Source: Halosimplex halophilum (GTDB lineage Archaea; Halobacteriota; Halobacteria; Halobacteriales; Haloarculaceae). Taken from it: DNA of 64,000 nt. Below the pieces are notes generated by a model that had not been told where the DNA came from, made no database searches, and saw only the letters and a list, made by a program, of their open reading frames with translations. The stretch spans positions 1,550,001-1,614,000 of the forward strand of contig NZ_ML214297.1 in assembly GCF_004698125.1 (NCBI RefSeq). Reading direction: 5' to 3'. This document shows, in pieces, positions 1 through 64,000 of this stretch. How positions within the stretch are numbered: the first letter of the stretch is position 1; each line of letters begins with the position of its first letter. Position numbers and translations under genes: made by a program.

Positions 1-52
1 CCCGGTCGACGCGCGGAGGCACGCGTGACCGACCCCGGAGAGGACGGGCCCT

Positions 53-2284
53 TTAGATCCCCGTGACGCGGTCGTGGGCCGTCTCCACGGCGGCCGCGTC
101 CTCCGACAGCAGCGCGACGACGAGGTACTCGGCGTAGTCGGCGAAGTAGTCGACCAGGTCGGCGATCCGCTCGGCGTCGATGGCCTCCAGCGAGTCCAGC
201 AGGAGGAACGGACACTCCCGGTGGACGTCGTGGACGAGGTAGCCGGCCAGCGCGAGGACGAGCCCGACCACCTCCCGCTCGCTCTCGCTCAGGTTGGTCG
301 GCGAGTCCTCGAACACACCGGTCTCGCCGTCGCGGACGACGCGGAGGTCGAACGTACCCACGTCCGCGCCCGACCGGTCGGTCCCGGTCGTCCGCGTCAG
401 GCGGACGCGAGCGACGTTCCCGTAGTCGAGGGCGTCGACGAGCGCGTCGGCGTGCTCGTTGAACGTCTCGACCGCCTCGGCCGCCGTCCGGTCGAGCCGC
501 GTCCGGCACTCGACGAGCTCGGACTGCAGCTCCTCGCGGCGGGCCTGGAGGCGGTCGCGCTCCTCGCGGCGCTCGTCGAGGGCGGCCAGCTCGGACTCGA
601 CGGCCGCCAGGTCCGACCGCCGCTGTTCGAGTTCGACCTGGCGCTCGTTGGCCCGCCGGTGCAGGTCCAGCAGGTCCGCGTAGTCGTCGGTCCGCAGGTC
701 CTCGACCGCCGCCTCCAGCTCCTGGACGCGCTCGTTGAGCTCCCGGCGGCGCCGTTCGAGGTCGCCGATCCGCTCCTCGCGGCGCTGTAGCTCCGACTTG
801 ACGCGGTCGCGTTCCGCCCGCAGGTCCGCGCGCCGCGCCCGCCGCTGCTCCAGGCGCTCGCGGCGGGCGTCGAGCCTGTCGATCCGCTCGGTGAGGTCGC
901 GCCGCCGCGCGAGCGTCCGCTCCCTGAGGTCGCGCAGCCGGTCGAGCGTCCCCTCGATGGCCCCCCGGTCGACGGTCGACCCGCACGTCCAGCAGGTGAC
1001 CCGCTCGGTCCCCGACAGCCGGTCGGTCACGTGGCCCCCCTCGTCGCCCTCCGCGGTGCTCCCGATCGCGTCGCCGGCCCGAGCGTCGTTCTCCCCGTCT
1101 CCGTCCCCGTCGCCGGCCGCCCCGTCGCGGCCCCCCTCGTCCCGTGCCAGGTCGTCCCGGTCGATCCCGGCGAGTTCGTCGAGGCGCCCCGCCTCGAGCT
1201 GTTGCTCGTTGAACCGGACGATCCCCTGGAGGGCGCTCACGTCGCCGTCGAGCCGGCGCTTGCGCTCGCGCAGCGTCCCCACGTCCTCGGCGAGGGCCTC
1301 GATCTCGGCCTCGTCGACCGGCGACACCGCCGCGAGGTCCTCCTCGATCTCGTCGCGCTCGCGCTCGACCGCCGCGAGCGTGTCCCGCTCGGCGTCGAGG
1401 TCGTCGATCACCGACTCGAGTTCCGTCCGCGCCTCGCGCAGCTCGTCGAGCCGCGCCTCCAGGCGCTCGTCGCGCTCGATGCCGTCCGCCAGCGAGGCGT
1501 CGGCCGCCTCGATCCGGTCCTCCAGGTCGGCGAGCTCCGATTCGAGGTCGTCGATCTCCGACTCGAGGCGGCGGCGCTCGCCGGCGAGCTCCGCCCGCTC
1601 GCCGTCGACGCCGTCCAGCTCGCGCAGCTCGTCGTCGACCCGTCGCTTCTCGGCGGTCAGCCGCTCGATCTCCGCCTCGACGGCGTCGGTATCGACCGGC
1701 CGCATGACGACATCGGCGAGGTCGCCGCCGGCCCTGACCGCACGCCGCACGTCGTTGTCTTCGAGCAGGACCGCGTAGGTCTCGGCCGGCACCGGGTCGT
1801 CGAGGTACGGGTCGCCGGACGCGACCACGCCGCCGTCGGTCCGTTCGAGGTGCCTGGTGTAGGTCTCCCCGCCCACGGTCAGCTCGACGCTCCCGGTGTC
1901 GGCGCCGCGTCGCAGCGGCGTCGCGTCGCCGCCCAGCACCGCCCGGAGCGCCCGGAGGAAGGAGGTCCTGTTGGTCGCGTTGCGCCCGGCCAGCACCGTC
2001 ACGCCGGGGGCGAGTTCGACCGTCGTCTCGCGGATGCCGCCGACGTTCCTGACCGAGACCGTCGCGGTCCCCGCCCCGGCGTCGCCGGGGTCGTCGCCGG
2101 TCGCCGAGCCGTCGGGGTCGACCAGTTCCTCGTTCGCCGGGTCGTCGTTCGCTGGACCGTCGCCGTCCGCGTCGTTCCCCCCGGCCGACTCCCAGGTGTC
2201 GGGGCCGTCGCTGTCGAAGGCAGCGCCGCCGGGGTCGGCGCCGTCGAGGTCGGCGTCGTCCGAGTCGTCCGCCCCACCGTCCAT
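53..2284 (-). CDS. sph3: Archaea-specific SMC-related protein (Sph3-like), cell-shape locus
   Basis: A 743-residue SMC/Rad50-like ATPase. After an acidic N-terminal tail of about 74 residues, the nucleotide-binding start reads GRNATNRTS at 100-108, a Walker A variant without the usual lysine that I recall as typical of this haloarchaeal family. Two long coiled coils (about 200-340 and 445-620) flank a CWTC zinc-hook-like motif at 431-434, preceded by a Gly/Asp-rich insertion. Near the C-terminus FLLLDSLEAID supplies the Walker B/D-loop. It lies 40 bp downstream of rdfA on the same strand, the arrangement known for Haloferax volcanii HVO_2174/2175, so a role in rod/disk shape control is likely. 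The sph3 name rests on this synteny; the family has several paralogues. The ATG is the first in frame and opens the acidic tail; a later start is possible. Confidence 0.85.
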   Translation of the reverse strand: MDGGADDSDDADLDGADPGGAAFDSDGPDTWESAGGNDADGDGPANDDPANEELVDPDGSATGDDPGDAGAGTATVSVRNVGGIRETTVELAPGVTVLAGRNATNRTSFLRALRAVLGGDATPLRRGADTGSVELTVGGETYTRHLERTDGGVVASGDPYLDDPVPAETYAVLLEDNDVRRAVRAGGDLADVVMRPVDTDAVEAEIERLTAEKRRVDDELRELDGVDGERAELAGERRRLESEIDDLESELADLEDRIEAADASLADGIERDERLEARLDELREARTELESVIDDLDAERDTLAAVERERDEIEEDLAAVSPVDEAEIEALAEDVGTLRERKRRLDGDVSALQGIVRFNEQQLEAGRLDELAGIDRDDLARDEGGRDGAAGDGDGDGENDARAGDAIGSTAEGDEGGHVTDRLSGTERVTCWTCGSTVDRGAIEGTLDRLRDLRERTLARRRDLTERIDRLDARRERLEQRRARRADLRAERDRVKSELQRREERIGDLERRRRELNERVQELEAAVEDLRTDDYADLLDLHRRANERQVELEQRRSDLAAVESELAALDERREERDRLQARREELQSELVECRTRLDRTAAEAVETFNEHADALVDALDYGNVARVRLTRTTGTDRSGADVGTFDLRVVRDGETGVFEDSPTNLSESEREVVGLVLALAGYLVHDVHRECPFLLLDSLEAIDAERIADLVDYFADYAEYLVVALLSEDAAAVETAHDRVTGI

Positions 2285-2324
2285 GTTCGACCCCGGGAGC
2301 GGCGGCCCTAAATGCGTTCGTGTG

Positions 2325-2951
2325 TCAGCGAGCGCGGTCGTCGTCGCACGCGCAGCCCCCGTCGCGGAGCAGCGAGACCGCGTCCCGGTCGGCGCCGCAG
2401 TCGTGACAGAGCACCCGCAGGTCGAGGAACACGTCGAACTCCCCGAGGGTCACCCGGTCGGCGTCGCGGTGGCGGGCGAGCGTGCCCTGTGCGACGGTGG
2501 TCGTCCGCCCGACGAGCCGCTGGAGCGACTCCACGTCGGTCGCGACCGGGTCGGCCGTCGACTCCGGCGGGGTCGCGCCCCTGACCTCGGTGAGGTAGGT
2601 GTGGACCGCCTGGTGGGAGACGAAGTCGTCGCGGAGCGCGTCCACGTCGACGCCGGCCCGCGAGAGGTCGTTGCGCACCTCGGCCTTGCGCCCCTCGCTC
2701 GCGTCGTCGTCGGCCAGCGTCTCGTAGGCCTCGGCGACGGCGTGTTCGGTCGGGTTGCGGCCGGCCCGCCGCAGCGCCGCCCGCAGGAGCGCCCTGTTGA
2801 ACTCGTCGGCCAGGTCCCTGAGACTCGTTCGCGAGCCCTCCGAGCCCGTCCACCTGTCGACGAGCTCGTCGCCCATCCCGTCGAGCCCGTACGCCGCGAC
2901 GAGCCGTTCGACCTTGGACCGCCGGCCCTCGACCGCGTCCTCCGAACCCAT
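2325..2951 (-). CDS. rdfA: Rod-determining factor RdfA
   Basis: A 208-residue haloarchaeal protein opening with a helical segment that resembles RdfA (KVERLVAAYGL, then a TSLRDLADEFN stretch). The C-terminus has a cysteine cluster, CHDC followed by CAC (about residues 185-203), probably a zinc site. RdfA was found genetically in Haloferax volcanii as required for rod-shaped cells; its biochemical action is not settled. It is the first gene of a pair with the SMC-related protein, 40 bp upstream of it, and the two are probably co-transcribed. I chose the ATG at 2951; upstream in-frame sequence is arginine-rich and unlike a halophilic protein. Confidence 0.85.
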   Translation of the reverse strand: MGSEDAVEGRRSKVERLVAAYGLDGMGDELVDRWTGSEGSRTSLRDLADEFNRALLRAALRRAGRNPTEHAVAEAYETLADDDASEGRKAEVRNDLSRAGVDVDALRDDFVSHQAVHTYLTEVRGATPPESTADPVATDVESLQRLVGRTTTVAQGTLARHRDADRVTLGEFDVFLDLRVLCHDCGADRDAVSLLRDGGCACDDDRAR

Positions 2952-3768
2952 GGGCGGCCCTCGTCGGCCGGGACCGTATACCTGTCGGTGGTCGTAGAAT
3001 ACTCGCGGCGCGGTCACACCGGGCGTGCCGCCGGCCCTCGGGTCACGGGCTGGGTGGCCGGCGGCGCGCCGCGGACCGCTGGTAGACGAAGCCGTCTTCC
3101 CGCGCGGCGCCCCGGGCGGGGGCGCCACACCGAAGGAGCGGCCGACCGGTGGGCTGGGAAGCCGACGGGAACGGGAGCCGCGTCGGCGATGCACAGGGGT
3201 TCGGGCGTGTCAGGTGGTGCCGGTCGATGGGTCGACGGCAACCGGAGAGTGGGGAGTGAGACGGTTAAACGGCCCCAATCGTTCACGGCGGTACGCACCG
3301 GGTAACGGCCCGACGTGGCCGGATAACCGGGGGATTCGATCCCGCCGGTCGAGTAGCGACCGGCTTCCCCACCGCGGCCCGCCGCCGAACCGCCGGGGGC
3401 GAGCGCCGCCGGTCCGCCCGCGGAGCGACCGACCGAGATCCGACGGGATCGATCTGGATACCGACGGTTCTGACCGGGGTACCGACGGTATCGAGCCCGA
3501 AACGGGCCGTATGCGGAGTATAACCAAGTGCGATCCGTCGCTCCCACCACGTGGGGGTCGGGGGAAGACCCTACCACCGTCGATTCGCCGCGGGACGCCC
3601 GCCGGGTCCGGTACCCGTCCCGGACGACCGCGGGCCCTCGCCCCATTCCCCGCTCCATTCTTTGGCGCCGCCGACGGGCCGCCAGTGTCCGATACCAGCG
3701 CGGACTCGCCGGTGTCGCCCGCGTAGCCGACCCATTACTATCCGGCCCGCACCCCTGACGGACTGGCA
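2952..3768. other. Intergenic, 817 bp, no gene seen
   Basis: Divergent spacer between rdfA (minus) and phnM (plus). Open frames here are arginine/proline-rich on both strands and do not look like halophilic proteins. A probable phnM promoter, ATTACTAT at 3734-3741, lies about 31 bp before its ATG. Short repeats around ACCGACGGT occur at 3460-3490. I see no RNA gene or mobile element. Confidence 0.6.
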
Positions 3769-4899
3769 ATGAGCGAACGGACCGAGCGGCTGGTCGTCGA
3801 GGGCGAGACCGTGGTCACGCCCGACGGCACCCTCGACGGCGGCCGCGTCGTCGTCGAGGGCGGGCGGATCGCAGCGGTCGAACCGACCGGACGGATCGAC
3901 GCCGGCGGCCGGGTCGTCCTCCCGGGGCTGGTCGACCTGCACGGCGACGAGGTCGAGCGCTACCGCTTCCCGCGGTCGGGCGAGCGCGTCGACGCGGCGA
4001 CCGCGCTGGCGACGGCCGACCGGCTGGCGCTGGCCGCCGGCGTGACCACCAAGTTCGACGCCATCGCGTTCGAGGACGCCCCGGAGAAGAACAGGTCGAT
4101 CGAGGGTGCGACCGAGCTCCTGGCGGCCGTCGCCGCGGGCGCGGACCTGGTGGCCGACCACCGCGTCCACGCCCGCTGCGAGGTCACCGACCCCGCCTCC
4201 GTCGCGGCGGTCGGCGACCTCGTCGAGCGGCCGGTCGTCGATATCGCGTCGCTGATGGCCCATGCGCCCGGCCGCGGCCAGTTCGAGGACGAGGCGGCGT
4301 TCGCCAGCCGCTACGCCGACGGGCGCGGGGCCGCCGCCGACGAGGCCGCCCGCGCCGGACGCGAGCGGCGGGGCGTCCCCGAGGCGACCGTCCGCGAGCG
4401 GGTCGCGGACCTGGCCGAGGAGCTGTCGGCGGCGGACGTGCTGGTCGCCTCCCACGACGACGCGGATCCCGCGGCCGTCGACCACGCCGTCGAGCACGGC
4501 GTCGACCTGTGCGAGTACCCCGTCTCGCTCGCGGCCGCCCGCCGCGCGCACGAGCGCGGCGCCGCGACCGCGATGGGCGCGCCGAACCTCGTCCGCGGCG
4601 GGAGCCTCTGGGGCAACCTCGACGCGCGCGAGGCCGTCGACGCCGGCGTCGTCGACCTGCTGTGTTCGGACTACCGCCCCCAGGCCCTGCTGGCCTCGGT
4701 GTTCGTCGACACCGGCGAGCCGCTCGCCCGCCGCGTCGCCCGCGTGACCAGCGAGCCCGCCCGGGTCGCCGGCCTCGACGACCGCGGGCGACTCGCGCCC
4801 GGCGCCCGCGCCGACCTGGTCGTCGTCGACCCTGACCCGGTGCCGACGGTGACCCGCGCCGTCGTCGCCGGCCGGGAGGTCTACCGCTGCGGGCGGTGA
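3769..4899 (+). CDS. phnM: PhnM-like alpha-D-ribose 1-methylphosphonate 5-triphosphate diphosphatase
   Basis: A 376-residue amidohydrolase-fold protein. PhnM removes pyrophosphate from ribose 1-methylphosphonate 5-triphosphate in the carbon-phosphorus lyase pathway. Visible family signatures are the N-terminal beta-sandwich, the metal-binding LVDLHGDEVER at 54-64 (the PhnM version of the HxH motif), TTKFDAIAF, ADHRVHARCEVT, the ASHDDAD motif and CSDYRPQALLASVF near residue 300. Length is usual for the family. None of the other phn genes (phnG-L, phosphonate transporter) is present here, so it either serves a pathway encoded elsewhere or has another pyrophosphatase role. The promoter suggests a nearly leaderless transcript. 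Confidence 0.85.
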   Translation: MSERTERLVVEGETVVTPDGTLDGGRVVVEGGRIAAVEPTGRIDAGGRVVLPGLVDLHGDEVERYRFPRSGERVDAATALATADRLALAAGVTTKFDAIAFEDAPEKNRSIEGATELLAAVAAGADLVADHRVHARCEVTDPASVAAVGDLVERPVVDIASLMAHAPGRGQFEDEAAFASRYADGRGAAADEAARAGRERRGVPEATVRERVADLAEELSAADVLVASHDDADPAAVDHAVEHGVDLCEYPVSLAAARRAHERGAATAMGAPNLVRGGSLWGNLDAREAVDAGVVDLLCSDYRPQALLASVFVDTGEPLARRVARVTSEPARVAGLDDRGRLAPGARADLVVVDPDPVPTVTRAVVAGREVYRCGR

Positions 4900-5007
4900 C
4901 CGCCGCGAGCCCCGGACCCGTCACCGAACGTGACGGTTGCGACCGTTTCCCCCAGTTCTTCGGTTTTAACTTCTCTATACGGGATTTTCCGCCCCTGTAG
5001 ACGACCA

Positions 5008-5015
5008 ATTACAAT
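5008..5015 (+). promoter_or_regulatory. TATA-like box for the DUF7511 gene
   Basis: ATTACAAT is centred about 29 bp before the ATG at 5041, the spacing of a TATA box for a leaderless haloarchaeal transcript. It resembles the CATWACAA octamer found upstream of several genes in this window. Confidence 0.5.
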
Positions 5016-5040
5016 AGGTCGGGAGGCCGTCCGTGACGAT

Positions 5041-5238
5041 ATGTCGACGGACACGACGCCGCGGAGTCAGGGCGAACGCGAGGCGCCGACCCGGGAGCTG
5101 CGGGCGGTCGTCGAGCGCTACGAGGACGCCCCCGACGAGTGTACCATCTATCCCACGGGCGTCGACGAGCACACGCGCATGGCGACCTGGATCTCGGCGA
5201 CCGCGCCCGCGTTCGTCGAACTGGACGCGGTCCGTTAG
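5041..5238 (+). CDS. DUF7511 family small protein
   Basis: A 65-residue acidic haloarchaeal protein. The core reads VVERYEDAPDECTIYP followed by TRMATWISA and a final FVELDAVR, which fits the DUF7511 family; its function is unknown. The start is supported by an AT-rich box about 29 bp upstream. It stands alone, 204 bp before the end of the converging DUF7344 gene. Confidence 0.75.
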   Translation: MSTDTTPRSQGEREAPTRELRAVVERYEDAPDECTIYPTGVDEHTRMATWISATAPAFVELDAVR

Positions 5239-5442
5239 GGACGGGCCCACCCGCCGGAAGCCGCCCGCCGACCGGCCTGTCGGCCCGCCGACCGGGCGAT
5301 CCGGCCCCGCTTTCTGACGCACGTCCCGACCCCGATAGCCGCGGCTGTCGACAGTCGGTCCGACTTCCGTGGCCGCGCGACCGACGACTCGCCCGGACAG
5401 CCGTCGCTGTCGGCGCGAAAGAACGGAGAAGATGGACGCGAC

Positions 5443-6063
5443 TCAGCCGTCGCGGCGGTCGAGCGTCTGCGCGGCGGCGACGCCGGCGATCCCGACGAGC
5501 GCGACCGTCGCGACGACGGTCGGCGTCAGGCCGACGGCGGCGGCGCCGAGCTGGCTGGCGGCCAGCCCGAGGACGCCGGCGCCCGTGAGCGACCCGTAGT
5601 AGAGCGGCCACGGACGGTCGGCGCCGTCGGACTCCTCCAGGTACTCGTAGAGCTGGACCGCGTTGGGGCCCAGCGAGATCCGGCCGCGGTTCTGGTTGAA
5701 CTCGACGATGTCCATGTCGTCCATCTTCGGCAGGTGGCACTGGTAGAGTCCGACGTACACGCACTTGCGCTCGTTGGACGTGACCTGTGCGACGGTCGTG
5801 CCGTTCTCGACGGCGGCGACGTGCTCCGCGAGCTCCCCCAGCGAGACAGTTCCCCCGTGTTCCTGCAGGTAGTGGAGCACCGTGCGGCGCCGTTCGTTCT
5901 TGAGGATCTCGAAGACGTGGTCGAGCGGCAGGTCGGCGACTTCCTCGGAGTCGGCCGCCTCCTCCGGGACGGATTCGGTCTCGTCGACCGCCTCCGGCTC
6001 GGGCTCGTCGGCCTCCTCCGAGAGGAGGTCGCTCTCGCTCGTGCGCTGTGATGTCGAGGACAT
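5443..6063 (-). CDS. DUF7344 winged-helix protein with C-terminal membrane segments
   Basis: A 206-residue protein. Residues 1-45 are a very acidic linker; 46-145 form a winged-helix domain of the DUF7344 type (VFEILKNERRRTVLHYL, then ERKCVYVGLYQCHLPKMDDM); 155-200 contain two hydrophobic stretches ending in a short basic/acidic tail. The layout suggests a DNA-binding domain anchored to the membrane. A second such protein with the same architecture lies at 9914 and a soluble one at 12759. Targets are unknown. Upstream lies a 16-bp palindrome at 6302-6317 that could be an operator. Confidence 0.85.
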   Translation of the reverse strand: MSSTSQRTSESDLLSEEADEPEPEAVDETESVPEEAADSEEVADLPLDHVFEILKNERRRTVLHYLQEHGGTVSLGELAEHVAAVENGTTVAQVTSNERKCVYVGLYQCHLPKMDDMDIVEFNQNRGRISLGPNAVQLYEYLEESDGADRPWPLYYGSLTGAGVLGLAASQLGAAAVGLTPTVVATVALVGIAGVAAAQTLDRRDG

Positions 6064-6771
6064 CAGGCGCTCACCTCCCGATACCCGCGTCTCCGGTCCT
6101 CGGCCACGCCCCGGGCGACGGGCGCTCGTGAGCGGTCACTCATGAGTCGCCCGCCGGAGCGTGTCCGTGACAGTTACCGTGCGATTCGTGATTCCGTGGG
6201 ATATGTCGGCATTCATGTGTCCGTACCCCCGGCGCTGGAGACCCCTCCACAGAGTGCGTTGCGCCGTGTGTGCGTGATGGCGCACGCCCACTTAATCTTT
6301 CTTGATTGAACAATCAACAGCGGGTGCATAACGCGGCGGTTACTCCGGTCGGCCGCGCGAGCCCGCGAGTACGGTCGGGATTACGAACGAACCGACGGCG
6401 GTATGGGACCCGTTCGCATCGTAAGGGAGTGATTTCCGCGCGTATCAGCGCGTGTACCGACCGAATCGGTGCCGTTCGAGCGTGCACGACCGGGGGCCAG
6501 TGACCGGCCGCAGCGGGGCCGTTCGGGCCGGTCTAGGGTCCGCAATCCCCCGCTTACCCCGACCCGCGCTCGGCCCGCGCGTTTCTGTCCGGGACGCGAC
6601 CATTTATCCGTGGGCGCGCACCTGGAGGGATCCGGCGAGTGCGGTCGAGGACTCCCTGACCCGGACAGACGCGCCACAATCCCGAAGATTCATTGCGAAC
6701 GGGCCGAACGTTCCGTGCAGTACTGGAATGGTGTCCGAAACGACTGCCGGACGACATCGGGAGGGGTGAGG
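6064..6771. other. Intergenic, 708 bp, divergent regulatory spacer
   Basis: Separates the minus-strand DUF7344 gene from the plus-strand HalOD1 gene. It holds an AT-rich stretch at about 6290-6335 with a perfect palindrome, and no credible coding frame; the open frames there are arginine/proline-rich. No RNA gene was recognised. Confidence 0.6.
6302..6317. promoter_or_regulatory. Perfect 16-bp palindrome TTGATTG-AA-CAATCAA
   Basis: Two 7-bp inverted arms separated by AA, inside an AT-rich patch of an otherwise GC-rich spacer. The form is that of an operator for a dimeric winged-helix regulator. It is 239 bp from the DUF7344 start and 455 bp from the HalOD1 start, so its target gene is not clear. 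Confidence 0.5.
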
Positions 6772-7098
6772 ATGGCGGAACGAACGACCGACGGGGACGA
6801 CCGCGTCGCCGCCCGGGAGGGCGGCTCCAGCGTGGTTCACTCCAAGGCGGCCGACCGACCGGCCGGGACGGACCTGAGCATCGCCGTGGTCGAGGCGGTC
6901 GCCGAGGCGAAGGGCGTCGCGCCGACCGAGATGGAGGAGACGCTGTACGACGCCGTCGACCCGGACGCGCTCGACCGGCTGTTCACGGACCGCGAAACGG
7001 GCGAGCTCGCCGGGCGCGTCGTGTTCGAACTCGAGGCCCACGAGGTCACGGTCCAGTCCAACGGCGACGTGCTCGTCAGACAGACCGGACCGCGATAG
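6772..7098 (+). CDS. HalOD1 output domain protein
   Basis: A 108-residue protein whose second half matches the HalOD1 domain pattern: LSIAVVEAVAEAKGV, then LYDAVDPDALDRLF, and a closing beta strand pair ending VTVQSNGDVLV. HalOD1 domains occur alone or at the end of haloarchaeal sensor proteins and are thought to be signal outputs; the biochemical role is unknown. A purine-rich GGGAGGGGTGAGG just before the ATG could be a ribosome-binding site. It converges on the UDP-sugar dehydrogenase gene with only 19 bp between the two stops. Confidence 0.8.
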   Translation: MAERTTDGDDRVAAREGGSSVVHSKAADRPAGTDLSIAVVEAVAEAKGVAPTEMEETLYDAVDPDALDRLFTDRETGELAGRVVFELEAHEVTVQSNGDVLVRQTGPR

Positions 7099-7136
7099 TC
7101 GCCCCGCCCGACCCGCGCTAGTTCCCCGCCGACCCG
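7091..7136. repeat. Imperfect direct repeat spanning two convergent stop codons
   Basis: Two copies of CGCG(A/C)TAGT...GACCCG, at 7091-7115 and 7114-7136, match at about 21 of 25 positions with two single-base gaps. The first contains the TAG stop of the HalOD1 gene; the second contains, as CTA, the stop of the UDP-sugar dehydrogenase. Confidence 0.6.
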
Positions 7137-8488
7137 TCGCCGAGCCGAGCGACCGGATGCGGGACGTTCTCGGGGTCCAGCTGCCGACGCCCGTCCAGGA
7201 CGACCAGGTCGTCGAACGCCGCCCAGGGCACCGACTCGAAGGCCTCGTGGGCCGTGGCGACCACGACCAGGTCCAGCTCCCGGGCGCCGATGTCGTCGAG
7301 GGAGACGCGCTCGACGCCCGCCGGGGGCGAGTCCGTACAGACCGGGTCAACCGCGTACACCCGGTCGGCGCGGTCGGCCAGCAGCTCGGCCACGTCGACC
7401 CCCGGCGAGGCGCGCGTCTCGTCGACGCCGGGCCGGTAGGTCAGGCCGAACACCGCCGCGGTGGCCCCGGCCAGGTCCCGTCCCTCGGCGGCCAGCGCGT
7501 CGGCCGCCCGCTCGACGGTGTACTCCGGCATGGACTCGTTGACGCCCCGGGCCGTCTCCAGAAGCGGCGTCGCCCCGTCGAACTCCGAGATGACGAAGTA
7601 CGGGTAGTAGGGGATGCAGTGGCCGCCGACGCCCGGGCCGGGGTCGTGGATGTCGCAGAACGGCTGGGTGTTGGCCACCGCGATTGCCTCGGGCACGTCG
7701 ACGCCGAACTCCCCCGCGAGCGTCGCCAGCTCGTTCGCCAGCGCGATGTTCACGTCGCGGTACAGCCCCTCGAACACCTTCACGCACTCCGCCGTCGCGG
7801 GGTCGCTGACCGCGTAGATCTCCGCGTCGGTGATCTCCCCGTAGACCAGTTCGGCGACCCGCCGGCTCTCGTCGTCGGCGCCGCCGACGACCTTCGGGTG
7901 GGCGCCGCGGATGTCCTCGAGCGCGCGGCCGCTCATCGTCCGCTCGGGGCAGAAGGCGAGGCCGAACTCGCCGAGTTCGAGGCCGCTCTCGGCTTCGAGC
8001 CACGGGATCACGCGGTCGCGACAGGTCCGCGGGGGCACCGTCGACTCGACGACCACGGTGTCGCCGGGGTCGAGCCCCTCGCCGACCGACCGGACGGCCG
8101 CCTCCAGCGCCGACAGGTCCGGCCGGTCGTCCGCGACGAGCGTCGGAACGATGACGACGTGGACGCTCGCGTCCGCGGCGGCGCCGGCCGCGTCGGTCGT
8201 CGCCGACAGCGACCCGTCGGCGGCCAGCCGCTCGACGAGCGCCGGGAGGTCGGGCTCGCCCTCGACGTGGCACTCGCCGGCGTCGACGGCGCGGGCGACC
8301 TCGGAGTCGATGTCGACGCCGGTCACGTTCCCGGAGACATCGGCGTAGACGGCGGCCAGCGGCAGGCCCATCTTCCCGAGGCCGTAGACGGCCACGGGGA
8401 CGGATCCGCCGGTGAACGCGCGGCGCTGGTCGGGTTCGCCGGCGTCGGCGCCGTAGAGGGCGGTCGGCTCCGGGCGCTGGCTGCTCAC
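7118..8488 (-). CDS. UDP-sugar 6-dehydrogenase (WbpA/WecC type)
   Basis: A 456-residue nucleotide-sugar dehydrogenase that oxidises the C6 hydroxyl of a UDP-HexNAc to a carboxylate with two NAD+. An N-terminal Rossmann motif VYGLGKMGLPLA sits near residue 35; the catalytic cysteine lies in GVGGHCIPYYP; the C-terminal domain has FGLTYRPGVDETRASP. The motif around the cysteine is closer to WbpA/WecC than to UDP-glucose dehydrogenases. The GTG start at 8488 overlaps the upstream Gfo/Idh/MocA stop as GTGA, so the two genes are translationally coupled. With that oxidoreductase and the acetyltransferase/aminotransferase pair at 13382-15078 it would complete a 2,3-diacetamido-hexuronate pathway. The exact hexosamine substrate is inferred. 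Confidence 0.85.
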   Translation of the reverse strand: MSSQRPEPTALYGADAGEPDQRRAFTGGSVPVAVYGLGKMGLPLAAVYADVSGNVTGVDIDSEVARAVDAGECHVEGEPDLPALVERLAADGSLSATTDAAGAAADASVHVVIVPTLVADDRPDLSALEAAVRSVGEGLDPGDTVVVESTVPPRTCRDRVIPWLEAESGLELGEFGLAFCPERTMSGRALEDIRGAHPKVVGGADDESRRVAELVYGEITDAEIYAVSDPATAECVKVFEGLYRDVNIALANELATLAGEFGVDVPEAIAVANTQPFCDIHDPGPGVGGHCIPYYPYFVISEFDGATPLLETARGVNESMPEYTVERAADALAAEGRDLAGATAAVFGLTYRPGVDETRASPGVDVAELLADRADRVYAVDPVCTDSPPAGVERVSLDDIGARELDLVVVATAHEAFESVPWAAFDDLVVLDGRRQLDPENVPHPVARLGDGSAGN

Positions 8489-9468
8489 GGGCTGGACACC
8501 TCCGCGGGCGTCACGTCGGCGTCGCGCGCGATGGCCGCCTCGATCCGCTCGGCGAGTTCGACCGCGCGGATGCCGTCCTCGCCGGTCGTCTCCGGCTCGG
8601 CCCGCTCGCGGACCGCGTCGGCGAACGAGGACAGCTCGTTTTTCAGCGGCTCGCCCGTCTCGACGGTCGGCCGCTCGATGACGCTCTCGTGGCGGTAGCG
8701 CACGTCGCCGTCGGCCGCGACGTACTCCGGCAGCGAGTGGCGGTGGATCTCGACGGACTGGTCGATGTAGTCGACCTCGACGTGGCAGTCCTCGGCGGTC
8801 ACCGCCAGGTCGCGGACCCGCTCCTGGGTGACGCGGCTGGCCGTCAGCGACGCGACGCGGCCGTCGGCGAACTGGAGCTGGGCGACGACGTGGCCCCCGT
8901 CGGCCGCGCCGGCGGCCGCCACGTCGGTCACGGGCTCGTCGGTCAGCGAGCAGATCACGTCGACGTCGTGGATCATCAGGTCGAAGACGACGCTGTCGAC
9001 GCTGTCGCGGTCGACCGGCGGCCCCTGGCGGCGGGCGGCGAAGGCGATCGGGTCGGCCTCGACCATCACGTCCCGCAGGGCGACGACCGCGGGGTTGTAC
9101 CGCTCGACGTGGCCGACGCCGACGAGGCAGTCGGCCTTGCGCGCGTCGGCGAGGATGTCCCGGCCCACCTCGGGGTCGGTGACGAACGGTTTCTCGACGA
9201 GGATGTCGGTGCCGGCGTCGATGGCCGCCCGCGCGACCGCCTCGTGGAACCGCGTCGGGACCGCCACGGAGACGGCGTCCGCCCGGGCGAGCAGCGCGTC
9301 GCGGTCGCGGGCGGTCGTGTCGAACTCCGCGGCGACCTCGGCGGCCCGGTCGGGGTCGGCGTCGGCGACGCCCACCAGCTCGACCCCGGGGAGCTCGCTG
9401 TAGACGCGGGCGTGGTGGCGGCCCATGTTCCCGACGCCGACGACGCCGGCGCGGACCCGCTCGCTCAT
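8485..9468 (-). CDS. Gfo/Idh/MocA oxidoreductase, WlbA/WbpB-like 3-dehydrogenase
   Basis: A 327-residue NAD-dependent oxidoreductase. Rossmann motif GVVGVGNMGRHH is at 8-19, the family EKP motif at 92-94 (ILVEKPF) and a DLMIHDVDVI segment supplies the catalytic Asp/His as in WlbA. WlbA/WbpB oxidise the C3 hydroxyl of UDP-GlcNAcA to a ketone. The gene is first in a two-gene unit with the 6-dehydrogenase, sharing a 4-bp overlap, which supports a sugar-nucleotide substrate. Other members act on inositol or free sugars, so the assignment depends on context. Confidence 0.8.
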   Translation of the reverse strand: MSERVRAGVVGVGNMGRHHARVYSELPGVELVGVADADPDRAAEVAAEFDTTARDRDALLARADAVSVAVPTRFHEAVARAAIDAGTDILVEKPFVTDPEVGRDILADARKADCLVGVGHVERYNPAVVALRDVMVEADPIAFAARRQGPPVDRDSVDSVVFDLMIHDVDVICSLTDEPVTDVAAAGAADGGHVVAQLQFADGRVASLTASRVTQERVRDLAVTAEDCHVEVDYIDQSVEIHRHSLPEYVAADGDVRYRHESVIERPTVETGEPLKNELSSFADAVRERAEPETTGEDGIRAVELAERIEAAIARDADVTPAEVSSP

Positions 9469-9913
9469 GCCCGCCCTCCGTCCCCGGCGCCGACACCGGG
9501 TCGCGGCCGGCGCGCAGCGACCGCTCCCGGCCGCTGTCTCACCCGCGCGAGGGCGTCGTTCGACCCGCTCCGACCGTGACTACACAACGGGGACCTGACC
9601 GCCGGTGACGACCGTCCGTGCTTCATGAATCACCCGGGGGTAGCGCCGAGCGTCGGCTTTGTTATGCGTTTCCTTTGACCGGTAGCCGGCCGATACGGGT
9701 CGACCCGGGGGACGAGGCGCCCCCGGTATCGACGGAACGGACGGTAGATCGGCCGTATCGGTCGATCCGTGGCACCCGGGTGGGCGGGGGCGAAGTAACC
9801 GGTTCGTAACAAAGTGAGACCCACTAAACTCCCCGGTTGTGTCGAGATACGACAATGGGGTGGCTGCCAGTAGTGCCAGTACCCCGACAGACCGACGCGG
9901 GGGTTGCTGATGG
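9469..9913. other. Intergenic, 445 bp, divergent promoters
   Basis: Lies between the minus-strand oxidoreductase and the plus-strand DUF7344 gene. A CATAACAA octamer (minus strand) occurs at 9659-9666, about 190 bp upstream of the oxidoreductase, and a related CGTAACAA (plus) at 9805-9812, about 100 bp before 9914. No credible gene. Confidence 0.55.
9659..9666 (-). promoter_or_regulatory. CATAACAA box
   Basis: CATAACAA on the minus strand, upstream of the Gfo/Idh/MocA and UDP-sugar dehydrogenase unit. It is too far (about 190 bp) to be the TATA box for the annotated start unless there is a long leader. Confidence 0.35.
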
Positions 9914-10459
9914 ATGTCGACGGACGAGGAGACGCTCACCCAGGACGTCGTCTTCGACATCCTCAGTAGCGCCAGACGCCGCTACGTGCTCTACCTGCTC
10001 CGCACCGAGGACGCGCCGGTCGAACTGACGGAGCTCGCGGAGGACGTGGCGGCCTGGGAGAACGACACGACTGTCGAAGAACTGACGAAACAACAGCGCA
10101 AGCGGGTCTACGTCTCGCTGTACCAGACCCACGTCCCCAAGCTCGAGGACGCCGGGCTGGTCCGCTACGACCAGGACACCGGCGAGGTCGAGCTGACGCC
10201 GGCGGCCAACGACGTCGACCAGTACCTGAACCCGGGCGAGCGGGAGGTCCCCTGGCAGTACCTGTACCTCCCGCTCGCGCTGCTCGGGATCGCCCTGGTC
10301 GCCCTGTCGAACCTGAACGTGTGGATCTTCGCGGACATGACCGAGGTCACCCTCGGCGTCATCATCTTCTCCGGCTTCCTCCTCACCGTCGGCGCGCACA
10401 TCGTCGTGTGGACCATGAACCGCCGGCAGGTCCCCGACGACCTCCGCCGCCATCCCTGA
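9914..10459 (+). CDS. DUF7344 winged-helix protein with two C-terminal membrane segments
   Basis: A 181-residue protein. The DUF7344 winged helix covers about residues 8-105 (VVFDILSSARRRYVLYLL, AAWENDTTVEELTKQQRKRVYVSLYQTHVPKLEDAGL), followed by two clear transmembrane segments at about 117-136 and 141-165 and a short basic cytoplasmic tail. It is a likely membrane-anchored regulator, placed divergently from the sugar dehydrogenase pair. The ATG at 9914 is the only in-frame start before the domain. Target genes are unknown. Confidence 0.88.
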   Translation: MSTDEETLTQDVVFDILSSARRRYVLYLLRTEDAPVELTELAEDVAAWENDTTVEELTKQQRKRVYVSLYQTHVPKLEDAGLVRYDQDTGEVELTPAANDVDQYLNPGEREVPWQYLYLPLALLGIALVALSNLNVWIFADMTEVTLGVIIFSGFLLTVGAHIVVWTMNRRQVPDDLRRHP

Positions 10460-10822
10460 GTTCGGGAGCCACCGTCCGGCCGAGCCGCCGCGGGCGGCCA
10501 GTGTCCGTCGACGCCCGAGCCGAGCCGCTGTCCGTCGCGATCGGTGGCCACCGGGCGAACCCCCGTCGTGGTCGGAGCCCGCGCTCGCGAGCGCACACGC
10601 GCGCCTCTCCGGCGACAGCGAACGGGACGGTCGCCAGTGACCCGGCGGGTCCGCCTGCACGGAGCCCCCGGCGAGTCGACCGGTCCGGCACCGACCGGCG
10701 ACCGGGGTCGGTCCGGCCGCGCCGCAGGTCGAACGGCGCTCCGGTCGCGCCGCTGGTCGAGCGGAACGAACCGCCAGAAGACGGCGGTCACGCGACAGGG
10801 ACCCGGCTGGGACGGCCGCCGC
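10460..10822. other. Intergenic, 363 bp, nothing recognised
   Basis: Lies between the convergent DUF7344 gene and a small minus-strand gene. Frames on both strands are arginine-rich with no family resemblance. No hairpin or promoter stands out. Confidence 0.5.
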
Positions 10823-10936
10823 CTACTCCTCCTCGACGTCCTCGGGCAGCAGCTGCTCGGGCTCGCGCTCGTAGGCCGGCGTGTCCACGAACTGGGCGAT
10901 CCGCTCCAGGTCGCTGTCTGAGAGGTGTTCTGTCAT
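10823..10936 (-). CDS. Small acidic haloarchaeal protein (37 aa)
   Basis: A 37-residue protein starting MTEHLSDSDLERIAQF and ending in an acidic tail. Its composition (acidic, no cysteine, one predicted helix) fits a halophilic protein and contrasts with arginine-rich shadow frames. I recall similar short SDLERIAxF proteins in other haloarchaea but cannot name a family. The upstream extension in frame is arginine-rich, so the ATG at 10936 was chosen. Confidence 0.6.
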   Translation of the reverse strand: MTEHLSDSDLERIAQFVDTPAYEREPEQLLPEDVEEE

Positions 10937-11498
10937 CGGCTGTGATCCCGTCCTATCGACCGATAGTAATCCGGGCCCTAAAGCCACTTCGCGCCGCGTG
11001 ACCGACCGACGGCGTCGCGGCACGCGACTCGCAGGCACTCGCTAGCCACCGGGTCGCCACGCCGCGGGACCGCGGAGCCGACCCGCACGGTGTCCGTATC
11101 CAGTCCGCACGCACTCGACACGCAGCGCGGTTCGCGCGCGCTCGACGCCGCCGATCGCTCGACTGAGCCGCCACCGAACCGGTCCCGAACGGGACGTATT
11201 CCAACCGGGCCGCCGCCGAAACGGCCACCTACCGCCGGGGTATCCATTACAAACCTATGTCTGTAAAGCCAGTCGCGATCGCAGGCGCCCACGAACGCGA
11301 GACGAGACGGTAGCGTGCGAACGATACGGGAGTAAGGTGACCGTACCCGGCGGTCGGGCGAACGACCCCGGTGGATGCAGCAGGACCGACGGGCGTCCCC
11401 GGGCGTGACGGGGACGGACCGCTCCGGACGGGACGGCCGAGAGAGGCGGCCTGTCGGCGGCCGACAGCTGCGCCGCGCGTGCCGGCCGGGCGGGGGCG
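10937..11498. other. Intergenic, 562 bp, one CATTACAA box
   Basis: Open frames here are arginine-rich shadows. A CATTACAA octamer lies on the plus strand at 11245-11252, 5 bp before an 18-codon frame (ATG at 11257, stop TAG) that I do not annotate as a gene; the box could instead drive a non-coding transcript. Confidence 0.45.
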
Positions 11499-11774
11499 TC
11501 AGACCATGTTTTCGGCTTCGATCTTGTCCCACACGTCGCGGCCCTGCTCGGTGAGACCGTAGACGCGGCCTTTCTTGCGGTCGTCGGAGACCAGGAGATC
11601 CACGAGCGACCGTTCCCGGAGGCGCTGGAGCGCCCGCGAGACGTGTGCGATGCCCACGTCCTCGTCGGAGGCGATCTGCGACGGCGTCGAGGGGCCGTCT
11701 GCGAGTCGCTTGAGGACCGCGACGCGATACCGCGAACTGATGACGAAGCTGACGTCGTCCCAATCTGTGCTCAT
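11499..11774 (-). CDS. Winged-helix transcriptional regulator (ArsR/PadR-like)
   Basis: A 91-residue single-domain winged helix. The first helices (SSRYRVAVLKRLADG), the HTH (TPSQIASDEDVGIAHVSRAL) and the wing (KKGRVYGLTEQGRDVW) are all visible. No metal-binding or effector domain is present. Proteins of this kind are common haloarchaeal stand-alone regulators. It lies within the surface-sugar region beside DUF7344 genes, but its targets are not evident. Confidence 0.85.
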   Translation of the reverse strand: MSTDWDDVSFVISSRYRVAVLKRLADGPSTPSQIASDEDVGIAHVSRALQRLRERSLVDLLVSDDRKKGRVYGLTEQGRDVWDKIEAENMV

Positions 11775-12110
11775 TGTTGCGATGTAGTGTCGGACGGGTG
11801 CGTCCTGCTGCCGGTCTGTGACCGGGAACTCACGCGGAGATTGCCGTCGGGACCCGCTTGTGTCCCACTTTCCGCTGTACTCACACCGAGTCGGCTACCA
11901 CGTAAAGAGGTTTCGACGCTCCAGAAATTTCGCTCTCCGTACCGCGATTCCGTCGGCTCGAACGGTCGGCCTGACCCGCGGATCGCGGCCGTAACCTCGC
12001 CATAACAATCCCGCTGGCTCGCGCGGCCCCGCGCATGAACGGTTCACCCCGAGTGTCGCTCGCCCCGCGCCCGCCGGACGACCGCGCCCGACCGGCCGGC
12101 GGGCGATAGC
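11775..12110. other. Intergenic, 336 bp, divergent promoter region
   Basis: Between the winged-helix gene (minus) and the metal-dependent hydrolase (plus). It contains a CATAACAA octamer at 12001-12008 and an AT-richer patch at 11895-11935. No gene seen. Confidence 0.5.
12001..12008 (+). promoter_or_regulatory. CATAACAA box
   Basis: Same octamer as upstream of the acetyltransferase, the glycosyltransferase and GlmS. It is about 106 bp before the hydrolase ATG, so as a TATA box it would leave a leader of about 80 nt. Confidence 0.4.
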
Positions 12111-12680
12111 ATGTGGCCGTGGGAACACCTCGCCGTCGGCTACCTCGCCTATGCCGTCGTCGGGCGGTTCGTCTGGCGCGAGCCGCCGACGGGGGCGACC
12201 GCCGCCGCCGTCGCCCTCGGGACGCAGTTCCCCGACCTCGTCGACAAGCCGCTGGGCTGGTGGCTCGGCGTGCTCCCGGGCGGGACGACGCTCGCCCACT
12301 CGCTGCTGACCGCGGTCCCGCTCTCGCTGGCCGTCCTGGCGGTCGGCGCCGCGGTCGGCCGCGGGCGACCCGCCCTCGCGTTCGCCGTCGGCTACCTGAG
12401 CCACCTCCCCGGCGACGTGGTCTACCCGGTGGTCCTCGGCGGGGACGCCAAACTGTGGTTCCTGCTGTGGCCGCTCCGGGCCGCGCCCGGCGACGGCCCC
12501 GCACACACCGCCCCGTACCTGCTGGCGCTCGTCGAGCAGTTCGTCGCCTTCCTCGCGACGCCGCTCGGAGTGGCCTATCTGGTCGTCGAACTCCTCCTGC
12601 TGGCCCTCGCGGGGTGGGTCTGGACGGTCGACGGGCGGCCGGGCCTCCCGCGTCCGCCCCGGCCTGACCGCGCGGGGTGA
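12111..12680 (+). CDS. Membrane metal-dependent hydrolase (YdjM/DUF457 type)
   Basis: A 189-residue integral membrane protein with about five hydrophobic segments. Histidines and aspartates sit where this family has them: EHLAVGYLAYA at the start, TQFPDLVDKP, TTLAHSLLTA and GYLSHLPGDVVYP. These phospholipase C/PA-phosphatase-like membrane proteins are generically called metal-dependent hydrolases, and the substrate is unknown. It is followed 78 bp later by a DUF7344 gene with its own promoter. Confidence 0.82.
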   Translation: MWPWEHLAVGYLAYAVVGRFVWREPPTGATAAAVALGTQFPDLVDKPLGWWLGVLPGGTTLAHSLLTAVPLSLAVLAVGAAVGRGRPALAFAVGYLSHLPGDVVYPVVLGGDAKLWFLLWPLRAAPGDGPAHTAPYLLALVEQFVAFLATPLGVAYLVVELLLLALAGWVWTVDGRPGLPRPPRPDRAG

Positions 12681-12727
12681 CTGGAGTCCCGTTTCACGGA
12701 CCGACAACTCCGTAGTAAGGGGCGAGA

Positions 12728-12735
12728 ATATATAA
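12728..12735 (+). promoter_or_regulatory. TATA box for the DUF7344 gene
   Basis: ATATATAA is centred about 27 bp before the ATG at 12759, the spacing of a leaderless haloarchaeal promoter. It supports that start codon. Confidence 0.65.
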
Positions 12736-12758
12736 CAGCGCCGTGAGAAGTAGCGGGT

Positions 12759-13226
12759 ATGGGGTCAGAGCAGCCACCGGAGCGCCGGACGAGTGACGAC
12801 CATCGGGGAACCGGCGATCCGAGCGATTCCCGGGGGGAGAGTGAGGCGTCCGACGCGGACGCGCCGACCGAACAGGGGGGGCCCGACGCCGCCCGCGCGA
12901 GCGATGTCTCTGTCGACGACCTGTTCGAGTTGCTGGCCCGGCCCGGCAACCGGTACGCGCTGGCGTACCTGCACCGGGCCGACGGGCCGGTCCCCTTCGA
13001 CGACCTCGTCGAGAACGTCGTCGACGGGGCGGCGCCGGACGACCTCTCGACCGGGGACTTCCGCGACCGGGTCGCAACCAGGCTCGTCCACTCCAACCTC
13101 CCGAAGCTCGACGACGCGGGGCTGGTCGAGTACGACCGCGAGGCGGGGCTCGTCCGCCCGACCGAGACGACCGCGGTCGCCGTCCCGTACCTCGAACTCG
13201 CGATGGACCAGTTCTCCGCGGAGTGA
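12759..13226 (+). CDS. DUF7344 winged-helix protein, soluble
   Basis: A 155-residue protein with an acidic, disordered first 45 residues, then a DUF7344-like winged helix (LFELLARPGNRYALAYL, RVATRLVHSNLPKLDDAGLVEYD). Unlike the relatives at 5443 and 9914 it has no membrane segments. Position just before the acetyltransferase-aminotransferase pair makes it a candidate local regulator; no operator was identified. Confidence 0.82.
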   Translation: MGSEQPPERRTSDDHRGTGDPSDSRGESEASDADAPTEQGGPDAARASDVSVDDLFELLARPGNRYALAYLHRADGPVPFDDLVENVVDGAAPDDLSTGDFRDRVATRLVHSNLPKLDDAGLVEYDREAGLVRPTETTAVAVPYLELAMDQFSAE

Positions 13227-13342
13227 CGGGAGCCGACGGACCGACCGGCGCGACGCGCTGCGACTGACGGCGGGCGGCCTGGGGCGGCCGCCGCCGCGCG
13301 GTGCCCGGGAGCGTATCGCGGCGGGGACGCCCACAGGCGCTC

Positions 13343-13350
13343 CATAACAA
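13343..13350 (+). promoter_or_regulatory. CATAACAA box, probable promoter of the acetyltransferase gene
   Basis: CATAACAA is centred about 35 bp before the ATG at 13382, close to TATA-box distance with a leader of about 8 nt. Confidence 0.5.
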
Positions 13351-13381
13351 AGGTCGCACGGTGCCGACCGTCGACCGTCAC

Positions 13382-13978
13382 ATGAGCGAGCACGACCTCC
13401 CGACCGTCCGGACCGGCGACGACTGCGAGATCGCCGAGACGGCGGTCGTCGGCGAGCCCGGGGGCCCGGGCGACGCACCGACCCGCATCGGCGACGGCGC
13501 GACGGTCCGCGGCGGCACCATCGTCTACACCGACGTCGAGATCGGCGACGGCTTCTCGACCGGCCACCACGCGCTGGTCCGCGGCGGGACCACCGTCGGC
13601 GACGACGTCCTCGTCGGGAGCCACGCGGTCCTCGACGGCGACCTGGAAGTCGGGTCGCGGGTCAGCTGCCAGACCGGCGTCTACCTCCCGCCGGAGACGG
13701 TCGTCGGCGACGACGTGTTCCTCGGCCCCCACGCGGTCGTCACGAACGACCCGTACCCGGTCCGCGAGACGAGCGAACTCGTCGGCGCCACGCTGGAATC
13801 CGACGTTTCGGTCGGCGCGAACGCGACGATCCTCCCCGGCGTGACCGTCGGCGAGGGGTCGTTCGTCGCCGCCGGCTCGGTCGTCACCGAGGACGTGCCG
13901 CCCGGGACGCTGGCGATGGGCAACCCCGCGCGCCACGAACCCCTGCCCGACGAACTGGACGGGGGGAACGAGCTGTGA
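13382..13978 (+). CDS. Left-handed beta-helix N-acetyltransferase (WbpD/WlbB-like)
   Basis: A 198-residue hexapeptide-repeat acyltransferase; turns such as IGDGATVRG, VGDDVLVGS, VGDDVFLGPHAVVTND and VGANATILPGVTVG run through the protein. WbpD/WlbB acetylate the 3-amino group of UDP-GlcNAc(3NH2)A using acetyl-CoA. Its GTGA overlap with the downstream aminotransferase, which would make the amine, is strong contextual support. Generic sugar O-acetyltransferases have the same fold, so substrate is inferred. I chose the ATG at 13382, next to a CATAACAA promoter-like box. Confidence 0.82.
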   Translation: MSEHDLPTVRTGDDCEIAETAVVGEPGGPGDAPTRIGDGATVRGGTIVYTDVEIGDGFSTGHHALVRGGTTVGDDVLVGSHAVLDGDLEVGSRVSCQTGVYLPPETVVGDDVFLGPHAVVTNDPYPVRETSELVGATLESDVSVGANATILPGVTVGEGSFVAAGSVVTEDVPPGTLAMGNPARHEPLPDELDGGNEL

Positions 13979-15078
13979 GCCTCGAGGACCACCGCGAGAT
14001 CCCCATCGCCGAGCCCGCGCTGGGCACCGAGGAGCGCGAACGGGTCGGGGAAGTGCTCGACAGCGGGATGATCGCCGACGGCGAGGAGGTCCGCGCGTTC
14101 GAACGCGAGTTCGCCACCGCCTGCCACGTCGACCACGGCGTCGCCACCTCGAACGGGACGACGGCGCTGCACACCGCGCTGCGGGCCTGCGGGGTCGGCG
14201 AGGGCGACACCGTCGTCACGACGCCGTTCTCGTTCGTCGCGACGGCCAACGCCGTCCGCTTCTGCGGCGCCGAGCCCGTCTTCGCCGACATCGACCCCGA
14301 GACCTACAACCTCGACCCGACGGCGGTCCGCGAGGCCATCGAGATCCGCGGCGGCGACGTGGACGCCATCCTCCCGGTGCACCTCTACGGGCTCCCCGCG
14401 CCGATGGACGAACTGACGGCGCTGGCCGCGGAGTACGACGCGGCCGTCGTCGAGGACGCGGCCCAGGCCCACGGCGCCCGCTACCGCGGCGAGCCGGTCG
14501 GGTCGCTCGGCGACGCCGCCGCCTTCTCCTTCTACCCGACGAAGAACATGACCACCGGCGAGGGCGGGATGGTCGTCACCGACGACGAGGCGGTCGCCGA
14601 CCGTGCCGCACGGTTCGTCAACCACGGCCGCGACGACCAGTACGACCACGTCGAACTGGGCCACAACTTCCGGATGACCAACATCGCGGCGGCCATCGGC
14701 CGCGTCCAGCTCAAGCGCCTGTCGCGGTTCGTCCGCGCCCGCCGGGACAACGCCGCCGCGCTCACCGAGGCGCTGGCCGACGCGCCCGTCGACCCACCGA
14801 CGGTCCCCGACGGCGTCGAACACGCCTTCCACCAGTACACCGTCAGGACGCCCGACCGCGAGCGGCTCGTCGAACACCTCGACGACCACGGGGTCGACAC
14901 CGGCGTCTACTACCCGACGCCGATCCACGAACAGCCGGCCTACGACGGCGTCGACGAGCGGTTCCCCGTCGCCGAGCGCGCCGCCGACGAGGTCGTCTCC
15001 CTGCCCGTCCACCCCGGGGTCTCCGAGGCCGACTGCGAGGCGATCGCCGACGCGCTCGCGCTCTACCAGGCCCAGTAG
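13975..15078 (+). CDS. DegT/DnrJ/EryC1/StrS aminotransferase (WbpE/WlbE-like)
   Basis: A 367-residue PLP-dependent sugar aminotransferase of usual length. The PLP lysine is in SFYPTKNMTTGEGGM, the phosphate-binding TSNGTTALHTAL motif is near residue 60, and VEDAAQAHGARYRG precedes the lysine. Such enzymes convert a ketosugar nucleotide to an amino sugar using glutamate. The GTG start at 13975 overlaps the acetyltransferase stop as GTGA. With the WlbA-like 3-dehydrogenase at 8485 it would install the 3-amino group of a 2,3-diamino-hexuronate. Confidence 0.87.
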   Translation: MSLEDHREIPIAEPALGTEERERVGEVLDSGMIADGEEVRAFEREFATACHVDHGVATSNGTTALHTALRACGVGEGDTVVTTPFSFVATANAVRFCGAEPVFADIDPETYNLDPTAVREAIEIRGGDVDAILPVHLYGLPAPMDELTALAAEYDAAVVEDAAQAHGARYRGEPVGSLGDAAAFSFYPTKNMTTGEGGMVVTDDEAVADRAARFVNHGRDDQYDHVELGHNFRMTNIAAAIGRVQLKRLSRFVRARRDNAAALTEALADAPVDPPTVPDGVEHAFHQYTVRTPDRERLVEHLDDHGVDTGVYYPTPIHEQPAYDGVDERFPVAERAADEVVSLPVHPGVSEADCEAIADALALYQAQ

Positions 15079-15115
15079 CGAGAAGGAGTCCCGACCGCGA
15101 ACGACCGCCCGCTTT

Positions 15116-15195
15116 CGGATATCGACCGCCGACCGTTCTCAGTCCTCGACCGACGACTCGGGCTTCGACCGCCGACTCAGGCCTCGACCGTCGAC
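15116..15195. repeat. 19-bp imperfect tandem repeat across the asparagine-synthase-like stop codon
   Basis: Three head-to-tail units of the form TC(A/G)GxCxTCGACCGxCGAC at 15139-15157, 15158-15176 and 15177-15195, with a fourth diverged unit at 15116-15134. The third unit contains the TGA stop (as TCA) and last codons of the minus-strand gene. Confidence 0.7.
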
Positions 15196-16967
15196 CGCTC
15201 GCGGGCGGCGGCGTCGTCCAGGTGCCGACGCGCCCACAGTTCCAGTCCCGTCAGCGCCGCGACCGGCGTGAACGTCGGCAGTTCGCCCGCCGCGAGCCGG
15301 TCCCGGAGCGCGGAGACGGCCTCGCCGTCGAGCGGGTCGCGCTCGGCGACGCCGTCGAGGAGGTCGTCGACGAACCGCCGGAATCGGTCGTCGGTCGCGT
15401 ACCGGCGGGCGTAGGCGTCACCGGTCGTCACGTCGGGTGCCGTGCCCGGCGCCCCGCCCGATCCGTCGCCCCCGGACGCGGACCCGTCGGCCGGTTCGAC
15501 GCCGACCGGCCCGGCCGGGAGCCCCGCCAGGTCGGCGTCGAGGCGCTCGACGACCGCCCGCCGGATCGGCGGGGCGCCCGCGCCGACCGGCGCCGAGATG
15601 GGGCGCGTCCCGACCCGGTAGGCGGCGGGCATCCGCGCGGCGGTGTCCAGCAGCGGGCCGCTCGCGAGCGACCTGGTGCCGACCTGCGCCCGCTGGACCG
15701 CGCGACCCCGTAGCTCGGTCGCCGCCCGCACGCGCGCGGCCGCGTCGACCGCCGTCCGCTCGGGCGGCCCGTCGACGCTGGTCTCGACGAGCGCGTCGAC
15801 GGCGGCCAGCGGGTCCACGTCGGCCGCGAGCAGGTCCCGCACCGCACCGGCGGGGCAGACGCGCTCGTTCTCGTAGAGCGCGCCCGCGACCGAATCGTCG
15901 GCGCCGACCGCGCCGGCCCACGTCGCCGCGTCGAGCGCGGCGTCGCCGTGGACGAGCACGTCGGCGTCCGCGTGGAGCCGGTCGGTCACGTAGGGGAGGG
16001 CGTCGACCGTCGACCACGCGACCATCGCGTCGGTCGACGCCACCGCGTCCGCGACGGCGTCGACGAGGTGGTGGTCCGGGTCGCCGTGGGCCTGCCTGTT
16101 CGGCGCGTCGAGCGACGCGGCGACCTGTGCGGCCGCCTCCCTGTCACCGCTCGACTGCGCCCCCGCGGTCAGCGTCCGGACCGGCGGCGACCGGTCGGCC
16201 AGCACCGCCGCGGCGATCCGGCTGTCGGCGTCGCCGGGGAACCACAGCGAGGGGTCGCCGGCCGTCGTCGCGGCGTCCGCGAGCGCGCGCCGGTAGTCGC
16301 CGAGCCACCGGTCGGGGTACCCCGACGGCGCCAGCCCCGGCGACGCCGGCTCCCAGTAGCGCTCGGTCGACGCCCCGCCGTCGACGGTCACCCGCGTCGC
16401 CGGCGGGAGGCTCGCGACCCCCTCGACGAGCGTCCGCTCGCCGACGACGCCGCCGAACAGCAGCAAGTCGCTCACCGCGCGGGCGTCGAGCGCCGGGTCC
16501 GCCCGCTCGGCGACCAGCGGACCGAGTTCCGAGGCGAAAGTGACCTCGGGTGCGTCGGTGTCGTCCTCGCCGTGGGTGTCGCCGACCGCGTAGTAGAGCG
16601 GGCGCGTCCCGGCCCTGTCGGTCGCCAGGTGGACCGCGCCCGCGCGGGCGTCGACGCAGGCGAGCGCGAACGGCCCGTCGAGCCGCGAGAGGGTGTCCCG
16701 CGAGTCGTCGGCGACCCCGCGGAAGAGGTCCTCCCACGACAGCGCGAGCCGGTCGCGGTTCGACACGACGCCGTAGACGACGCCCAGCAGACCGTCGCCC
16801 CGCCAGACGACGTTCGCGTCCGGGTCCCGGGTCCCGTGTTCGAGCACGCCGGCGGCCGCCGCTCCCGCCCGTACGCTGTCGAGTTCGTACCAGTCCTCGC
16901 TCGCCATCGCCTCGGCCAGCTCCTCCAGCCGTTCGCCGCCGGCCGATCGTCCGATGAGTCCCGTCAT
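15177..16967 (-). CDS. Asparagine-synthase-like protein with degenerate active sites
   Basis: A 596-residue two-domain protein laid out like class II glutamine-dependent asparagine synthetase: N-terminal amidotransferase-like region (RLDGPFALACVD, FASELGPL near 97-150) and C-terminal synthetase-like region from about 220. Both active sites look lost: it starts MTGLIGRS where the family has a catalytic cysteine at position 2, and the PP-loop SGGxDS is replaced by PGDADS at 244-249. It may therefore be a non-catalytic or altered-function member, as seen among proteins in polysaccharide clusters. It lies between sugar genes and has a CATAACAA box about 30 bp upstream, suggesting a leaderless transcript. 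Confidence 0.75.
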   Translation of the reverse strand: MTGLIGRSAGGERLEELAEAMASEDWYELDSVRAGAAAAGVLEHGTRDPDANVVWRGDGLLGVVYGVVSNRDRLALSWEDLFRGVADDSRDTLSRLDGPFALACVDARAGAVHLATDRAGTRPLYYAVGDTHGEDDTDAPEVTFASELGPLVAERADPALDARAVSDLLLFGGVVGERTLVEGVASLPPATRVTVDGGASTERYWEPASPGLAPSGYPDRWLGDYRRALADAATTAGDPSLWFPGDADSRIAAAVLADRSPPVRTLTAGAQSSGDREAAAQVAASLDAPNRQAHGDPDHHLVDAVADAVASTDAMVAWSTVDALPYVTDRLHADADVLVHGDAALDAATWAGAVGADDSVAGALYENERVCPAGAVRDLLAADVDPLAAVDALVETSVDGPPERTAVDAAARVRAATELRGRAVQRAQVGTRSLASGPLLDTAARMPAAYRVGTRPISAPVGAGAPPIRRAVVERLDADLAGLPAGPVGVEPADGSASGGDGSGGAPGTAPDVTTGDAYARRYATDDRFRRFVDDLLDGVAERDPLDGEAVSALRDRLAAGELPTFTPVAALTGLELWARRHLDDAAARERSTVEA

Positions 16968-16993
16968 GGCCCCGACGTGACCGCATCCGGGTA

Positions 16994-17001
16994 TTGTTAT
17001 G
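16994..17001 (-). promoter_or_regulatory. CATAACAA box, probable promoter of asparagine-synthase-like gene
   Basis: CATAACAA on the minus strand, centred about 30 bp before the ATG at 16967, where a TATA box belongs for a leaderless transcript. Confidence 0.55.
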
Positions 17002-17468
17002 CGGCCCCTGAACCACCCCGTCCCGCGCTATCGATCGCGATACCGGTCCCCGGCGCCCGGGAACCGAACTCCGACTCCGCACTTCCGGCGCCCGCGAAAA
17101 CATCAGAGATAGATGTAGAACCCACAAAGATAAGATTTATGTTATTTGTTGCCGCCTGTCCGGAGATTCGGGCTGGGAACTCGATAGAACCTCTACATCT
17201 CCCTTAAATCGACTATGCGGTTCGAATCAGCGTGCCCGCGACGGATCGGACCAGTCACGGCCACCCGGATCGATATAGCGGTATTATGTTTATTTGGGGC
17301 GGAAACGCGATATCTGTCGAGAAGCCGAATCGAGCGCCAGTTGAGGTAGTATATTTAATCTATTATTTCTTCTATGAATGTTGGAGTGGTATGTCGGCAC
17401 ATCGGCGTAGTGGCAGCGCCGGTGAGCGCTCGGCGGGTCCGGGCGGCGGATCGGCGGGGTAGCCGTGC

Positions 17469-17476
17469 CATTACAA
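17469..17476 (+). promoter_or_regulatory. CATTACAA box, probable promoter of the deacetylase gene
   Basis: If this acts as the TATA box, transcription would begin near 17500, downstream of the first possible GTG (17484) but upstream of the GTG at 17523, which favours the latter as the start codon. Confidence 0.45.
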
Positions 17477-17522
17477 TCAGCGTGTGGGGCCTCGGGGCTG
17501 GCATGAAGGGGAGTCGAGACGC

Positions 17523-18443
17523 GTGGGATCGGTAGTCCTGTCCGTGGACGCGGAGCTGGCCTGGGGGTTCGTCGACTACGACGAGCCGCCGGGCGACAGG
17601 GTCGAGAGCGGCCGGTCGGGGTGGCGGACCCTCCGGCGGCTCTGCGAGACCTACGACGTGCCGGCGACCTGGGCGGTCGTCGCCCACCTCCTCGAAGACG
17701 ACTGCGACGGGCGCCACGCCGACCACCCGGTCGGACCCGGGTGGTTCGCCCGCGAGCGCGGTGAGTGGGCCGACCGGCCGGACCTGACGCGGGGTCCCGA
17801 GCTCGTCGAGGAGCTCCGGGAGTCGCCCGTCGACCACGATATCGGCTGTCACACGTACGCCCACGTCGAGTTCGGCGCGCCGGGGACGACCCGCGCGATG
17901 GCGGCCGGCGAGCTCGCGCGCAGCCGGGCGCTGCTGGACGAGTGGGGGATCGACGGCCGGTCGTTCGTCTTCCCGCGGAACGACGTCGGCCACGTCGACC
18001 TCCTGCCCGAGTACGGCTTCGAGGTCTACCGCGGCCGTCGCCCCGTCGAGCGCCGGTCGCTCCCGGAGAAGCTGCGGACCGTCGCCGTCGGCGACGGCCG
18101 CCCGCCGCTCGTCCAGCCGACGGTCGAGGACGGCGGTCTCGTGAACCTGCCCGCGTCGCTGTTCCTCTACAGTTTCGAGGGGCTGGCGCTGCGGGCGACG
18201 AAGCGGTTCGTCGGCGACCCCGTCGTCGAACTCGTCGAGCGTGGGCTGGACGCCGCGGCGGAGGGCGAGGGCGTGCTCCACCTCTGGCTGCACCCGAACA
18301 ACCTGGTCGACGACGCGGCGGTCGACCGGATCGAGGCCGTCCTGCGGGCGATCGACGACCGCCGCGACGCCGTCCCCGTCGAGACGATGGCGGAGGTCGC
18401 GGCCCGGCGGCGCCCGCGGGCGGAGTCGGGAACCGACGACTGA
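17523..18443 (+). CDS. Polysaccharide deacetylase family protein
   Basis: A 306-residue carbohydrate esterase family 4-like protein. The first motif reads VVLSVDAELAWGF, with the metal-binding aspartate, and the HxxxH motif is CHTYAH at 109-114 (H110, H114). LHLWLHPNN near the C-terminus gives a further conserved histidine. Members remove N-acetyl groups from cell-surface glycans; there is no signal peptide, so it may act on a lipid- or nucleotide-linked precursor in the cytoplasm. Start GTG 17523 was chosen over GTG 17484 because of promoter position and because the family usually begins right at GSVV. Confidence 0.8.
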   Translation: MGSVVLSVDAELAWGFVDYDEPPGDRVESGRSGWRTLRRLCETYDVPATWAVVAHLLEDDCDGRHADHPVGPGWFARERGEWADRPDLTRGPELVEELRESPVDHDIGCHTYAHVEFGAPGTTRAMAAGELARSRALLDEWGIDGRSFVFPRNDVGHVDLLPEYGFEVYRGRRPVERRSLPEKLRTVAVGDGRPPLVQPTVEDGGLVNLPASLFLYSFEGLALRATKRFVGDPVVELVERGLDAAAEGEGVLHLWLHPNNLVDDAAVDRIEAVLRAIDDRRDAVPVETMAEVAARRRPRAESGTDD

Positions 18444-18628
18444 ACTCGCGAAGGCGGTGGATAACCGCCGGTTCAGGCGACGTATAACTATGCGGACGGC
18501 GCGTCGACACGGGGCAATGCGTGTCAGTCACGGACCGGACGGGGCGGGCGTCGCGGCCCCGCACAGCGGCGAGCGGCATCGAAACGGCGGTTCGACCGAA
18601 CTGGCGTCCGGCGCGGGGGTGACCCGGC

Positions 18629-19588
18629 GTGGGGACTGACCCGGCGAGCGGCCTCGACGGGGCGTCGGTCCTCGTGACCGGCGGGGCGGGCTTCGTCGGG
18701 AGCCACCTCGCGGCCGCGCTGACCGACCGCTGCGAGGTCACCGTGCTGGACGACTGCTCGACGGGCGACCCGGCGCGCGTGCCGGAGGGCGCGGAGCTGG
18801 TCAGGGGCGACGTGCGCGACCCGACCGAGCTCGGGCCGGCGATGCGCGGCGTCGACGTGATCTTCCATCAGGCGGCACTGGCCGACCGCCGGACCTCGAC
18901 CCGGTCGCCGGTCGAGGGCCACCGCCGGACGGCGTCGGGGACGGTGAAGGTCCTCGACGCGGCCCGCCGGGAGGACGCCCGCGTCGTCACCGCCACCGGC
19001 GCCGCGGTGTACGGCCCGCCCGACACGCTCCCGGTCCGCGAGTCCGACCGGAAGACGCCCGTGTCGCCGCACGGGATCGACAAACTGGCCGCCGACCAGT
19101 ACACCCGCCAGTTCGCCGACCGCTACGGGATGGAGACGGTCGCCCTCCGGTACTTCGAGGTCTACGGGCCCGACTGGACGGACGACCGCGGCGACCCGTC
19201 CGGGGCCGACGGCGTCGTCGGCGCCTTCCTCGACCGTGCGCGCTCGGGGCGGGTGCTCCCGGTCGAGGGCGACGGGACGCGGACGCGGGATTTCGTCCAC
19301 GTCTCGGACGTGGTGCGGGCGAACCTCCTGGCGGCGACGACCGACGCGACCGGGCGAGCCTACAACGTCGGGACGGGGACCGGCGTCCCCGTCCGGGAGG
19401 TCGCCGAGCGGGTCGTCGATCTGGTCGACTCGGACAGCGAGGTCGTCCACGTCGAGCCCCGCGAGAACGCGGTCACGCACAGGCGGGCGGCGCTCGGGCG
19501 GGCGCGCAGCCGGCTGGGGTACGAGCCGACCTACGACCTCGAGGAGGGGCTGGCGACGCTGGTCGACCGGGCGGCCGTCCCGAGTTGA
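18629..19588 (+). CDS. NAD-dependent epimerase/dehydratase with Tyr-to-His change in the catalytic motif
   Basis: A 319-residue extended short-chain dehydrogenase of the UDP-glucose 4-epimerase group. The NAD motif TGGAGFVGS is at 17-25, and ALRYFEVYGP and DFVHVSDV are typical. The YxxxK catalytic pair is normally tyrosine then lysine; here PHGIDK has histidine at 148 (CAC codon) and lysine at 152. One base change (CAC for TAC) would account for it. The enzyme may be impaired or use a different acid/base. The GTG start at 18629 gives a full N-terminus. It lies between the deacetylase and the glycosyltransferase. Confidence 0.82.
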   Translation: MGTDPASGLDGASVLVTGGAGFVGSHLAAALTDRCEVTVLDDCSTGDPARVPEGAELVRGDVRDPTELGPAMRGVDVIFHQAALADRRTSTRSPVEGHRRTASGTVKVLDAARREDARVVTATGAAVYGPPDTLPVRESDRKTPVSPHGIDKLAADQYTRQFADRYGMETVALRYFEVYGPDWTDDRGDPSGADGVVGAFLDRARSGRVLPVEGDGTRTRDFVHVSDVVRANLLAATTDATGRAYNVGTGTGVPVREVAERVVDLVDSDSEVVHVEPRENAVTHRRAALGRARSRLGYEPTYDLEEGLATLVDRAAVPS

Positions 19589-19620
19589 CCGGCCGACTGA
19601 TCCGAGCCGGCCGGCCGACT
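19580..19620. repeat. Imperfect direct repeat at the epimerase stop codon
   Basis: CCGAGTTGACCGGCCGACT (19580-19598, containing the TGA stop) recurs at 19602-19620 with about 16 of 19 positions identical, period 22 bp. A weaker third copy follows at about 19645. Confidence 0.5.
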
Positions 19621-19713
19621 ACCCGGGGGGACCGGCCGGCTGCTCCGAACTGGCCGGGCGTCCGCCGGGGGCCGGCCCGCCGGTTCCGGCCGCCTCGGGG
19701 GCCGTATGAGAAC

Positions 19714-19721
19714 CATAACAA
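19714..19721 (+). promoter_or_regulatory. CATAACAA box upstream of the glycosyltransferase
   Basis: Centred about 46 bp before the ATG at 19764; as a TATA box it would give a leader of about 20 nt. Confidence 0.45.
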
Positions 19722-19763
19722 AACCCGCGGTTCGCCTACGACCGACCGGCGACTACCACGCAC

Positions 19764-20771
19764 ATGTATCAGGACACGACAATCGGCGTCGTCGTGCCGG
19801 CGTACAACGAGGCGGGCTTCGTCGGTGACGTCATCGACTCGATCCCGGCGTTCGTCGACCGCATCTACCCCGTCGACGACGCCTCCACGGACGGGACCTG
19901 GGCGGAGATCCGCGAACACGCACAGCGACAGAACGCGCCGACGCCCGAACTGGTCGGCGACGGCGGGACCAAGCGGCGCGTCGTCCCGCTCCAGCACAGC
20001 GAGAACAGGGGCGTCGGCGGCGCGATCAAGACCGGCTACCAGCGCGCCGTCGCCGACGGGGTCGAGGTCGTCACCGTCATGGGCGGCGACGGCCAGATGG
20101 ACCCCGACATCATCGAGCGCATCATCGACCCGGTCGTCGACGGCCGGGCCGACTACGCGAAGGGCAACCGCCTCCTGCTGGGCGACCACGCCGACTCGAT
20201 GCCCCCGTTCCGCTACGTCGGCAACGTCACGCTCACGTACCTCACGCGGATCGCAAGCGGGTACTGGGAGATCGGCGACCCCCAGAACGGCTACACCGCC
20301 ATCTCGGCGGAGGCCATCGAGGCCGCCGGCGTCGACGAGATGTACGAGTTCTACGGCTACTGCAACGACCTGCTCGTCCGGCTCAACGTCGCCGACATGC
20401 GCGTCGTCGACGTGCCGACGCCGGCCGTCTACGGCGACGAGGAGAGCCACATCGACTACTCGACGTACATCCCCCGGGTGTCGGGCATGCTGCTGCGGAA
20501 CTTCCTGTGGCGGCTGCGCGCCAAGTACCTCTCCGGCCGTCCCCACCCGGTCGCGCTGTGTTACCTGCTCGGGGCCGGCGGCGTCGCAGCCGGCGTCGGC
20601 GCCGGCCTCCTGGCGCTCCTGCGAGGGACGGCCGTCCCGACCGTCGCCGCCGTCGGGTTGGGCCTCCTCTTTCTCGTCCTCGCGATGGTTCTGGACAAGC
20701 GGTCAAACGATCACCTCACGAACGTCGTCTCGCCGACACGGGCCGACTCCCCCGGCCCGACCGCGGAGTAA
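19764..20771 (+). CDS. Glycosyltransferase family 2 (DPM1/AglJ-like) with membrane tail
   Basis: A 335-residue GT2 enzyme. GVVVPAYNEAGFVGDVIDSI starts the GT-A fold, VDDASTDGT is the nucleotide-binding motif, and GGDGQMDPD at about 107-115 stands where DxDGQ metal-binding motifs occur. C-terminal residues about 255-310 hold two hydrophobic segments that anchor it in the membrane. Related enzymes transfer sugar to dolichol phosphate or start archaeal N-glycan assembly. It is monocistronic in this region of surface-sugar genes; donor and acceptor are not evident. Confidence 0.85.
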   Translation: MYQDTTIGVVVPAYNEAGFVGDVIDSIPAFVDRIYPVDDASTDGTWAEIREHAQRQNAPTPELVGDGGTKRRVVPLQHSENRGVGGAIKTGYQRAVADGVEVVTVMGGDGQMDPDIIERIIDPVVDGRADYAKGNRLLLGDHADSMPPFRYVGNVTLTYLTRIASGYWEIGDPQNGYTAISAEAIEAAGVDEMYEFYGYCNDLLVRLNVADMRVVDVPTPAVYGDEESHIDYSTYIPRVSGMLLRNFLWRLRAKYLSGRPHPVALCYLLGAGGVAAGVGAGLLALLRGTAVPTVAAVGLGLLFLVLAMVLDKRSNDHLTNVVSPTRADSPGPTAE

Positions 20772-21029
20772 GCGACACCTACAGCCCGGAGCCGTCGCGG
20801 CGAGCGAGCGTGAGTCGGCGGGTCCGCCGGTTGCGCGGCGGTAGTCTCGGCCTGTGGTAGCAGTTCTCGCCGTTAGCACGTGGTACGTATCACGTACCGA
20901 ACCCGCAACCGTCTCTCGGACAAGTCATCTCAAACGGACAGTAGCGTTATACGAGTAGGTGGGCACTACCGCAAGTGTGACCCCCGAGTCGTGGCGGGCG
21001 CGGCCGCCACCGGGACGAGCCATCGAAAT

Positions 21030-21302
21030 ATGACCGAAGACAACGAGAACGCGGACGTGTGGACGGACGGACAGACCAAGTCGCGGGGCGAGCGGTCCCT
21101 TCCGACCGACTGGCTCGACCAGCCGGTCGACCCCGACCTCGAAGAGAACCTCGGCTACGAGCTGGTCGCGTGGGAGAAGATCAACGTCGTCGACGACCCG
21201 GACCAGGTCATCTTCCTGCCCGACTCCGAGGAGCAGCTGCGCGACGACGCCTTCATCGTCTCGGACGAGAGCGCGGTGTGTGACCTGACGAACAAGCGAT
21301 GA
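21030..21302 (+). CDS. Conserved-looking acidic small protein, function unknown
   Basis: A 90-residue, strongly acidic protein with the segment WLDQPVDPDLEENLGYELVA and then VIFLPDSEEQLRDDAF. No membrane segment and a single cysteine near the C-terminus. Composition and codon use fit a real halophilic protein, but I do not recognise the family. The ATG at 21030 was chosen; the longer frame upstream is arginine-rich. It ends 54 bp before the end of the converging glmS. Confidence 0.65.
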   Translation: MTEDNENADVWTDGQTKSRGERSLPTDWLDQPVDPDLEENLGYELVAWEKINVVDDPDQVIFLPDSEEQLRDDAFIVSDESAVCDLTNKR

Positions 21303-21356
21303 GCCGCCGGGCGACGATGGCTCGCGGCTTCGGTCAGTGCGACGAGTAGCGGCGGG

Positions 21357-23165
21357 TCACTCCACTGTGACGCTCTTGGCCAGGTTGCGCGGTTTGTCGA
21401 CGGGTCGGTCCAGCAGCGTCGCGGTGTGATAGGACAGCAGCTGGAGCTGGACGTTCGCCAGGACGCCGACCAGCTCGGGATGGGTCTCTGGCACCCACAG
21501 CACGTCGTCGGCGGCCTCGGCCACCTCTCGCTCCGAGCGCGGGGCCACCGCCACGACCGGCGCCCCCCGCGCGCTCACTTCCTCGATGCTCCCGACGAGC
21601 TTCTCGGTGTGTTGCCCGGTGCAGACCGCGAACACCGGGGTCGACGGCGTCACGAGCGCGAGCGGGCCGTGTTTGAGTTCGCCGGCCGGGAACCCCTCGG
21701 CGTGCTCGTAGGAGATCTCCTTGAGCTTCAGCGCCCCCTCCAGGGCGACCGGGTGGGCCGTCCCGCGGCCGATGAAGAAGTACGCGTCGCTGTCGTCGTA
21801 GCGGTCCGCCAGCGCGCTCGCCGAGGAGTCCGCCAGGATCGTCTCGACCCCGTCGGGCACGTCCTCGAGCGCCGCCGGCAGCCCCGGGGGCGCCGAGCCC
21901 GACCCGCCGGTCTCCGCCGCGATCCGCTCGGCGAGCAGGCCGAGCGTCGCCACCTGCGAGGAGAACGTCTTCGTCGCGGCGACGCCGATCTCCGGCCCCG
22001 CCCGGATCAGGACGGTGTCGTCGCACTCGCGGGCGGCCGTCGACCCGACGACGTTTGTCACTGCGAGAGTCCGCAAGCCTTCGGAGGCCCCCTCGCGGAG
22101 CGCCGCGAGCGTGTCGGCGGTCTCGCCGCTCTGGGTGACGCCGACGAGGACGGTCCCCTCCTCCGTCGGCGGCGCGGTCACCGCGTACTCGCTGGCGAGG
22201 TACGCGCGCGCGGGGACGCCCCGCTCGCGCAGCAGTTGCGCGCCGTACAGCGCCGCGTGGTAGGAGGTCCCGCAGGCGACGAAGTGGACACGGTCCACGT
22301 CGGCGAACGCGCCCGGCGACAGCGACTCGAAGGCGACCTCGTCGCCGTCGGCGCGGCCCCGCACTGCCTGGGCGATGGCCGTCGGCTGCTCGTCGATCTC
22401 CTTGCGCATGTAGTGGTCGAACGACCCCTTCTCCACGTCCTCGGAGGTCCACTCGACGGTCTCGACGGACCGGTCGACGGCCCGGCCGTCCGTGTCGGTG
22501 ACCTCGTAGCCGTCGGGCGCGACCCGGACCACGTCGCCGTCCTCGAGGTACACCACGTCGTCGGTGAACTCCAGGAACGCGGGCACGTCGCTGGCGAGGT
22601 AGTACGCGTCGTCGCCGACGCCGAAGACCAGCGGCGAGCCCTGGCGGGCGGCGTAGACGGTCTCCTCGTCCTCGTGGACCATGGCGATCGCGTAGCTCCC
22701 CGAGAGGTCGTCGACGGCCCGCCGGAAGGCGGCCTCGACCGTCGCCCCCTCGTCGACGTAGGCCTCGACGAGGTGCGGGACGACCTCCGTGTCCGTGTCG
22801 CTGGAGAAGGTGTGGCCCATCTCGGCGAGGCGGTCGCGCAGCTCCCCGTGGTTCTCGATGATCCCGTTGTGGACGACCGCCAGGTCCCCGTAGCAGTCGG
22901 TGTGGGGGTGGGCGTTGGCGTTCGTTGGCGGGCCGTGCGTGCTCCAGCGGGTGTGTCCGAGCCCGACGCGGCCGGCGATCGAGCTGCGCGAGAGCAGGTC
23001 GGCCAGTTCCTCGACCTTCCCCTCGCGCTTGACGACCTCGACGCCGGCGCCGTTCGCGACGGCGACCCCCGCCGAGTCGTACCCCCGGTACTCGAGGTTC
23101 TCGAGGCCCGTCAGCAGCGTCGACACCGCGTCGTCGGCGCCGACCGCGGCGGTGATCCCGCACAT
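21357..23165 (-). CDS. glmS: Glutamine--fructose-6-phosphate aminotransferase (isomerizing)
   Basis: A 602-residue enzyme that makes glucosamine 6-phosphate from fructose 6-phosphate and glutamine, the entry to UDP-GlcNAc. It begins MCGITAAVG, so the catalytic N-terminal cysteine is exposed after Met removal; RGYDSAGVA, HTRWSTHG and HNGIIENH complete the amidotransferase domain. Two SIS domains follow (VACGTSYHAALYG; VTQSGETADTLAALREG; FIGRGTAHPVALEGALKLKE) and the C-terminal DKPRNLAKSVTVE is classic. It supplies hexosamine for the surface-sugar pathway next door. Start chosen at 23165 because of the required MCG terminus. Confidence 0.95.
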   Translation of the reverse strand: MCGITAAVGADDAVSTLLTGLENLEYRGYDSAGVAVANGAGVEVVKREGKVEELADLLSRSSIAGRVGLGHTRWSTHGPPTNANAHPHTDCYGDLAVVHNGIIENHGELRDRLAEMGHTFSSDTDTEVVPHLVEAYVDEGATVEAAFRRAVDDLSGSYAIAMVHEDEETVYAARQGSPLVFGVGDDAYYLASDVPAFLEFTDDVVYLEDGDVVRVAPDGYEVTDTDGRAVDRSVETVEWTSEDVEKGSFDHYMRKEIDEQPTAIAQAVRGRADGDEVAFESLSPGAFADVDRVHFVACGTSYHAALYGAQLLRERGVPARAYLASEYAVTAPPTEEGTVLVGVTQSGETADTLAALREGASEGLRTLAVTNVVGSTAARECDDTVLIRAGPEIGVAATKTFSSQVATLGLLAERIAAETGGSGSAPPGLPAALEDVPDGVETILADSSASALADRYDDSDAYFFIGRGTAHPVALEGALKLKEISYEHAEGFPAGELKHGPLALVTPSTPVFAVCTGQHTEKLVGSIEEVSARGAPVVAVAPRSEREVAEAADDVLWVPETHPELVGVLANVQLQLLSYHTATLLDRPVDKPRNLAKSVTVE

Positions 23166-23268
23166 CAGGACCACCCCGCGGACGGCGGCGCTGCTCCCTC
23201 GGTTCCGGTCCGGTCGGTTCGGGCGACAGGCGACTCTGCCATGCCTCCGCGTAGCCGAGAACGTGACA

Positions 23269-23276
23269 TTGTTATG
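23269..23276 (-). promoter_or_regulatory. CATAACAA box upstream of glmS
   Basis: CATAACAA on the minus strand, about 108 bp before the glmS ATG. The same octamer precedes other sugar genes here. Confidence 0.4.
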
Positions 23277-23371
23277 TATCGACTTGCCCCCCGCGGGGGC
23301 GGGTAGGCGGTCGATACGCTCGCGGGCGTTTCGACCCGGAGATCCGGTCACGGCCCGGCGGCGGACGGCCG

Positions 23372-23944
23372 TCAGGGCTCGACGACGAGCTGGCGCTCCC
23401 CGGCGAAGCGGTCGAGCGCGTCGACCAGGTCCGCGACCGTGTACTCGCGGCCCCCGATCCGGCAGGGGAAGACGCCCGCGAGGGCCTCGTCGCAGTAGAG
23501 CGCGGCGCTCACCCGCGGCGGGACGAGCGCCCGCGCGGTTTCGCCGGCGATCGAGGAGTCGAGTTCCCTCGTCTCGAAGAAGGGGCTGGCGGTCGCGTCG
23601 TACTCGTCGCCCCACTCGTCGAGTTCGGCGATCCGGTCGATGAGGTCGCCGCCGCCGTCGGTGCCCGAACAGGTGTCACACAGGCAGAGGCGGTTCCCGG
23701 TGACCGTCACGGAGACGCCGTCGAGCGCCGACGCCGCGGCCAGTTCGTCGAGTCGCGCGATCAGCGCCTCCTGTCGGGACTTGGCGCCCAGCGGCGGGAG
23801 CATCGACCGGACGAACACCTCCACCCGGCGTTCGTCGGCCGTCGCGAACCGGTCGGCAGTCGCGTCCATCCACGCGTGGAACCCGGAACGAGCGGTCGGC
23901 TCCGGGTCCGCTGTGTCCGTCGAATGCGAACGGTCTCGTGTCAC
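23372..23944 (-). CDS. Haloarchaeal protein with CxCxxC motif, function unknown
   Basis: About 190 residues. After a Ser/Thr/Glu-rich N-terminus the protein has VEVFVRSMLPPLGAKSRQEALIARLDEL and a CLCDTC cysteine motif, features I associate with haloarchaeal proteins annotated loosely as HTH-domain proteins. The C-terminal half includes PCRIGGREYTVADLVDALD. No function can be assigned. Start codon is uncertain: GTG 23944 is used here; ATG 23869 would give 165 residues. Confidence 0.65.
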   Translation of the reverse strand: MTRDRSHSTDTADPEPTARSGFHAWMDATADRFATADERRVEVFVRSMLPPLGAKSRQEALIARLDELAAASALDGVSVTVTGNRLCLCDTCSGTDGGGDLIDRIAELDEWGDEYDATASPFFETRELDSSIAGETARALVPPRVSAALYCDEALAGVFPCRIGGREYTVADLVDALDRFAGERQLVVEP

Positions 23945-24270
23945 AGTCGACTCGGACAAGCCGCGGGCCCCTCTTGAACGGCCCGACCGTTCACCCGCGA
24001 GCGGCGAGTAAGCGGCTCGAACGGCGCGGTAACGGATTCCGGAGGGGCGAGTAACCCGGTCGGTATCGCTCGACCGCCACACCGTTTCGACCGTTCGCGC
24101 GCTCCCGAGCCGACCCCGGACCGCCCCGGGACCACCGACCGCGGCGGGACCGGACGCCCGGCGAGCGTCCCGGGAGCGAGAGCACCCGCCGGTATCGACC
24201 GGCTACCGTCCGGTAGCGCTCCCCTTCCCGACCCCACACAGCTTTCCGTCCGGACGCCCCACCGGGGCGT
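23945..24270. other. Intergenic, 326 bp, nothing recognised
   Basis: Divergent spacer between the CxCxxC protein and the DUF502 gene, rich in CGGTA/TACCG-type short motifs (about 24030-24220). No credible frame, RNA or strong promoter. Confidence 0.45.
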
Positions 24271-24936
24271 ATGCCACTGACCAGCCGTCTGAAGGAGAGC
24301 TTCGTGGCCGGGCTCATCCTCGTCGCGCCGCTGGCGATCACCCTCTACATCCTGCAGATCCTGGTCTCCTTCTCCCTGCAGTTCGTCAACCCGCTGGTCG
24401 ACAGGCTCGGCCTCATCGAGACGGCCGCGAACGTCGAACTCGCCGCGCAGGTGCTCGCGGTCGTCCTGATCGTCGCGGTGGTGACCGCCCTCGGCCTGGT
24501 CGCCCAGTGGTCGATCGGCCGACACCTGTTCGGTAACCTCGGGCGGACGATCAACATCGTCCCCCTGGTCAGCACCATCTACGGCGGCGTCCGACAGGTG
24601 GCGACCTCCCTGGTCGACACCGGCTCGCAGTTCGAGCGGACGGTCCTCGTCGAGTACCCCCGCGAGGACGTCTACTCCATCGGCTTCGTCACCGGCGAGG
24701 GGACCGAGGCCTTCGACGAGGCCACCGGCGACCGGGCCCACTCGGTGTTTCTCCCCAACAGCCCCAACCCCACCGCCGGCCGGCTCGTGATGGTGCCCGA
24801 GTCGGAGATCCACGAGACGGACATGAGCGTCCGCCAGGGGATGCGGATGATCGTCACCACCGGGATCGGCAGCGAGGCCGAACAGGTCGACGCCTACGAC
24901 GACTACGCCGTCCCGGAGCCCGAGCGGGCGGACTGA
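24271..24936 (+). CDS. DUF502 family membrane protein
   Basis: A 221-residue protein of normal DUF502 length. Two transmembrane segments (about 10-38 and 55-80) are followed by the conserved family region: FGNLGRTINIVPLVSTIYGGVRQV, then VLVEYPREDVYSIGFVTGE and SVFLPNSPNPTAGRLVMVP. The family is widespread in bacteria and archaea; its function is unknown. It is followed by the converging DUF2391 gene. Confidence 0.9.
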   Translation: MPLTSRLKESFVAGLILVAPLAITLYILQILVSFSLQFVNPLVDRLGLIETAANVELAAQVLAVVLIVAVVTALGLVAQWSIGRHLFGNLGRTINIVPLVSTIYGGVRQVATSLVDTGSQFERTVLVEYPREDVYSIGFVTGEGTEAFDEATGDRAHSVFLPNSPNPTAGRLVMVPESEIHETDMSVRQGMRMIVTTGIGSEAEQVDAYDDYAVPEPERAD

Positions 24937-24965
24937 CCGTCCGCGGGGTCGCCGGAGCCGTCGCG

Positions 24966-25547
24966 CTACTCCGGCAACACGTCGCCCAGCGACGCGCCGA
25001 CGGCCATCACGACCGCGGTCACGAGACACTGGGCGGCGGCCACGTCCGGCTGGCTCCAGTCGACCCGCCGCCACAGCGTCATCAGCCCGACGGCCATGCC
25101 CGCGGAGATGCCGAGGATCCCGACCAGCCGCCGCGGGACGACGCCGGCTATCAGGTCCGCCTCGACCGCCTCGAACCGGGCGGCGTGGAGGATCCCCAGC
25201 ACGACGAGGAAGCCGAGGGCGGCGGTCAGCGCGACGGCGACCGGCGAGTCCGCGATGGCCACGCCGATCTCCTGGGTGCCGCCCTCGACGACCATCGGGA
25301 TGCCGAAGAGGAAGGCGCCGACGACCGCCTCGCCGGCGTCACGCAGGTCGAAGGCGTCGTGGATCCGGCCGACGACGCGGGGCCTGTTCGCCCGGCGGGC
25401 CGTGCGCATCGCCTCGCGGACCCGCTCGCGCTCCTCCGGCCGGTCGACCAGCTCCTCCAGCTCCTCCAGGTCGTCGAGCACGTCGTCGATGTCCGGATCC
25501 GGGTCGCGGTCCGGGTCGTCGCCCGCGGCCCCGTCGCGGTCGGTCAC
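24966..25547 (-). CDS. DUF2391 family membrane protein
   Basis: A 193-residue protein. The first 75 residues are charged and partly coiled (DDVLDDLEELEELVDRPEERERV); the rest holds four transmembrane segments, with AFLFGIPMVVEGGTQEIG marking the DUF2391 region. Function unknown. GTG 25547 was taken as start since the sequence upstream turns arginine-rich. It lies downstream of rpoL on the same strand, 83 bp away, and could be co-transcribed. Confidence 0.8.
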   Translation of the reverse strand: MTDRDGAAGDDPDRDPDPDIDDVLDDLEELEELVDRPEERERVREAMRTARRANRPRVVGRIHDAFDLRDAGEAVVGAFLFGIPMVVEGGTQEIGVAIADSPVAVALTAALGFLVVLGILHAARFEAVEADLIAGVVPRRLVGILGISAGMAVGLMTLWRRVDWSQPDVAAAQCLVTAVVMAVGASLGDVLPE

Positions 25548-25630
25548 GTCCGGACGAACGGCGGACCGCCTCAAAAGCGTGTGGCCGCGGCCGTCGGGCC
25601 GCGTCGACGGGGAGGAGAAGGGGTCCGCGC

Positions 25631-25915
25631 TCAGGCGGCGGCCTCGAAGGCCTCGCGGAAGTCGTCGGACTTCTCGATGACGCGCTCGGCGCCGGTCTCC
25701 AGCGCGTCCAGCGCGTCGGTGTTCTCGTCGGTCTTGATGGTCAGCACGGGGTCGGTCTGGCCCCCCGACTGCTCGGGGTTGACGTCGTAGGTCGCCGCCG
25801 TGATCCCCTCGGTCTCCAGCAGCGCGCCCTTCAGCACGTTCATGAACGTGTGGTCCTCGCCCGCGATCTCGATAGAGATCATCGTCGGCTCTTTCTCGAT
25901 GACCCGCAGTTCCAT
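25631..25915 (-). CDS. rpoL: DNA-directed RNA polymerase subunit L (Rpo11)
   Basis: A 94-residue archaeal RNA polymerase assembly subunit, partner of subunit [39 protein letters not shown] and [20 protein letters not shown] match the Rpo11 fold, and the length is usual. The ATG at 25915 fits the family N-terminus. It precedes the DUF2391 gene on the minus strand. Confidence 0.95.
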
Positions 25916-26030
25916 ACACGTGTCCAGCCCCCTCGCGCGCATGAAACTTACGTTCCTGGCGCCCGAGCCCCGCTCCCGCCACCTCGGGAGGAGCCCGAAC
26001 ACACGTTCCCGGCCCCGCCGACGGCGGCGG

Positions 26031-26387
26031 TCAGACCACCGCGTACACCATCAGCAGGCCGAAGTACAGCAACACCAGGATCGCCAGCGCCTTCAGCCGG
26101 AAACGGCCGAGCTGGCCGGACTCGGCCTCGTAGGCGTCCTCGTAGGCCGCCCGTTCGTCGTCGGTGAGTGCCGACCCGTGAGCCCGCCCGTGGTGCAGCG
26201 CGAGCAGTCCCTCGGACTCGAAGGGGCGCCCGCAGTACTCGCACTCGGCGGCCGTCTCCGCCGGCGGCACCTCGTAGGCGATGTCGTCGGCTCCGGGGCC
26301 GTCCGGTCCTCGGGTGTCGCCGCTCGCGTCCGACTCGTCGGGGTTGTCGCTCGCGCCGGCGGCGCCGGTGGGTGGTTGCTCGGTCAT
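26031..26387 (-). CDS. DUF7410 protein: zinc-finger domain plus one membrane helix
   Basis: A 118-residue protein. Residues 1-45 are acidic and disordered; [22 protein letters not shown] is a C2H2-like zinc finger at about 49-70; a C-terminal hydrophobic helix ([19 protein letters not shown]) ends the protein. The combination matches haloarchaeal DUF7410. It overlaps the preceding 12-TM gene by 4 bp (ATGA), so the two are translationally coupled and likely work together. Confidence 0.8.
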
Positions 26388-27781
26388 GTGAGGTAGGGGA
26401 GCGGCACGTCCGGTCGGGTGACGATCCAGAGGCTGGCCATCGTGTAGAAGACCATGACGGCGATGAACGGGTACTGGCTGCGGATCGCCTGCAGGCGGCC
26501 CGGGAACAGGTCGAAGGCGGTGACGTGGGCGGCGAGGATGGCCAGGAGGTGGCCGCCGAGCACGCCGGCGATGGCGACGCCGCCGAACCAGCCGGGGACG
26601 ACGATCAGCGGGGGGTTCACCGTCGCCATCGGCGCGGTCACCGCCGCCACTAGGGCCGGGATCAGCGAGAGGAAGTAGCCCAGGAAGTGCGCGACGTGGT
26701 AGCCGGCGGCGATGGCCAGCAGCGGCGGGGCGAACCGCCGGGCGAGCGTCTCGCCGGCGACGTAGGTCGGAGCAGTCCGGCGGGCCAGTCGGGCAGCGAG
26801 CAGGTAGACGCCGAGAAAGAGCGCGAACCCGACGACCATCGCGCCGGGGTACAGCAGCGGGATGGGGTAGCCCAGGTTCACCAGCGAGCGGGCGAGCCAC
26901 CGCCAGGCCGGCGTGGCGACGAACCCGTCGAAGGTGGTCACCCAGAGGACGGCGACGACGAACGCCGCCTCGTCGACCCCGTCCAGGCGGTCGCTCGTCA
27001 GCGCCGCGCCGGGGAGCCGCAGGGAGAGCGACCCGTCGGCGTCCCGTCCGACCGGCGCGACGGCGCCGTAGTAGCGGAACACCCGCGAGACGGGGTCGGC
27101 CTCGCGGAACCACGTCCCGGTCCCGTAGACGACCGCCCCCGCGAGCGTCACGACGGAGTAGGCGACGACCGTAATCGCGAGGACCCGCGGCTCGTCGGCC
27201 AGCGGGCTCACGACCTCGATCCAGACGAGCGCGAGCAGGCCCGCGACGCTCGGCCAGGCGCCCAGCGTCCAGCGGTACTCCCGACCCAGATCGGGTAGCA
27301 CCTCGGCGATCGCCCGCCAGGGATTGACGGCCGGCCAGGTGTTGCCGACGAGGTACGTGCTCATCGCGAAGCCGGCCCACCACCCCGCCCAGACGACCAC
27401 GACGGCGGGGTTCGAGAGCGGGTCCGTCGGGTCGACGAACCCCGTGACGACGATGCCGACCAGCGCCGCGACGCCCAGCGCGCCGGCGGCCCACCGGAGC
27501 GCCGTCGGCGCCGGGAGCGGGAGTCGCCGCCGGCTGTCGACCAGCCAGTCCAGCGCCGACCGGTCGGTCGCGAACGTCGCCAGCAGGAACGAGGCGCCGA
27601 CGACGGCCCCGCCGGTCGCCAGCATCAGCCACGTCGGCACGGTCAGCGACTCGCGGGCCGACTCCCCCAGCGACCCGCCGTGGGCCAGGACCGGCCGCGC
27701 CGCGAGTGCGACGGCCAGCCCGGCGGCCAGCGCAGTCGCCGCCTTGCGGCCGACCTCGGTCGTCGGAGTCCGTCGGTCCAT
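26384..27781 (-). CDS. Polytopic membrane protein (about 11-12 TM), function unknown
   Basis: A 465-residue integral membrane protein, hydrophobic throughout, with an N-terminal hydrophobic segment ending near PVLAHGG. Histidines cluster in two helices near the C-terminus (AAGYHVAHFLGYF and GGHLLAILAAHVTAFD), a pattern compatible with haem or metal binding. I do not recognise a named family. It is divergent from cytochrome oxidase subunit III and coupled to a zinc-finger membrane protein, so a role in respiratory enzyme function or assembly is conceivable but is only inferred from position. Confidence 0.8.
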   Translation of the reverse strand: MDRRTPTTEVGRKAATALAAGLAVALAARPVLAHGGSLGESARESLTVPTWLMLATGGAVVGASFLLATFATDRSALDWLVDSRRRLPLPAPTALRWAAGALGVAALVGIVVTGFVDPTDPLSNPAVVVVWAGWWAGFAMSTYLVGNTWPAVNPWRAIAEVLPDLGREYRWTLGAWPSVAGLLALVWIEVVSPLADEPRVLAITVVAYSVVTLAGAVVYGTGTWFREADPVSRVFRYYGAVAPVGRDADGSLSLRLPGAALTSDRLDGVDEAAFVVAVLWVTTFDGFVATPAWRWLARSLVNLGYPIPLLYPGAMVVGFALFLGVYLLAARLARRTAPTYVAGETLARRFAPPLLAIAAGYHVAHFLGYFLSLIPALVAAVTAPMATVNPPLIVVPGWFGGVAIAGVLGGHLLAILAAHVTAFDLFPGRLQAIRSQYPFIAVMVFYTMASLWIVTRPDVPLPYLT

Positions 27782-27956
27782 CTGTCGGGAGTTAGACCCC
27801 CCTCCCGGTCAAAGTATCGAAGCCCGGCCGGAGGCCGAGAGCCCTGCCCGTGACTGACTGCGAACACGTTCGGAGCGGTCCGGGAGATCCGCTGGACATC
27901 GGCGGGGCGCGGACGGTTTGGGAGGCTTTTTGGTGCTGCTGGCGCAAGCCCGTAGT

Positions 27957-28820
27957 ATGAGTCTCGCGGACGATACGTCAGAGGACCACGGGGACCACGG
28001 CGGGCACCACCTGCCGGCGGTCGAGGACTGGCCGCGCGGGTTCGGCGAGGCCAGCTGGTGGCCGTTCGTCACCGCCGTCGGCGCGGCGGGCATCTACGTC
28101 GCCGCCGCGCTGTTCGTCCTCGGTCGCGGCCAGGAACCGCTCGTCGACCCGATGTACGGCCCGGTCGCCACCGTCGCCAGCGTCGGCCTGTTCCTCGTCG
28201 GCCTCTACGGCTGGCTGTACCACGCGTTCGTCGTCAACTTCTGGGAGAGGGGCACCGACGAACACGGCGCCGGGACGCTCCGGCTCGCGATGATACTGTT
28301 CCTCGGGTCGGAGATCGCCACCTTCGGCGCCGGGTTCGTCTACTACTTCTTCATCCGCGTCGGCACCTGGTCGACGGACACCTTCCCCGACCTGCTCGGG
28401 AGTCTCATCATCATCAACACGTCGATACTGGTCGTCAGCAGCTTCACGCTGCACTTCGCACACACCGCGCTCCGGAAGGGCAACCGGTCGCGGTTCCTCC
28501 AGCTGCTGGGGCTGACCCTGCTGCTGGGCGTCGTGTTCATCGGCGGCCAGATCTACGAGTACTACGAGTTCATCGTCCACGAGGGGTTCACCCTCACCGG
28601 CGGCGCCTTCGGCTCGGCGTTCTACGGGCTGACCGGCCTCCACGGCCTCCACGTCAGCCTCGGCGCGGTCCTGCTGGGCATCGTCTTCGCCCGGGCGCTC
28701 AAGGGCCAGTACTCCGCCGAACGCCACACCTCCGTCAGCACCGCCTCGATGTACTGGCACTTCGTCGACGTTGTCTGGATCTTCCTCGTCGTCGTCCTCT
28801 ACGTCGGCGCCGAGATCTGA
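27957..28820 (+). CDS. coxC: Heme-copper oxidase subunit III
   Basis: A 287-residue cytochrome c oxidase subunit III-like protein. A His-rich N-terminus (HGDHGGHHLP) is followed by seven transmembrane segments; conserved signatures are FLGSEIATFGAGFVYYFF, FYGLTGLHGLHVSLG and MYWHFVDVVWIFLVVVLY. No subunit I or II gene is present in the window, so it is separated from the rest of the oxidase. ATG 27957 begins the acidic/His tail; the longer frame upstream would add an unrelated stretch. Confidence 0.9.
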   Translation: MSLADDTSEDHGDHGGHHLPAVEDWPRGFGEASWWPFVTAVGAAGIYVAAALFVLGRGQEPLVDPMYGPVATVASVGLFLVGLYGWLYHAFVVNFWERGTDEHGAGTLRLAMILFLGSEIATFGAGFVYYFFIRVGTWSTDTFPDLLGSLIIINTSILVVSSFTLHFAHTALRKGNRSRFLQLLGLTLLLGVVFIGGQIYEYYEFIVHEGFTLTGGAFGSAFYGLTGLHGLHVSLGAVLLGIVFARALKGQYSAERHTSVSTASMYWHFVDVVWIFLVVVLYVGAEI

Positions 28821-28857
28821 GCGGGAGTTTCAAGGCCGCTTCTCCCCATCTCCGGGT

Positions 28858-29100
28858 ATGGAACCGCTCGACGTCGAGGACGGCTTCGACGTACACGAGT
28901 ACCGCCACGGCCTGAAGCTGGTGAGCCAGGACCGGGCCACGATGCACCTCGAAAACAGGAACGACTTCGCCTGCCCGGCCTGCGGCGACGCATTCGAGGA
29001 GCTGTTCGTCTCCGAGAAGCGCGAGAACACCTTCGGGAACCCCGGCGGCCCGTTCTGCGTCGTCCGCACCGGCGGCCAGGTACTGTTGCTCACGCACTGA
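28858..29100 (+). CDS. Small zinc-ribbon-like protein (DUF7385-like)
   Basis: An 80-residue protein containing CPACGDAFEELFVSEKR (one CxxC pair) and a downstream cysteine in FCVVRTGG, probably a partial zinc site. The start EYRHGLKLV and the end of the chain recall haloarchaeal DUF7385 proteins. It starts 37 bp after coxC on the same strand and may be co-transcribed. Function unknown. Confidence 0.72.
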   Translation: MEPLDVEDGFDVHEYRHGLKLVSQDRATMHLENRNDFACPACGDAFEELFVSEKRENTFGNPGGPFCVVRTGGQVLLLTH

Positions 29101-29122
29101 CGGCGGTGTGCGTCCTCCTCGG

Positions 29123-29476
29123 CTACGCCGACGCCGACTCCCAGACGCCGGCCACCAGCAGCGCCAGCAGGACGAAGTACGTCGCCAGCCCCCAGCAGGC
29201 CGCCGCGACGAGCCACGGGTCGGCGGTCCACACCGCGAGGACACCGCCGACGACCAGGGCGAGGGCGCTGCCGACCTGCACCGCGGGCCGTTCCCACAGG
29301 TACGCGACGGTGGTGTCCGCGACGAACAGCGCCTCGACGGCAAGCGCCGTGACGACGCCCGTCGCGGCGGCCCCAGGTCGAGTCAGCACCGACAGCGATC
29401 CCGTGGCCGCGAGGACGACGAGCAAGACTGCGGCGCTCGCCGCTGCCAGCAGCGCGTCGCGTGTCGTCGACTGCAC
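29123..29476 (-). CDS. Small four-helix membrane protein, function unknown
   Basis: A 117-residue protein made almost entirely of four hydrophobic helices separated by short loops (for example WTADPWLVAAACWGLATYFV near the end). No family recognised. The GTG at 29476 gives the most compact start; the frame extends upstream with arginine-rich sequence that is unlikely to be translated. Confidence 0.6.
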   Translation of the reverse strand: MQSTTRDALLAAASAAVLLVVLAATGSLSVLTRPGAAATGVVTALAVEALFVADTTVAYLWERPAVQVGSALALVVGGVLAVWTADPWLVAAACWGLATYFVLLALLVAGVWESASA

Positions 29477-29517
29477 GGGCGAACCGCGGGGTCGGGGAGA
29501 GATAGGGATTGCGCCGC

Positions 29518-29694
29518 TCAGGTCGTGAACCCGGACTCGGCGTCGTGTTCTTCGAGCACCCACTCCAGTTCCTCGATGGCCCGGAGGATCGCGACCTCCG
29601 CCTCGTCCTCCATCTCCGAGGTCGGCGGGTCCGTTCTGTCGTACGCGTCCTCGAGTTCGGCGATCCGTTCCCGGATGTCGTCCTCTGACCGCAT
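29518..29694 (-). CDS. Small acidic helical protein (58 aa)
   Basis: MRSEDDIRERIAELEDAYD opens a 58-residue acidic protein predicted to form two helices; no cysteines. The spaced leucine/isoleucine pattern suggests a helical hairpin. Similar short proteins are common in haloarchaea with no known function. A GTG four codons upstream is an alternative start. Confidence 0.65.
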   Translation of the reverse strand: MRSEDDIRERIAELEDAYDRTDPPTSEMEDEAEVAILRAIEELEWVLEEHDAESGFTT

Positions 29695-29787
29695 GTCCCG
29701 ATCCACCGACCCTACCCGCTTGATGCTACCGGTCGATCGGTCCGACTCGGCGGAGTTGCGACTCGTCGGCTTGCGTCCGCGAGAAAG

Positions 29788-29862
29788 AGCCGGTGGAGGG
29801 ATTTGAACCCTCGACCTAATCCTTACGAAGGATTCGCTCTAGCCAGTCTGAGCTACACCGGC
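29788..29862 (-). tRNA. tRNA-Thr (anticodon CGT)
   Basis: A 75-nt cloverleaf on the minus strand. The acceptor stem pairs GCCGGTG with CACCGGC, discriminator T; the D arm, the anticodon stem AATCC/GGATT around loop TTCGTAA (anticodon CGT, reads ACG) and the T arm GAGGG-TTCAAAT-CCCTC are all present. No intron, and CCA is not encoded, as usual in archaea. Confidence 0.95.
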
Positions 29863-30017
29863 GCGTTCGGTGGCTCCGTTTCAACGTACCGCCGATAACC
29901 GCAATAAGGATTGCGAATCGACCCGACTCTGTGAGGCCGTGTCGGACCGGGACGGCCGGGCCTGGCGCTTTGCACTGCAACCACTCGGGCCAACAGGGTC
30001 GCGGTCCGATCCCGCGC

Positions 30018-30359
30018 ATGCGCCGGTCCACGGACGACACCGCAGAGGAGCGCATCGACGACCGCGACACCGAAACCACGACGATCCCCTCCGTGACGGG
30101 GAGCGTGACCGCGTGGGCGCCGAGCCTGCGCTCGGAACCGACGACGGACGACCCGGCGATGGCCGAGGAACGCCACGAGGACGACGCGACCGTCGACGAC
30201 GAGGGCGGCTGGTGGGACGAGGGGCTGATCACGCTCCTCGTCGTCGTCGGCGCGGTGCTGTTCCTCATCCCGGAGCCGGCGACTACCGGCCTCGGCGTCC
30301 TCCTCCTGGGGGCCGCCGTGGTGGCGTGGCTCGTCGACCTGACAGTCCCGTGGACCTGA
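30018..30359 (+). CDS. Small membrane protein with acidic N-terminus
   Basis: A 113-residue protein: about 65 acidic, hydrophilic residues, then two hydrophobic helices (LITLLVVVGAVLFLIPEP; LGVLLLGAAVVAWLVDL). This pattern is common among short haloarchaeal membrane proteins of unknown function. Start could also be at the internal ATG of MAEERHEDD. It precedes the halocyanin gene by 51 bp. Confidence 0.65.
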   Translation: MRRSTDDTAEERIDDRDTETTTIPSVTGSVTAWAPSLRSEPTTDDPAMAEERHEDDATVDDEGGWWDEGLITLLVVVGAVLFLIPEPATTGLGVLLLGAAVVAWLVDLTVPWT

Positions 30360-30410
30360 TCGGGACATCGCAAGCCCGCCACACAAACGGCCGCTGTCCC
30401 AAGCGCGGAC

Positions 30411-31052
30411 GTGAACCGACGTACCTATCTCGCGACAGTCGGGTCTACGGTCACCGGACTGTCGGTCGGCCTCGCCGGCTGCGAGGGCGCTCCCGGTGCG
30501 GGCGCCGACCCGACCGACACCGACGAGGAAGAGTCCCCGAGTCCGACCGCGGAACCGGCCGAGACGGCGACCGAGACGGGCACGGATCCCGACGCCGGCA
30601 CCGGGACCGATACCGCGGCCGGGACCGCCGGACAGGTTCCGAACACCGTGGAGATGGTGACCGAGGGGAGCGACTACTACTTCACGCCGATCGGGCTCTC
30701 CGTCGAACCCGGGGAGACGATCACGTGGGTCAACGAGTCGGGGAGCCACTCCGCGACGGCCTACGCCGAGTCGCTCGACGCCGCGTCGGTGACCCGCATC
30801 CCCGAGGGCGCCGAACCCTGGAACAGCGGCATCCTGAGCGAGGCGGGGGCGACCTTCGAACACACCTTCGAGGAGACGGGCACGTACGACTACTTCTGTA
30901 TCCCCCACGCCGCGCTCGGGATGGTGGGCCGGCTCGTCGTCGGCGAACCCGGCGGTCCCGCGACCGAGGGCCAGCCCCCCAACGGCGAACTCCCGAGCAG
31001 CGAGGCCATCGTCCAGCGGGGCGCTATCAGTTACGACGAGTTCGCGAACTGA
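30411..31052 (+). CDS. Halocyanin-like blue-copper lipoprotein
   Basis: A 213-residue secreted copper protein. The GTG start gives VNRRTYLATVGS, a twin-arginine signal, followed by a lipobox ending LAGC, so it should be exported folded by Tat and lipid-anchored. A Thr/Glu/Asp-rich linker leads to a plastocyanin-like domain: NESGSHSATAY holds the first His ligand and YDYFCIPHAALGM the Cys, His and Met ligands. Halocyanins carry electrons at the outer face of the membrane. An extra 35-residue acidic/proline tail follows the domain. Confidence 0.9.
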   Translation: MNRRTYLATVGSTVTGLSVGLAGCEGAPGAGADPTDTDEEESPSPTAEPAETATETGTDPDAGTGTDTAAGTAGQVPNTVEMVTEGSDYYFTPIGLSVEPGETITWVNESGSHSATAYAESLDAASVTRIPEGAEPWNSGILSEAGATFEHTFEETGTYDYFCIPHAALGMVGRLVVGEPGGPATEGQPPNGELPSSEAIVQRGAISYDEFAN

Positions 31053-31102
31053 GTCCCCGTCGCCGGACCTCGTTCGCCGCTCGACCGGTCCGTCCACGCC
31101 CG

Positions 31103-32089
31103 TCAGTCGGCCCGCCGCAGTCGCACGTCGAGGCAGACGTTCAACTCGTGGGGGGCGTACGACCGGACGGTGTGGCGCCGTTCGACGGCCACCTCGTACT
31201 CCGGTTCGGCGGCCGCGCGGATGGCGCGTTCGCCCGGCCCGTAGGGGTCGTCCTCGTGCTGGATGTCGTAGTAGTGGACCACGCAGTCGTCGCCGGCCAG
31301 TTCGACGGCGGTGTCGAGGAAGTCGTCGGCGCTGTGGGGCAGGTTCATCACGAGCCGGTCGGCCCAGTCCGTGTACTCGTCGGCCACCTCGCGCACGTCC
31401 CCACAGATCGCCGTCACGCGGTCCGCGACGCCGTTACGGCGGGCGTTCTCCCGCAGGTACTCGACCGCGTCCTCGTTGATGTCGACGCCGACGGCGGTCG
31501 CGCCGCGCTTCGCGAAGGGGACGACGAAGGGGCCGACCCCGGCGAACATATCGAAGGCCCGTTCCCCCTCTCGGACCTGCTCGGCGACGCGGTGGCGCTC
31601 GGTCGCCAGCCGCGGCGAGAAGTACACCGTCGCCAGGTCCAGGGCGAACTCGCAGCCGTACTCGCGGTGGACCGCCTCGGTGCTCTCGCCGGCCAGCACC
31701 TCCCAGTCGCGGACCCGCTCGGTCCCCTTGACCTTCGAGGCGCGATTCACGACCGTCTTCACCGGCAGCGCCGACTCGACGACGGCGTCGGCCAGCGCCC
31801 GCGCGCGCTCGGGGTCGTCCTCGTCGACGATGACCACGTCGCCGAGCCGCTCGTAGGAGGGGTCGAACTCCAGCAGATCCGCCGGCATCGTCTGTGTCTC
31901 CCGCGCGTCGACCTCCCGCGTGACGACCTCGAACTCGTCGGGGACCGCAGCGGGGTCGGTGACGGGCACGTAGAGGCACCCGTCGGCGACCTCGATCTCG
32001 TAGTCCTCGGCGACCAGGTCGGCGTCGGCCAGCCGGCGGCGCGTCGCCTCGCCGTCCTCGCGTGGCACCCGAACGCAGGAGACCTCCAT
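31103..32089 (-). CDS. trm5: tRNA (guanine-N1)-methyltransferase Trm5 family
   Basis: A 328-residue SAM-dependent methyltransferase. The N-terminal part has the D1-like segment YERLGDVVIVDEDDPE; the Rossmann core contains FDMFAGVGPFVVPFAKRGA (SAM-binding), VGVDINEDAVEYL and the family motif NLPHSADDFL. Trm5 methylates G37 next to the anticodon, and related archaeal paralogues take part in wyosine formation; one of these cannot be excluded. It is divergent from dph5. Confidence 0.88.
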   Translation of the reverse strand: MEVSCVRVPREDGEATRRRLADADLVAEDYEIEVADGCLYVPVTDPAAVPDEFEVVTREVDARETQTMPADLLEFDPSYERLGDVVIVDEDDPERARALADAVVESALPVKTVVNRASKVKGTERVRDWEVLAGESTEAVHREYGCEFALDLATVYFSPRLATERHRVAEQVREGERAFDMFAGVGPFVVPFAKRGATAVGVDINEDAVEYLRENARRNGVADRVTAICGDVREVADEYTDWADRLVMNLPHSADDFLDTAVELAGDDCVVHYYDIQHEDDPYGPGERAIRAAAEPEYEVAVERRHTVRSYAPHELNVCLDVRLRRAD

Positions 32090-32214
32090 ACCTCCGGTAG
32101 GTCGCCGTCGCGCGGTAAGCCTGACGCTTCGGCCGCCCTCGGCTCTGACACCGCGGCCGCCCGGACTCGCCGTCGCTTCGCGGGGCTTAATCCGTTCGGC
32201 GCCGGAGAGGGCGT

Positions 32215-32994
32215 ATGCTCACCTTCGTCGGGCTCGGCCTCTACGACGAGCGGTCGGTCACCGTCGCGGGCCGAGACGCCATCCGGTCGGCCGACCGCGT
32301 CGTCGCCGAGTTCTACACCAGCAAGCTCGCCGGCGCCGCGATCGAGGACCTCGAAGCCGCCCACGACACCGAGATCGAGGTCCGCGACCGCACGGGCGTC
32401 GAGCAGTCGCCCGGGGATATCCTCGACGACGCCGCCGACTCGGACGTCGTCTTCTGCACCGCCGGCGACACCATGATCTCGACGACCCACACGGACCTGC
32501 GGCTGCGCGCTCACGAGCGGGGCATCGAGACCCGCGTCGTCCACGGGACGACCGCCCAGGCCGCCGCCAGCTCGCTCACCGGCCTCCAGAACTACCGCTT
32601 CGGCAAGGCGACGACGCTCCCGTTCGAGCGCTCCCACGCCGGCGACGACCTCCCCGGGAGCGTCGTCGACACGGTCGAGGGGAACCGCGACCGCGGCCTC
32701 CACACGCTGGTCTTCCTCGACATCGACGCCGCCAGCGACGACTACATGCGCGCCGACCGGGCGGCCGCCCGCCTGGCCGACGCCTACGAGGACACGCTCG
32801 GCGTCGTCGTCGCCCGCGCGGGCAGCCCCGACCCCGCCGTCCGCGCCGACCGGCTCTCGACGCTCGCCGGGGAGTCGTTCGGCGACCCGCTCCACCTGCT
32901 GGTCGTCCCCGGGGAGCTCCACCTCATGGAACGGGACGCCCTCGCAGCGCTCGGTGGCGCGCCCGACACGCTTCTCGAAGAACTAGTCGTCTGA
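32215..32994 (+). CDS. dph5: Diphthine synthase
   Basis: A 259-residue SAM-dependent methyltransferase that trimethylates the modified histidine of elongation factor 2. MLTFVGLGLYDERSVTVAG, VVAEFYTSKLAG, VFCTAGDTMISTTHTDLRLRA and FLDIDAAS are signatures of archaeal Dph5, and length fits. The last 12 bp overlap the 3' end of the convergent archaeosortase gene. Confidence 0.95.
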   Translation: MLTFVGLGLYDERSVTVAGRDAIRSADRVVAEFYTSKLAGAAIEDLEAAHDTEIEVRDRTGVEQSPGDILDDAADSDVVFCTAGDTMISTTHTDLRLRAHERGIETRVVHGTTAQAAASSLTGLQNYRFGKATTLPFERSHAGDDLPGSVVDTVEGNRDRGLHTLVFLDIDAASDDYMRADRAAARLADAYEDTLGVVVARAGSPDPAVRADRLSTLAGESFGDPLHLLVVPGELHLMERDALAALGGAPDTLLEELVV

Positions 32995-34020
32995 TCGGGT
33001 GCCCGCGCCGGCGCCGACCTCCGGGTCGCCCTCGGCGACCGACGGGTCGAGGTCCAGCGCGGCCCGCAGGTCGTACTCCGAGCCGGTCACGACGAACAGC
33101 AGGTCCTCGACGACGGTCAGCACCTCCGGGAGCTCGCGGACGACGAGGTAGGTGATCCCGACCAGCGCGACCACCGACAGGCTCTGGGCGACGATGCGGT
33201 CGATGACGATGTAGGAGACCTGCCGCGGGTCCGACAGCCCGAAGACCGACATGACCAGTTCCGGGAACAGGTGGAACCGCTGTTCCCCGAACCCGACGGC
33301 GATCATGACGTTGCGCCCCAGGTTCAGCGCGTAGATGACCGGCAGCGACACCGCGAGCGCGCGGAGCTTCCGGGTCAGCGGCGCCTCGACGGCCGCGATC
33401 AGCCCGGCGAAGATCGCCATGCTCCCGATCCCCGTGCAGGCGATGACGATCGTGTAGAAGATCGGACTCTCCCCGTCGGCGAAGACGAACGTGTTCTCGT
33501 AGAGGTGGTGCTTCTCGCCGACGATGTAGCCGTCGTACGCGACGACCCGCTGGCCGTCGACGATGGTCTCGTACCCCGTGACGAGCGCCGGGTCCGAGCC
33601 GATCAGCGAGATCAGGACCGCCGTCTGGTCGGTGACCGTCTCGACCAGGAACTGCCGCAGTACGGGGATCGACTCGAACGGGAAGAAGACCACCCCCATC
33701 AGGAGGATGGCCCGCGAGAGGACAAAGAGCGAGTCGCGGCCGGACCACAGCAGGTAGCCGACGTAGAGGGAGGCTGGGACGGCGACGAGCGTCCCGAGCC
33801 CCTCGATGACGCTCCGCTGGACGACGGCGAAGTGGTAGATGAGCGTGAACCAGAAGACGCCGAACAGCGCCCAGGCCGCGACCCCGGCCAGCCGGGCGTG
33901 CTCGCGCCGGTCGGCCGCCTCCAGGACGACCGTCACGAGAAACGCCGCGAGGACGAGCCACGCGAGCGGGTCCGAGAAGCGCGTGGCCCAGTCCAGCCCC
34001 GAGAGAACGGCGTCGAGCAT
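32983..34020 (-). CDS. artA: Archaeosortase A
   Basis: A 345-residue polytopic transpeptidase that removes PGF-CTERM tails and lets surface proteins be lipid-anchored. The catalytic set is visible: Cys195 (IVIACTGIGS), Arg236 (ALNLGRNVMI) and Arg275 (IVIDRIVAQ). Spacings of 41 and 39 residues are the same as between Cys173, Arg214 and Arg253 of Haloferax volcanii ArtA as I recall them. About eight transmembrane segments precede a charged C-terminal tail. ATG 34020 was preferred to a TTG four codons upstream. It lies 207 bp downstream of the S-layer glycoprotein gene on the same strand, a likely substrate. Confidence 0.95.
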   Translation of the reverse strand: MLDAVLSGLDWATRFSDPLAWLVLAAFLVTVVLEAADRREHARLAGVAAWALFGVFWFTLIYHFAVVQRSVIEGLGTLVAVPASLYVGYLLWSGRDSLFVLSRAILLMGVVFFPFESIPVLRQFLVETVTDQTAVLISLIGSDPALVTGYETIVDGQRVVAYDGYIVGEKHHLYENTFVFADGESPIFYTIVIACTGIGSMAIFAGLIAAVEAPLTRKLRALAVSLPVIYALNLGRNVMIAVGFGEQRFHLFPELVMSVFGLSDPRQVSYIVIDRIVAQSLSVVALVGITYLVVRELPEVLTVVEDLLFVVTGSEYDLRAALDLDPSVAEGDPEVGAGAGTRSDD

Positions 34021-34227
34021 CGGTTGCTCCAACGTAACGGTATCGGGAGTATATGCTTTGTCGTTGGACGCCCGCCGCGCACACAGACGGTCGCGGACTC
34101 GCGGTTCGCCCGGAGACCGCCGAACGCGACGCTCGAACGACGAGCGGGACGGAGCTGTCGCTGACCGGGTAGCGTCCGAAAAAATGTCGAGCGGTTAGGG
34201 GTCGGGCGTCAGCCCGATGGTGCTACC

Positions 34228-37200
34228 TTATTCGCGACGGCGCGCCGCGAGGAGCGCAGCCGCGAGCAGGGCGATGAGCGAGACGGCGACGCCGAAGCCA
34301 GCACCGTCACCGGTGGTGGTCGGCGACGGCGTGTCGTCGCCACCGTCACCGCCGTCTTCCGGCGCCTCGGTCGGCGTGTCCGTCGGCGTGTCCGTCGGCG
34401 TGTCCGTCGGCGTGTCCGTCGGCGTGTCCGTCGGCGTGTCCGTCGGCGTGTCCGTCGGCGTGTCCGTCGGCGTGTCCGTCGGGGTAGCCGTCTCGGTGTC
34501 CAGCGAGACCTCGGCGCTGTCGGTCACTGCGCTACCGTCGGCAGTGTACGGCGCGTCGGCCTCGGGGAAGTCGTACAGGTTGTTGGAGTTGTCGTCGAGG
34601 TGCGGCATCGCGACCAGCGTGGTGGTCCCGTTGACCGGGCTGTCGAGGTCGACCCGCACGTTGGAGTGCTGGCCGGCCTCGAGGTAGCCGCTCACGCCGA
34701 TCACGTCGCCGCTGGCACTACCCTCGTGGATGGCGATGAAGCCACCGTCCGAGAGCGTGGCGGAGTCGACGACGACTTCCTGGTTGCCCTCAGCGACGGC
34801 CTGGTCACTGAAGGTGACCGAGGCGGTCGGCTGAGCCAGGATGACACCGCTGTAGGTGCCGTCACTGATCTGGTCGCCACCGCGGCGGACCGCGACAGTG
34901 AAGTTGATGTCCGAGCCGCGCTCGCTGAAGTCACCCGTCGCCGCGAACGTGCGGTCCTCGGTGACGTGGGTGTTCAGCGTGGTCAGGAACGGACTCGTGT
35001 CCGACTGACTGTTGATGCGGAGGCCGAGCTCCGTGCCCGGGGCGACGTTCGTGTCGCCGCGGATGGTCTGACCGGCCTGGTTGCGGATGACGACCTCGTC
35101 GTCCGCGTTGGTGTCGAGCGACGCCTCGGCGACCTCGTACGTCCAGTCGGAGCCGACAGTGCCGGCGCCCTCGCCGCCGATCTGCGGACCGACCGAGCTG
35201 TAGCTCTCGAAGGAGAACGAGGCGTTGTACTCGATACCGTCCTCGAGCTTGTCCTCGTCGACCTCCGCGAGGTCAACAGCGACGTAGTAGGTGTCGTTCT
35301 GGTAGTCCGGGAGGACGACCGTGTTGTCAACGTTCAGGTCGAACCGTTCGCGCGGCTGGTTCGGACCGGGGTCCAGCTCGGAGAAGCTGGCGTTGAACAG
35401 ACCGGTGTCGACCTCACTGAGGAAGGCGCTGGTCGCGTTCGCACCCGTCGTGGTGCGGTTCTGGAAGACGCCTTCCAGACCGGACGCGCTGATCTGGTGG
35501 ACGATCATCTCTTCGCTGGCCACCAGGTCGGACTGCGTGAGGTTCCCGTCGATCGGGTCCTCGTTGTTGTCGGTGTTCTCGTCGATGAACGTCAGGTCGA
35601 CCTGGTCCTTCTTGTCCGAGGGGACGACCCAGACGTTGCTGCTCTCGGTGGAACGGGCGTTGATCGACACTGCGCCGACCGCGTCGGCGTCGACCTCAGT
35701 GAAGTTGAAGTTGCCCTTGTTGATGACTTCGGACTGGTCCTCGTTGTTCGCGACGACCGCGAGGTCGTACGACGCGGGGTCGAGGATACCGTTACCCGCG
35801 AACTCGAGGCTGGAAGCGTTGGGCGCTTCCGTGTCGTTCTCGAAGACACGGACGGCCTCGACGAAGGAGCCGCTCTCGCCACCGAAGTCGGTGACGTTGT
35901 CCTCACCCTGCGCGGTGAAGATGTGCTCGCTCTCGCCGGTGCCGGCCATGTAGGTGTTCCACTCGAGGACGACCTCACCGTCGCCGTCCTCGTCGGCGAC
36001 CGTCACGTTCGTGACGTAGCCGGTGTCGGCCTTGTCACCGATGGCGACCGTGGCCTGGGCACCCTCCTGGCTGTCGCTCAGCTGGACGGGGATCTCCACG
36101 ACGTCACCGCGCTCCTCCTCGAAGACGCCGCCACCGAAGGAGGCGGAGTCAGCCGAGGGGAACTCGTCGACGGAGAACTCGCCGGCGGTGACCTCGGCGC
36201 CGGTCGCGACGTCGGTCACGGTGACCGTGTAGTCACCGGCGTCGAGACTGGTGCCGTAGTTGAACGTCTCCTCGAACTCGCCGCGGTTGTCGAAGGAGAC
36301 GCGCTCGTACTCGGTGTCCGGGCCGTCGACCTCGATGGCGACCGGCTCGCCACCGCGGATGGAACTACCCTCGACGGTGATCTCCGCGTCCTCGTTGTGC
36401 TCGAACAGCGTGCCGTCCTCGTCGAGCGAGGCCGACAGCTGCAGCGAGGTCACGTTGAAGAACTTGCTCGTCTCGGCAGCACCAGCGCCCTCGTCGTAGA
36501 TCAGGCGGTAGGTGGTGCCGGACTCGAGGTCCGCGCTGTCGAAGACGATGGACGTCCCGGCGCCGGTGCTCCCGTCGAGGAGGATCTCTCCGGTCTCGAC
36601 GTTACGGAGCAGGATCGGCGTGTCGGGCTGGTCGGCCTTGAAGCGCACGTTCTGACCCTGGTAGACGCGCTGGGCGCTACCGCGGTCGCTGTGCGCGCCG
36701 TCGGCCTGGTCGAGCTCGCCTGCGGCCGTCTCGACGGTGACGTTCCCGATGGAACGCTCGCCGACGACGTCGGAGCCGTTCCAGCTACCGATGGCGGTGC
36801 CGTTACCGACGTTGACCTTGACCTCGTCGGCCGGGTTGAGGTCGCCCCACAGGCCGTTACCTTCGAGGCGGACGACCTCGTCGGTCGCGCCCGAGCCGGC
36901 GTCGGCCGGGTGGATCACGTCGGAGTTGGCCAGCTGCTCGTCGACTTCGGGCCGAGTGGACTGGTTGTACTCGGTGAAGTCGTCGGTGCCGGCCTCACGG
37001 ACGTAGACCGTGAAGTTGCTGGCGTCGAGCGGGTTGCCAGCGTTCGGACCGTTTGCTTTGCGAACGCTACGGTTGAATTCGACTACGATGTCGCCGTTAC
37101 CGGTCCCCTCGTCCTCCGTGGCTGCGTCCACGCCGGGGTCGGTATTGGCGGCCGCAGCTGTTCCCGCGAACGCGATGGAGCCTCCGAACACGGAGACGAC

Positions 37201-37251
37201 CATCAGCATCGTCAGGAACAAGCTGCGAAGCTTGTCGTTGGTTCCTGTCAT
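34228..37251 (-). CDS. csg: S-layer (major cell surface) glycoprotein
   Basis: A 1007-residue secreted protein. The N-terminus (LRSLFLTMLMVVSVFGGSIA to TAAAA, about 34 residues) is the surface-glycoprotein signal peptide type. The ectodomain is acidic with many N-x-S/T sequons. A Thr/Pro stalk of nine PTDT units lies near residues 930-965, followed by Gly/Asp spacer and a PGF-CTERM-like tail, DGAGFGVAV, then a hydrophobic helix and RRR. The tail has AGF in place of PGF. Lower GC wobble than neighbours is usual for S-layer genes. A long leader with two AT-rich promoter boxes lies upstream. It precedes artA on the same strand. Confidence 0.93.
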   Translation of the reverse strand: MTGTNDKLRSLFLTMLMVVSVFGGSIAFAGTAAAANTDPGVDAATEDEGTGNGDIVVEFNRSVRKANGPNAGNPLDASNFTVYVREAGTDDFTEYNQSTRPEVDEQLANSDVIHPADAGSGATDEVVRLEGNGLWGDLNPADEVKVNVGNGTAIGSWNGSDVVGERSIGNVTVETAAGELDQADGAHSDRGSAQRVYQGQNVRFKADQPDTPILLRNVETGEILLDGSTGAGTSIVFDSADLESGTTYRLIYDEGAGAAETSKFFNVTSLQLSASLDEDGTLFEHNEDAEITVEGSSIRGGEPVAIEVDGPDTEYERVSFDNRGEFEETFNYGTSLDAGDYTVTVTDVATGAEVTAGEFSVDEFPSADSASFGGGVFEEERGDVVEIPVQLSDSQEGAQATVAIGDKADTGYVTNVTVADEDGDGEVVLEWNTYMAGTGESEHIFTAQGEDNVTDFGGESGSFVEAVRVFENDTEAPNASSLEFAGNGILDPASYDLAVVANNEDQSEVINKGNFNFTEVDADAVGAVSINARSTESSNVWVVPSDKKDQVDLTFIDENTDNNEDPIDGNLTQSDLVASEEMIVHQISASGLEGVFQNRTTTGANATSAFLSEVDTGLFNASFSELDPGPNQPRERFDLNVDNTVVLPDYQNDTYYVAVDLAEVDEDKLEDGIEYNASFSFESYSSVGPQIGGEGAGTVGSDWTYEVAEASLDTNADDEVVIRNQAGQTIRGDTNVAPGTELGLRINSQSDTSPFLTTLNTHVTEDRTFAATGDFSERGSDINFTVAVRRGGDQISDGTYSGVILAQPTASVTFSDQAVAEGNQEVVVDSATLSDGGFIAIHEGSASGDVIGVSGYLEAGQHSNVRVDLDSPVNGTTTLVAMPHLDDNSNNLYDFPEADAPYTADGSAVTDSAEVSLDTETATPTDTPTDTPTDTPTDTPTDTPTDTPTDTPTDTPTDTPTEAPEDGGDGGDDTPSPTTTGDGAGFGVAVSLIALLAAALLAARRRE
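34373..34480. repeat. Nine tandem 12-bp repeats in the S-layer gene
   Basis: GGCGTGTCCGTC repeats nine times without change and encodes the (PTDT)n O-glycosylation stalk on the minus strand. The exact nucleotide identity of the units indicates recent expansion or contraction by slippage. Confidence 0.95.
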
Positions 37252-37394
37252 AGTTTGTTGGATCTTCTGTCAGCGGCCACAGCAGCTTTCCGACCACGCG
37301 GACACGCGACCATCAGTCGGCCGCGCCGAACCGCCAGTGGTGTACTCAATACTGCAGCCATGGGTAGGGGTACGGTAGGAACCACCGGCGGATG

Positions 37395-37401
37395 TAATAA
37401 A
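37395..37401 (-). promoter_or_regulatory. TATA box of the S-layer gene
   Basis: TTTATTA on the minus strand predicts a start near 37370 and a leader of about 120 nt. A second candidate, TAATATA (minus) at 37533-37539, would add a longer transcript; two promoters are known for the Haloferax S-layer gene. Confidence 0.6.
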
Positions 37402-37618
37402 TGCTTTGTGGTCATAGCCGAGGGAGGAACGGCCGCCTCCCGCCATAGATCGGCCCGCAGAACCCGTTTGTGACTGTTTCACGTGCCCTCGGCACGTGTC
37501 AGACGCCTGTCCCACACGGAGCCGACGATGGGTATATTAAGTACCGAAATCCGGGAGTACGCCGTGCTTACCGCGCCGGTACGTGACGTGGTCGGCGCCG
37601 CTATCGGCCGACGGATCC

Positions 37619-37680
37619 CTACGACGTGACGATCTCGACCTCGTGGCCGTCCGGGTCCTCCGTGAATGCGTAGTTGTCGT
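37619..37680 (-). pseudogene. Second copy of the VOC gene 3' end, including stop codon
   Basis: About 56 of 62 positions match the last codons of the VOC gene located exactly 180 bp away. Read on the minus strand it encodes YAFTEDPDGHEVEIVTS and a TAG stop, against YAFTKDPDGHEVEIVTS in the gene. Several differences are synonymous, so it looks like the end of a divergent allele rather than a fresh slippage copy. Confidence 0.75.
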
Positions 37681-37798
37681 TCGCCCACCTTTTTCCCGCT
37701 CGGATGTCCTCGCTCGCGCGGCTCGCTCCGGGCACCGCTCGCGGCAAAGAGATGGGGCAAAAAGCGGCCGATCACTCCGTTCGCGGTCGTACTACGAT

Positions 37799-38551
37799 CT
37801 ACGACGTGACGATCTCGACCTCGTGACCGTCCGGGTCCTTCGTGAACGCGTAGCTGTTGTCGCAGCTCTCGGGGTCGCGGTAGTCCTCGGCCTCGCGGGT
37901 CATCAGCTGGTCCCACCCCTCCGAGAGGTCGTCGACGCGGACGGCGAGGTGGCCCCAGGCGTCGCCCAGTTCGTACGTGCGCCCGTCGTAGTTGTAGGTG
38001 AGTTCGACGGCCATCGCCTCCTCGGCGGCGTCCTCGGGCTTGACGAAGTAGTTGGCGAAGCTGTCGGCCTCCCAGCGGCCGGTGTGTTCGTACTCGAACT
38101 TCCGGGTCCACCACCCGAGGTGTTCGTCGGCGTCCTCGACGCGGATCATCGTGTGGTCGATGCTCCAGCGGGCGCCGAAGTCGCGCTCGACGATCTCGAT
38201 CTCGTGGCCGTCCGGGTCCTTCACGAAGGCGTAGCCGGGGTTGTCCTCCGGGCGGCGGTAGTCCTCGACGCCCTCGTCCATCAGCTCGTAGTAGGCGTCG
38301 TTCACGTCCTCGACGCGGACGGCGATGTGGCCCCAGCCGTCGCCCATCGTGTACGAGCGGCCGTCGTGGTTGTAGGTGAGTTCCAGCAGCGCGCCCTCCT
38401 CGTGGACGTCCTCGGGGCCGAGGAAGACGTTGGTGAACGTGTCGGCCTCCCAGCGGCCCTTCTCCTCGTAGTCGAGGTGTGTGGTGTACCAGTCGAGCGA
38501 CTCGTCGAGGTCTTCGACGCGCATCATCGTGTGGTCGAGCGTTCCGTCCAT
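37799..38551 (-). CDS. Two-domain VOC family protein (glyoxalase-like)
   Basis: A 250-residue protein with two vicinal-oxygen-chelate domains in tandem, about 1-125 and 130-250. Each starts with the HTM(M/I)RVED strand and ends with (K)DPDGHE(I/V)EIV, the metal-ligand strand; LDHTMMRVED, ALLELTYNHDGR, DGHEIEIVE in domain one, IDHTMIRVED, AVELTYNYDGR, DGHEVEIVTS in domain two. Resembles GloA lactoylglutathione lyases, but haloarchaea lack glutathione and the substrate is unknown. The gene end recurs 180 bp downstream. Confidence 0.85.
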   Translation of the reverse strand: MDGTLDHTMMRVEDLDESLDWYTTHLDYEEKGRWEADTFTNVFLGPEDVHEEGALLELTYNHDGRSYTMGDGWGHIAVRVEDVNDAYYELMDEGVEDYRRPEDNPGYAFVKDPDGHEIEIVERDFGARWSIDHTMIRVEDADEHLGWWTRKFEYEHTGRWEADSFANYFVKPEDAAEEAMAVELTYNYDGRTYELGDAWGHLAVRVDDLSEGWDQLMTREAEDYRDPESCDNSYAFTKDPDGHEVEIVTS

Positions 38552-38599
38552 GGGCGAAAACTGGGTAGCCAGTTCGAAAAGGATACCGGACCCGGAACG

Positions 38600-39058
38600 T
38601 CAGGGCCGACTCGTCCACGCCGCCAGCGCGAGGAAGGCGGCCCCGAGCGGGTAGGCGACCGTCCGCAGTCGCGGCGACGAGAACCCGACCGCGGCGTAGC
38701 ACACGTCGAACGCCGCCAGCGCGAACAGCCCCGCGGTGACGCGGCGGTCCTCCCGGTCGATCCGGGCGAGCGCGGCGCTGGCGACACCCGTCCCGTACAG
38801 GAGCGACGCCGTCGGCCAGGCCAGCAGGGCGGTCGGGACCTCGCGCGTGTACACGAAGACGTAGTGGTAGACCGACGTGACCGCACCCGTCCCGGGGGCG
38901 ACCAGCGCGAGCGAGTGGACGAGGCTGACGCCGCCCTCGTAGGGGATCACGAGCCACGGGACGAGCCCGGCGACGAGGACGGCGAGCCCGCGGCGGTACC
39001 GGACGAGCGCGCGCCGGTGCCGGGCGAACGGTGCGAGGACCCCCGTTCGTTCGGTCAT
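38600..39058 (-). CDS. TIGR04206 family membrane protein
   Basis: A 152-residue protein with about four transmembrane helices (for example LAVLVAGLVPWLVIP, VYHYVFVYTREVPTALLAWP). The pattern fits the haloarchaeal TIGR04206 family, function unknown. It overlaps the upstream GTPase gene by 4 bp (ATGA), so the pair is coupled. Start at 39058 is set by that overlap. Confidence 0.8.
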   Translation of the reverse strand: MTERTGVLAPFARHRRALVRYRRGLAVLVAGLVPWLVIPYEGGVSLVHSLALVAPGTGAVTSVYHYVFVYTREVPTALLAWPTASLLYGTGVASAALARIDREDRRVTAGLFALAAFDVCYAAVGFSSPRLRTVAYPLGAAFLALAAWTSRP

Positions 39059-40164
39059 CGCGTGGTGAGGATACGGAGCACGTCCTCGTCGGCGAGTTCG
39101 TGGTCCTTGCCGACCTGCTGGTCGTCGTGTTTGGCGCTCGGGCCGGAGACGCGGGCGAAGCGGAACCGCTCCTCGAACTCCCCGCCGAGCTTCTCGCAGG
39201 CGTCCTCGATGGTGTCGCCCTCCCGGAGGATGAGCGGCTCCTCGTAGTCGACCCCCCGGCCGGGCTTGTCCATGTAGATCCGGATGAGTCCCAGCTCCTC
39301 CCAGATCGCTTCCTTGAGCGCGTCGAGACCCTTCCCCTCCTCGGCGCTGATGAAGATCGCCTCCTCGGGGTCGATGTCGTGGTCGCGCAGCTGCTCGTGG
39401 ACGGTGTCGAGGTAGTCGGGTTCGATGAGGTCGGCCTTGTTGACGGTGACCAGGGAGGGGAGGTACTCGCGGTTGTCCAGCACGCCGTCGAGCAGGCGGT
39501 CGATGTCGACCTGCTCGCCGATGTTCACGTTGGCGTTGACGTACCCGCGCTCGCGCAGGACGCTCTTGATCGTCTGCTCGTCGAGATCGAGGTCGACGCT
39601 GGAGGTGACGCTGATCCCGTCTTTGTGCTTCTTGCGGATGGTGACGTTGGGGGGCTCGGTGTCGAGGCGGACCTTGTTGTTGTACAGCTCCTCGTAGAGG
39701 CGCTGGTACTGGTCGATCTCGAACACCGAGAGGACGAACACGACGAGGTCGGCGGTCCGGACGACCGAGAGGACCGCCTGGCCGCCGCCGCGCCCGTCGG
39801 CGGCGCCCTCGATGAGCCCGGGCACGTCGAGGATCTGGATGTTCGCGCCGTTGTACTTGAGCATCCCCGGGTTCACGTCGAGCGTGGTGAACTCGTAGGA
39901 GCCGACCTCGCTCTCGGCGTTGGTCATCGCGTTCAGCAGCGTCGACTTGCCGACGCTGGGGAAGCCGACCAGCGCGACGGTGGCGTCGCCGGTCTTCTCG
40001 ACGGCGTAGCCCCCGCCGCCGCCGGCGGAGGTCTGGTTCTCGAGCTTCTCCTTTTTCTCCGCGAGCTTGGCCTTCAGCCGGCCGATGTGCTCCTCGGTCG
40101 ACTTGTTGTAGGGCGTCTCGGCGATCTCCTCCTCGATCTCGCGGATCTCCTCTTCGAGCCCCAT
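39055..40164 (-). CDS. OBG/DRG-type GTP-binding protein with TGS domain
   Basis: A 369-residue DRG-family GTPase. An N-terminal coiled helix (EEEIREIEEEIAETPYNKST) is followed by the G domain: G1 GFPSVGKST, G2 with YEFTTLDVNPGML, G3 DVPGLIEGAADGRGGG, G4 NKAD, G5 SAEEGKGLD; the C-terminal TGS domain spans about 295-365 (IRIYMDKPGRGVDYEEPLIL to HDDQQVGKDHELADEDVL). Archaeal DRGs are linked to ribosome function and translation. Length matches the family. Confidence 0.95.
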   Translation of the reverse strand: MGLEEEIREIEEEIAETPYNKSTEEHIGRLKAKLAEKKEKLENQTSAGGGGGYAVEKTGDATVALVGFPSVGKSTLLNAMTNAESEVGSYEFTTLDVNPGMLKYNGANIQILDVPGLIEGAADGRGGGQAVLSVVRTADLVVFVLSVFEIDQYQRLYEELYNNKVRLDTEPPNVTIRKKHKDGISVTSSVDLDLDEQTIKSVLRERGYVNANVNIGEQVDIDRLLDGVLDNREYLPSLVTVNKADLIEPDYLDTVHEQLRDHDIDPEEAIFISAEEGKGLDALKEAIWEELGLIRIYMDKPGRGVDYEEPLILREGDTIEDACEKLGGEFEERFRFARVSGPSAKHDDQQVGKDHELADEDVLRILTTR

Positions 40165-40334
40165 TACCTGTGGGTCGGCAACCGGTACCGAAAAAGGTGT
40201 TCCTCCGCCCCGGTGCCGACCGGGCGGCGACGCGCGGGCCGAACCGCCAGTCCCCTGTCACGGATAAATGTTCACGGTCCGGAATGAATCGTGTTTCGAC
40301 ACACTAATACCGCGAGCGTCGAACAACATCGATC

Positions 40335-40535
40335 ATGTCCGAACCGGCCCGACTCCGTGACAGTACGGAGATCCTCCTGCCAGCGGACGCCATCGAGGGG
40401 GTCCGCGAGGACCTCGAACGGCAGTTCACCGTCACCATCCGCCGGGAGGAGTGCCGGGTGCGGATCATCGGCAGTCCGGTCGAGATAAAGAGCGCCAGCG
40501 ACTTCCTCGCGCGCAACGGCATCTCCGTCGCCTGA
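40335..40535 (+). CDS. VNG_1110C-family small protein
   Basis: A 66-residue protein, LRDSTEILLPADAIEGVREDL then RIIGSPVEIKSASDFLARNG, matching the haloarchaeal VNG_1110C family as I recall it. The IIGSPVEIK strand-helix resembles a miniature KH or similar RNA/DNA-binding element, but this is only a resemblance. ACTAATACC at about 40303-40311 is a plausible TATA element about 29 bp upstream, supporting the ATG and a leaderless transcript. Confidence 0.78.
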   Translation: MSEPARLRDSTEILLPADAIEGVREDLERQFTVTIRREECRVRIIGSPVEIKSASDFLARNGISVA

Positions 40536-40591
40536 CGGCGACGCCGGCACAGCAGCGGTCGATTCTCGACGGGCCCGGATCCTCGCCGGAA

Positions 40592-41428
40592 CTACGCCGA
40601 CCCGCGAGCGGACGGGCCCGAGCGGATCGCCTCGGCGAGCAGCGGCCGCATCAGCCCGACGAGGGGGGCCCGTTCGTCGTCGGTCCAGACGGCGCTGTGG
40701 CGGTCGACCCCCGGGAGATCGGTCTCCAGGTCGGAGCTGACGATCAGCTCGCGGCCGTCGGCCATGAGGATCGAGCTGATCTCGCCGGCGCGGATCGGGT
40801 AGTCCTCCCACCAGGTCCAGGTCTCGACGACGGCGGCGTCGGGCGCGGCGTCGGCGACGGCCGCGCGGATGTCGGGGCTCGGCGAGCCCACGGTGATATC
40901 GACGCCGCGGTCTGTCGCCTCGGCTAGCGCCGCGCGGACCTCCTCGGTCAGCAGGCTCTCGACGGCGACGACGACGAGCAGTTCCTCGGCGGCGTCGTCG
41001 GCGAGCGCGGCGAGTCGGTCGCTGACGGCGTCGTCGCCCTCGACGACCCAGACGCCGGCCCGCTCCTCGCGGGGTTCGGGCGACTGGAGCCGCGGGAGCA
41101 GCCCCTCCAGGCGGTCGAGACGCTCGCCGTACTCGCGGCGGATGGTCTCGACGGCGTCGCGCGGTTCGGGCGCGCGAAAGCGGCGCGGCTGTGCGTCCTG
41201 TACGTCGGCGAGTCCGCGCTCGGCCAGCGACTCGACGCTGTCGTACACCCGGGGGCGGGGCACCTCGGCCACCTCGGCGATCTCGCGGGCGGTGCCGTGG
41301 CCGATCCGGGTCAGCGCGACGAAACACTTCGCCTCGTAGCTCGTCAGCCCGAACGTCTCCAGCAGCGACGCGGTCTCGGCGACCAGGTCGTCTTCGTCGG
41401 GACCGACGGCGGACTCGTCGTTGGACAT
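40592..41428 (-). CDS. TrmB-family transcriptional regulator
   Basis: A 278-residue regulator. Residues about 15-85 form the TrmB winged helix (LLETFGLTSYEAKCFVALTRIGHGTAREIAEVAEVPRPRVYDSVESL), then a coiled region, then an effector/dimer domain with WTWWEDYPIRAGEISSILMADGRELIVSS, as in sugar-sensing TrmB proteins that read metabolic state. Two start codons are possible (41449 and 41428). The TATA-like element at 41464-41469 predicts transcription start near 41439, downstream of the first ATG, so 41428 is chosen. It follows the tfb gene on the same strand. Confidence 0.87.
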   Translation of the reverse strand: MSNDESAVGPDEDDLVAETASLLETFGLTSYEAKCFVALTRIGHGTAREIAEVAEVPRPRVYDSVESLAERGLADVQDAQPRRFRAPEPRDAVETIRREYGERLDRLEGLLPRLQSPEPREERAGVWVVEGDDAVSDRLAALADDAAEELLVVVAVESLLTEEVRAALAEATDRGVDITVGSPSPDIRAAVADAAPDAAVVETWTWWEDYPIRAGEISSILMADGRELIVSSDLETDLPGVDRHSAVWTDDERAPLVGLMRPLLAEAIRSGPSARGSA

Positions 41429-41463
41429 GCGGGTTCTCTCAGAGGACATTGCGCGGTCGAGGG

Positions 41464-41469
41464 TATAAC
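41464..41469 (-). promoter_or_regulatory. TATA-like element of the TrmB-family gene
   Basis: GTTATA on the minus strand lies about 38 bp before the ATG at 41428. Its position excludes the ATG at 41449 for transcripts from this element. Confidence 0.5.
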
Positions 41470-41571
41470 GGTGGTCGTTCGCGACGCCGCGCTGCGGGCC
41501 GCCTCCCGGTCGGCGGACGGCCAGGACATCGAGCGGCGTCGGGTCGGGCGCCTGTCGGCACGGTCGTCACC

Positions 41572-42561
41572 TCAGGCGACCTGGTCGTCGGCGTCGAGCA
41601 GTTCCGTGTAGCGGTCGCGGATGGTCACCGCCGACACGTCGGCGGCGTCGGCGACCTCGTGCTGGGTCACGTCGACGTTGGTGAGCCGGCCGGCCGCGTA
41701 GATGGCCGCCGCGGCGAGGCCGACCGGGTTCTTCCCGGAGTGGACCGCCTCGCGCTTGCCGGCCGCCAGCAGTTCGACCGCCCGCTGTTTGGTCTCCTCG
41801 GGCAGATCCAGGTCCGAGACCAGCCGCGGGACGTACTGCTCGGGGTCGGTCGGCTCCATCGCGAGTTCGAGCTCGCGGGCGATGTACCTGTACGCGCGCG
41901 CGAACTCCTTGCGGTCGACGCGACTCACCGTTTCGAGTTCGTCGAGCGTGCGCGGGACGCCGGCCTGGCGGGCGCCGGCGTACAGCGACCCGGTGGCCAT
42001 CGCCTCGATGGACCGGCCGGGGATGAGTTCCTCGTCGAGCGCCCGGCGGTAGATGACGCTGGCCGTCTCGCGGGCGTCCTTCGGGATGCCCAGCGCGCTC
42101 GCCATGCGGTCGATCTCGCCCAGCGCCTGCTTGAGATTGCGGTCCTGGGCGCTCTGGGAGCGGAACCGCTCGTCCCAGGTGCGCAGCCGGGACATCTGCT
42201 CGCGCTTCTTCGCCGAGAGGGTCTGGCCGTGGGCGTCCTTGTTCTGCCAGTCGATGACCGACGACAGCCCCTTGTCGTGGAGCATCTCGGTCGTCGGCGA
42301 GCCGACGCGGCTCTTCTCGGCCTTGTCGCGGGCGTCGAACGACCGCCACTCCGGCCCGCGGTCGACGACGTCCTCCTCCAGCACGACGCCGCACTCCTGG
42401 CAGACCGTCTCGCCCCGCTTCTCGTCGGTGACCCCCGACGCGCCGCACTCCGGGCACTCGTCGCGCTCGCGCCCCGACTCGGTCTCCGCGCCGGTCTCCT
42501 CGTCCGTGCGTTCGACGGGCTGGACGTGACGGCCCGTGACTCGCTGGTTCGTGCTTGTCAT
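41572..42561 (-). CDS. tfb: Transcription initiation factor IIB
   Basis: A 329-residue TFB. The zinc ribbon CPECGASGVTDEKRGETVCQECG is at about 35-58; the B-finger/reader region (GPEWRSFDARDKAEKSRVGSPTT) follows; two cyclin-like repeats cover about 120-320 (ALGIPKDARETASVIYRRALDE; KQRAVELLAAGKREAVHSGKNPVGLAAAAIYAAG). It recruits RNA polymerase to TBP-bound promoters. Haloarchaea carry several TFBs, so this is one of a set. Its promoter region (42600-42660) is AT-rich. Confidence 0.95.
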   Translation of the reverse strand: MTSTNQRVTGRHVQPVERTDEETGAETESGRERDECPECGASGVTDEKRGETVCQECGVVLEEDVVDRGPEWRSFDARDKAEKSRVGSPTTEMLHDKGLSSVIDWQNKDAHGQTLSAKKREQMSRLRTWDERFRSQSAQDRNLKQALGEIDRMASALGIPKDARETASVIYRRALDEELIPGRSIEAMATGSLYAGARQAGVPRTLDELETVSRVDRKEFARAYRYIARELELAMEPTDPEQYVPRLVSDLDLPEETKQRAVELLAAGKREAVHSGKNPVGLAAAAIYAAGRLTNVDVTQHEVADAADVSAVTIRDRYTELLDADDQVA

Positions 42562-42648
42562 TGTGTCTCCGGGCCGACGGCGTGTCGCCGCCGACCCGTG
42601 GTTCGCACCCGATCCTTTGTACTACTGACGTAAATAGTTACTGTTGAG

Positions 42649-42656
42649 TTGTTATG
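42649..42656 (-). promoter_or_regulatory. CATAACAA box upstream of tfb
   Basis: CATAACAA on the minus strand about 92 bp before the tfb ATG, within an AT-rich stretch that also holds CTATTTACG (minus) at about 42630-42638, a better-placed TATA candidate giving a leader near 45 nt. Confidence 0.4.
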
Positions 42657-42825
42657 GTAGTAGTTACAGCATGGGGCGGGCCGCTATCACGGGATCTCGG
42701 GCGGTCGACGGGGGCGGGCTCGGATCCGGTTCGGGGTCGACACTGGACCGACGTTGTGGGGGCGTGGGCTTGGGTACCGTACCCAACATGTGTCGTCCCC
42801 GCACGCGTCGTCCGGGAAAAGCAAT

Positions 42826-42833
42826 TCTTAAAC
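42826..42833 (+). promoter_or_regulatory. TATA box of rpl11
   Basis: TTCTTAAA centred about 27 bp before the rpl11 ATG, which implies a leaderless transcript. Confidence 0.7.
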
Positions 42834-42856
42834 CCGCCCCGCCGGTTTCGTCGTGT

Positions 42857-43345
42857 ATGGCTGGAACTATCGAAGTGCTCGTCCCGGGCGGGCAGGCCGA
42901 CCCCGGTCCGCCGCTGGGCCCGGAGCTGGGCCCGACACCCGTGGACGTGCAGGCAGTCGTCCAGGAGATCAACGACCAGACCGAGGCCTTCGACGGCACC
43001 GAGGTCCCCGTCACCGTCGAGTACGACGACGACGGGAGCTTCGAGATCGAGGTCGGCGTCCCGCCGACGGCCGAGCTCATCAAAGACGAGGCCGGCTTCG
43101 AGACGGGCAGCGGCGAACCCCAGGAGACCTTCGTCGCCGATCTCTCGGTCGATCAGGTCAAGCAGATCGCCGAGCAGAAACACCCCGACCTGCTCGCCTA
43201 CGACCTGAAGAACGCCGCGAAGGAGGTCGTCGGCACCTGCACCTCGCTGGGCGTCACCATCGAGGGCAACGACCCCCGCGAGTTCAAGGAGCGCATCGAC
43301 GACGGCGAGTACGACGACGTATTTGCCGAGGAAGCGGCGGCGTAA
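42857..43345 (+). CDS. rpl11: Large ribosomal subunit protein L11
   Basis: A 162-residue L11 that binds the GTPase-associated region of 23S rRNA. MAGTIEVLVPGGQADPGPPLGPELGP is the family N-terminus and LLAYDLKNAAKEVVGTCTSLGVTIEG lies in the RNA-binding domain. The acidic C-terminus ends AEEAAA. In Halobacterium it is next to the L1-L10-L12 operon; here 6 kb of sugar-catabolism genes separate them. A second version of its 3' end follows 73 bp downstream. Confidence 0.97.
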   Translation: MAGTIEVLVPGGQADPGPPLGPELGPTPVDVQAVVQEINDQTEAFDGTEVPVTVEYDDDGSFEIEVGVPPTAELIKDEAGFETGSGEPQETFVADLSVDQVKQIAEQKHPDLLAYDLKNAAKEVVGTCTSLGVTIEGNDPREFKERIDDGEYDDVFAEEAAA

Positions 43346-43369
43346 GCCGGCGCTGACGACGCGAAGGGT

Positions 43370-43389
43370 CGTCAGAGCAAACTCTGACG
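43370..43389. terminator. Perfect hairpin downstream of rpl11 (CGTCAGAG/CTCTGACG)
   Basis: An 8-bp perfect stem with a CAAA loop. A near-identical block, about 26 of 30 positions, occurs at 56412-56441 in another intergenic region, so it may be a dispersed element rather than a dedicated terminator. Confidence 0.5.
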
Positions 43390-43391
43390 GA

Positions 43392-43418
43392 GTCTCCGCC
43401 GACGAGGCCGCCGCGTAA
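43392..43418 (+). pseudogene. Echo of the rpl11 3' end including TAA stop
   Basis: Encodes VSADEAAA and TAA, against VFAEEAAA and TAA at the true end (43319-43345). About 20 of 27 bases match, with most mismatches at codon third positions, as expected for a fragment of a divergent allele. Confidence 0.5.
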
Positions 43419-43573
43419 GCGGGTTCGAGGCGACCGCTCGACGGCTCCGGCGATTTTCCGGTACTCCCGTCCCGCAGCCTCGCGTGTCCTGTTCTCTGTC
43501 GGCGGGCCACCGACGACCCGGTCGGCCACAACGTTATACGCGCCTCGGCCGACACTCAGTGTGGAGGTAACAC

Positions 43574-44254
43574 ATGACACGGACACCGGAGCAGGTCGCG
43601 GGGCGTATCCAGCACACGGAGGTAGGTCCCACGGCCGACCAGGAGCGCATCGAGGAGCTGTGCGACGAGTGCGTCGAGCACGGCTTCGACGGGGCGATGG
43701 TGCAGGCGTGCTGGGTCCCGCTGGCGCGGGAGCGGCTCTCGGGGACGGACGTGACGGTGTGCAGCGCCGTCGGCTTCCCGATGGGTGGCGACCGCCCCAT
43801 CTCGAAGGCGGCGGCCATCCGGGACGCCGTCGCCGCCGGCGCCGAGGAGGTCGACGTGATGCCGAACATCGGGTTCGTCAAGTCCGGTCGCTTCGAGGAC
43901 GTTCGCCGCGAGATGGAGCTGGTCGTCGAGGCCAGCGGCGACGCGACCGTCAAGGCGATGCTCGAACTCGGCGCCCTCGACGACGCCGAGGCCAGGCGGA
44001 TCGTGGAGCTGGCCGTCGACGCGGGCTTCGACTACGTGAAAAACTCCAGCGGCTGGGGCGAGGGCGGTGAGGCGACCGTCGAGCGCGTCGAGTTCCTCCG
44101 CGAGCGGGTCCCCGACGACGTGAAGGTGAAAGCCAGCGGCGGGATCAGGACGCTGGACGGCGCGAACGAACTGCTCGACGCGGGCGCGGACCTGCTGGGG
44201 GCGTCCAGCGGGGTCGAGATCGTCACCGGGGCCGTCGGCGATGGCGAGTACTGA
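43574..44254 (+). CDS. deoC: Deoxyribose-phosphate aldolase
   Basis: A 226-residue class I aldolase that splits 2-deoxyribose 5-phosphate into glyceraldehyde 3-phosphate and acetaldehyde. VCSAVGFPMGG, EVDVMPNIGFVKSG, the Schiff-base lysine in FDYVKNSSGWG and KASGGIRT are all present. GGAGGT 7-12 bp upstream is a good ribosome-binding site and GTTATA at about 43532 a TATA element. It overlaps the following kinase gene by 14 bp, forming a deoC-rbsK unit. Confidence 0.95.
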   Translation: MTRTPEQVAGRIQHTEVGPTADQERIEELCDECVEHGFDGAMVQACWVPLARERLSGTDVTVCSAVGFPMGGDRPISKAAAIRDAVAAGAEEVDVMPNIGFVKSGRFEDVRREMELVVEASGDATVKAMLELGALDDAEARRIVELAVDAGFDYVKNSSGWGEGGEATVERVEFLRERVPDDVKVKASGGIRTLDGANELLDAGADLLGASSGVEIVTGAVGDGEY

Positions 44255-45221
44255 CCCCGTCGTCGCCGTCGTCGGCAGCTACAACGTCGGCCTGACGATG
44301 CAGGTCCCGGCGTTCCCGGCGCCCGGCGAGACGGTCGTCGGCCGCGAGTTCGCGGAGGGTCCCGGCGGCAAGGGCTCGAACCAGGCCGTCGCCGCAGCCA
44401 GGCTCGGCGCCGAGTCGCGGTTCGTCGGCCGAGTCGGCGCGGACCGCTACGGCGACGACGCGGTCGCGCTCTGGGACGCGGAGGGCGTCGACGCCGACGC
44501 GGTGACCCGCGACGAGGCGACCCACACCGGCGTCGGCTTCGTGATCGTCGACGAGGACGGCGAGAACGAGATCACCGTCGCGCCCGGGGCCAACGACCGC
44601 CTCTCGGCGGCCGACGTGCGCGAGCGAGCGGCGGCCATCGAGACCGCCGACGCGCTGCTCGTCCAGCTGGAGATCGGCGACGAGCCGGTCCGGGCGGCGG
44701 TGGAGGCGGCCGCGGCCGCCGGGACGACGGTCGTCTGCAACCCCGCACCCGCCCGGGAACTGCCGGCCGACGTGCTGGCGCGCGTCGACTACCTCACGCC
44801 GAACGAACACGAGGCCCGGACGCTGGCGGGCGCCGGCGGCGACGGTGGGGCAGGAACGGACAGCGGAGACGAGGGGGACGGCGAAGGCAGGGGAGCGATC
44901 ACCGACGAGGCGGTCGCGCGCGAGCTGCTCGACCTCGGCGCCGGGACCGTCGTCCTGACGCTGGGCGGCGCGGGCGCGTTGCTCGTCTCCGGGGACGGTG
45001 TCGAACGCGTCCGCGCGCCGCCGGTCGACGCGGTCGACACGACCGGCGCCGGCGACGCGTTCAACGGGGCCCTCGCCGTCGCGCTCGCGGAGGGGCTGGA
45101 GGACCGGGCCGCCGTGCGGTTCGGCTGCGCGGCCGGCGCGCTCGCGGTGACCGCCCCGGAGGTGGTGCCCGGGCTCCCCGGGCGAGCCGCCGTCGACGAC
45201 CTGGTCGCCGACTCGTGGTGA
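44241..45221 (+). CDS. rbsK: Ribokinase-family sugar kinase
   Basis: A 326-residue PfkB kinase. GPGGKGSNQAVAAARLGA is the substrate-binding PfkB signature 1 and DTTGAGDAFNGA signature 2 with the catalytic aspartate. An unusual acidic insertion of about 20 residues (GDGGAGTDSGDEGDGEG) sits near 195-215. Coupling to deoC by a 14-bp overlap suggests that the natural substrate may be deoxyribose as well as or instead of ribose. ATG 44241 lies inside deoC. Confidence 0.9.
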   Translation: MASTDPVVAVVGSYNVGLTMQVPAFPAPGETVVGREFAEGPGGKGSNQAVAAARLGAESRFVGRVGADRYGDDAVALWDAEGVDADAVTRDEATHTGVGFVIVDEDGENEITVAPGANDRLSAADVRERAAAIETADALLVQLEIGDEPVRAAVEAAAAAGTTVVCNPAPARELPADVLARVDYLTPNEHEARTLAGAGGDGGAGTDSGDEGDGEGRGAITDEAVARELLDLGAGTVVLTLGGAGALLVSGDGVERVRAPPVDAVDTTGAGDAFNGALAVALAEGLEDRAAVRFGCAAGALAVTAPEVVPGLPGRAAVDDLVADSW

Positions 45222-45287
45222 CCGGCGTGCAGGACGCCGACGGTCGACGAACGGGCGACTACAGCGGCGACTGCCGCCGGTCCGCGC

Positions 45288-45776
45288 TCAGGGCGGCTCG
45301 CCGTACATCTCCTCGTAGCGCTCGCGGTACGCCGCTGGCATCGCGACGTTCTCGCCGTCGAACCAGGGTTTCGGGTCGGTCCCGCACTGGATCACGACGT
45401 TCCCCCAGGGCAGGAACTCGCCCGTCCGGACGACTGCTTTCGCCCCCTCGCCGTGGTCGAGGACCGCCTCGTGGGGGATCGTGTCGAGTTCGGCGCCCGA
45501 CCCCTCGTAGAGGTCCCGCAGGAACGCATCGAAGTCGGGGTTCATCTCCGGCACGTCGTCGGCGTAGAGCACCCGCTCGGGGATCAGCTCGTCGTGGACC
45601 GCTTCGAGGACGGTCGAGACCTCCGGGACCCCCCGGGTCAGCGCGAGGTCGATCCGCCGGGCGTCCTCGGGGATCGGGAACCCCGCGTCGACGACCATCA
45701 GGTGGTCGGTGTGACCCATGCTGGCGACGGCGTGGCTCAGTTCGGCGTTGAGGATGGCGTCCGGGTCGCGCTTCAT
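45288..45776 (-). CDS. rbsD: RbsD-family sugar mutarotase (D-ribose pyranase)
   Basis: A 162-residue RbsD/FucU-family protein, which interconverts pyranose and furanose forms of a sugar after uptake. LNAELSHAVASMGHTDHLMVVDAGFPIP is the family N-terminus with the catalytic histidine; VVRTGEFLPWGNVVIQCG is the C-terminal signature. ATG 45776 preferred to an ATG nine codons upstream (45803) because the family starts at this point. It is last in the rbsB-A-C-D operon and converges on rbsK. Confidence 0.9.
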   Translation of the reverse strand: MKRDPDAILNAELSHAVASMGHTDHLMVVDAGFPIPEDARRIDLALTRGVPEVSTVLEAVHDELIPERVLYADDVPEMNPDFDAFLRDLYEGSGAELDTIPHEAVLDHGEGAKAVVRTGEFLPWGNVVIQCGTDPKPWFDGENVAMPAAYRERYEEMYGEPP

Positions 45777-45876
45777 GCCACCGAGTACCACGCGCGGGAG
45801 CAAAAAGGGCGGTCACGAGCCGGACCGACCGGGGCGGGAGCGGTCGGGCGAAGACGGCGGACGGGCGGAATCGCCG

Positions 45877-46962
45877 TCAGCGGCGGATGAGGATGTCGAG
45901 GACGACGGCGACGATGATGACGACGCCGGTGAGGAACTCCTGGAGCTCGACGGGCATCCCGTTCAGGACGAGCAGGACGGGGATGACGCCGATGACCAGC
46001 GAGCCGAGGAACATGCCGAGCAGGGTCCCCTCGCCGCCGAAGAGGTTGGTCCCGCCGATGACGACCGCGGCGATGACCAGCAGCTCGAAGCCGATGCCGG
46101 CCGAGCCGAACATCGACCCGAAGTAGGAGATGGCGACGACGCCGGCGAACGACGCCAGCACCGCCGTCAGCACGAAGTTGATGATCTTGACCCGGTCGGT
46201 GTCGATACCGGCCATCTCCGCGGCGTCCTGGTCGTCGCCGGTGGCGTAGACGTGGTAGCCGAAGCGGGTCTTCTGGAGCAGGAACCCGAAGACGACCGTC
46301 AGGCCGATCGCCCAGAAGATCTGGTTCTGGATCTCCAGCCCGGCGACGGTGATGCTCCCCCCGAAGACGTCGATCAGCGCCAGGTCCGGGGTCTGCCTGG
46401 ACCCGGCCGGCGTGAAGTAGTAGGCGACCCCGCGGAGGACGCTCATCATCCCGATGGTCGTGATCAGCGACGGGACGCCGACCTTCGTGACGATGACGCC
46501 GTTGGCCAGTCCGACGGCCCCGCCCACCGCGAGCACCGCGGCGAGGGCGGCGAGGACGGTGAGGTTGAAGTCGTTCATCAGCATCGCGAAGACGATGCCG
46601 CCGACGGCGTACATCGACCCGACCGACAGGTCGAACTCGCCGCCGATGATGAGGTAGGTCATCCCGATGCCGATGATGATGTAGGGGGCGACCGACCGGA
46701 ACAGCCGCGATGTGACCCCGGACATCGAGTCCCAGTCGAAGAAGATGTCCGGGCGCGTGACCGCGATCAGCCCGAACAGGACCAGGAACCCGAAGAACAC
46801 GCCGACCTCGCGCCTGGCGAACAGCCGTTTCAGTGCGGAGTCGCCCGACCGGCTGACCGCCCGGGCGTCGCCGCTGTCGGCGGTCCCGCCGTCCGTGGCG
46901 AGCGTCGCCTCGCTCCGTTCGGAAGCGGTCCCGTCCGAGGGGGGCTCGCACGCGTCGCTCAT
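45877..46962 (-). CDS. rbsC: Sugar ABC transporter permease (RbsC-like)
   Basis: A 361-residue permease with an acidic N-terminal tail of about 45 residues and about ten transmembrane segments. MTYLIIGGEFDLSVGSM and AVVIGGTNLFGGEGTLLG are RbsC-family signatures; the cytoplasmic loop ATGDDQDAAEMAGIDTDRVKI is the coupling EAA-like loop. Its ATG overlaps the ATP-binding gene stop by 4 bp (ATGA). Carries pentoses in bacterial relatives. Confidence 0.92.
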   Translation of the reverse strand: MSDACEPPSDGTASERSEATLATDGGTADSGDARAVSRSGDSALKRLFARREVGVFFGFLVLFGLIAVTRPDIFFDWDSMSGVTSRLFRSVAPYIIIGIGMTYLIIGGEFDLSVGSMYAVGGIVFAMLMNDFNLTVLAALAAVLAVGGAVGLANGVIVTKVGVPSLITTIGMMSVLRGVAYYFTPAGSRQTPDLALIDVFGGSITVAGLEIQNQIFWAIGLTVVFGFLLQKTRFGYHVYATGDDQDAAEMAGIDTDRVKIINFVLTAVLASFAGVVAISYFGSMFGSAGIGFELLVIAAVVIGGTNLFGGEGTLLGMFLGSLVIGVIPVLLVLNGMPVELQEFLTGVVIIVAVVLDILIRR

Positions 46963-47774
46963 GCGGTGGTCTCCTCCGAGTCGGCGGTCCGCGAGAGGTC
47001 GAACTCCTCGAACTCGGACTCGTCCTCGGCGCCCATCATCAGCGCGATGATCTCGTTGCGCGTCGCGTCGGCCGCCTCGCGGACGCCCATGAGCCGGCCC
47101 TGCGACAGGACGGAGACCCGGTCGGCGACCCCGAGGACGTGGCGGATGTTGTGGCTGATGAGGATTATCGTCAGCCCCTGGTCGCGCAGGTCGTCGATCA
47201 CCCGGAGGACGTTGCGCGCGCCCTCGATCGAGAGCGCGCTCGTCGGCTCGTCCATGATGAGGATGTCGGGGTCGGACTGGAGCGCCCGGGCGATGGCGAC
47301 CGCCTGCTGCTGGCCGCCGGAGGTGTTCTTGACCTTCGCCTCGGGGTCGACCGGGATCTTCACCCGGTCGAGGTTCGTCTTCGCCTCCTCGACCATCCGC
47401 TCCTCGTCGACGAGGTTGAGCCAGCGGCCGAGCCGCCCCATCCTGGTCGGCTCGTGGCCGAGGAAGACGTTCGCGGCGACGGTCTGGTTGGGCGCCAGCG
47501 CCAGTTCCTGGTAGACGGTCTCGATGCCCTTCGCGCGGGCGTCGTTGTAGTCGTCGAACGACACCTCCTCGCCGCCGACGAAGATCTGCCCGCTGGTCGG
47601 CTCGTGGACGCCACAGAGCATCTTGATGAGCGTCGACTTGCCGGCGCCGTTGTCGCCGACCAGCGCCATGACCTCGCCCTCCCGCACCTCGAAGTCCACG
47701 TCCTCGACGGCGTGGATGTTCCCGAACCGTTTCGTGAGTCGTTCCGTGTAGAGTATCGGATCCTGTTGGGACAT
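46959..47774 (-). CDS. rbsA: Sugar ABC transporter ATP-binding protein, single domain
   Basis: A 271-residue ATPase with Walker A GDNGAGKST, signature TSGGQQQAVAIARAL and Walker B ILIMDEPTSAL. It has one nucleotide-binding domain, about half the length of the E. coli RbsA tandem protein, as in FrcA-like transporters, so it should act as a homodimer. It lies between the binding protein (36 bp upstream) and the permease (4-bp overlap). Confidence 0.92.
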   Translation of the reverse strand: MSQQDPILYTERLTKRFGNIHAVEDVDFEVREGEVMALVGDNGAGKSTLIKMLCGVHEPTSGQIFVGGEEVSFDDYNDARAKGIETVYQELALAPNQTVAANVFLGHEPTRMGRLGRWLNLVDEERMVEEAKTNLDRVKIPVDPEAKVKNTSGGQQQAVAIARALQSDPDILIMDEPTSALSIEGARNVLRVIDDLRDQGLTIILISHNIRHVLGVADRVSVLSQGRLMGVREAADATRNEIIALMMGAEDESEFEEFDLSRTADSEETTA

Positions 47775-47810
47775 GGGTGGAGAATACCGGTTTCGGCGGC
47801 GGGCCGACGG

Positions 47811-49004
47811 TCAGGCGCCGTGGTACTCGCGGAGCTGGCCCCAGCCGCCGGACCGTTCCTGTGCGAACTCGATGTTCGACTCGTCGATGACCTCGGCGCC
47901 GGTCGGGTAGTCCTTCGGCGGCATCCCCCGGTCCACGTAGGCGAACATCTGCATCGTCGGGACGTACCCCTGGCTGTAGGGGTCCTGGCCGGTCGTGTAG
48001 TCGAGGTTGCCGCTGTTGATGTGTTCCAGCGTCTGGGAGGTCAGGTCGAAGCCGCCGCCGACGACCTCGTCGGCCATCCCCTGGTTCTCGATGGCGTTGC
48101 CGATGAACCAGGTGAACGCGTCGGCGCCCATGATGCCGTCCAGGTCGGGGTTCGCGGTGAGGTGGTTCTCGATCCGCGAGACCCCCTCGTTGGAGTCGCC
48201 GGTGTAGTTGAGCCGGTCGGTCACCTCGACGTCGGAGTTCTGTCGGATCGCCATCTCCATCCCGTCGGCGCGGGCCGACAGCGCGCTGTGACCGGGGTCC
48301 GAGAGGCCGGGGGTCACCCGCGACGCGTCGTCGGGGAGCTTGTCGAGCATGGAGAGCCCGCAGACGTACCCCGCGGCGACCTGGTCCTGGCCGGTGTAGG
48401 CCAGCGCCCGGCCGTACTTCTCGCGCATCCCCTCGCGGTCGAGCGCCAGCGTGTTGTAGGTCACCACCGGGATGTCGTTCTCCAGCGCCCGGTTGATGAC
48501 GTCGTCGTACGCCTCGGGGTCGGCGATCGTCGTCGCGATGACGTCCGGTCCGGAGTCGACGACGGAGTTGAGGATGTTGACCTGCTCCTGCACGCTGAAC
48601 CCGCCCGAGGGGCCGGTGAACGTGGCCTCCCAGCCCAGCTGGCTGGCCGCGTCGTGGAGCCCGCCGATCGTCGGGTCGAAGAAGGACGTGCTGGCGTCGT
48701 GGGTCACCATCGTAATCTGGCGCGCGTCGGGCTCCGACGAGAAGTCGAGCGTCGTCGGCGGCGGGTTCAGCTCCACGAGCTGGTAGTTCGGTGCGCCACC
48801 TCCGTCGCCGCCGTCTCCCCCGCCGTCGGTCCCGGTCGCGCCGCCACCCCCCGGCGTGTCCGTGGAATCGTCGCCCTGAGTGCACCCGGCGAGTCCGCCG
48901 AGGCCGCCCACCGCGGCGACCGCACCGAGCTGTTTCATCACCTCGCGACGCGATACGCCCCTGCCGACTCGGATCTCCGTAATGTCCGTGTTATCACGGG
49001 ACAT
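47811..49004 (-). CDS. rbsB: Sugar-binding lipoprotein (RbsB-like)
   Basis: A 397-residue periplasmic-binding-protein-like component. SRREVMKQLG is a twin-arginine signal followed by a lipobox ending LAGC; a Gly/Thr/Asp linker then leads to the two-lobe type I fold (ITMVTHDASTSFFDPTIGGLHDAA; GPDVIATTIADPEAYDDVI; LDGIMGADAFTWFIGNAIEN). First gene of the operon; AT-rich sequence at 49010-49085 holds its promoter. The ATG at 49004 yields a normal Tat signal; a start 19 codons upstream would bury it. Confidence 0.92.
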   Translation of the reverse strand: MSRDNTDITEIRVGRGVSRREVMKQLGAVAAVGGLGGLAGCTQGDDSTDTPGGGGATGTDGGGDGGDGGGAPNYQLVELNPPPTTLDFSSEPDARQITMVTHDASTSFFDPTIGGLHDAASQLGWEATFTGPSGGFSVQEQVNILNSVVDSGPDVIATTIADPEAYDDVINRALENDIPVVTYNTLALDREGMREKYGRALAYTGQDQVAAGYVCGLSMLDKLPDDASRVTPGLSDPGHSALSARADGMEMAIRQNSDVEVTDRLNYTGDSNEGVSRIENHLTANPDLDGIMGADAFTWFIGNAIENQGMADEVVGGGFDLTSQTLEHINSGNLDYTTGQDPYSQGYVPTMQMFAYVDRGMPPKDYPTGAEVIDESNIEFAQERSGGWGQLREYHGA

Positions 49005-49287
49005 GGACCACGTTACCGCGCATCGATATTTAGTCCTATCGATTATTATATTTACTGACACTAACTATCAGGTAGAGATCCCGAACAGTCTTGAATACTA
49101 TCTGTTAGTGTGTTCTTTTCTATGTGTGGTGTCGACACGAGAGCCTGCTCGGATCGGAGCCGGGCGGGTCGCGGTCGCCGGTCACGCGCGACCGTGTCGC
49201 GAGGGCGCGGGGCCGAATCCGCGCCGACGGCCCCGACGCCGGCGGAGACGGGTGCCAACGCGTGACGCTGCAGGCCGCGTTCGACGG

Positions 49288-49294
49288 CTTTAAG
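49288..49294 (+). promoter_or_regulatory. TATA box of the rpl1-rpl10-rpl12 operon
   Basis: CTTTAAG predicts a transcription start near 49317 and a leader of about 64 nt, similar to the 74-nt leader reported for Halobacterium. Confidence 0.65.
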
Positions 49295-49314
49295 TGTCGC
49301 ATCGGCGTTCGCCG

Positions 49315-49352
49315 AGATGAGACAGGCTTCGCCTGTTTCACTGACCCGTAGG
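49315..49352 (+). promoter_or_regulatory. Probable L1-binding autoregulatory leader
   Basis: GATGAGACAGGC-TTC-GCCTGTTTCAC forms a 6-bp stem (49322-49327 with 49331-49336) extended by GATGA/TTTCAC, the shape of the L1 site on 23S rRNA. Such a mimic at the start of this mRNA is established for halophilic archaea and lets free L1 repress its own operon. Confidence 0.75.
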
Positions 49353-49380
49353 AGCCGCTGGCGCACTACGGAGGTGAACA

Positions 49381-50019
49381 ATGGCAGATCAGGAAATAGA
49401 GAACGCAGTTTCTCGCGCACTCGAGGACGCCCCGCCCCGGAACTTCCGGGAGACGGTCGACCTCGCGATCAACTTGCGCGACATCGACCTAGACGACCCG
49501 TCGAACCGCGTCGACCAGGACGTGGTCCTCCCGTCCGGGACCGGACAGGAGACCCAGATCGTCGTGTTCGCGGAGGGCGAGACAGCCCTGCGCGCCGAGG
49601 ACGTCGCCGAAGAGGTCCTCGACAGCGACGATCTCGCCGACCTGGGCGACAACGACAACGAGGCCAAGGACCTGGCCGACGAGACCGACTTCTTCCTCGC
49701 GGAGGAGTCACTGATGCAGGACATCGGCCGCTACCTGGGGACCGTGCTCGGTCCGCGGGGGAAGATGCCCGACCCCATCGCGCCGGACGACGACGTGGTG
49801 GAGATGGTCGAGCGGCTGAAAAACTCCGTCACCATCCGGAGCGGCGACCGGCGCACCTTCCACACGCGCGTCGGTGCGGAGGACATGGACGCCGAGGACA
49901 TCGGCGACAACATCGACGTCATCCTCCGTCGCCTGCACGCAGACCTCGAGAAGGGTCCGCTCAACATCGACTCCATCTACGTGAAGACGACGATGGGGCC
50001 GGCAGTGGAGGTCGCCTGA
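49381..50019 (+). CDS. rpl1: Large ribosomal subunit protein L1
   Basis: A 212-residue L1, usual archaeal length. [22 protein letters not shown] and [20 protein letters not shown] are the family motifs. L1 forms the mobile stalk over the E site and represses its own operon through the leader. GGAGGTGA lies just before the ATG. It is first in the L1-L10-L12 operon with a 1-bp gap to rpl10. Confidence 0.97.
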
Positions 50020-50020
50020 C

Positions 50021-51061
50021 ATGAGCGCCGAACGCAAGACCGAGACCATCCCCCAGTGGAAGCAGGAGGAGGTCGCCGACGTCGTCGAGATGATCGAATC
50101 GTACGACAGCGTCGGCATCGTCGACATCACCGGCATCCCCTCCCGACAGCTCCAGGACATGCGCCGGGACCTGTACGGGACGGCCGAACTGCGCGTCTCG
50201 CGCAACACGCTCATCGAGCGCGCGCTCGAGGAGGTCGACGCCGGCCTCGAGGACCTGACCGACTACGTGTCGGGTCAGGTCGGCCTCATCGGCACCAACG
50301 ACAACCCCTTCGGGCTCTACCAGCAGCTGGAGGCCTCGAAGACGCCGGCGCCGATCAACGCCGGCGAGGTCGCCCCCAACGACATCGTCATCCCGGAGGG
50401 CGACACGGGCATCGACCCCGGGCCGTTCGTCGGCGACCTCCAGCAGGTCGGCGCGGACGCCCGCATCCAGGACGGGTCGATCCAGGTGCTCTCGGACTCG
50501 ACCGTGCTCGACGCGGGCGAGGAGGTCTCGGACGACCTCGCCAACGTCCTCAGCGAGCTCGGCATCGAGCCCAAGGAAGTCGGGCTGGACCTGCGCGCCG
50601 TCCACGCCGACGGCGTCCTGTTCGAGCCCGAGGAGCTCGAACTCGACGTCGAGGAGTACCGGGCCGACATCGAGGCGGCGGCCGCCCGCGGCCGCAACCT
50701 CTCGGTCAACGCGAGTTACCCGACGGCCCAGACCGCTCCGACGCTGCTCCAGAAGGCCCGCGGCGACGCCAAGAGCCTCGCCCTGCAGGGCGCCATCGAG
50801 AGCCCCGGGGTCATGGACGACCTCGTCTCGAAGGCCGACGCGCAGGTACGGGCCCTGGCGGCGCAGGTCGACGACCCCGAGGCCCTGCCGGAGGAGCTGC
50901 AGGACGTCGAGGAGCCCGCGGCTGACGCACAGGCAGACGACCAGACCGAAACCGATGACGACGCCGACGAGTCCGACGACGAGGAAGCCGAGGCCGAGGA
51001 GGCCGACGAGGACGATGACGACGACGAGGACGTCGGCGACGCCATGGGAGCCATGTTCTAA
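50021..51061 (+). CDS. rpl10: Ribosomal stalk protein L10 (P0)
   Basis: A 346-residue archaeal P0. The N-terminal rRNA-binding domain starts at [33 protein letters not shown] and [28 protein letters not shown] are typical. Helical spine segments that hold the L12 dimers follow, then an acidic, nearly pure Asp/Glu tail ending GDAMGAMF. It starts 1 bp after rpl1 and ends 2 bp before rpl12. Confidence 0.97.
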
Positions 51062-51063
51062 CA

Positions 51064-51414
51064 ATGGAATACGTTTACGCAGCACTCATCCTGAACGAGA
51101 CCGGCGAAGAGATCAACGAAGCAAACCTGACCGACGTGCTCGAGGCCGCGGGCGTCGACGTGGAGGAGTCCCGCGTCAAGGCGCTCGTCGCGGCGCTCGA
51201 AGACGTCGACATCGACGACGCCGTCGAGCAGGCCGCCGCCGTCCCCGCCGCGACCGGCGGGGCCGCGGGCGGCGCCGCCGGCGGCGACGAGTCCGCCGAC
51301 GAGGGCGGCGACGAAGACGAGGCCGAGGAAGCCGAAGCCGACGAGGGCGGCGACGACGACGATGACGACGACGAGGAGGCCAGCGGCGAGGGCCTCGGCG
51401 AGCTGTTCGGCTGA
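51064..51414 (+). CDS. rpl12: Ribosomal stalk protein L12 (P1)
   Basis: A 116-residue archaeal P1-type L12. [22 protein letters not shown] is the N-terminal dimer domain, then an Ala/Gly hinge ([15 protein letters not shown]) and an acidic tail ending GLGELFG that recruits elongation factors. Last gene of the operon; T-rich sequence at about 51430-51450 may end transcription. Confidence 0.97.
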
Positions 51415-51513
51415 TCCGGACTCCCGACACCTTCCTTCCGTTTATTCCGCCGGTCAGCCGCTGCGCCCGCGGTCGCGTCGACGGAGCGCGGACCGCAGCG
51501 CGACGGCGTCGAC

Positions 51514-51543
51514 CGCTCAGGGCCTGTGCATCGCTCAGGGCCT
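51514..51543. repeat. 12-bp direct repeat at the ABC permease stop codon
   Basis: CGCTCAGGGCCT occurs at 51514-51525 and 51532-51543, period 18 bp; the second copy contains the permease TGA (as TCA). Confidence 0.55.
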
Positions 51544-53259
51544 CCGGCGGCCGACGACGGCGACTGCGAGACAGCCGACCGCGAGCGCCGCGTAGGCGGC
51601 CGTCCGCCCGGGGTCGGTCGCGGTAGCGCCGACGAAGTCCAGCGGCGCGACCGCCTGCAGCGGGCCGAGGTACCACGCCAGCAGGTAGACGGTGTCGAAC
51701 GCGCGACCGGTCCCGAGCCAGGCGCCGGCGGCCAGTGCGAGCGCGGGGGCGGCCGCGAGTCCGGCCAGCAGGGCGGCGAGCGCGGCGGCGTCGCCGGCGA
51801 GACCGACCCGGGCGGCGTACCCGGCGACGGCGAGGAGGCCGACGGCGACGCCGCCGAACCAGACGGCGATAGTCTGCCCCGCCGGTCGGGGTGCGGTGAA
51901 CACGAGTGCCTCGGTGCGGTGGCGCCGCTCGCGGACGCCGAGACCGGACCACACCGAAAGCGGGAGCAGCAGGGCCAGCGGGGCGACCAGTTCGCGGGCG
52001 GCGTCGAGCGGCGCGGCCGTCTGAACGGCGAGCGCGGCGACGACGGCGAGGTACCACAGTTTGCGGTGCCCGCGGAGGGCCAGCCGGAGCTCCGCGAGGA
52101 CGACGCGCGGGTCGAGGAGCCGCGGCGTCGCCGGGTCGACTCCGCCGAGTCGGTCGACCGCCGTTCCCGCGGAGTCGCCGGTGGTGGCGGAGTCGTCGGT
52201 GGTGGTGTCTCCGGTGGCGGAGTCGTCGGCGCTGGCCGGCCGGGCGGCAGTGTCGCCCCCGGATTCGGCGGGCGAGCCCCGCCGGGCGGAAGCGAGCGGG
52301 TTCGGGAGCCGACTCGCCAACCCGGCGTCGGCGCGCAGGCGGTCGAACGCGAGCGTCGCGGCGCCGAGGGTCAGCGCCGCGGCCGCGAGCATCGGGAGCC
52401 GCGATCCGAGTTCGACGAGCCCCCAGTCCATGCCGTGGTAGGTGAACGTCGCCGCCTGCTCGGGCGGGGCGATCCGGAAGGTGAGCCGTTCGAGGCCGGA
52501 CACGTCGGCGGGGAGGTCCGCGAGCATACTGCCGCGGACGACCACGATCCCGAGGAAGTCGAAGACCGGCACCGGCGCGACGGCGGTGACGGACATCGCC
52601 GTCATCACCCCGAAGACGTAGACCGCCGTGCCGAGCGTTCGAGCGAGCGGCGCGACCGCCTCGAAGCAGACGGCGACGGCGGCGACGAGGGCCATCGTCG
52701 GCAGGGTGATCAGGGCGAACGGGGCGACCAGGTCCCAGAGGACGAGGGGGCCGACGCCGTGGAGGAGGAATCCCGCGACGGTCGCGAGCGCGAGGGCGGC
52801 GGTGACGGCCGCGAGGACGGCGAAGTAGCCGAGCCAGCGGCCGACGAGGTACGTCGCGTCGCCGACCGGCGACGTGGCGACCAGCGGTGCGATCCCCTCG
52901 TCGCGGTCGCGGGTGATCGGACCGCGGACCAGCGAGAACCCGCCGAGGGCGAGCAGCGTCGTCGCGACGACGGCCGCGAAGGCGCCGAACCACGCGGCCG
53001 TCGGCCGGCCGGTGTAGCCGCCGCCGACGAACAGCCGCACGTCGCCGGCCGTGACACTCTGGGCGAGGTACGCGACGAGCAGTGCCACGGCGAGGTACTT
53101 CGGCGAGCGCGACCGCCGGCGGAGGTCCGACCGGGCGATCGCGAGGACGGCGCCGAGCCGGGAGCCGTCGGTGGGAACTCTCGCGGTGCCACCGGTGCCG
53201 GCGGCTGCCCCGTCGCCGTTCGGTCGATGCGGGGCGGCGTCCGCCGGGCGCTCGCTCAC
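51535..53259 (-). CDS. ABC-2 type transporter permease
   Basis: A 574-residue membrane protein with two six-helix halves: residues about 35-300 and 395-570, separated by a Ser/Thr/Asp-rich hydrophilic linker (about 325-390). The first half reads IARSDLRRRSRSPKYLAVALL and GPITRDRDEGIAPLVATSPV, typical of ABC-2 exporters. Substrate unknown. The GTG start overlaps the ATPase gene stop as GTGA, so both subunits are coupled. Confidence 0.85.
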   Translation of the reverse strand: MSERPADAAPHRPNGDGAAAGTGGTARVPTDGSRLGAVLAIARSDLRRRSRSPKYLAVALLVAYLAQSVTAGDVRLFVGGGYTGRPTAAWFGAFAAVVATTLLALGGFSLVRGPITRDRDEGIAPLVATSPVGDATYLVGRWLGYFAVLAAVTAALALATVAGFLLHGVGPLVLWDLVAPFALITLPTMALVAAVAVCFEAVAPLARTLGTAVYVFGVMTAMSVTAVAPVPVFDFLGIVVVRGSMLADLPADVSGLERLTFRIAPPEQAATFTYHGMDWGLVELGSRLPMLAAAALTLGAATLAFDRLRADAGLASRLPNPLASARRGSPAESGGDTAARPASADDSATGDTTTDDSATTGDSAGTAVDRLGGVDPATPRLLDPRVVLAELRLALRGHRKLWYLAVVAALAVQTAAPLDAARELVAPLALLLPLSVWSGLGVRERRHRTEALVFTAPRPAGQTIAVWFGGVAVGLLAVAGYAARVGLAGDAAALAALLAGLAAAPALALAAGAWLGTGRAFDTVYLLAWYLGPLQAVAPLDFVGATATDPGRTAAYAALAVGCLAVAVVGRRRP

Positions 53260-54320
53260 GGCCGCCCACCCCCGGTCGAACCGCCGCCCTCCAGCAGCGC
53301 GAGGTAGGCGTCTTCGAGCGTCGGGTCGGCCGGGGCGGCGTCCTCTGTAGGGGGATCGTCGGCGACGACGCGGACGTGTCGACCGTCGCTCCGGCGGGCC
53401 GTGTTCGTGACGAGGAGGTCCGGAGCCAGGGCCGCGTCGTCGCCGACGACGCACTCCCAGACACGGCCTTCGACGGTCTCGATCAGCGTCTCGGGGTCGG
53501 TGTGGCGCCGGAGGCGGCCGTCGACGAGGACGGCCACGTCGCTCGCGGTCGCCTCCACGTCGGAGACGATGTGCGTCGAGAGGACGACCACGCGGTCGCG
53601 CGCCAGGTCGGCGAGGACGGTCCGGCAGCGCGCCCGCTCGGTCGGGTCGAGGCCGACCGTGGGCTCGTCGACGACGAGCACGTCCGGGTCCGAAAGGAGT
53701 GCCTGCGCGACGCCGACGCGCTGGACCATCCCCCCGGAGAAGGTGTCGAGCCGCCGGTCGGCGGCGTCGGCGAGGTTCACCACCGCCAGCAGGTCCGCCG
53801 CGCGCTCGCGGGCGGTCGCGCGGTCGAGCCCCCGGAGCGCCCCGAGGTATTCGAGGAACTCCCTGGCGGTCAGGTCGGGGTAGACGCCGAACTCCTGGGG
53901 GAGATACCCCAGCCGCGAGCGGACCGCCGTGGGGTCCTCGCTCACGTCGACCCCGTCGACGGTGACCGTTCCCTCGGTCGGTGCGGTGAACGTCGTCAGG
54001 ATCCCCATCAGCGTCGACTTGCCCGCGCCGTTGGGGCCGAGCAGGCCCACGACCCCGGGGTCGAGGTCGAGGCTCACGCCCCGGAGCGCCCACTCGTCGC
54101 CGTAGCGCTTGCCGACGCCGTCGACCCGGACGCGGGGACCGTCGCCCGATCCGGACGGTCGGTCGGCGTCGGCGGTCGATCGGTTCGCACGGCCCAGGTC
54201 GCTCCGAAAGATGGCGTCGCCGGCCCGTCGTTCGGTCGAGCGGTCGCTGGTCGTCGGCCCGTCGGCCGTCGGTTCGTCCGCGGGTTCGTCGGTCGGTCCG
54301 TCGCGCGTGGAGGGCGTCAT
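53256..54320 (-). CDS. ABC transporter ATP-binding protein
   Basis: A 354-residue ATPase with an unusual acidic, disordered N-terminus of about 60 residues. Walker A LLGPNGAGKST, signature FSGGMVQRVGVAQAL, Walker B DVLVVDEPTVGLDP and the switch His in VVLSTHIVSDVEA are intact. It forms an export complex with the permease downstream. ATG 54320 is the last Met before the acidic tail. Confidence 0.9.
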   Translation of the reverse strand: MTPSTRDGPTDEPADEPTADGPTTSDRSTERRAGDAIFRSDLGRANRSTADADRPSGSGDGPRVRVDGVGKRYGDEWALRGVSLDLDPGVVGLLGPNGAGKSTLMGILTTFTAPTEGTVTVDGVDVSEDPTAVRSRLGYLPQEFGVYPDLTAREFLEYLGALRGLDRATARERAADLLAVVNLADAADRRLDTFSGGMVQRVGVAQALLSDPDVLVVDEPTVGLDPTERARCRTVLADLARDRVVVLSTHIVSDVEATASDVAVLVDGRLRRHTDPETLIETVEGRVWECVVGDDAALAPDLLVTNTARRSDGRHVRVVADDPPTEDAAPADPTLEDAYLALLEGGGSTGGGRP

Positions 54321-54538
54321 CGGTGGTTCGAGCGACGGCCCCTGCCTAAAAGGCCCCCCGTCCAGGGGTGCCCGACGGGAAACTCGGCGAAACGAATAAG
54401 TATCAGCTCGGCAACTGGCCGGGTCCGACGGGGGCGGCCGCGCGCGAGTCCGCGAGCGCCCCGCGCTCACGCGCCGAACGGCGACGCCTCGACCGGGGAC
54501 CGAACCACTAAACCCGTGGGGCGCGACTCGGCGAACGG

Positions 54539-55336
54539 ATGGCGTTCCGGCGATTTCTCAGGGGGACGGTCCCCTGGCCGACGCTCGAGGGGGCGGTCCG
54601 GGAAGTGATGGACCGCTACGACCTGGAGACGGCCAGAGTCGTCTTCCTCGAGGCGAACAACTGGCTGTCGACCCCCTGCGTCGTCAACGACGAGCTGTTC
54701 GTCAAGGTCGTCACCGAGCAGAACTCGCTGGTCCACGCGCTGCTGACCGCCGGGCGCAACCTCGGTGCCTTCTCCTCGGGGACCGAGGGCTTCTTCGAGC
54801 GGTTCGACGCGCCCATCGAGATGGCCGAACACGAGCTGGAGGCCAACGAGCGGATGCGCGAGATCGGCGTCAGCGCCCCCGAGCCGAAGGAGGCCTTCGA
54901 GTACGACGACGTGGCGGTCATGGTCCTCGAGTACCTCCCCGACTTCCGGTCGCTGGACGAGCTGCCGCCCGACGAGGTGCGGGGCCACGCCGTCGAGCTG
55001 TTCGAGAACCTCGAACGGATGCACGACAACAACCTCGCCCACGGCGACCTCCAGCGGGAGAACGTCCTCGTCTCCGGCGGCGAGCTGTACTTCATCGACG
55101 CGACGAAGGTCGACGAGGGCGCCATCGAGGACGCCCGCGCCTACGACACCGCCTGCGCGCTGGGCGCGCTCGAACCGCTGATCGGCGCCCGCGACGCCGT
55201 CGCCGCCGCGCTGGAAGTCCACGACCCCGACGAACTCATGGCCGCCCGCGAGTTCCTCGACTTCGTCAACATCCGCCCCGAACACGACTTCGACGGCGCC
55301 GCCGTCAAGGGCGAGATCGAGAAGCACGCCGCGTGA
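54539..55336 (+). CDS. RIO-like atypical protein kinase
   Basis: A 265-residue kinase-fold protein. HGDLQRENVL is the catalytic loop and YFIDATKVD takes the place of the DFG metal-binding motif; VVNDELFVKVVTEQN carries the ATP-site lysine. Resembles RIO/Bud32-like archaeal kinases but does not match Rio1, Rio2 or Bud32 clearly. Target unknown. Monocistronic, converging on the EamA gene with a 9-bp gap. Confidence 0.8.
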   Translation: MAFRRFLRGTVPWPTLEGAVREVMDRYDLETARVVFLEANNWLSTPCVVNDELFVKVVTEQNSLVHALLTAGRNLGAFSSGTEGFFERFDAPIEMAEHELEANERMREIGVSAPEPKEAFEYDDVAVMVLEYLPDFRSLDELPPDEVRGHAVELFENLERMHDNNLAHGDLQRENVLVSGGELYFIDATKVDEGAIEDARAYDTACALGALEPLIGARDAVAAALEVHDPDELMAAREFLDFVNIRPEHDFDGAAVKGEIEKHAA

Positions 55337-55345
55337 TCGCGGGCG

Positions 55346-56260
55346 CTACGATCCCGACTCCCGCGCGCTCGCGGTCAGGTAGATGCCGCCGAGGACCACC
55401 GCCCCGCCCGCCACGGTCCACCGGCCCGGCACCTCCGCGAGCAGGAGGAGCGCGAGCACGGTGCTCCCGACGGGTTCGCCCAGCAGCGAGACGCTGACGA
55501 CCGACGACTCGACGTGCTCCAGCGCCCAGTTGATCACCGTGTGACCGAAGATCCCGGGACCGACGGCCATCGCGAGAAACAGGAGCCACTCGTGGCCGGC
55601 GTAGCCCGCCAGCGGGTCGCCCTGGGCGACGACGACCCCCCCGAGGACCGCCGCGCAGACCGCGTAGACGACGGTGACGTACGGGACGAGCGCGACCCGG
55701 GCGCGCAGCGAGCGGCCCGCGAGGACGTAGACGGCCATCATCACCGCGCCGACGAGCGCGAGGGCGTTGCCCGCCAGCGGGTGCGGGCCGACCGCGGTCC
55801 CCGCGAGGAACTCGCCGACCGACATGACCGCCGCGCCGGCGACGGCCAGCACGATCCCCCCGATTTTCGGAAGCGTCAGCCGCTCGTCGAGGAAGGCGGC
55901 GGCGCCCAGGGCGACGAACAGCGGCTGGGCCTGCACGAGCGTCACCGAGGCGGCGACGCTCGTCCACTCGACCGACTGGAACCACGCCGCGAAGTGGACC
56001 GCCAGCGCGACCCCCGTCGCCCCCGCCGCGAGCGCGTCCCCCCGGCCCAGCGACCGCAGGGTCTCGCCGTGGCGCGAGGCGGCCAGCGGCACGAGTAACC
56101 CGACCGTGAAGGCCACCCGGTAGAACGCCGCCACCGTCGGCGGCGCCGAACTCCAGCGGATCAGGATGGCGCTGGTCGACACCGCGAGGATGGCGACGAC
56201 CAGCGCCGCCGCCGGCGACACGCGCGCCTCCAGCCGCCGCGACAGCGTCTCACCGGCCAT
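55346..56260 (-). CDS. EamA-family (DMT superfamily) transporter
   Basis: A 304-residue protein with ten transmembrane helices formed by two EamA repeats (for example STSAILIRWSSAPPTVAAFYR in the first, ALEHVESSVVSVSLLGEPVGS in the second). Usually exporters of small metabolites; substrate unknown. Next to structured intergenic DNA on its 5' side. Confidence 0.88.
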   Translation of the reverse strand: MAGETLSRRLEARVSPAAALVVAILAVSTSAILIRWSSAPPTVAAFYRVAFTVGLLVPLAASRHGETLRSLGRGDALAAGATGVALAVHFAAWFQSVEWTSVAASVTLVQAQPLFVALGAAAFLDERLTLPKIGGIVLAVAGAAVMSVGEFLAGTAVGPHPLAGNALALVGAVMMAVYVLAGRSLRARVALVPYVTVVYAVCAAVLGGVVVAQGDPLAGYAGHEWLLFLAMAVGPGIFGHTVINWALEHVESSVVSVSLLGEPVGSTVLALLLLAEVPGRWTVAGGAVVLGGIYLTASARESGS

Positions 56261-56762
56261 TGGCGACCCTTTCGGCAGCGACCCCTTTCGTCTTGCGGTG
56301 GCCGAAGTGAGTGGGGATCGGGTCGCAGTAAGACCGGTTTACGGTGCGGTCGGCGCGCGCTGGAGCGCGCGTTCATGCGCGCGACGGAGCCGCGCGAGGT
56401 CTTCGGGAGCGTGTGACCGAAGGCTCGTCAGCGCTTGCTCTGACGGTGGATGAGCACCGCACGCCGCAGGCGCGCGGAGCGCAATCGGCTGGGGGTGTGT
56501 GGCTGCGGTGCTGTGCGGGGTGGTCGCGGTGCTGTGCGGGGCGGTCCCTGGTGGACTAAACGGGCGAGGCGCGCTCGCGTTTATCCAGTCGCCTGAGCGA
56601 CCCCTACCCGAAGCGGCCGCGAGGCCGCGAGGGTATGTCGCTCAGCGACCGCGAGCGCGGCGAGGGCTTTCAGCGCTCACTCTCGGTTACGGTCGCAGCC
56701 ACCAGATCGAGCGAGCCGTCCCACTGACCGACGGTCGTCGCACCGGTGTCCCGGTAGCGAGT
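56261..56762. other. Intergenic, 502 bp, rich in hairpins and restricted-word repeats
   Basis: Contains CGCGCGCT-GG-AGCGCGCG (56354-56371), a copy of the CGTCAG...CTGACG hairpin (56412-56441), GCGGCC-GCGA-GGCCGC and GTCGCT/AGCGAC stems (about 56610-56650), and repeated GGTGCTGTGCGGGG blocks (56510-56545). No protein frame is believable. Confidence 0.65.
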
Positions 56763-57320
56763 CTACTCCGCGTCCGCGGGCGTGTCGAAGTCGTGGAAGT
56801 GCTCGCCTTTCTCCTTGGTGAGGACGTTCAGCGCGGCCGCGGCGCCGTCCCCGGCCGAGATGACGGCCTGCCACTCCTCGGCGCGGACCATCGCGCCGGT
56901 AGCGTAGGCGTCGTCGACCGAGGTCTCCATGTCCACGCCCACGTCGACCACGTCCTCGTCGGTGAATTCACAGCCCAGCTCCTCCGCGAGGTCGCGGCTC
57001 GCGCCGGTCGCGAGCACGAGGTAGTCCGCGGCGAGGTCGTCGTCCTCGCCGACGACGCGGAACTGGTCGCCGTCCTGCTCGACGGTCTGGACTTCCTCGC
57101 CCTGGCGGCGGTCGACGCCGAAGCTATCGACCTGCTCCCGGGCGTCCTCCACGAACGCCGTCCCGTCCTCGCTCTCGATGCCGAGGTAGTTGAACAGGTG
57201 GGCCTTGTGCATCCACGTCTCGTCGGTGTCGAAGACGACGGTGTCGAGGTCGTTCTTCGCGGTGAACAGTGCGGCGCTCAGGCCGGCGGGACCTCCGCCG
57301 ACGACAGCTACGTCTGTCAT
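56763..57320 (-). CDS. Short FAD/NAD(P)-binding oxidoreductase (thioredoxin-reductase-like)
   Basis: A 185-residue flavoprotein fragment-like gene. VAVVGGGPAGLSAALFTA is the FAD Rossmann motif at 4-21, DYLVLATGAS the second strand motif and YATGAMVRAEEWQAVISAGDGAAAALNVL the C-terminal FAD site. It lacks the central NADPH domain and the CxxC disulphide of real thioredoxin reductases (about 310 aa). Such compact versions recur in haloarchaea; partner unknown. ATG 57320 preferred to an upstream ATG. Confidence 0.82.
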   Translation of the reverse strand: MTDVAVVGGGPAGLSAALFTAKNDLDTVVFDTDETWMHKAHLFNYLGIESEDGTAFVEDAREQVDSFGVDRRQGEEVQTVEQDGDQFRVVGEDDDLAADYLVLATGASRDLAEELGCEFTDEDVVDVGVDMETSVDDAYATGAMVRAEEWQAVISAGDGAAAALNVLTKEKGEHFHDFDTPADAE

Positions 57321-57407
57321 ACGTGAGCAATGTACGGGCAACGGGAAAGTCGTTGGCCTACCCGGGGTCGGTTTCCGGAAGCGCGCCGGGGCGCCGACCG
57401 ACCGCGC

Positions 57408-57881
57408 TCACTCGAGCAGCTCCCTCGTCTTCCGGTGGCGATACCGGAACATCGGCTCGAAGCCGATCCGACCGAGCGGGCCCAGCAGCCCCCGCACGAC
57501 GGGGAGTTCGTACTCGACGCGGTCGTGGACGCGGGTGCCGCCCTCGACCGCCTCGAAGGAGTGAGTGTGGACCCACTCCGGGAACGGCCCGCGCAGCATC
57601 TCGTCGCGGAACAGGGCCTCGCCGTCCCCTTCCTCGCGGGCGGCGATGTAGGAGACCCACCGCTGGCGCGGCGCGACGCCGAACGGCGCGACGGTCGCCT
57701 CGACCTTCGACCCCGTCTCCAGCACCTCGGGATCGGGCTCGCCGTCGGGCCCGACCGACGACTCGACCCGGAGGCGCATCCAGTCGGGCGTCAGCGCCTC
57801 CAGCCCCGACGCTCGCGAGTGAAACTCCCAGACCTCCTCGAACGGCGCGTCGACGACCGTCTCGCGCTCGTAGACCGGCAT
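57408..57881 (-). CDS. SRPBCC-fold ligand-binding protein
   Basis: A 157-residue START-like protein: MPVYERETVVDAPFEEVWEFHS opens the beta-alpha helix-grip fold, and VHTHSFEAVEGGTRVHDRVEYELP closes it. Members bind hydrophobic ligands; the function here is unknown. Located between the flavoprotein and glutamate dehydrogenase, on the same strand. Confidence 0.85.
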   Translation of the reverse strand: MPVYERETVVDAPFEEVWEFHSRASGLEALTPDWMRLRVESSVGPDGEPDPEVLETGSKVEATVAPFGVAPRQRWVSYIAAREEGDGEALFRDEMLRGPFPEWVHTHSFEAVEGGTRVHDRVEYELPVVRGLLGPLGRIGFEPMFRYRHRKTRELLE

Positions 57882-57970
57882 ACCCGTCGGTTGGTCCCCG
57901 GGCCGTAAAACCGGCGTGTCCAACGAGTGTGGTCCGCCGGGGGAGCGGACCGGCTCGACTCGCCGCTCCG

Positions 57971-59224
57971 CTACGGCCAGACGCCGGCCTGCTCGCTGGC
58001 GCGGAGGACGCGCTCGATGGCGACGACGTATGCGGCGGTCCGGAAGTTCGGCAACTCGCGGTCCTCGTAGGTCGACGCCAGCCGGTCGAAGGCGTCGACA
58101 ATGACCGTCTCGAGTTCGTCGTTGACCCGCTGCTCCGACCAGTAGAAGCGCTGGCGGTTCTGCACCCACTCGAAATAGGAGACCGTCACGCCGCCGGCGT
58201 TGGCGAGGATGTCGGGGAAGACGTGTACGTCCCGTTCGGTGAGCACGTCGTCGGCGTCGGGCGTCAGCGGGCCGTTGGCGGCCTCGACGACCACGTCCGC
58301 CTGCACGTCTTCGGCGAGGTCGGCGTCGACGGCGTTCTCCAGCGCCGCCGGGACGAGCAGATCCACGTCCAGCGTCAGCAGCTCCTCGTTCGGGAGCGTC
58401 TCGGGCGCGTCGTAGTCGACCACGTCGCCGGTCTCGTCCTTCCGCTCTTTGACCGCGCGGACGTCCAGCCCGTCGGGGTCGTAGGCGGCCCCCGAGGAGT
58501 CCGAGACGGCGACGACGCTGGCGCCCAGGTCTTCCAGCAGCTTCGCCGCCACCGAGCCCGCGTTGCCGTAGCCCTGGACGGCGACGGTCGCACCCTCGAC
58601 TTCCTTGTCGAGGTAGTCGAACGCCTCGCGGGCGGTGAGCATCACCGACCGGCCGGTCGCCTCGACCCGGCCCGCCGACCCGCCGCTGTCGGGCGCCTTG
58701 CCGGTGACGACGCCCGGTTCCGTGGTGTTCTCCAGGGTCTCGTAGGTGTCCTTGATCCAGTTCATCTCCCGCTGGCCCGTGTTCACGTCCGGTGCCGGGA
58801 TGTCCCTGTCCTCACCGACGATGGGGCGCAGCTCGGTGGCGAACGCGCGCGTGAGCCGTTCGAGCTCGTCCGCGGAGTGGTCGTCGGGGTCGACGACGAT
58901 GCCGCCCTTGCCGCCGCCGTAGGGGATGTCGACGACCGCGCACTTGTAGGCCATCCAGCCGGACAGCGCCTTGACCTCGTCGCGGGAGACCTGCGGGTGG
59001 TAGCGGATGCCGCCCTTGTAGGGGCCGCGGGCGCCGTTGAACTGCGAGCGGTAGGCGCGGAACACCTCGATCGACCCGTCGTCCATCTCGACCGAGAGGG
59101 TCGTCTCCAGGACGCGCTCGGGGCGTTTGATCCGTTCGAGCGTGCCGGCGTCGACGTCGAGGTGGGCGGCGGCGTCGTCGACCTGCTCCCGGAGACTCTC
59201 GAAAGGGTTCGTCTCCTCTGACAT
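57971..59224 (-). CDS. gdhB: Glutamate dehydrogenase
   Basis: A 417-residue Glu/Leu/Phe/Val dehydrogenase. [23 protein letters not shown], the catalytic lysine region [19 protein letters not shown] and the NAD-site [18 protein letters not shown] are present; [16 protein letters not shown] is conserved. Makes or consumes glutamate with ammonium and 2-oxoglutarate. Haloarchaea have up to four paralogues with different coenzyme preference; which one this is cannot be told by reading. Lies beside CitE-like lyase. Confidence 0.93.
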
Positions 59225-59305
59225 GCGTCAGATAAGGGTCACCGCGGGGATAAGGATTCGGCCGGCGGCCCGGCCGGTCGACCGCTCGCCCCTCTCGGAG
59301 GCCGC

Positions 59306-60166
59306 TCACTCGCGGACGCCGGCCGCCCGCGCGCGCTCCATCACCCGCTCGGCCTGCGCGACCAGCGGCGCGTCGACCATCTCGCCGTCGACGGCGAAGA
59401 CGCCCCGCCCCTCGGTGTCGGCGTCCGCCTTCGCGGCCAGCACCCGCTCGGCCCACTCGACGCGCTCGGGGTCCGGCGTGAACGTCTCGTTGATCGGGCC
59501 GACCTGCGAGGGGTGGATCGCGAGTTTGCCGTCGTAGCCGAGTTCGAGCGCGAACTCGGTGTCGGCGCGCAGGCCCGCCTCGTCCTCGAAGTCGGTGTAC
59601 ACCGTGTCGACCGCGTCGACCCCCGCCGCGGCCGCCGCGAGGACGACGTGCTCCCTGGCGTGGAGCACCTCCGTCCCCTCGTCGGTCCGGGTCGCCCCGA
59701 TGTCGGCGGCCAGGTCCTCCGCGCCGAATATCAGCGCGTCGGTCGGCTCGGCAGCCGCGACCGCCTCGGCGTGGAGGACGCCCGCCGCGGTCTCGACCAG
59801 CGCGAGGACCGGCGGGTCGGCGTCGCGTTCCGCCGCCAGGTCCGCCAGGTCGGTCACGTCGTCGGCCGACTCGGCCTTCGGCAGGACGAGCGCGTCGAGG
59901 GCGGCCCGCGCGTCGCCCGCCAGTATCGCGTCGAGGTCGTCGGCCGCGCCCCGACCGGGCGGCCGGACGCGCACGCACACCTCCGGGTCGGCGCCGGGGC
60001 CGAGGTCGGCGAGGACCTCCTGCACGGCCGCGCCGGCCTCGGCCTTCCTGTCCGGCGCCACGGCGTCCTCGAGGTCGAAGACGACGGCGTCGGCGCCGGT
60101 CGCCGGTGCCTTCTGCATGAGTTCCGGCCGGTCGCCCGGCGCGAACAGGACGCTCCGGCGTGTCAT
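59306..60166 (-). CDS. HpcH/HpaI aldolase/citrate lyase-type (CitE-like) lyase
   Basis: A 286-residue CitE-like enzyme. VVFDLEDAVAP carries the Mg-binding aspartate, RVRPPGRGAADDL the CoA/substrate arginine, LPKAESADD, LVETAAGVLH and FGAEDLAADIG complete the active site, and YDGKLAIHPSQV is the C-terminal motif. Substrates in relatives are malyl-CoA, beta-methylmalyl-CoA or citramalyl-CoA. The divergent MaoC hydratase and the adjacent glutamate dehydrogenase recall the haloarchaeal methylaspartate cycle, but the real cycle lyase is usually clustered with other cycle genes that are absent here. Confidence 0.85.
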   Translation of the reverse strand: MTRRSVLFAPGDRPELMQKAPATGADAVVFDLEDAVAPDRKAEAGAAVQEVLADLGPGADPEVCVRVRPPGRGAADDLDAILAGDARAALDALVLPKAESADDVTDLADLAAERDADPPVLALVETAAGVLHAEAVAAAEPTDALIFGAEDLAADIGATRTDEGTEVLHAREHVVLAAAAAGVDAVDTVYTDFEDEAGLRADTEFALELGYDGKLAIHPSQVGPINETFTPDPERVEWAERVLAAKADADTEGRGVFAVDGEMVDAPLVAQAERVMERARAAGVRE

Positions 60167-60307
60167 ACCTCCCGCTCCGGGCGGCGGCCGCTTGAAACCA
60201 CGGCCGTCCCGGGCAGGCACCGACGTGCCGACCCGACGCCGTCGTTCGCGACCCGGAGACCTCCGCGCCACCCAACCGTTAACCGCCGCCGAGCCGACCG
60301 TCGGGGT

Positions 60308-60769
60308 ATGCCCGGGCGCTACTACGAGGAGTTCGAGGTGGGCGAGACCATCGTCCACGACAAGCGCCGCACGGTCTCGGAGGCGGACAACCAGCGCTTC
60401 TGCGACCTGACGATGAACCAGCAGCCGCTGCACCTGGACGCCGAGTTCGCAGAGGGGACGCAGTTCGGCGAGCGGGTCGTCAACGGCCTCTACACGATGA
60501 GCCTCGCGGTGGGGCTGTCGATCCCGGAGACGACCGACGGGACCATCGTCGCGAACCTCTCGTACGACGACGTGGAGCACCCGGCGCCGGTGTTCCACGG
60601 GGACACGCTCCGCGCCGAGTCGACGGTGACGGACAGACGCGAGACGAGCGACGGCGAGCGCGGCGTCGTGACGATGCACGTCGAGGCCTACCGCGTCGAG
60701 GACGGCACGGACACGCTCGTCTGCGAGTTCGACCGGACGGTGCTGGCGGAGAAGCGACCGGAAGAGTAG
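60308..60769 (+). CDS. MaoC family dehydratase
   Basis: A 153-residue single hot-dog hydratase. FCDLTMNQQPLHLD holds the D...N...H catalytic/oxyanion residues; GLYTMSLAVGLSIP follows. Length suits a one-domain MaoC protein (mesaconyl-CoA hydratases of the methylaspartate cycle are about twice as long). Divergent from the CitE-like lyase, so the two probably act on the same CoA ester pathway. Confidence 0.88.
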   Translation: MPGRYYEEFEVGETIVHDKRRTVSEADNQRFCDLTMNQQPLHLDAEFAEGTQFGERVVNGLYTMSLAVGLSIPETTDGTIVANLSYDDVEHPAPVFHGDTLRAESTVTDRRETSDGERGVVTMHVEAYRVEDGTDTLVCEFDRTVLAEKRPEE

Positions 60770-60808
60770 CGACCGGACGGGCAGAACCCGACGAGTAGCG
60801 ACCGGACG
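60764..60808. repeat. 16-bp perfect direct repeat at the MaoC stop codon
   Basis: GAGTAGCGACCGGACG occurs at 60764-60779, including the TAG stop, and again unchanged at 60793-60808. Confidence 0.6.
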
Positions 60809-60930
60809 AGCAGTGACTCCGGACCGTCGGACCGAACCGGACGGGGAGCGTGTCCCTCTGTGGAGAGTTGGGGGGAGCCGCCGGGACGGATCCCACGGCC
60901 GTCCCGGTCGTCCGGACACGACCCCGTCGG

Positions 60931-61296
60931 TCAGGCGGTCGCGAGCGCGACCGAGTTGACGAGGACGGTCGCCGTCCACGGGAGCGCGAGCCCCAGTGCG
61001 ATGGCCGTCCCGTATCGCGGGCGGAGCGCCCGGAGCGCGCCGGCGCCGCAGACGACCAGGAGCTTCGCCGCGCCGAGCGCGGCGATCCCCAGGCCGCCGA
61101 TGGCCCGGCGCATCACCGGGTTGCCCTCCGCGAGCCCCATCGACAGTCCCAGCCACGTGGTGTACACGTCGAGTGCCACCGACGCGGCGACGACCAGCCA
61201 CAGCGCTCGCTCGACGTGCCGGCCGTCGGCCGCGCGACCGAGCAGCTCGCCGATCCCCCGCAGTCTGTCCGTACTCGCCAGTGGTGTGCCGCGCAT
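60931..61296 (-). CDS. DUF5658 family membrane protein
   Basis: A 121-residue protein with three to four hydrophobic helices. SVALDVYTTWLGLSMGLAEG followed by NPVMRRAIGGLG is the DUF5658-like motif; a paralogue at 61521 has DIVLTAYGLSIGLVERNPLM in the same place. Function unknown. Start at 61296. Confidence 0.75.
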   Translation of the reverse strand: MRGTPLASTDRLRGIGELLGRAADGRHVERALWLVVAASVALDVYTTWLGLSMGLAEGNPVMRRAIGGLGIAALGAAKLLVVCGAGALRALRPRYGTAIALGLALPWTATVLVNSVALATA

Positions 61297-61470
61297 CGTA
61301 CCCACCGCACGCCACCCCCCACCCAGAGGGGTGGATCGTGCGTGTGGGTGCTCGTCACAGCCCCTGAAAAAAGGATCGCTTCGGGCCACACTCGCCCCTC
61401 GACGGGAGCGGGTGCGCGCGGCAGAAGCGACGACAGGGGAGCGGCCGGGCCGCCACGTCGTCGGGCCCGG

Positions 61471-61544
61471 AGCGGCCTCGCTGTCGCAGCGGCGCCGGGA
61501 ACACGGAAGCGGCCCCGCTGTCACAGCGACGCCAGGAGCGCGGC
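61471..61544. repeat. 37-bp imperfect tandem repeat at a DUF5658 stop codon
   Basis: Two adjacent copies (61471-61507 and 61508-61544) match at about 30 of 37 positions. The second contains the TGA stop (TCA at 61521-61523) of the second DUF5658 gene; the first copy has TCG there. Confidence 0.65.
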
Positions 61545-61892
61545 GTTGAACAGGACGGCGAGCACCCACGGGACGGCCAGCCCGAGCGGCGCGACGATGG
61601 CGTACTCGGGCCAGAGGAAACGGAAGAGGAGCGCGACGCCGACGGCGCCGGCCTTCGCGAGGCCGAGCGCTGCCAGACCGAACGTCTCGAGCGCCTGTCG
61701 CATGAGCGGGTTGCGCTCGACGAGACCGATCGAGAGGCCGTACGCGGTCAGGACGATATCGAGCACCAGCGCCCAGCAGACGAGCACCCACAGCAGCAGT
61801 TCCAGGTCGGACACGGAACCCGGAACCGCGCCGAGGTGCCCGTCGAGGGCCGACGAGTCGAGGGCGGTCGGATCGGTCGTGGCGAGCGGCAT
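61521..61892 (-). CDS. DUF5658 family membrane protein, paralogue
   Basis: A 123-residue protein with four hydrophobic segments and the motif DIVLTAYGLSIGLVERNPLM, matching the DUF5658 neighbour at 60931 in sequence and layout. The two are a likely tandem duplication, both on the minus strand with 224 bp between them. ATG 61892 preferred over a GTG at 61931. Confidence 0.75.
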   Translation of the reverse strand: MPLATTDPTALDSSALDGHLGAVPGSVSDLELLLWVLVCWALVLDIVLTAYGLSIGLVERNPLMRQALETFGLAALGLAKAGAVGVALLFRFLWPEYAIVAPLGLAVPWVLAVLFNAALLASL

Positions 61893-62117
61893 GTGTGGAG
61901 TCGGGACGGGTCGGTCGGTCGCCGGGGGCACGTCGGACCGCCCACCCGCCGTTTGCTACCGGGAGCGACACGCCCAAGAGTATACGTCGCTTATGCGCCC
62001 TATCGCCGGGTATCGAGGGACTACCGCTTCGACGCCGCTGTCGAAGCCGCAGGGGCGGCGAGCCGTGCTGTGCGCCGTTGCCAGCACGTTTACGGTGGTC
62101 CGGTCCCACCGAAACGT

Positions 62118-62762
62118 ATGGATTACGAGGTCGACGTGCGGAAACTCGAACTCTTCAACGAGATGGCCAGGGAGGGGGCGGCCACCGTCTCCGACCACCT
62201 CAACCAGCTGTCGGGACTCGACACCGAGATCGAGGTCTCGAAGATCAACTTCCTCGACATGGCCGACGTGCGCACCCACCTCGGCGCCGACGAGCAGGTC
62301 GGCATCTACGTCGAGCTGACCGAACCGCCCTACGGCTACGTCCTCTTCGTGCTCGAACCCGCCGGGAGCAAACGGCTCGCCCGGGGCATGGTCGGCGACA
62401 TGGGGAGCGGCGAGGCCGAAGACGGCTTCTTCACCGAGATGGAGCGGTCGGCCATGCAGGAGATCGGCAACATCATGACGAGCGGGTTCATCGACGGCTG
62501 GGCGAACGTCCTCGACACGACCATCGACATGTCGACGCCCTCGTTCGTCTTCGGCCCCGCCAGCGACATCGTCGACGAGATGGGCGGCTGGCCCGACGAG
62601 GAGATCGCCTTCGTCGTCGACTCCCACATCGTCGCCACCGACGCCGACGTGGAGGTCACCGTCTACACCTTCCCGCAGCTGGCCGCCCTCGTCGAACTGA
62701 TCCAGAACATCGACGTGACGACCGACGTGGGCGCCGACACGGCCGCCTCGGACGTGCTCTGA
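62118..62762 (+). CDS. cheC: Chemotaxis protein CheC-like
   Basis: A 214-residue CheC-fold protein; CheC removes phosphate from CheY in chemotaxis. The second active-site motif is intact: MQEIGNIMTSGFIDGWAN with a proline 21-22 residues after the Asn (STP). The first motif is degenerate: in FNEMAREGAATVSDHLNQLSG the Asn position holds Arg, so only one of the two usual sites may work. No other chemotaxis gene is in the window. ATG 62118 chosen by length. Confidence 0.82.
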   Translation: MDYEVDVRKLELFNEMAREGAATVSDHLNQLSGLDTEIEVSKINFLDMADVRTHLGADEQVGIYVELTEPPYGYVLFVLEPAGSKRLARGMVGDMGSGEAEDGFFTEMERSAMQEIGNIMTSGFIDGWANVLDTTIDMSTPSFVFGPASDIVDEMGGWPDEEIAFVVDSHIVATDADVEVTVYTFPQLAALVELIQNIDVTTDVGADTAASDVL

Positions 62763-62773
62763 CCGGTCGAACG

Positions 62774-63484
62774 ATGAGCCCCGACAAGGAGACCCTCCGA
62801 CAGGCCGTCTGGGACGACCTCGAAGACAGCGGCGAGGCCCGCTTCCCCTTCCCGCCCCACGGCCGCATCCCCAACTTCGCCGGTGCCGACCGGGCGGCCG
62901 ACCGCCTGGCCGACCTCCCCGAGTGGGCCGACGCCGACACGCTCAAGGCCAACCCCGACGCGCCGCAGCTGCCCGCCCGCCGCGGCGCTCTCGACGCCGG
63001 GAAGACCGTCTACATGGCCGTCCCGCGCCTGCGCGACGAGCGCTGTTTCTACCGCCTCGACCCCGCCGACCTCGACGACCCCGACGCCGCCGCCACGGTC
63101 TCGGGCGTCGACGCACACGCCGAACAGGTCGGCCCCGACGCCGTCGACCGGATCGACCTCGTCCTCGTCGGCAGCGTCGCCGTCTCCCCCGCCGGCGCCC
63201 GCGTCGGCAAGGGCGAGGGCTACAGCGACCTGGAATTCGCCGTCCTCTCGGAGCTGGGGCTGGTCGACGCCGAGACGACCGTCGTCACCACCGTCCACGA
63301 GCGGCAGGTCCGCGAGGGGATCGACCCCGACGCCCACGACGTGCCCATCGACGTGGTCGTCACCCCCGAGCGGACGATCCGCACCGACTCGCCGTTCGAG
63401 CGACCCGACGGGGTCGACTGGTCGGCGCTCTCCGAGGAGCGGATCGACGAGATCCCGGTCCTGGAGCGGTTCCGGCCCGACTGA
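62774..63484 (+). CDS. 5-formyltetrahydrofolate cyclo-ligase-like protein
   Basis: A 236-residue MTHFS-fold protein. FPFPPHGRIPNF at the start and the ATP/substrate-binding GKGEGYSDLEFAVLSELGLV, replacing the usual GxGxGYYDR, place it in the family; VAVSPAGARVGKG precedes it. May be a folate enzyme or a haloarchaeal variant with another substrate. Starts 11 bp after cheC on the same strand. Confidence 0.85.
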   Translation: MSPDKETLRQAVWDDLEDSGEARFPFPPHGRIPNFAGADRAADRLADLPEWADADTLKANPDAPQLPARRGALDAGKTVYMAVPRLRDERCFYRLDPADLDDPDAAATVSGVDAHAEQVGPDAVDRIDLVLVGSVAVSPAGARVGKGEGYSDLEFAVLSELGLVDAETTVVTTVHERQVREGIDPDAHDVPIDVVVTPERTIRTDSPFERPDGVDWSALSEERIDEIPVLERFRPD

Positions 63485-63508
63485 CCGTCCCCCGCCGGCG
63501 CGTGTCGG

Positions 63509-63889
63509 TCACCTCGTCAGCGAGTCGGTCTCGGCGAGTTCCAGGGCGTTCGTCCCGGCCGCGGTGAGGACGGCGACGAGCGTCGCCAGGGTGAGCGCCC
63601 GGGAGGGCGGCAGCGAGAACGCCCCGACCGCGACGGCGAGCACGAGGAGGAAGGCGGCGCCGAACGCGCCGACGGCGGCCGCGACGCGACGCTGGCGGTC
63701 GGAGGCGTCCGCGCCGCTCCCGACGACGACCGCCGCGGCGGCGGTCGCGCCCGCGACCAGCCCGACCGGGAGCCCCACGAACAGCGAGAACTCGATCCAC
63801 CGGAGCGCGAACTCGGTGACCGCGGCCCCGACCGCGAGGAAGACCGCCAGTCCGGCCACCGCGGCCGCCGCGAGCGTGCGAGCGTGCAT
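63509..63889 (-). CDS. Small four-helix membrane protein, function unknown
   Basis: A 126-residue protein with four hydrophobic segments (about 5-30, 35-58, 70-90, 95-115) and short loops. No conserved motif recognised. Converges on the folate-ligase-like gene. Confidence 0.65.
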   Translation of the reverse strand: MHARTLAAAAVAGLAVFLAVGAAVTEFALRWIEFSLFVGLPVGLVAGATAAAAVVVGSGADASDRQRRVAAAVGAFGAAFLLVLAVAVGAFSLPPSRALTLATLVAVLTAAGTNALELAETDSLTR

Positions 63890-63943
63890 ACCTGTCGGTT
63901 CTCGCGGACGGGTGAAATAACTCGGCCGCCGCGGGGCGGGCGC

Positions 63944-64000
63944 CTACTCCTCGAAGGCCGATTCGGCGCCAGGCGGGAGGTCCTCGGGGCGCATGACGAC
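63944..64000 (-). CDS. C-terminal end of a gene running off the window
   Basis: The last 18 codons and TAG stop of a minus-strand frame, ending RPEDLPPGAESAFEE. Composition fits a halophilic protein. Too short to identify. Confidence 0.45.
   Translation of the reverse strand, partial: VVMRPEDLPPGAESAFEE

Follow-up and report, generated by a model that had tools for sequence, protein, structure and literature searches.

A recurrent Ala-Gly-Phe variant of the PGF-CTERM-type tail on an S-layer-type protein encoded beside archaeosortase A in Halosimplex halophilum

We analyze a locus of the haloarchaeon Halosimplex halophilum in which the gene for an S-layer-type surface glycoprotein lies upstream of artA, the gene for archaeosortase A (ArtA), and in which the C-terminal tail of the glycoprotein reads Ala-Gly-Phe (AGF) at the position of Pro-Gly-Phe (PGF). 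Our account is built on the identities of the genes, the anatomy of the tail, the recurrence of AGF in relatives, a single archaeosortase above cut-off in the genome, conserved linkage, and the elements in the gap between the genes. We consider it highly probable that ArtA cleaves and lipid-anchors the AGF-tailed protein, that the motif is accepted as [PA]GF, and that the two genes are transcribed separately. On this evidence, the locus is mostly an ordinary ArtA/S-layer pair, with an AGF tail that is no oddity but a variant recurring in nature.

Background

The best reference for this locus is the ArtA/S-layer glycoprotein system of Haloferax volcanii, which has the same enzyme family, the same Cys/Arg/Arg spacing, a tripartite tail, and an S-layer substrate (PMC9263693, PMC7157517). 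Both papers describe ArtA-dependent removal of the C-terminal helix and lipid anchoring there; the enzyme has the locus tag HVO_0915 and the catalytic residues C173, R214, and R253 (PMC9263693). According to PMC11980579, it is not yet clear exactly where ArtA processes its substrates. The H. volcanii S-layer tail has Pro as the first residue of the motif, whereas the H. halophilum tail has Ala. In H. halophilum the two genes are adjacent; our comparison with H. volcanii is confined to features other than gene arrangement.

A literature search that fell short of some J. Bacteriol. archaeosortase papers returned no description of AGF in the archaeosortase literature. No experimental test of AGF was found in the literature covered, which included passages of PMC7157517, PMC9263693, PMC11980579, PMC4500146, PMC12186497, and PMC8640222, and PMC8875312 does not mention AGF.

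Results

Layout of the locus and identity of its genes

The window is the whole stretch of DNA analysed, 64,000 nucleotides of contig NZ_ML214297.1 (positions 1,550,001 to 1,614,000), from a genome of 4.47 Mb that is 99.87% complete with 3.71% contamination. The initial annotation had placed artA 207 bp downstream of an S-layer gene on the same strand, and the open reading frames bear this out:

34228 to 37251, minus strand: S-layer-type surface glycoprotein gene, 1007 aa (family models, sequence)
37144 to 37233, minus strand: haloarchaeal surface glycoprotein signal peptide region, aa 7-36 (TIGR04207)
34366 to 34485, minus strand: TPTD-type Thr-rich spacer of about 10 tetrapeptide repeats, aa 923-962 (read from sequence)
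34231 to 34317, minus strand: PGF-CTERM-type tail, comprising motif, hydrophobic stretch, and RRRE (TIGR04126 over aa 979-1006)
34294 to 34302, minus strand: AGF tripeptide (GCT GGC TTC) at the PGF position (sequence)
32983 to 34020, minus strand: artA, encoding an archaeosortase A of 345 aa when read from the ATG at 34020 (TIGR04125)
32215 to 32994, plus strand: dph5 (diphthine synthase), convergent neighbour (open reading frame and family model)

The convergent dph5 overlaps the end of artA by 12 bp (32983-32994). In one compared set, artA has a convergent dph5 alongside in 58 of 61 loci.

The S-layer-type protein is homologous to the ArtA-dependent S-layer glycoprotein model NF041335 (E 5.9e-68, 229.8 bits), yet it falls under the equivalog cut-off of 1100, and we therefore name it an S-layer-type surface glycoprotein. 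It exceeds the cut-offs for the BGTF surface domain (NF045517, 78.3 bits) and the TIGR04207 signal peptide (43.7 bits) and contains 20 N-X-S/T sequons; a search of the PDB found no sequence relative at E 0.01. Homology and the position beside artA support a role as the major envelope protein that would form the surface lattice.

ArtA scores 320.6 bits against TIGR04125 (curated cut-off 75). Its C195, R236, and R275 match C173/R214/R253 of H. volcanii by spacing (41 and 39 residues) and not by alignment; among 173 ArtA rows, Cys195 and Arg236 are invariant and Arg275 is present in 150. The ArtA profile has no PDB relatives up to E 1. The earlier pairing of archaeosortase A with a likely substrate is well backed by family models, and also by linkage retained across many relatives.

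The AGF tail and other tails of the genome

The C-terminus of the S-layer-type protein ends ...SPTTTGDGAGFGVAVSLIALLAAALLAARRRE, and the full tail reads GDGAGFGVAVSLIALLAAALLAARRRE. As initially annotated, it contains DGAGFG, altered at the first motif residue: codon GCT at 34300-34302 puts Ala in the place of the Pro that gives the family its name. Taken literally, the tail has Ala-Gly-Phe and not Pro-Gly-Phe, while its hydrophobic stretch GVAVSLIALLAAALLAA followed by the basic RRRE at the C-terminus is that of a PGF-CTERM tail. Because the curated TIGR04126 (PGF_CTERM) model accepts it (35.9 bits, cut-off 24.5), we keep the label of a PGF-CTERM-type tail, AGF variant. In a genome scan with the same model the S-layer tail reaches 41 bits and ranks second among 23 matches, which, with its score above the cut-off, makes it a normal member of the family. 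Ala at the first motif residue is not a chance occurrence, since nothing else in the tail is disrupted and relatives carry this AGF tail too. The conservation of the tail could also serve a plain membrane anchor.

Comparison with the other PGF-CTERM tails of the genome, which the initial annotation had proposed as a check, finds AGF in other proteins as well. By eye, the 23 matches comprise 20 tails and 3 non-tails, and the 20 tails comprise 13 PGF, 4 AGF, 1 SGF, 1 PGV, and 1 PGL, counts that are biased to PGF because the search model was built on PGF tails. All genome-wide counts were read by eye, as automated counters picked shifted or false motifs. Weak TIGR04126 matches with E around 1 are treated as noise, because 11 of the 14 genomes used as controls also give matches at that limit, 2 of them over the cut-off. 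The three other AGF tails of the genome score 34.3 bits (over the cut-off) and 22.3 and 18.3 bits (under), and so perhaps not all are real substrates.

Other genomes, likewise read by eye, vary in their mixture: 12 of 12 tails are PGF in G003 and 7 of 7 in G400, while G066 has 7 PGF and 1 AGF (8 tails), and G006 has 13 PGF, 4 AGF, and 1 SGF (18 tails, read from 18 of its 22 matches). Apparent orthologues, judged from the tails alone, differ between the source genome (G000) and G003: L003 (AGF) corresponds to L133 (PGF), L013 (AGF) to L151 (PGF), and L016 (SGF) to L139 (PGF).

Recurrence of AGF beside artA in relatives

In the host's family, artA is present in 139 of 146 genomes. We compared 173 artA loci, hand-picked from listed matches and not a random sample: 127 from the host's family, spread over 126 genomes because one of them has two artA loci, and 46 from outside it, drawn from 287 artA-bearing genomes among 391 searched. 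A tail-bearing gene has its end no more than 600 bp upstream of artA in 84 of the 127 family loci (67 PGF, 17 AGF, the latter being the state of H. halophilum) and in 15 of the 46 outside loci, all 15 PGF; these genes were counted by their tails, not each by S-layer homology, and those of genus group g4 have only about 570-610 codons. The artA-linked surface genes of family relatives share the order S-layer gene, artA, convergent dph5, along with a similar gap and tail anatomy. Two or three tandem tail-bearing surface genes lie upstream of artA at L043, L047, L058, L060, L062, L063, and L093.

With the distance extended to 1500 bp, there are 107 artA-linked tails (89 PGF, 18 AGF), a set that leaves out L087 and L246 (tail gene more than 1500 bp upstream) and the loci with no tail gene in reach. 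Although the tail pattern admitted any residue at position 1 (it fixed position 2 as G and restricted position 3 to F, L, or V), position 1 is P or A only in all 107. The ArtA tree implies at least 9 P/A switches (quick trees, 107 rows), their direction not being given by the tree; a careful ArtA tree of 58 rows has 8. Linked AGF and PGF tails occur together in genus groups g1 (3 AGF/5 PGF), g8 (3/4), g11 (2/5), g13 (8/1), and g15 (1/6), and g21 has one linked AGF tail, 1335 bp from artA. As AGF is found in 8 of the 9 linked tails of g13, the state is stable. Within Halosimplex, artA and the S-layer gene are adjacent in 8 of 8 searched genomes (in G007 contig ends interrupt the gene), and AGF and PGF species have nearly identical tails, even though the four long protein matches are 66-71% identical.

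Ala is one of several residues reachable from Pro by a single-base change, and it alone occurs, which suggests that selection permits Ala at position 1. We infer from this acceptance of Pro or Ala that ArtA would process the AGF tail. Alternatively, Ala could block or slow ArtA, so that the S-layer protein stays held by an uncleaved transmembrane helix. The motif does depart from PGF, and an intact motif is needed in H. volcanii, where a J. Bacteriol. study reportedly found that permuting it blocks cleavage and lipid attachment. Such a result may mean that Gly-Phe matters more than Pro. However, a dead signal left to drift should yield other residues too, whereas the linked tails have switched between P and A repeatedly, hold only those two residues, and are nearly uniformly AGF in g13. 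We therefore regard a block by Ala as very unlikely and prefer an ArtA that tolerates Ala.

The Ala codon of the motif is GCT in 8 of 10 linked AGF tails (first set) versus 220 of 1015 Ala codons of AGF genes; as the rows are related by descent and a single step leads from CCT to GCT, we draw no conclusion from this bias, though neither point disposes of it.

Candidate processing enzymes in the genome

A signature search with TIGR04178 across the whole genome recovered ArtA and no second archaeosortase/exosortase-like protein over the cut-off. The other match (16.3 bits) was rejected as a second archaeosortase for AGF tails, as it lies in an apparent TauE/SafE-like transporter, an assignment read from the sequence. 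The single archaeosortase would need to serve both PGF and AGF, if AGF tails are archaeosortase-processed.

That a separate, unrelated peptidase handles the AGF tails has precedents of a kind, as rhombosortase and myxosortase are described as unrelated proteases that use tripartite tails (PMC11980579). Yet in 17 of the 84 family loci with linkage, the gene immediately upstream of artA is AGF-tailed, and the genome search, limited to the archaeosortase/exosortase family, offers no such second enzyme; we judge this explanation extremely improbable and keep ArtA as the likely processing enzyme. The genome also encodes a phosphatidylserine-decarboxylase family protein, the family to which HvPssD is said to belong (PMC9263693).

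Some relatives carry tandem artA pairs: L055, L056, L203, and L204 (g6); L086 (g21); L057 (g7); L064 and L065 (g9); and, in g15, L078, L079, L221, L222, L224, L225, L226, L229, and L231. Cys and the first Arg are retained in all pairs. The third catalytic Arg is missing from the second (downstream) copy in 9 of 9 g15 pairs (G in 8, S in 1), is replaced by Lys in the first copy in g6 (4 of 4 pairs) and g21 (1 of 1), and is retained in g7 and g9. These pairs suggest specialised second archaeosortases.

An exploratory association with Val87 of ArtA

In a first set of loci, Val at ArtA position 87 (counted from Met) accompanies 11 of 11 AGF rows versus 14 of 47 PGF rows, a link that was not significant among independent pairs. 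In a second set, V is found in 6 of 7 AGF rows, and a single genus group supplies six of these seven. The row lacking V, G122, carries a tandem artA pair; its residue came from copy 2, and copy 1 has V. Reading the first copy throughout gives Val87 in 17 of 18 AGF versus 22 of 89 PGF rows, and the remaining exception, G143, carries T in its first copy but V in its second. A rough random-clade null equals the association in 9 of 400 draws, and independent pairs across the 107 rows run 3.5 in the same direction versus 0.2 in the opposite one, of 9, which is not significant.

Because the rule for choosing the artA copy changed after the result had been seen, Val87 stays an exploratory lead: its association with AGF is striking by count and weak once descent is allowed for. 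Position 87 sits, by eye, in a hydrophobic stretch. A bolder reading, in which substrate and enzyme co-evolve and a permissive Val87 in one or more ArtA copies is a precondition for the origin of an AGF tail, strikes us as improbable. If it were true, these neighbouring genes would record natural shifts in archaeosortase specificity.

The intergenic gap and the transcription of the two genes

Alignment of 10 gaps (8 of the genus and 2 of g17) brings out the following elements, listed with the promoter-like element of the S-layer gene:

34202 to 34217, minus strand: hairpin TCGGGCTGACGCCCGA beyond the stop codon of the S-layer gene, unchanged across all 10 aligned loci
34179 to 34184, minus strand: terminator-like T-run (T6) following the hairpin; 9 of the 10 aligned loci have T6, and in L030 the run is interrupted
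34050 to 34065, minus strand: BRE/TATA-like artA promoter element AACGACAAAGCATATA, the same or close in the aligned gaps
37398 to 37409, minus strand: promoter-like element of the S-layer gene, ACAAAGCATTTA, 146 nt ahead of its start codon

The BRE/TATA-like box ends 29 nt before the artA ATG. Together, the conserved hairpin, T-run, and promoter-like box suggest separate transcription units, and the S-layer gene and artA are most likely two units with similar promoters. The initial annotation had suggested that linkage may permit joint expression, and co-transcription, which concerns expression and not anchoring, draws on the same-strand arrangement, the 207-bp spacing, and adjacency in many genera. 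In addition, a promoter/terminator scan of 33900-34400 found no site, and the RNA fold of 34170-34230 forms the hairpin although the whole stretch is no stabler than shuffles (z -0.71). However, the scan models bacterial sites only, and the conserved elements of the gap, including artA's own promoter-like box, speak against a shared transcript, which we consider unlikely; two separate units remain our reading.

The pattern ACAAARCATWTA, a widened form (the first version missed the artA site), occurs 4 times in the 4.47-Mb genome versus 1 for a reversed control. Its sites are the S-layer promoter, the artA promoter, and two positions before lipoprotein-like genes, and by coordinates it is found at the S-layer and artA positions in 8 of 8 genus genomes (the G007 S-layer copy is on another contig). 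The latter two sites, L122 (G000:C1:583689) and L123 (G000:C1:1915176), place the pattern 37 nt ahead of the start of each gene, and these two genes are related. Outside the genus, ACAAAGCATTTA is common before S-layer-type genes while the artA box is often looser (e.g., ACAAGACATATG, ACAAGGGATTTA), so the element may be a strong core promoter and not the mark of a dedicated regulon.

The 5' leader of the S-layer gene (37252-37409, minus strand) is long, with 146 nt separating the promoter element and the start. Around GTACCCCTACCCATGGCTGCAGTATTGAGTAC it contains a conserved block that nine of the 10 aligned rows share (from the genus, g17, and g14), the tenth, L030, having matched another gene; this block is a possible candidate for a translation or stability element. 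Rfam gave no match in 32000-38600 up to E 0.1.

Discussion

We propose that the S-layer-type protein is exported, that ArtA would recognise the motif-helix-Arg tail in the membrane and cleave it, and that the protein would be left lipid-attached after removal of the helix, as in H. volcanii. The AGF tail would be processed in this way like a PGF tail, with motif position 1 taking Pro or Ala. The suggestion that the altered motif reports on sortase specificity holds in its softer form, in that AGF recurs and position 1 seems tolerant of Ala.

The gap anatomy cautions against treating the conserved S-layer/artA linkage as an operon. The experimental motif work cited here concerns H. volcanii, and a natural P/A swap that has occurred repeatedly beside the enzyme gene, together with PGF sister species, provides ready pairs for testing what ArtA needs of its motif. 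The locus is of modest interest as a natural experiment in archaeosortase specificity.
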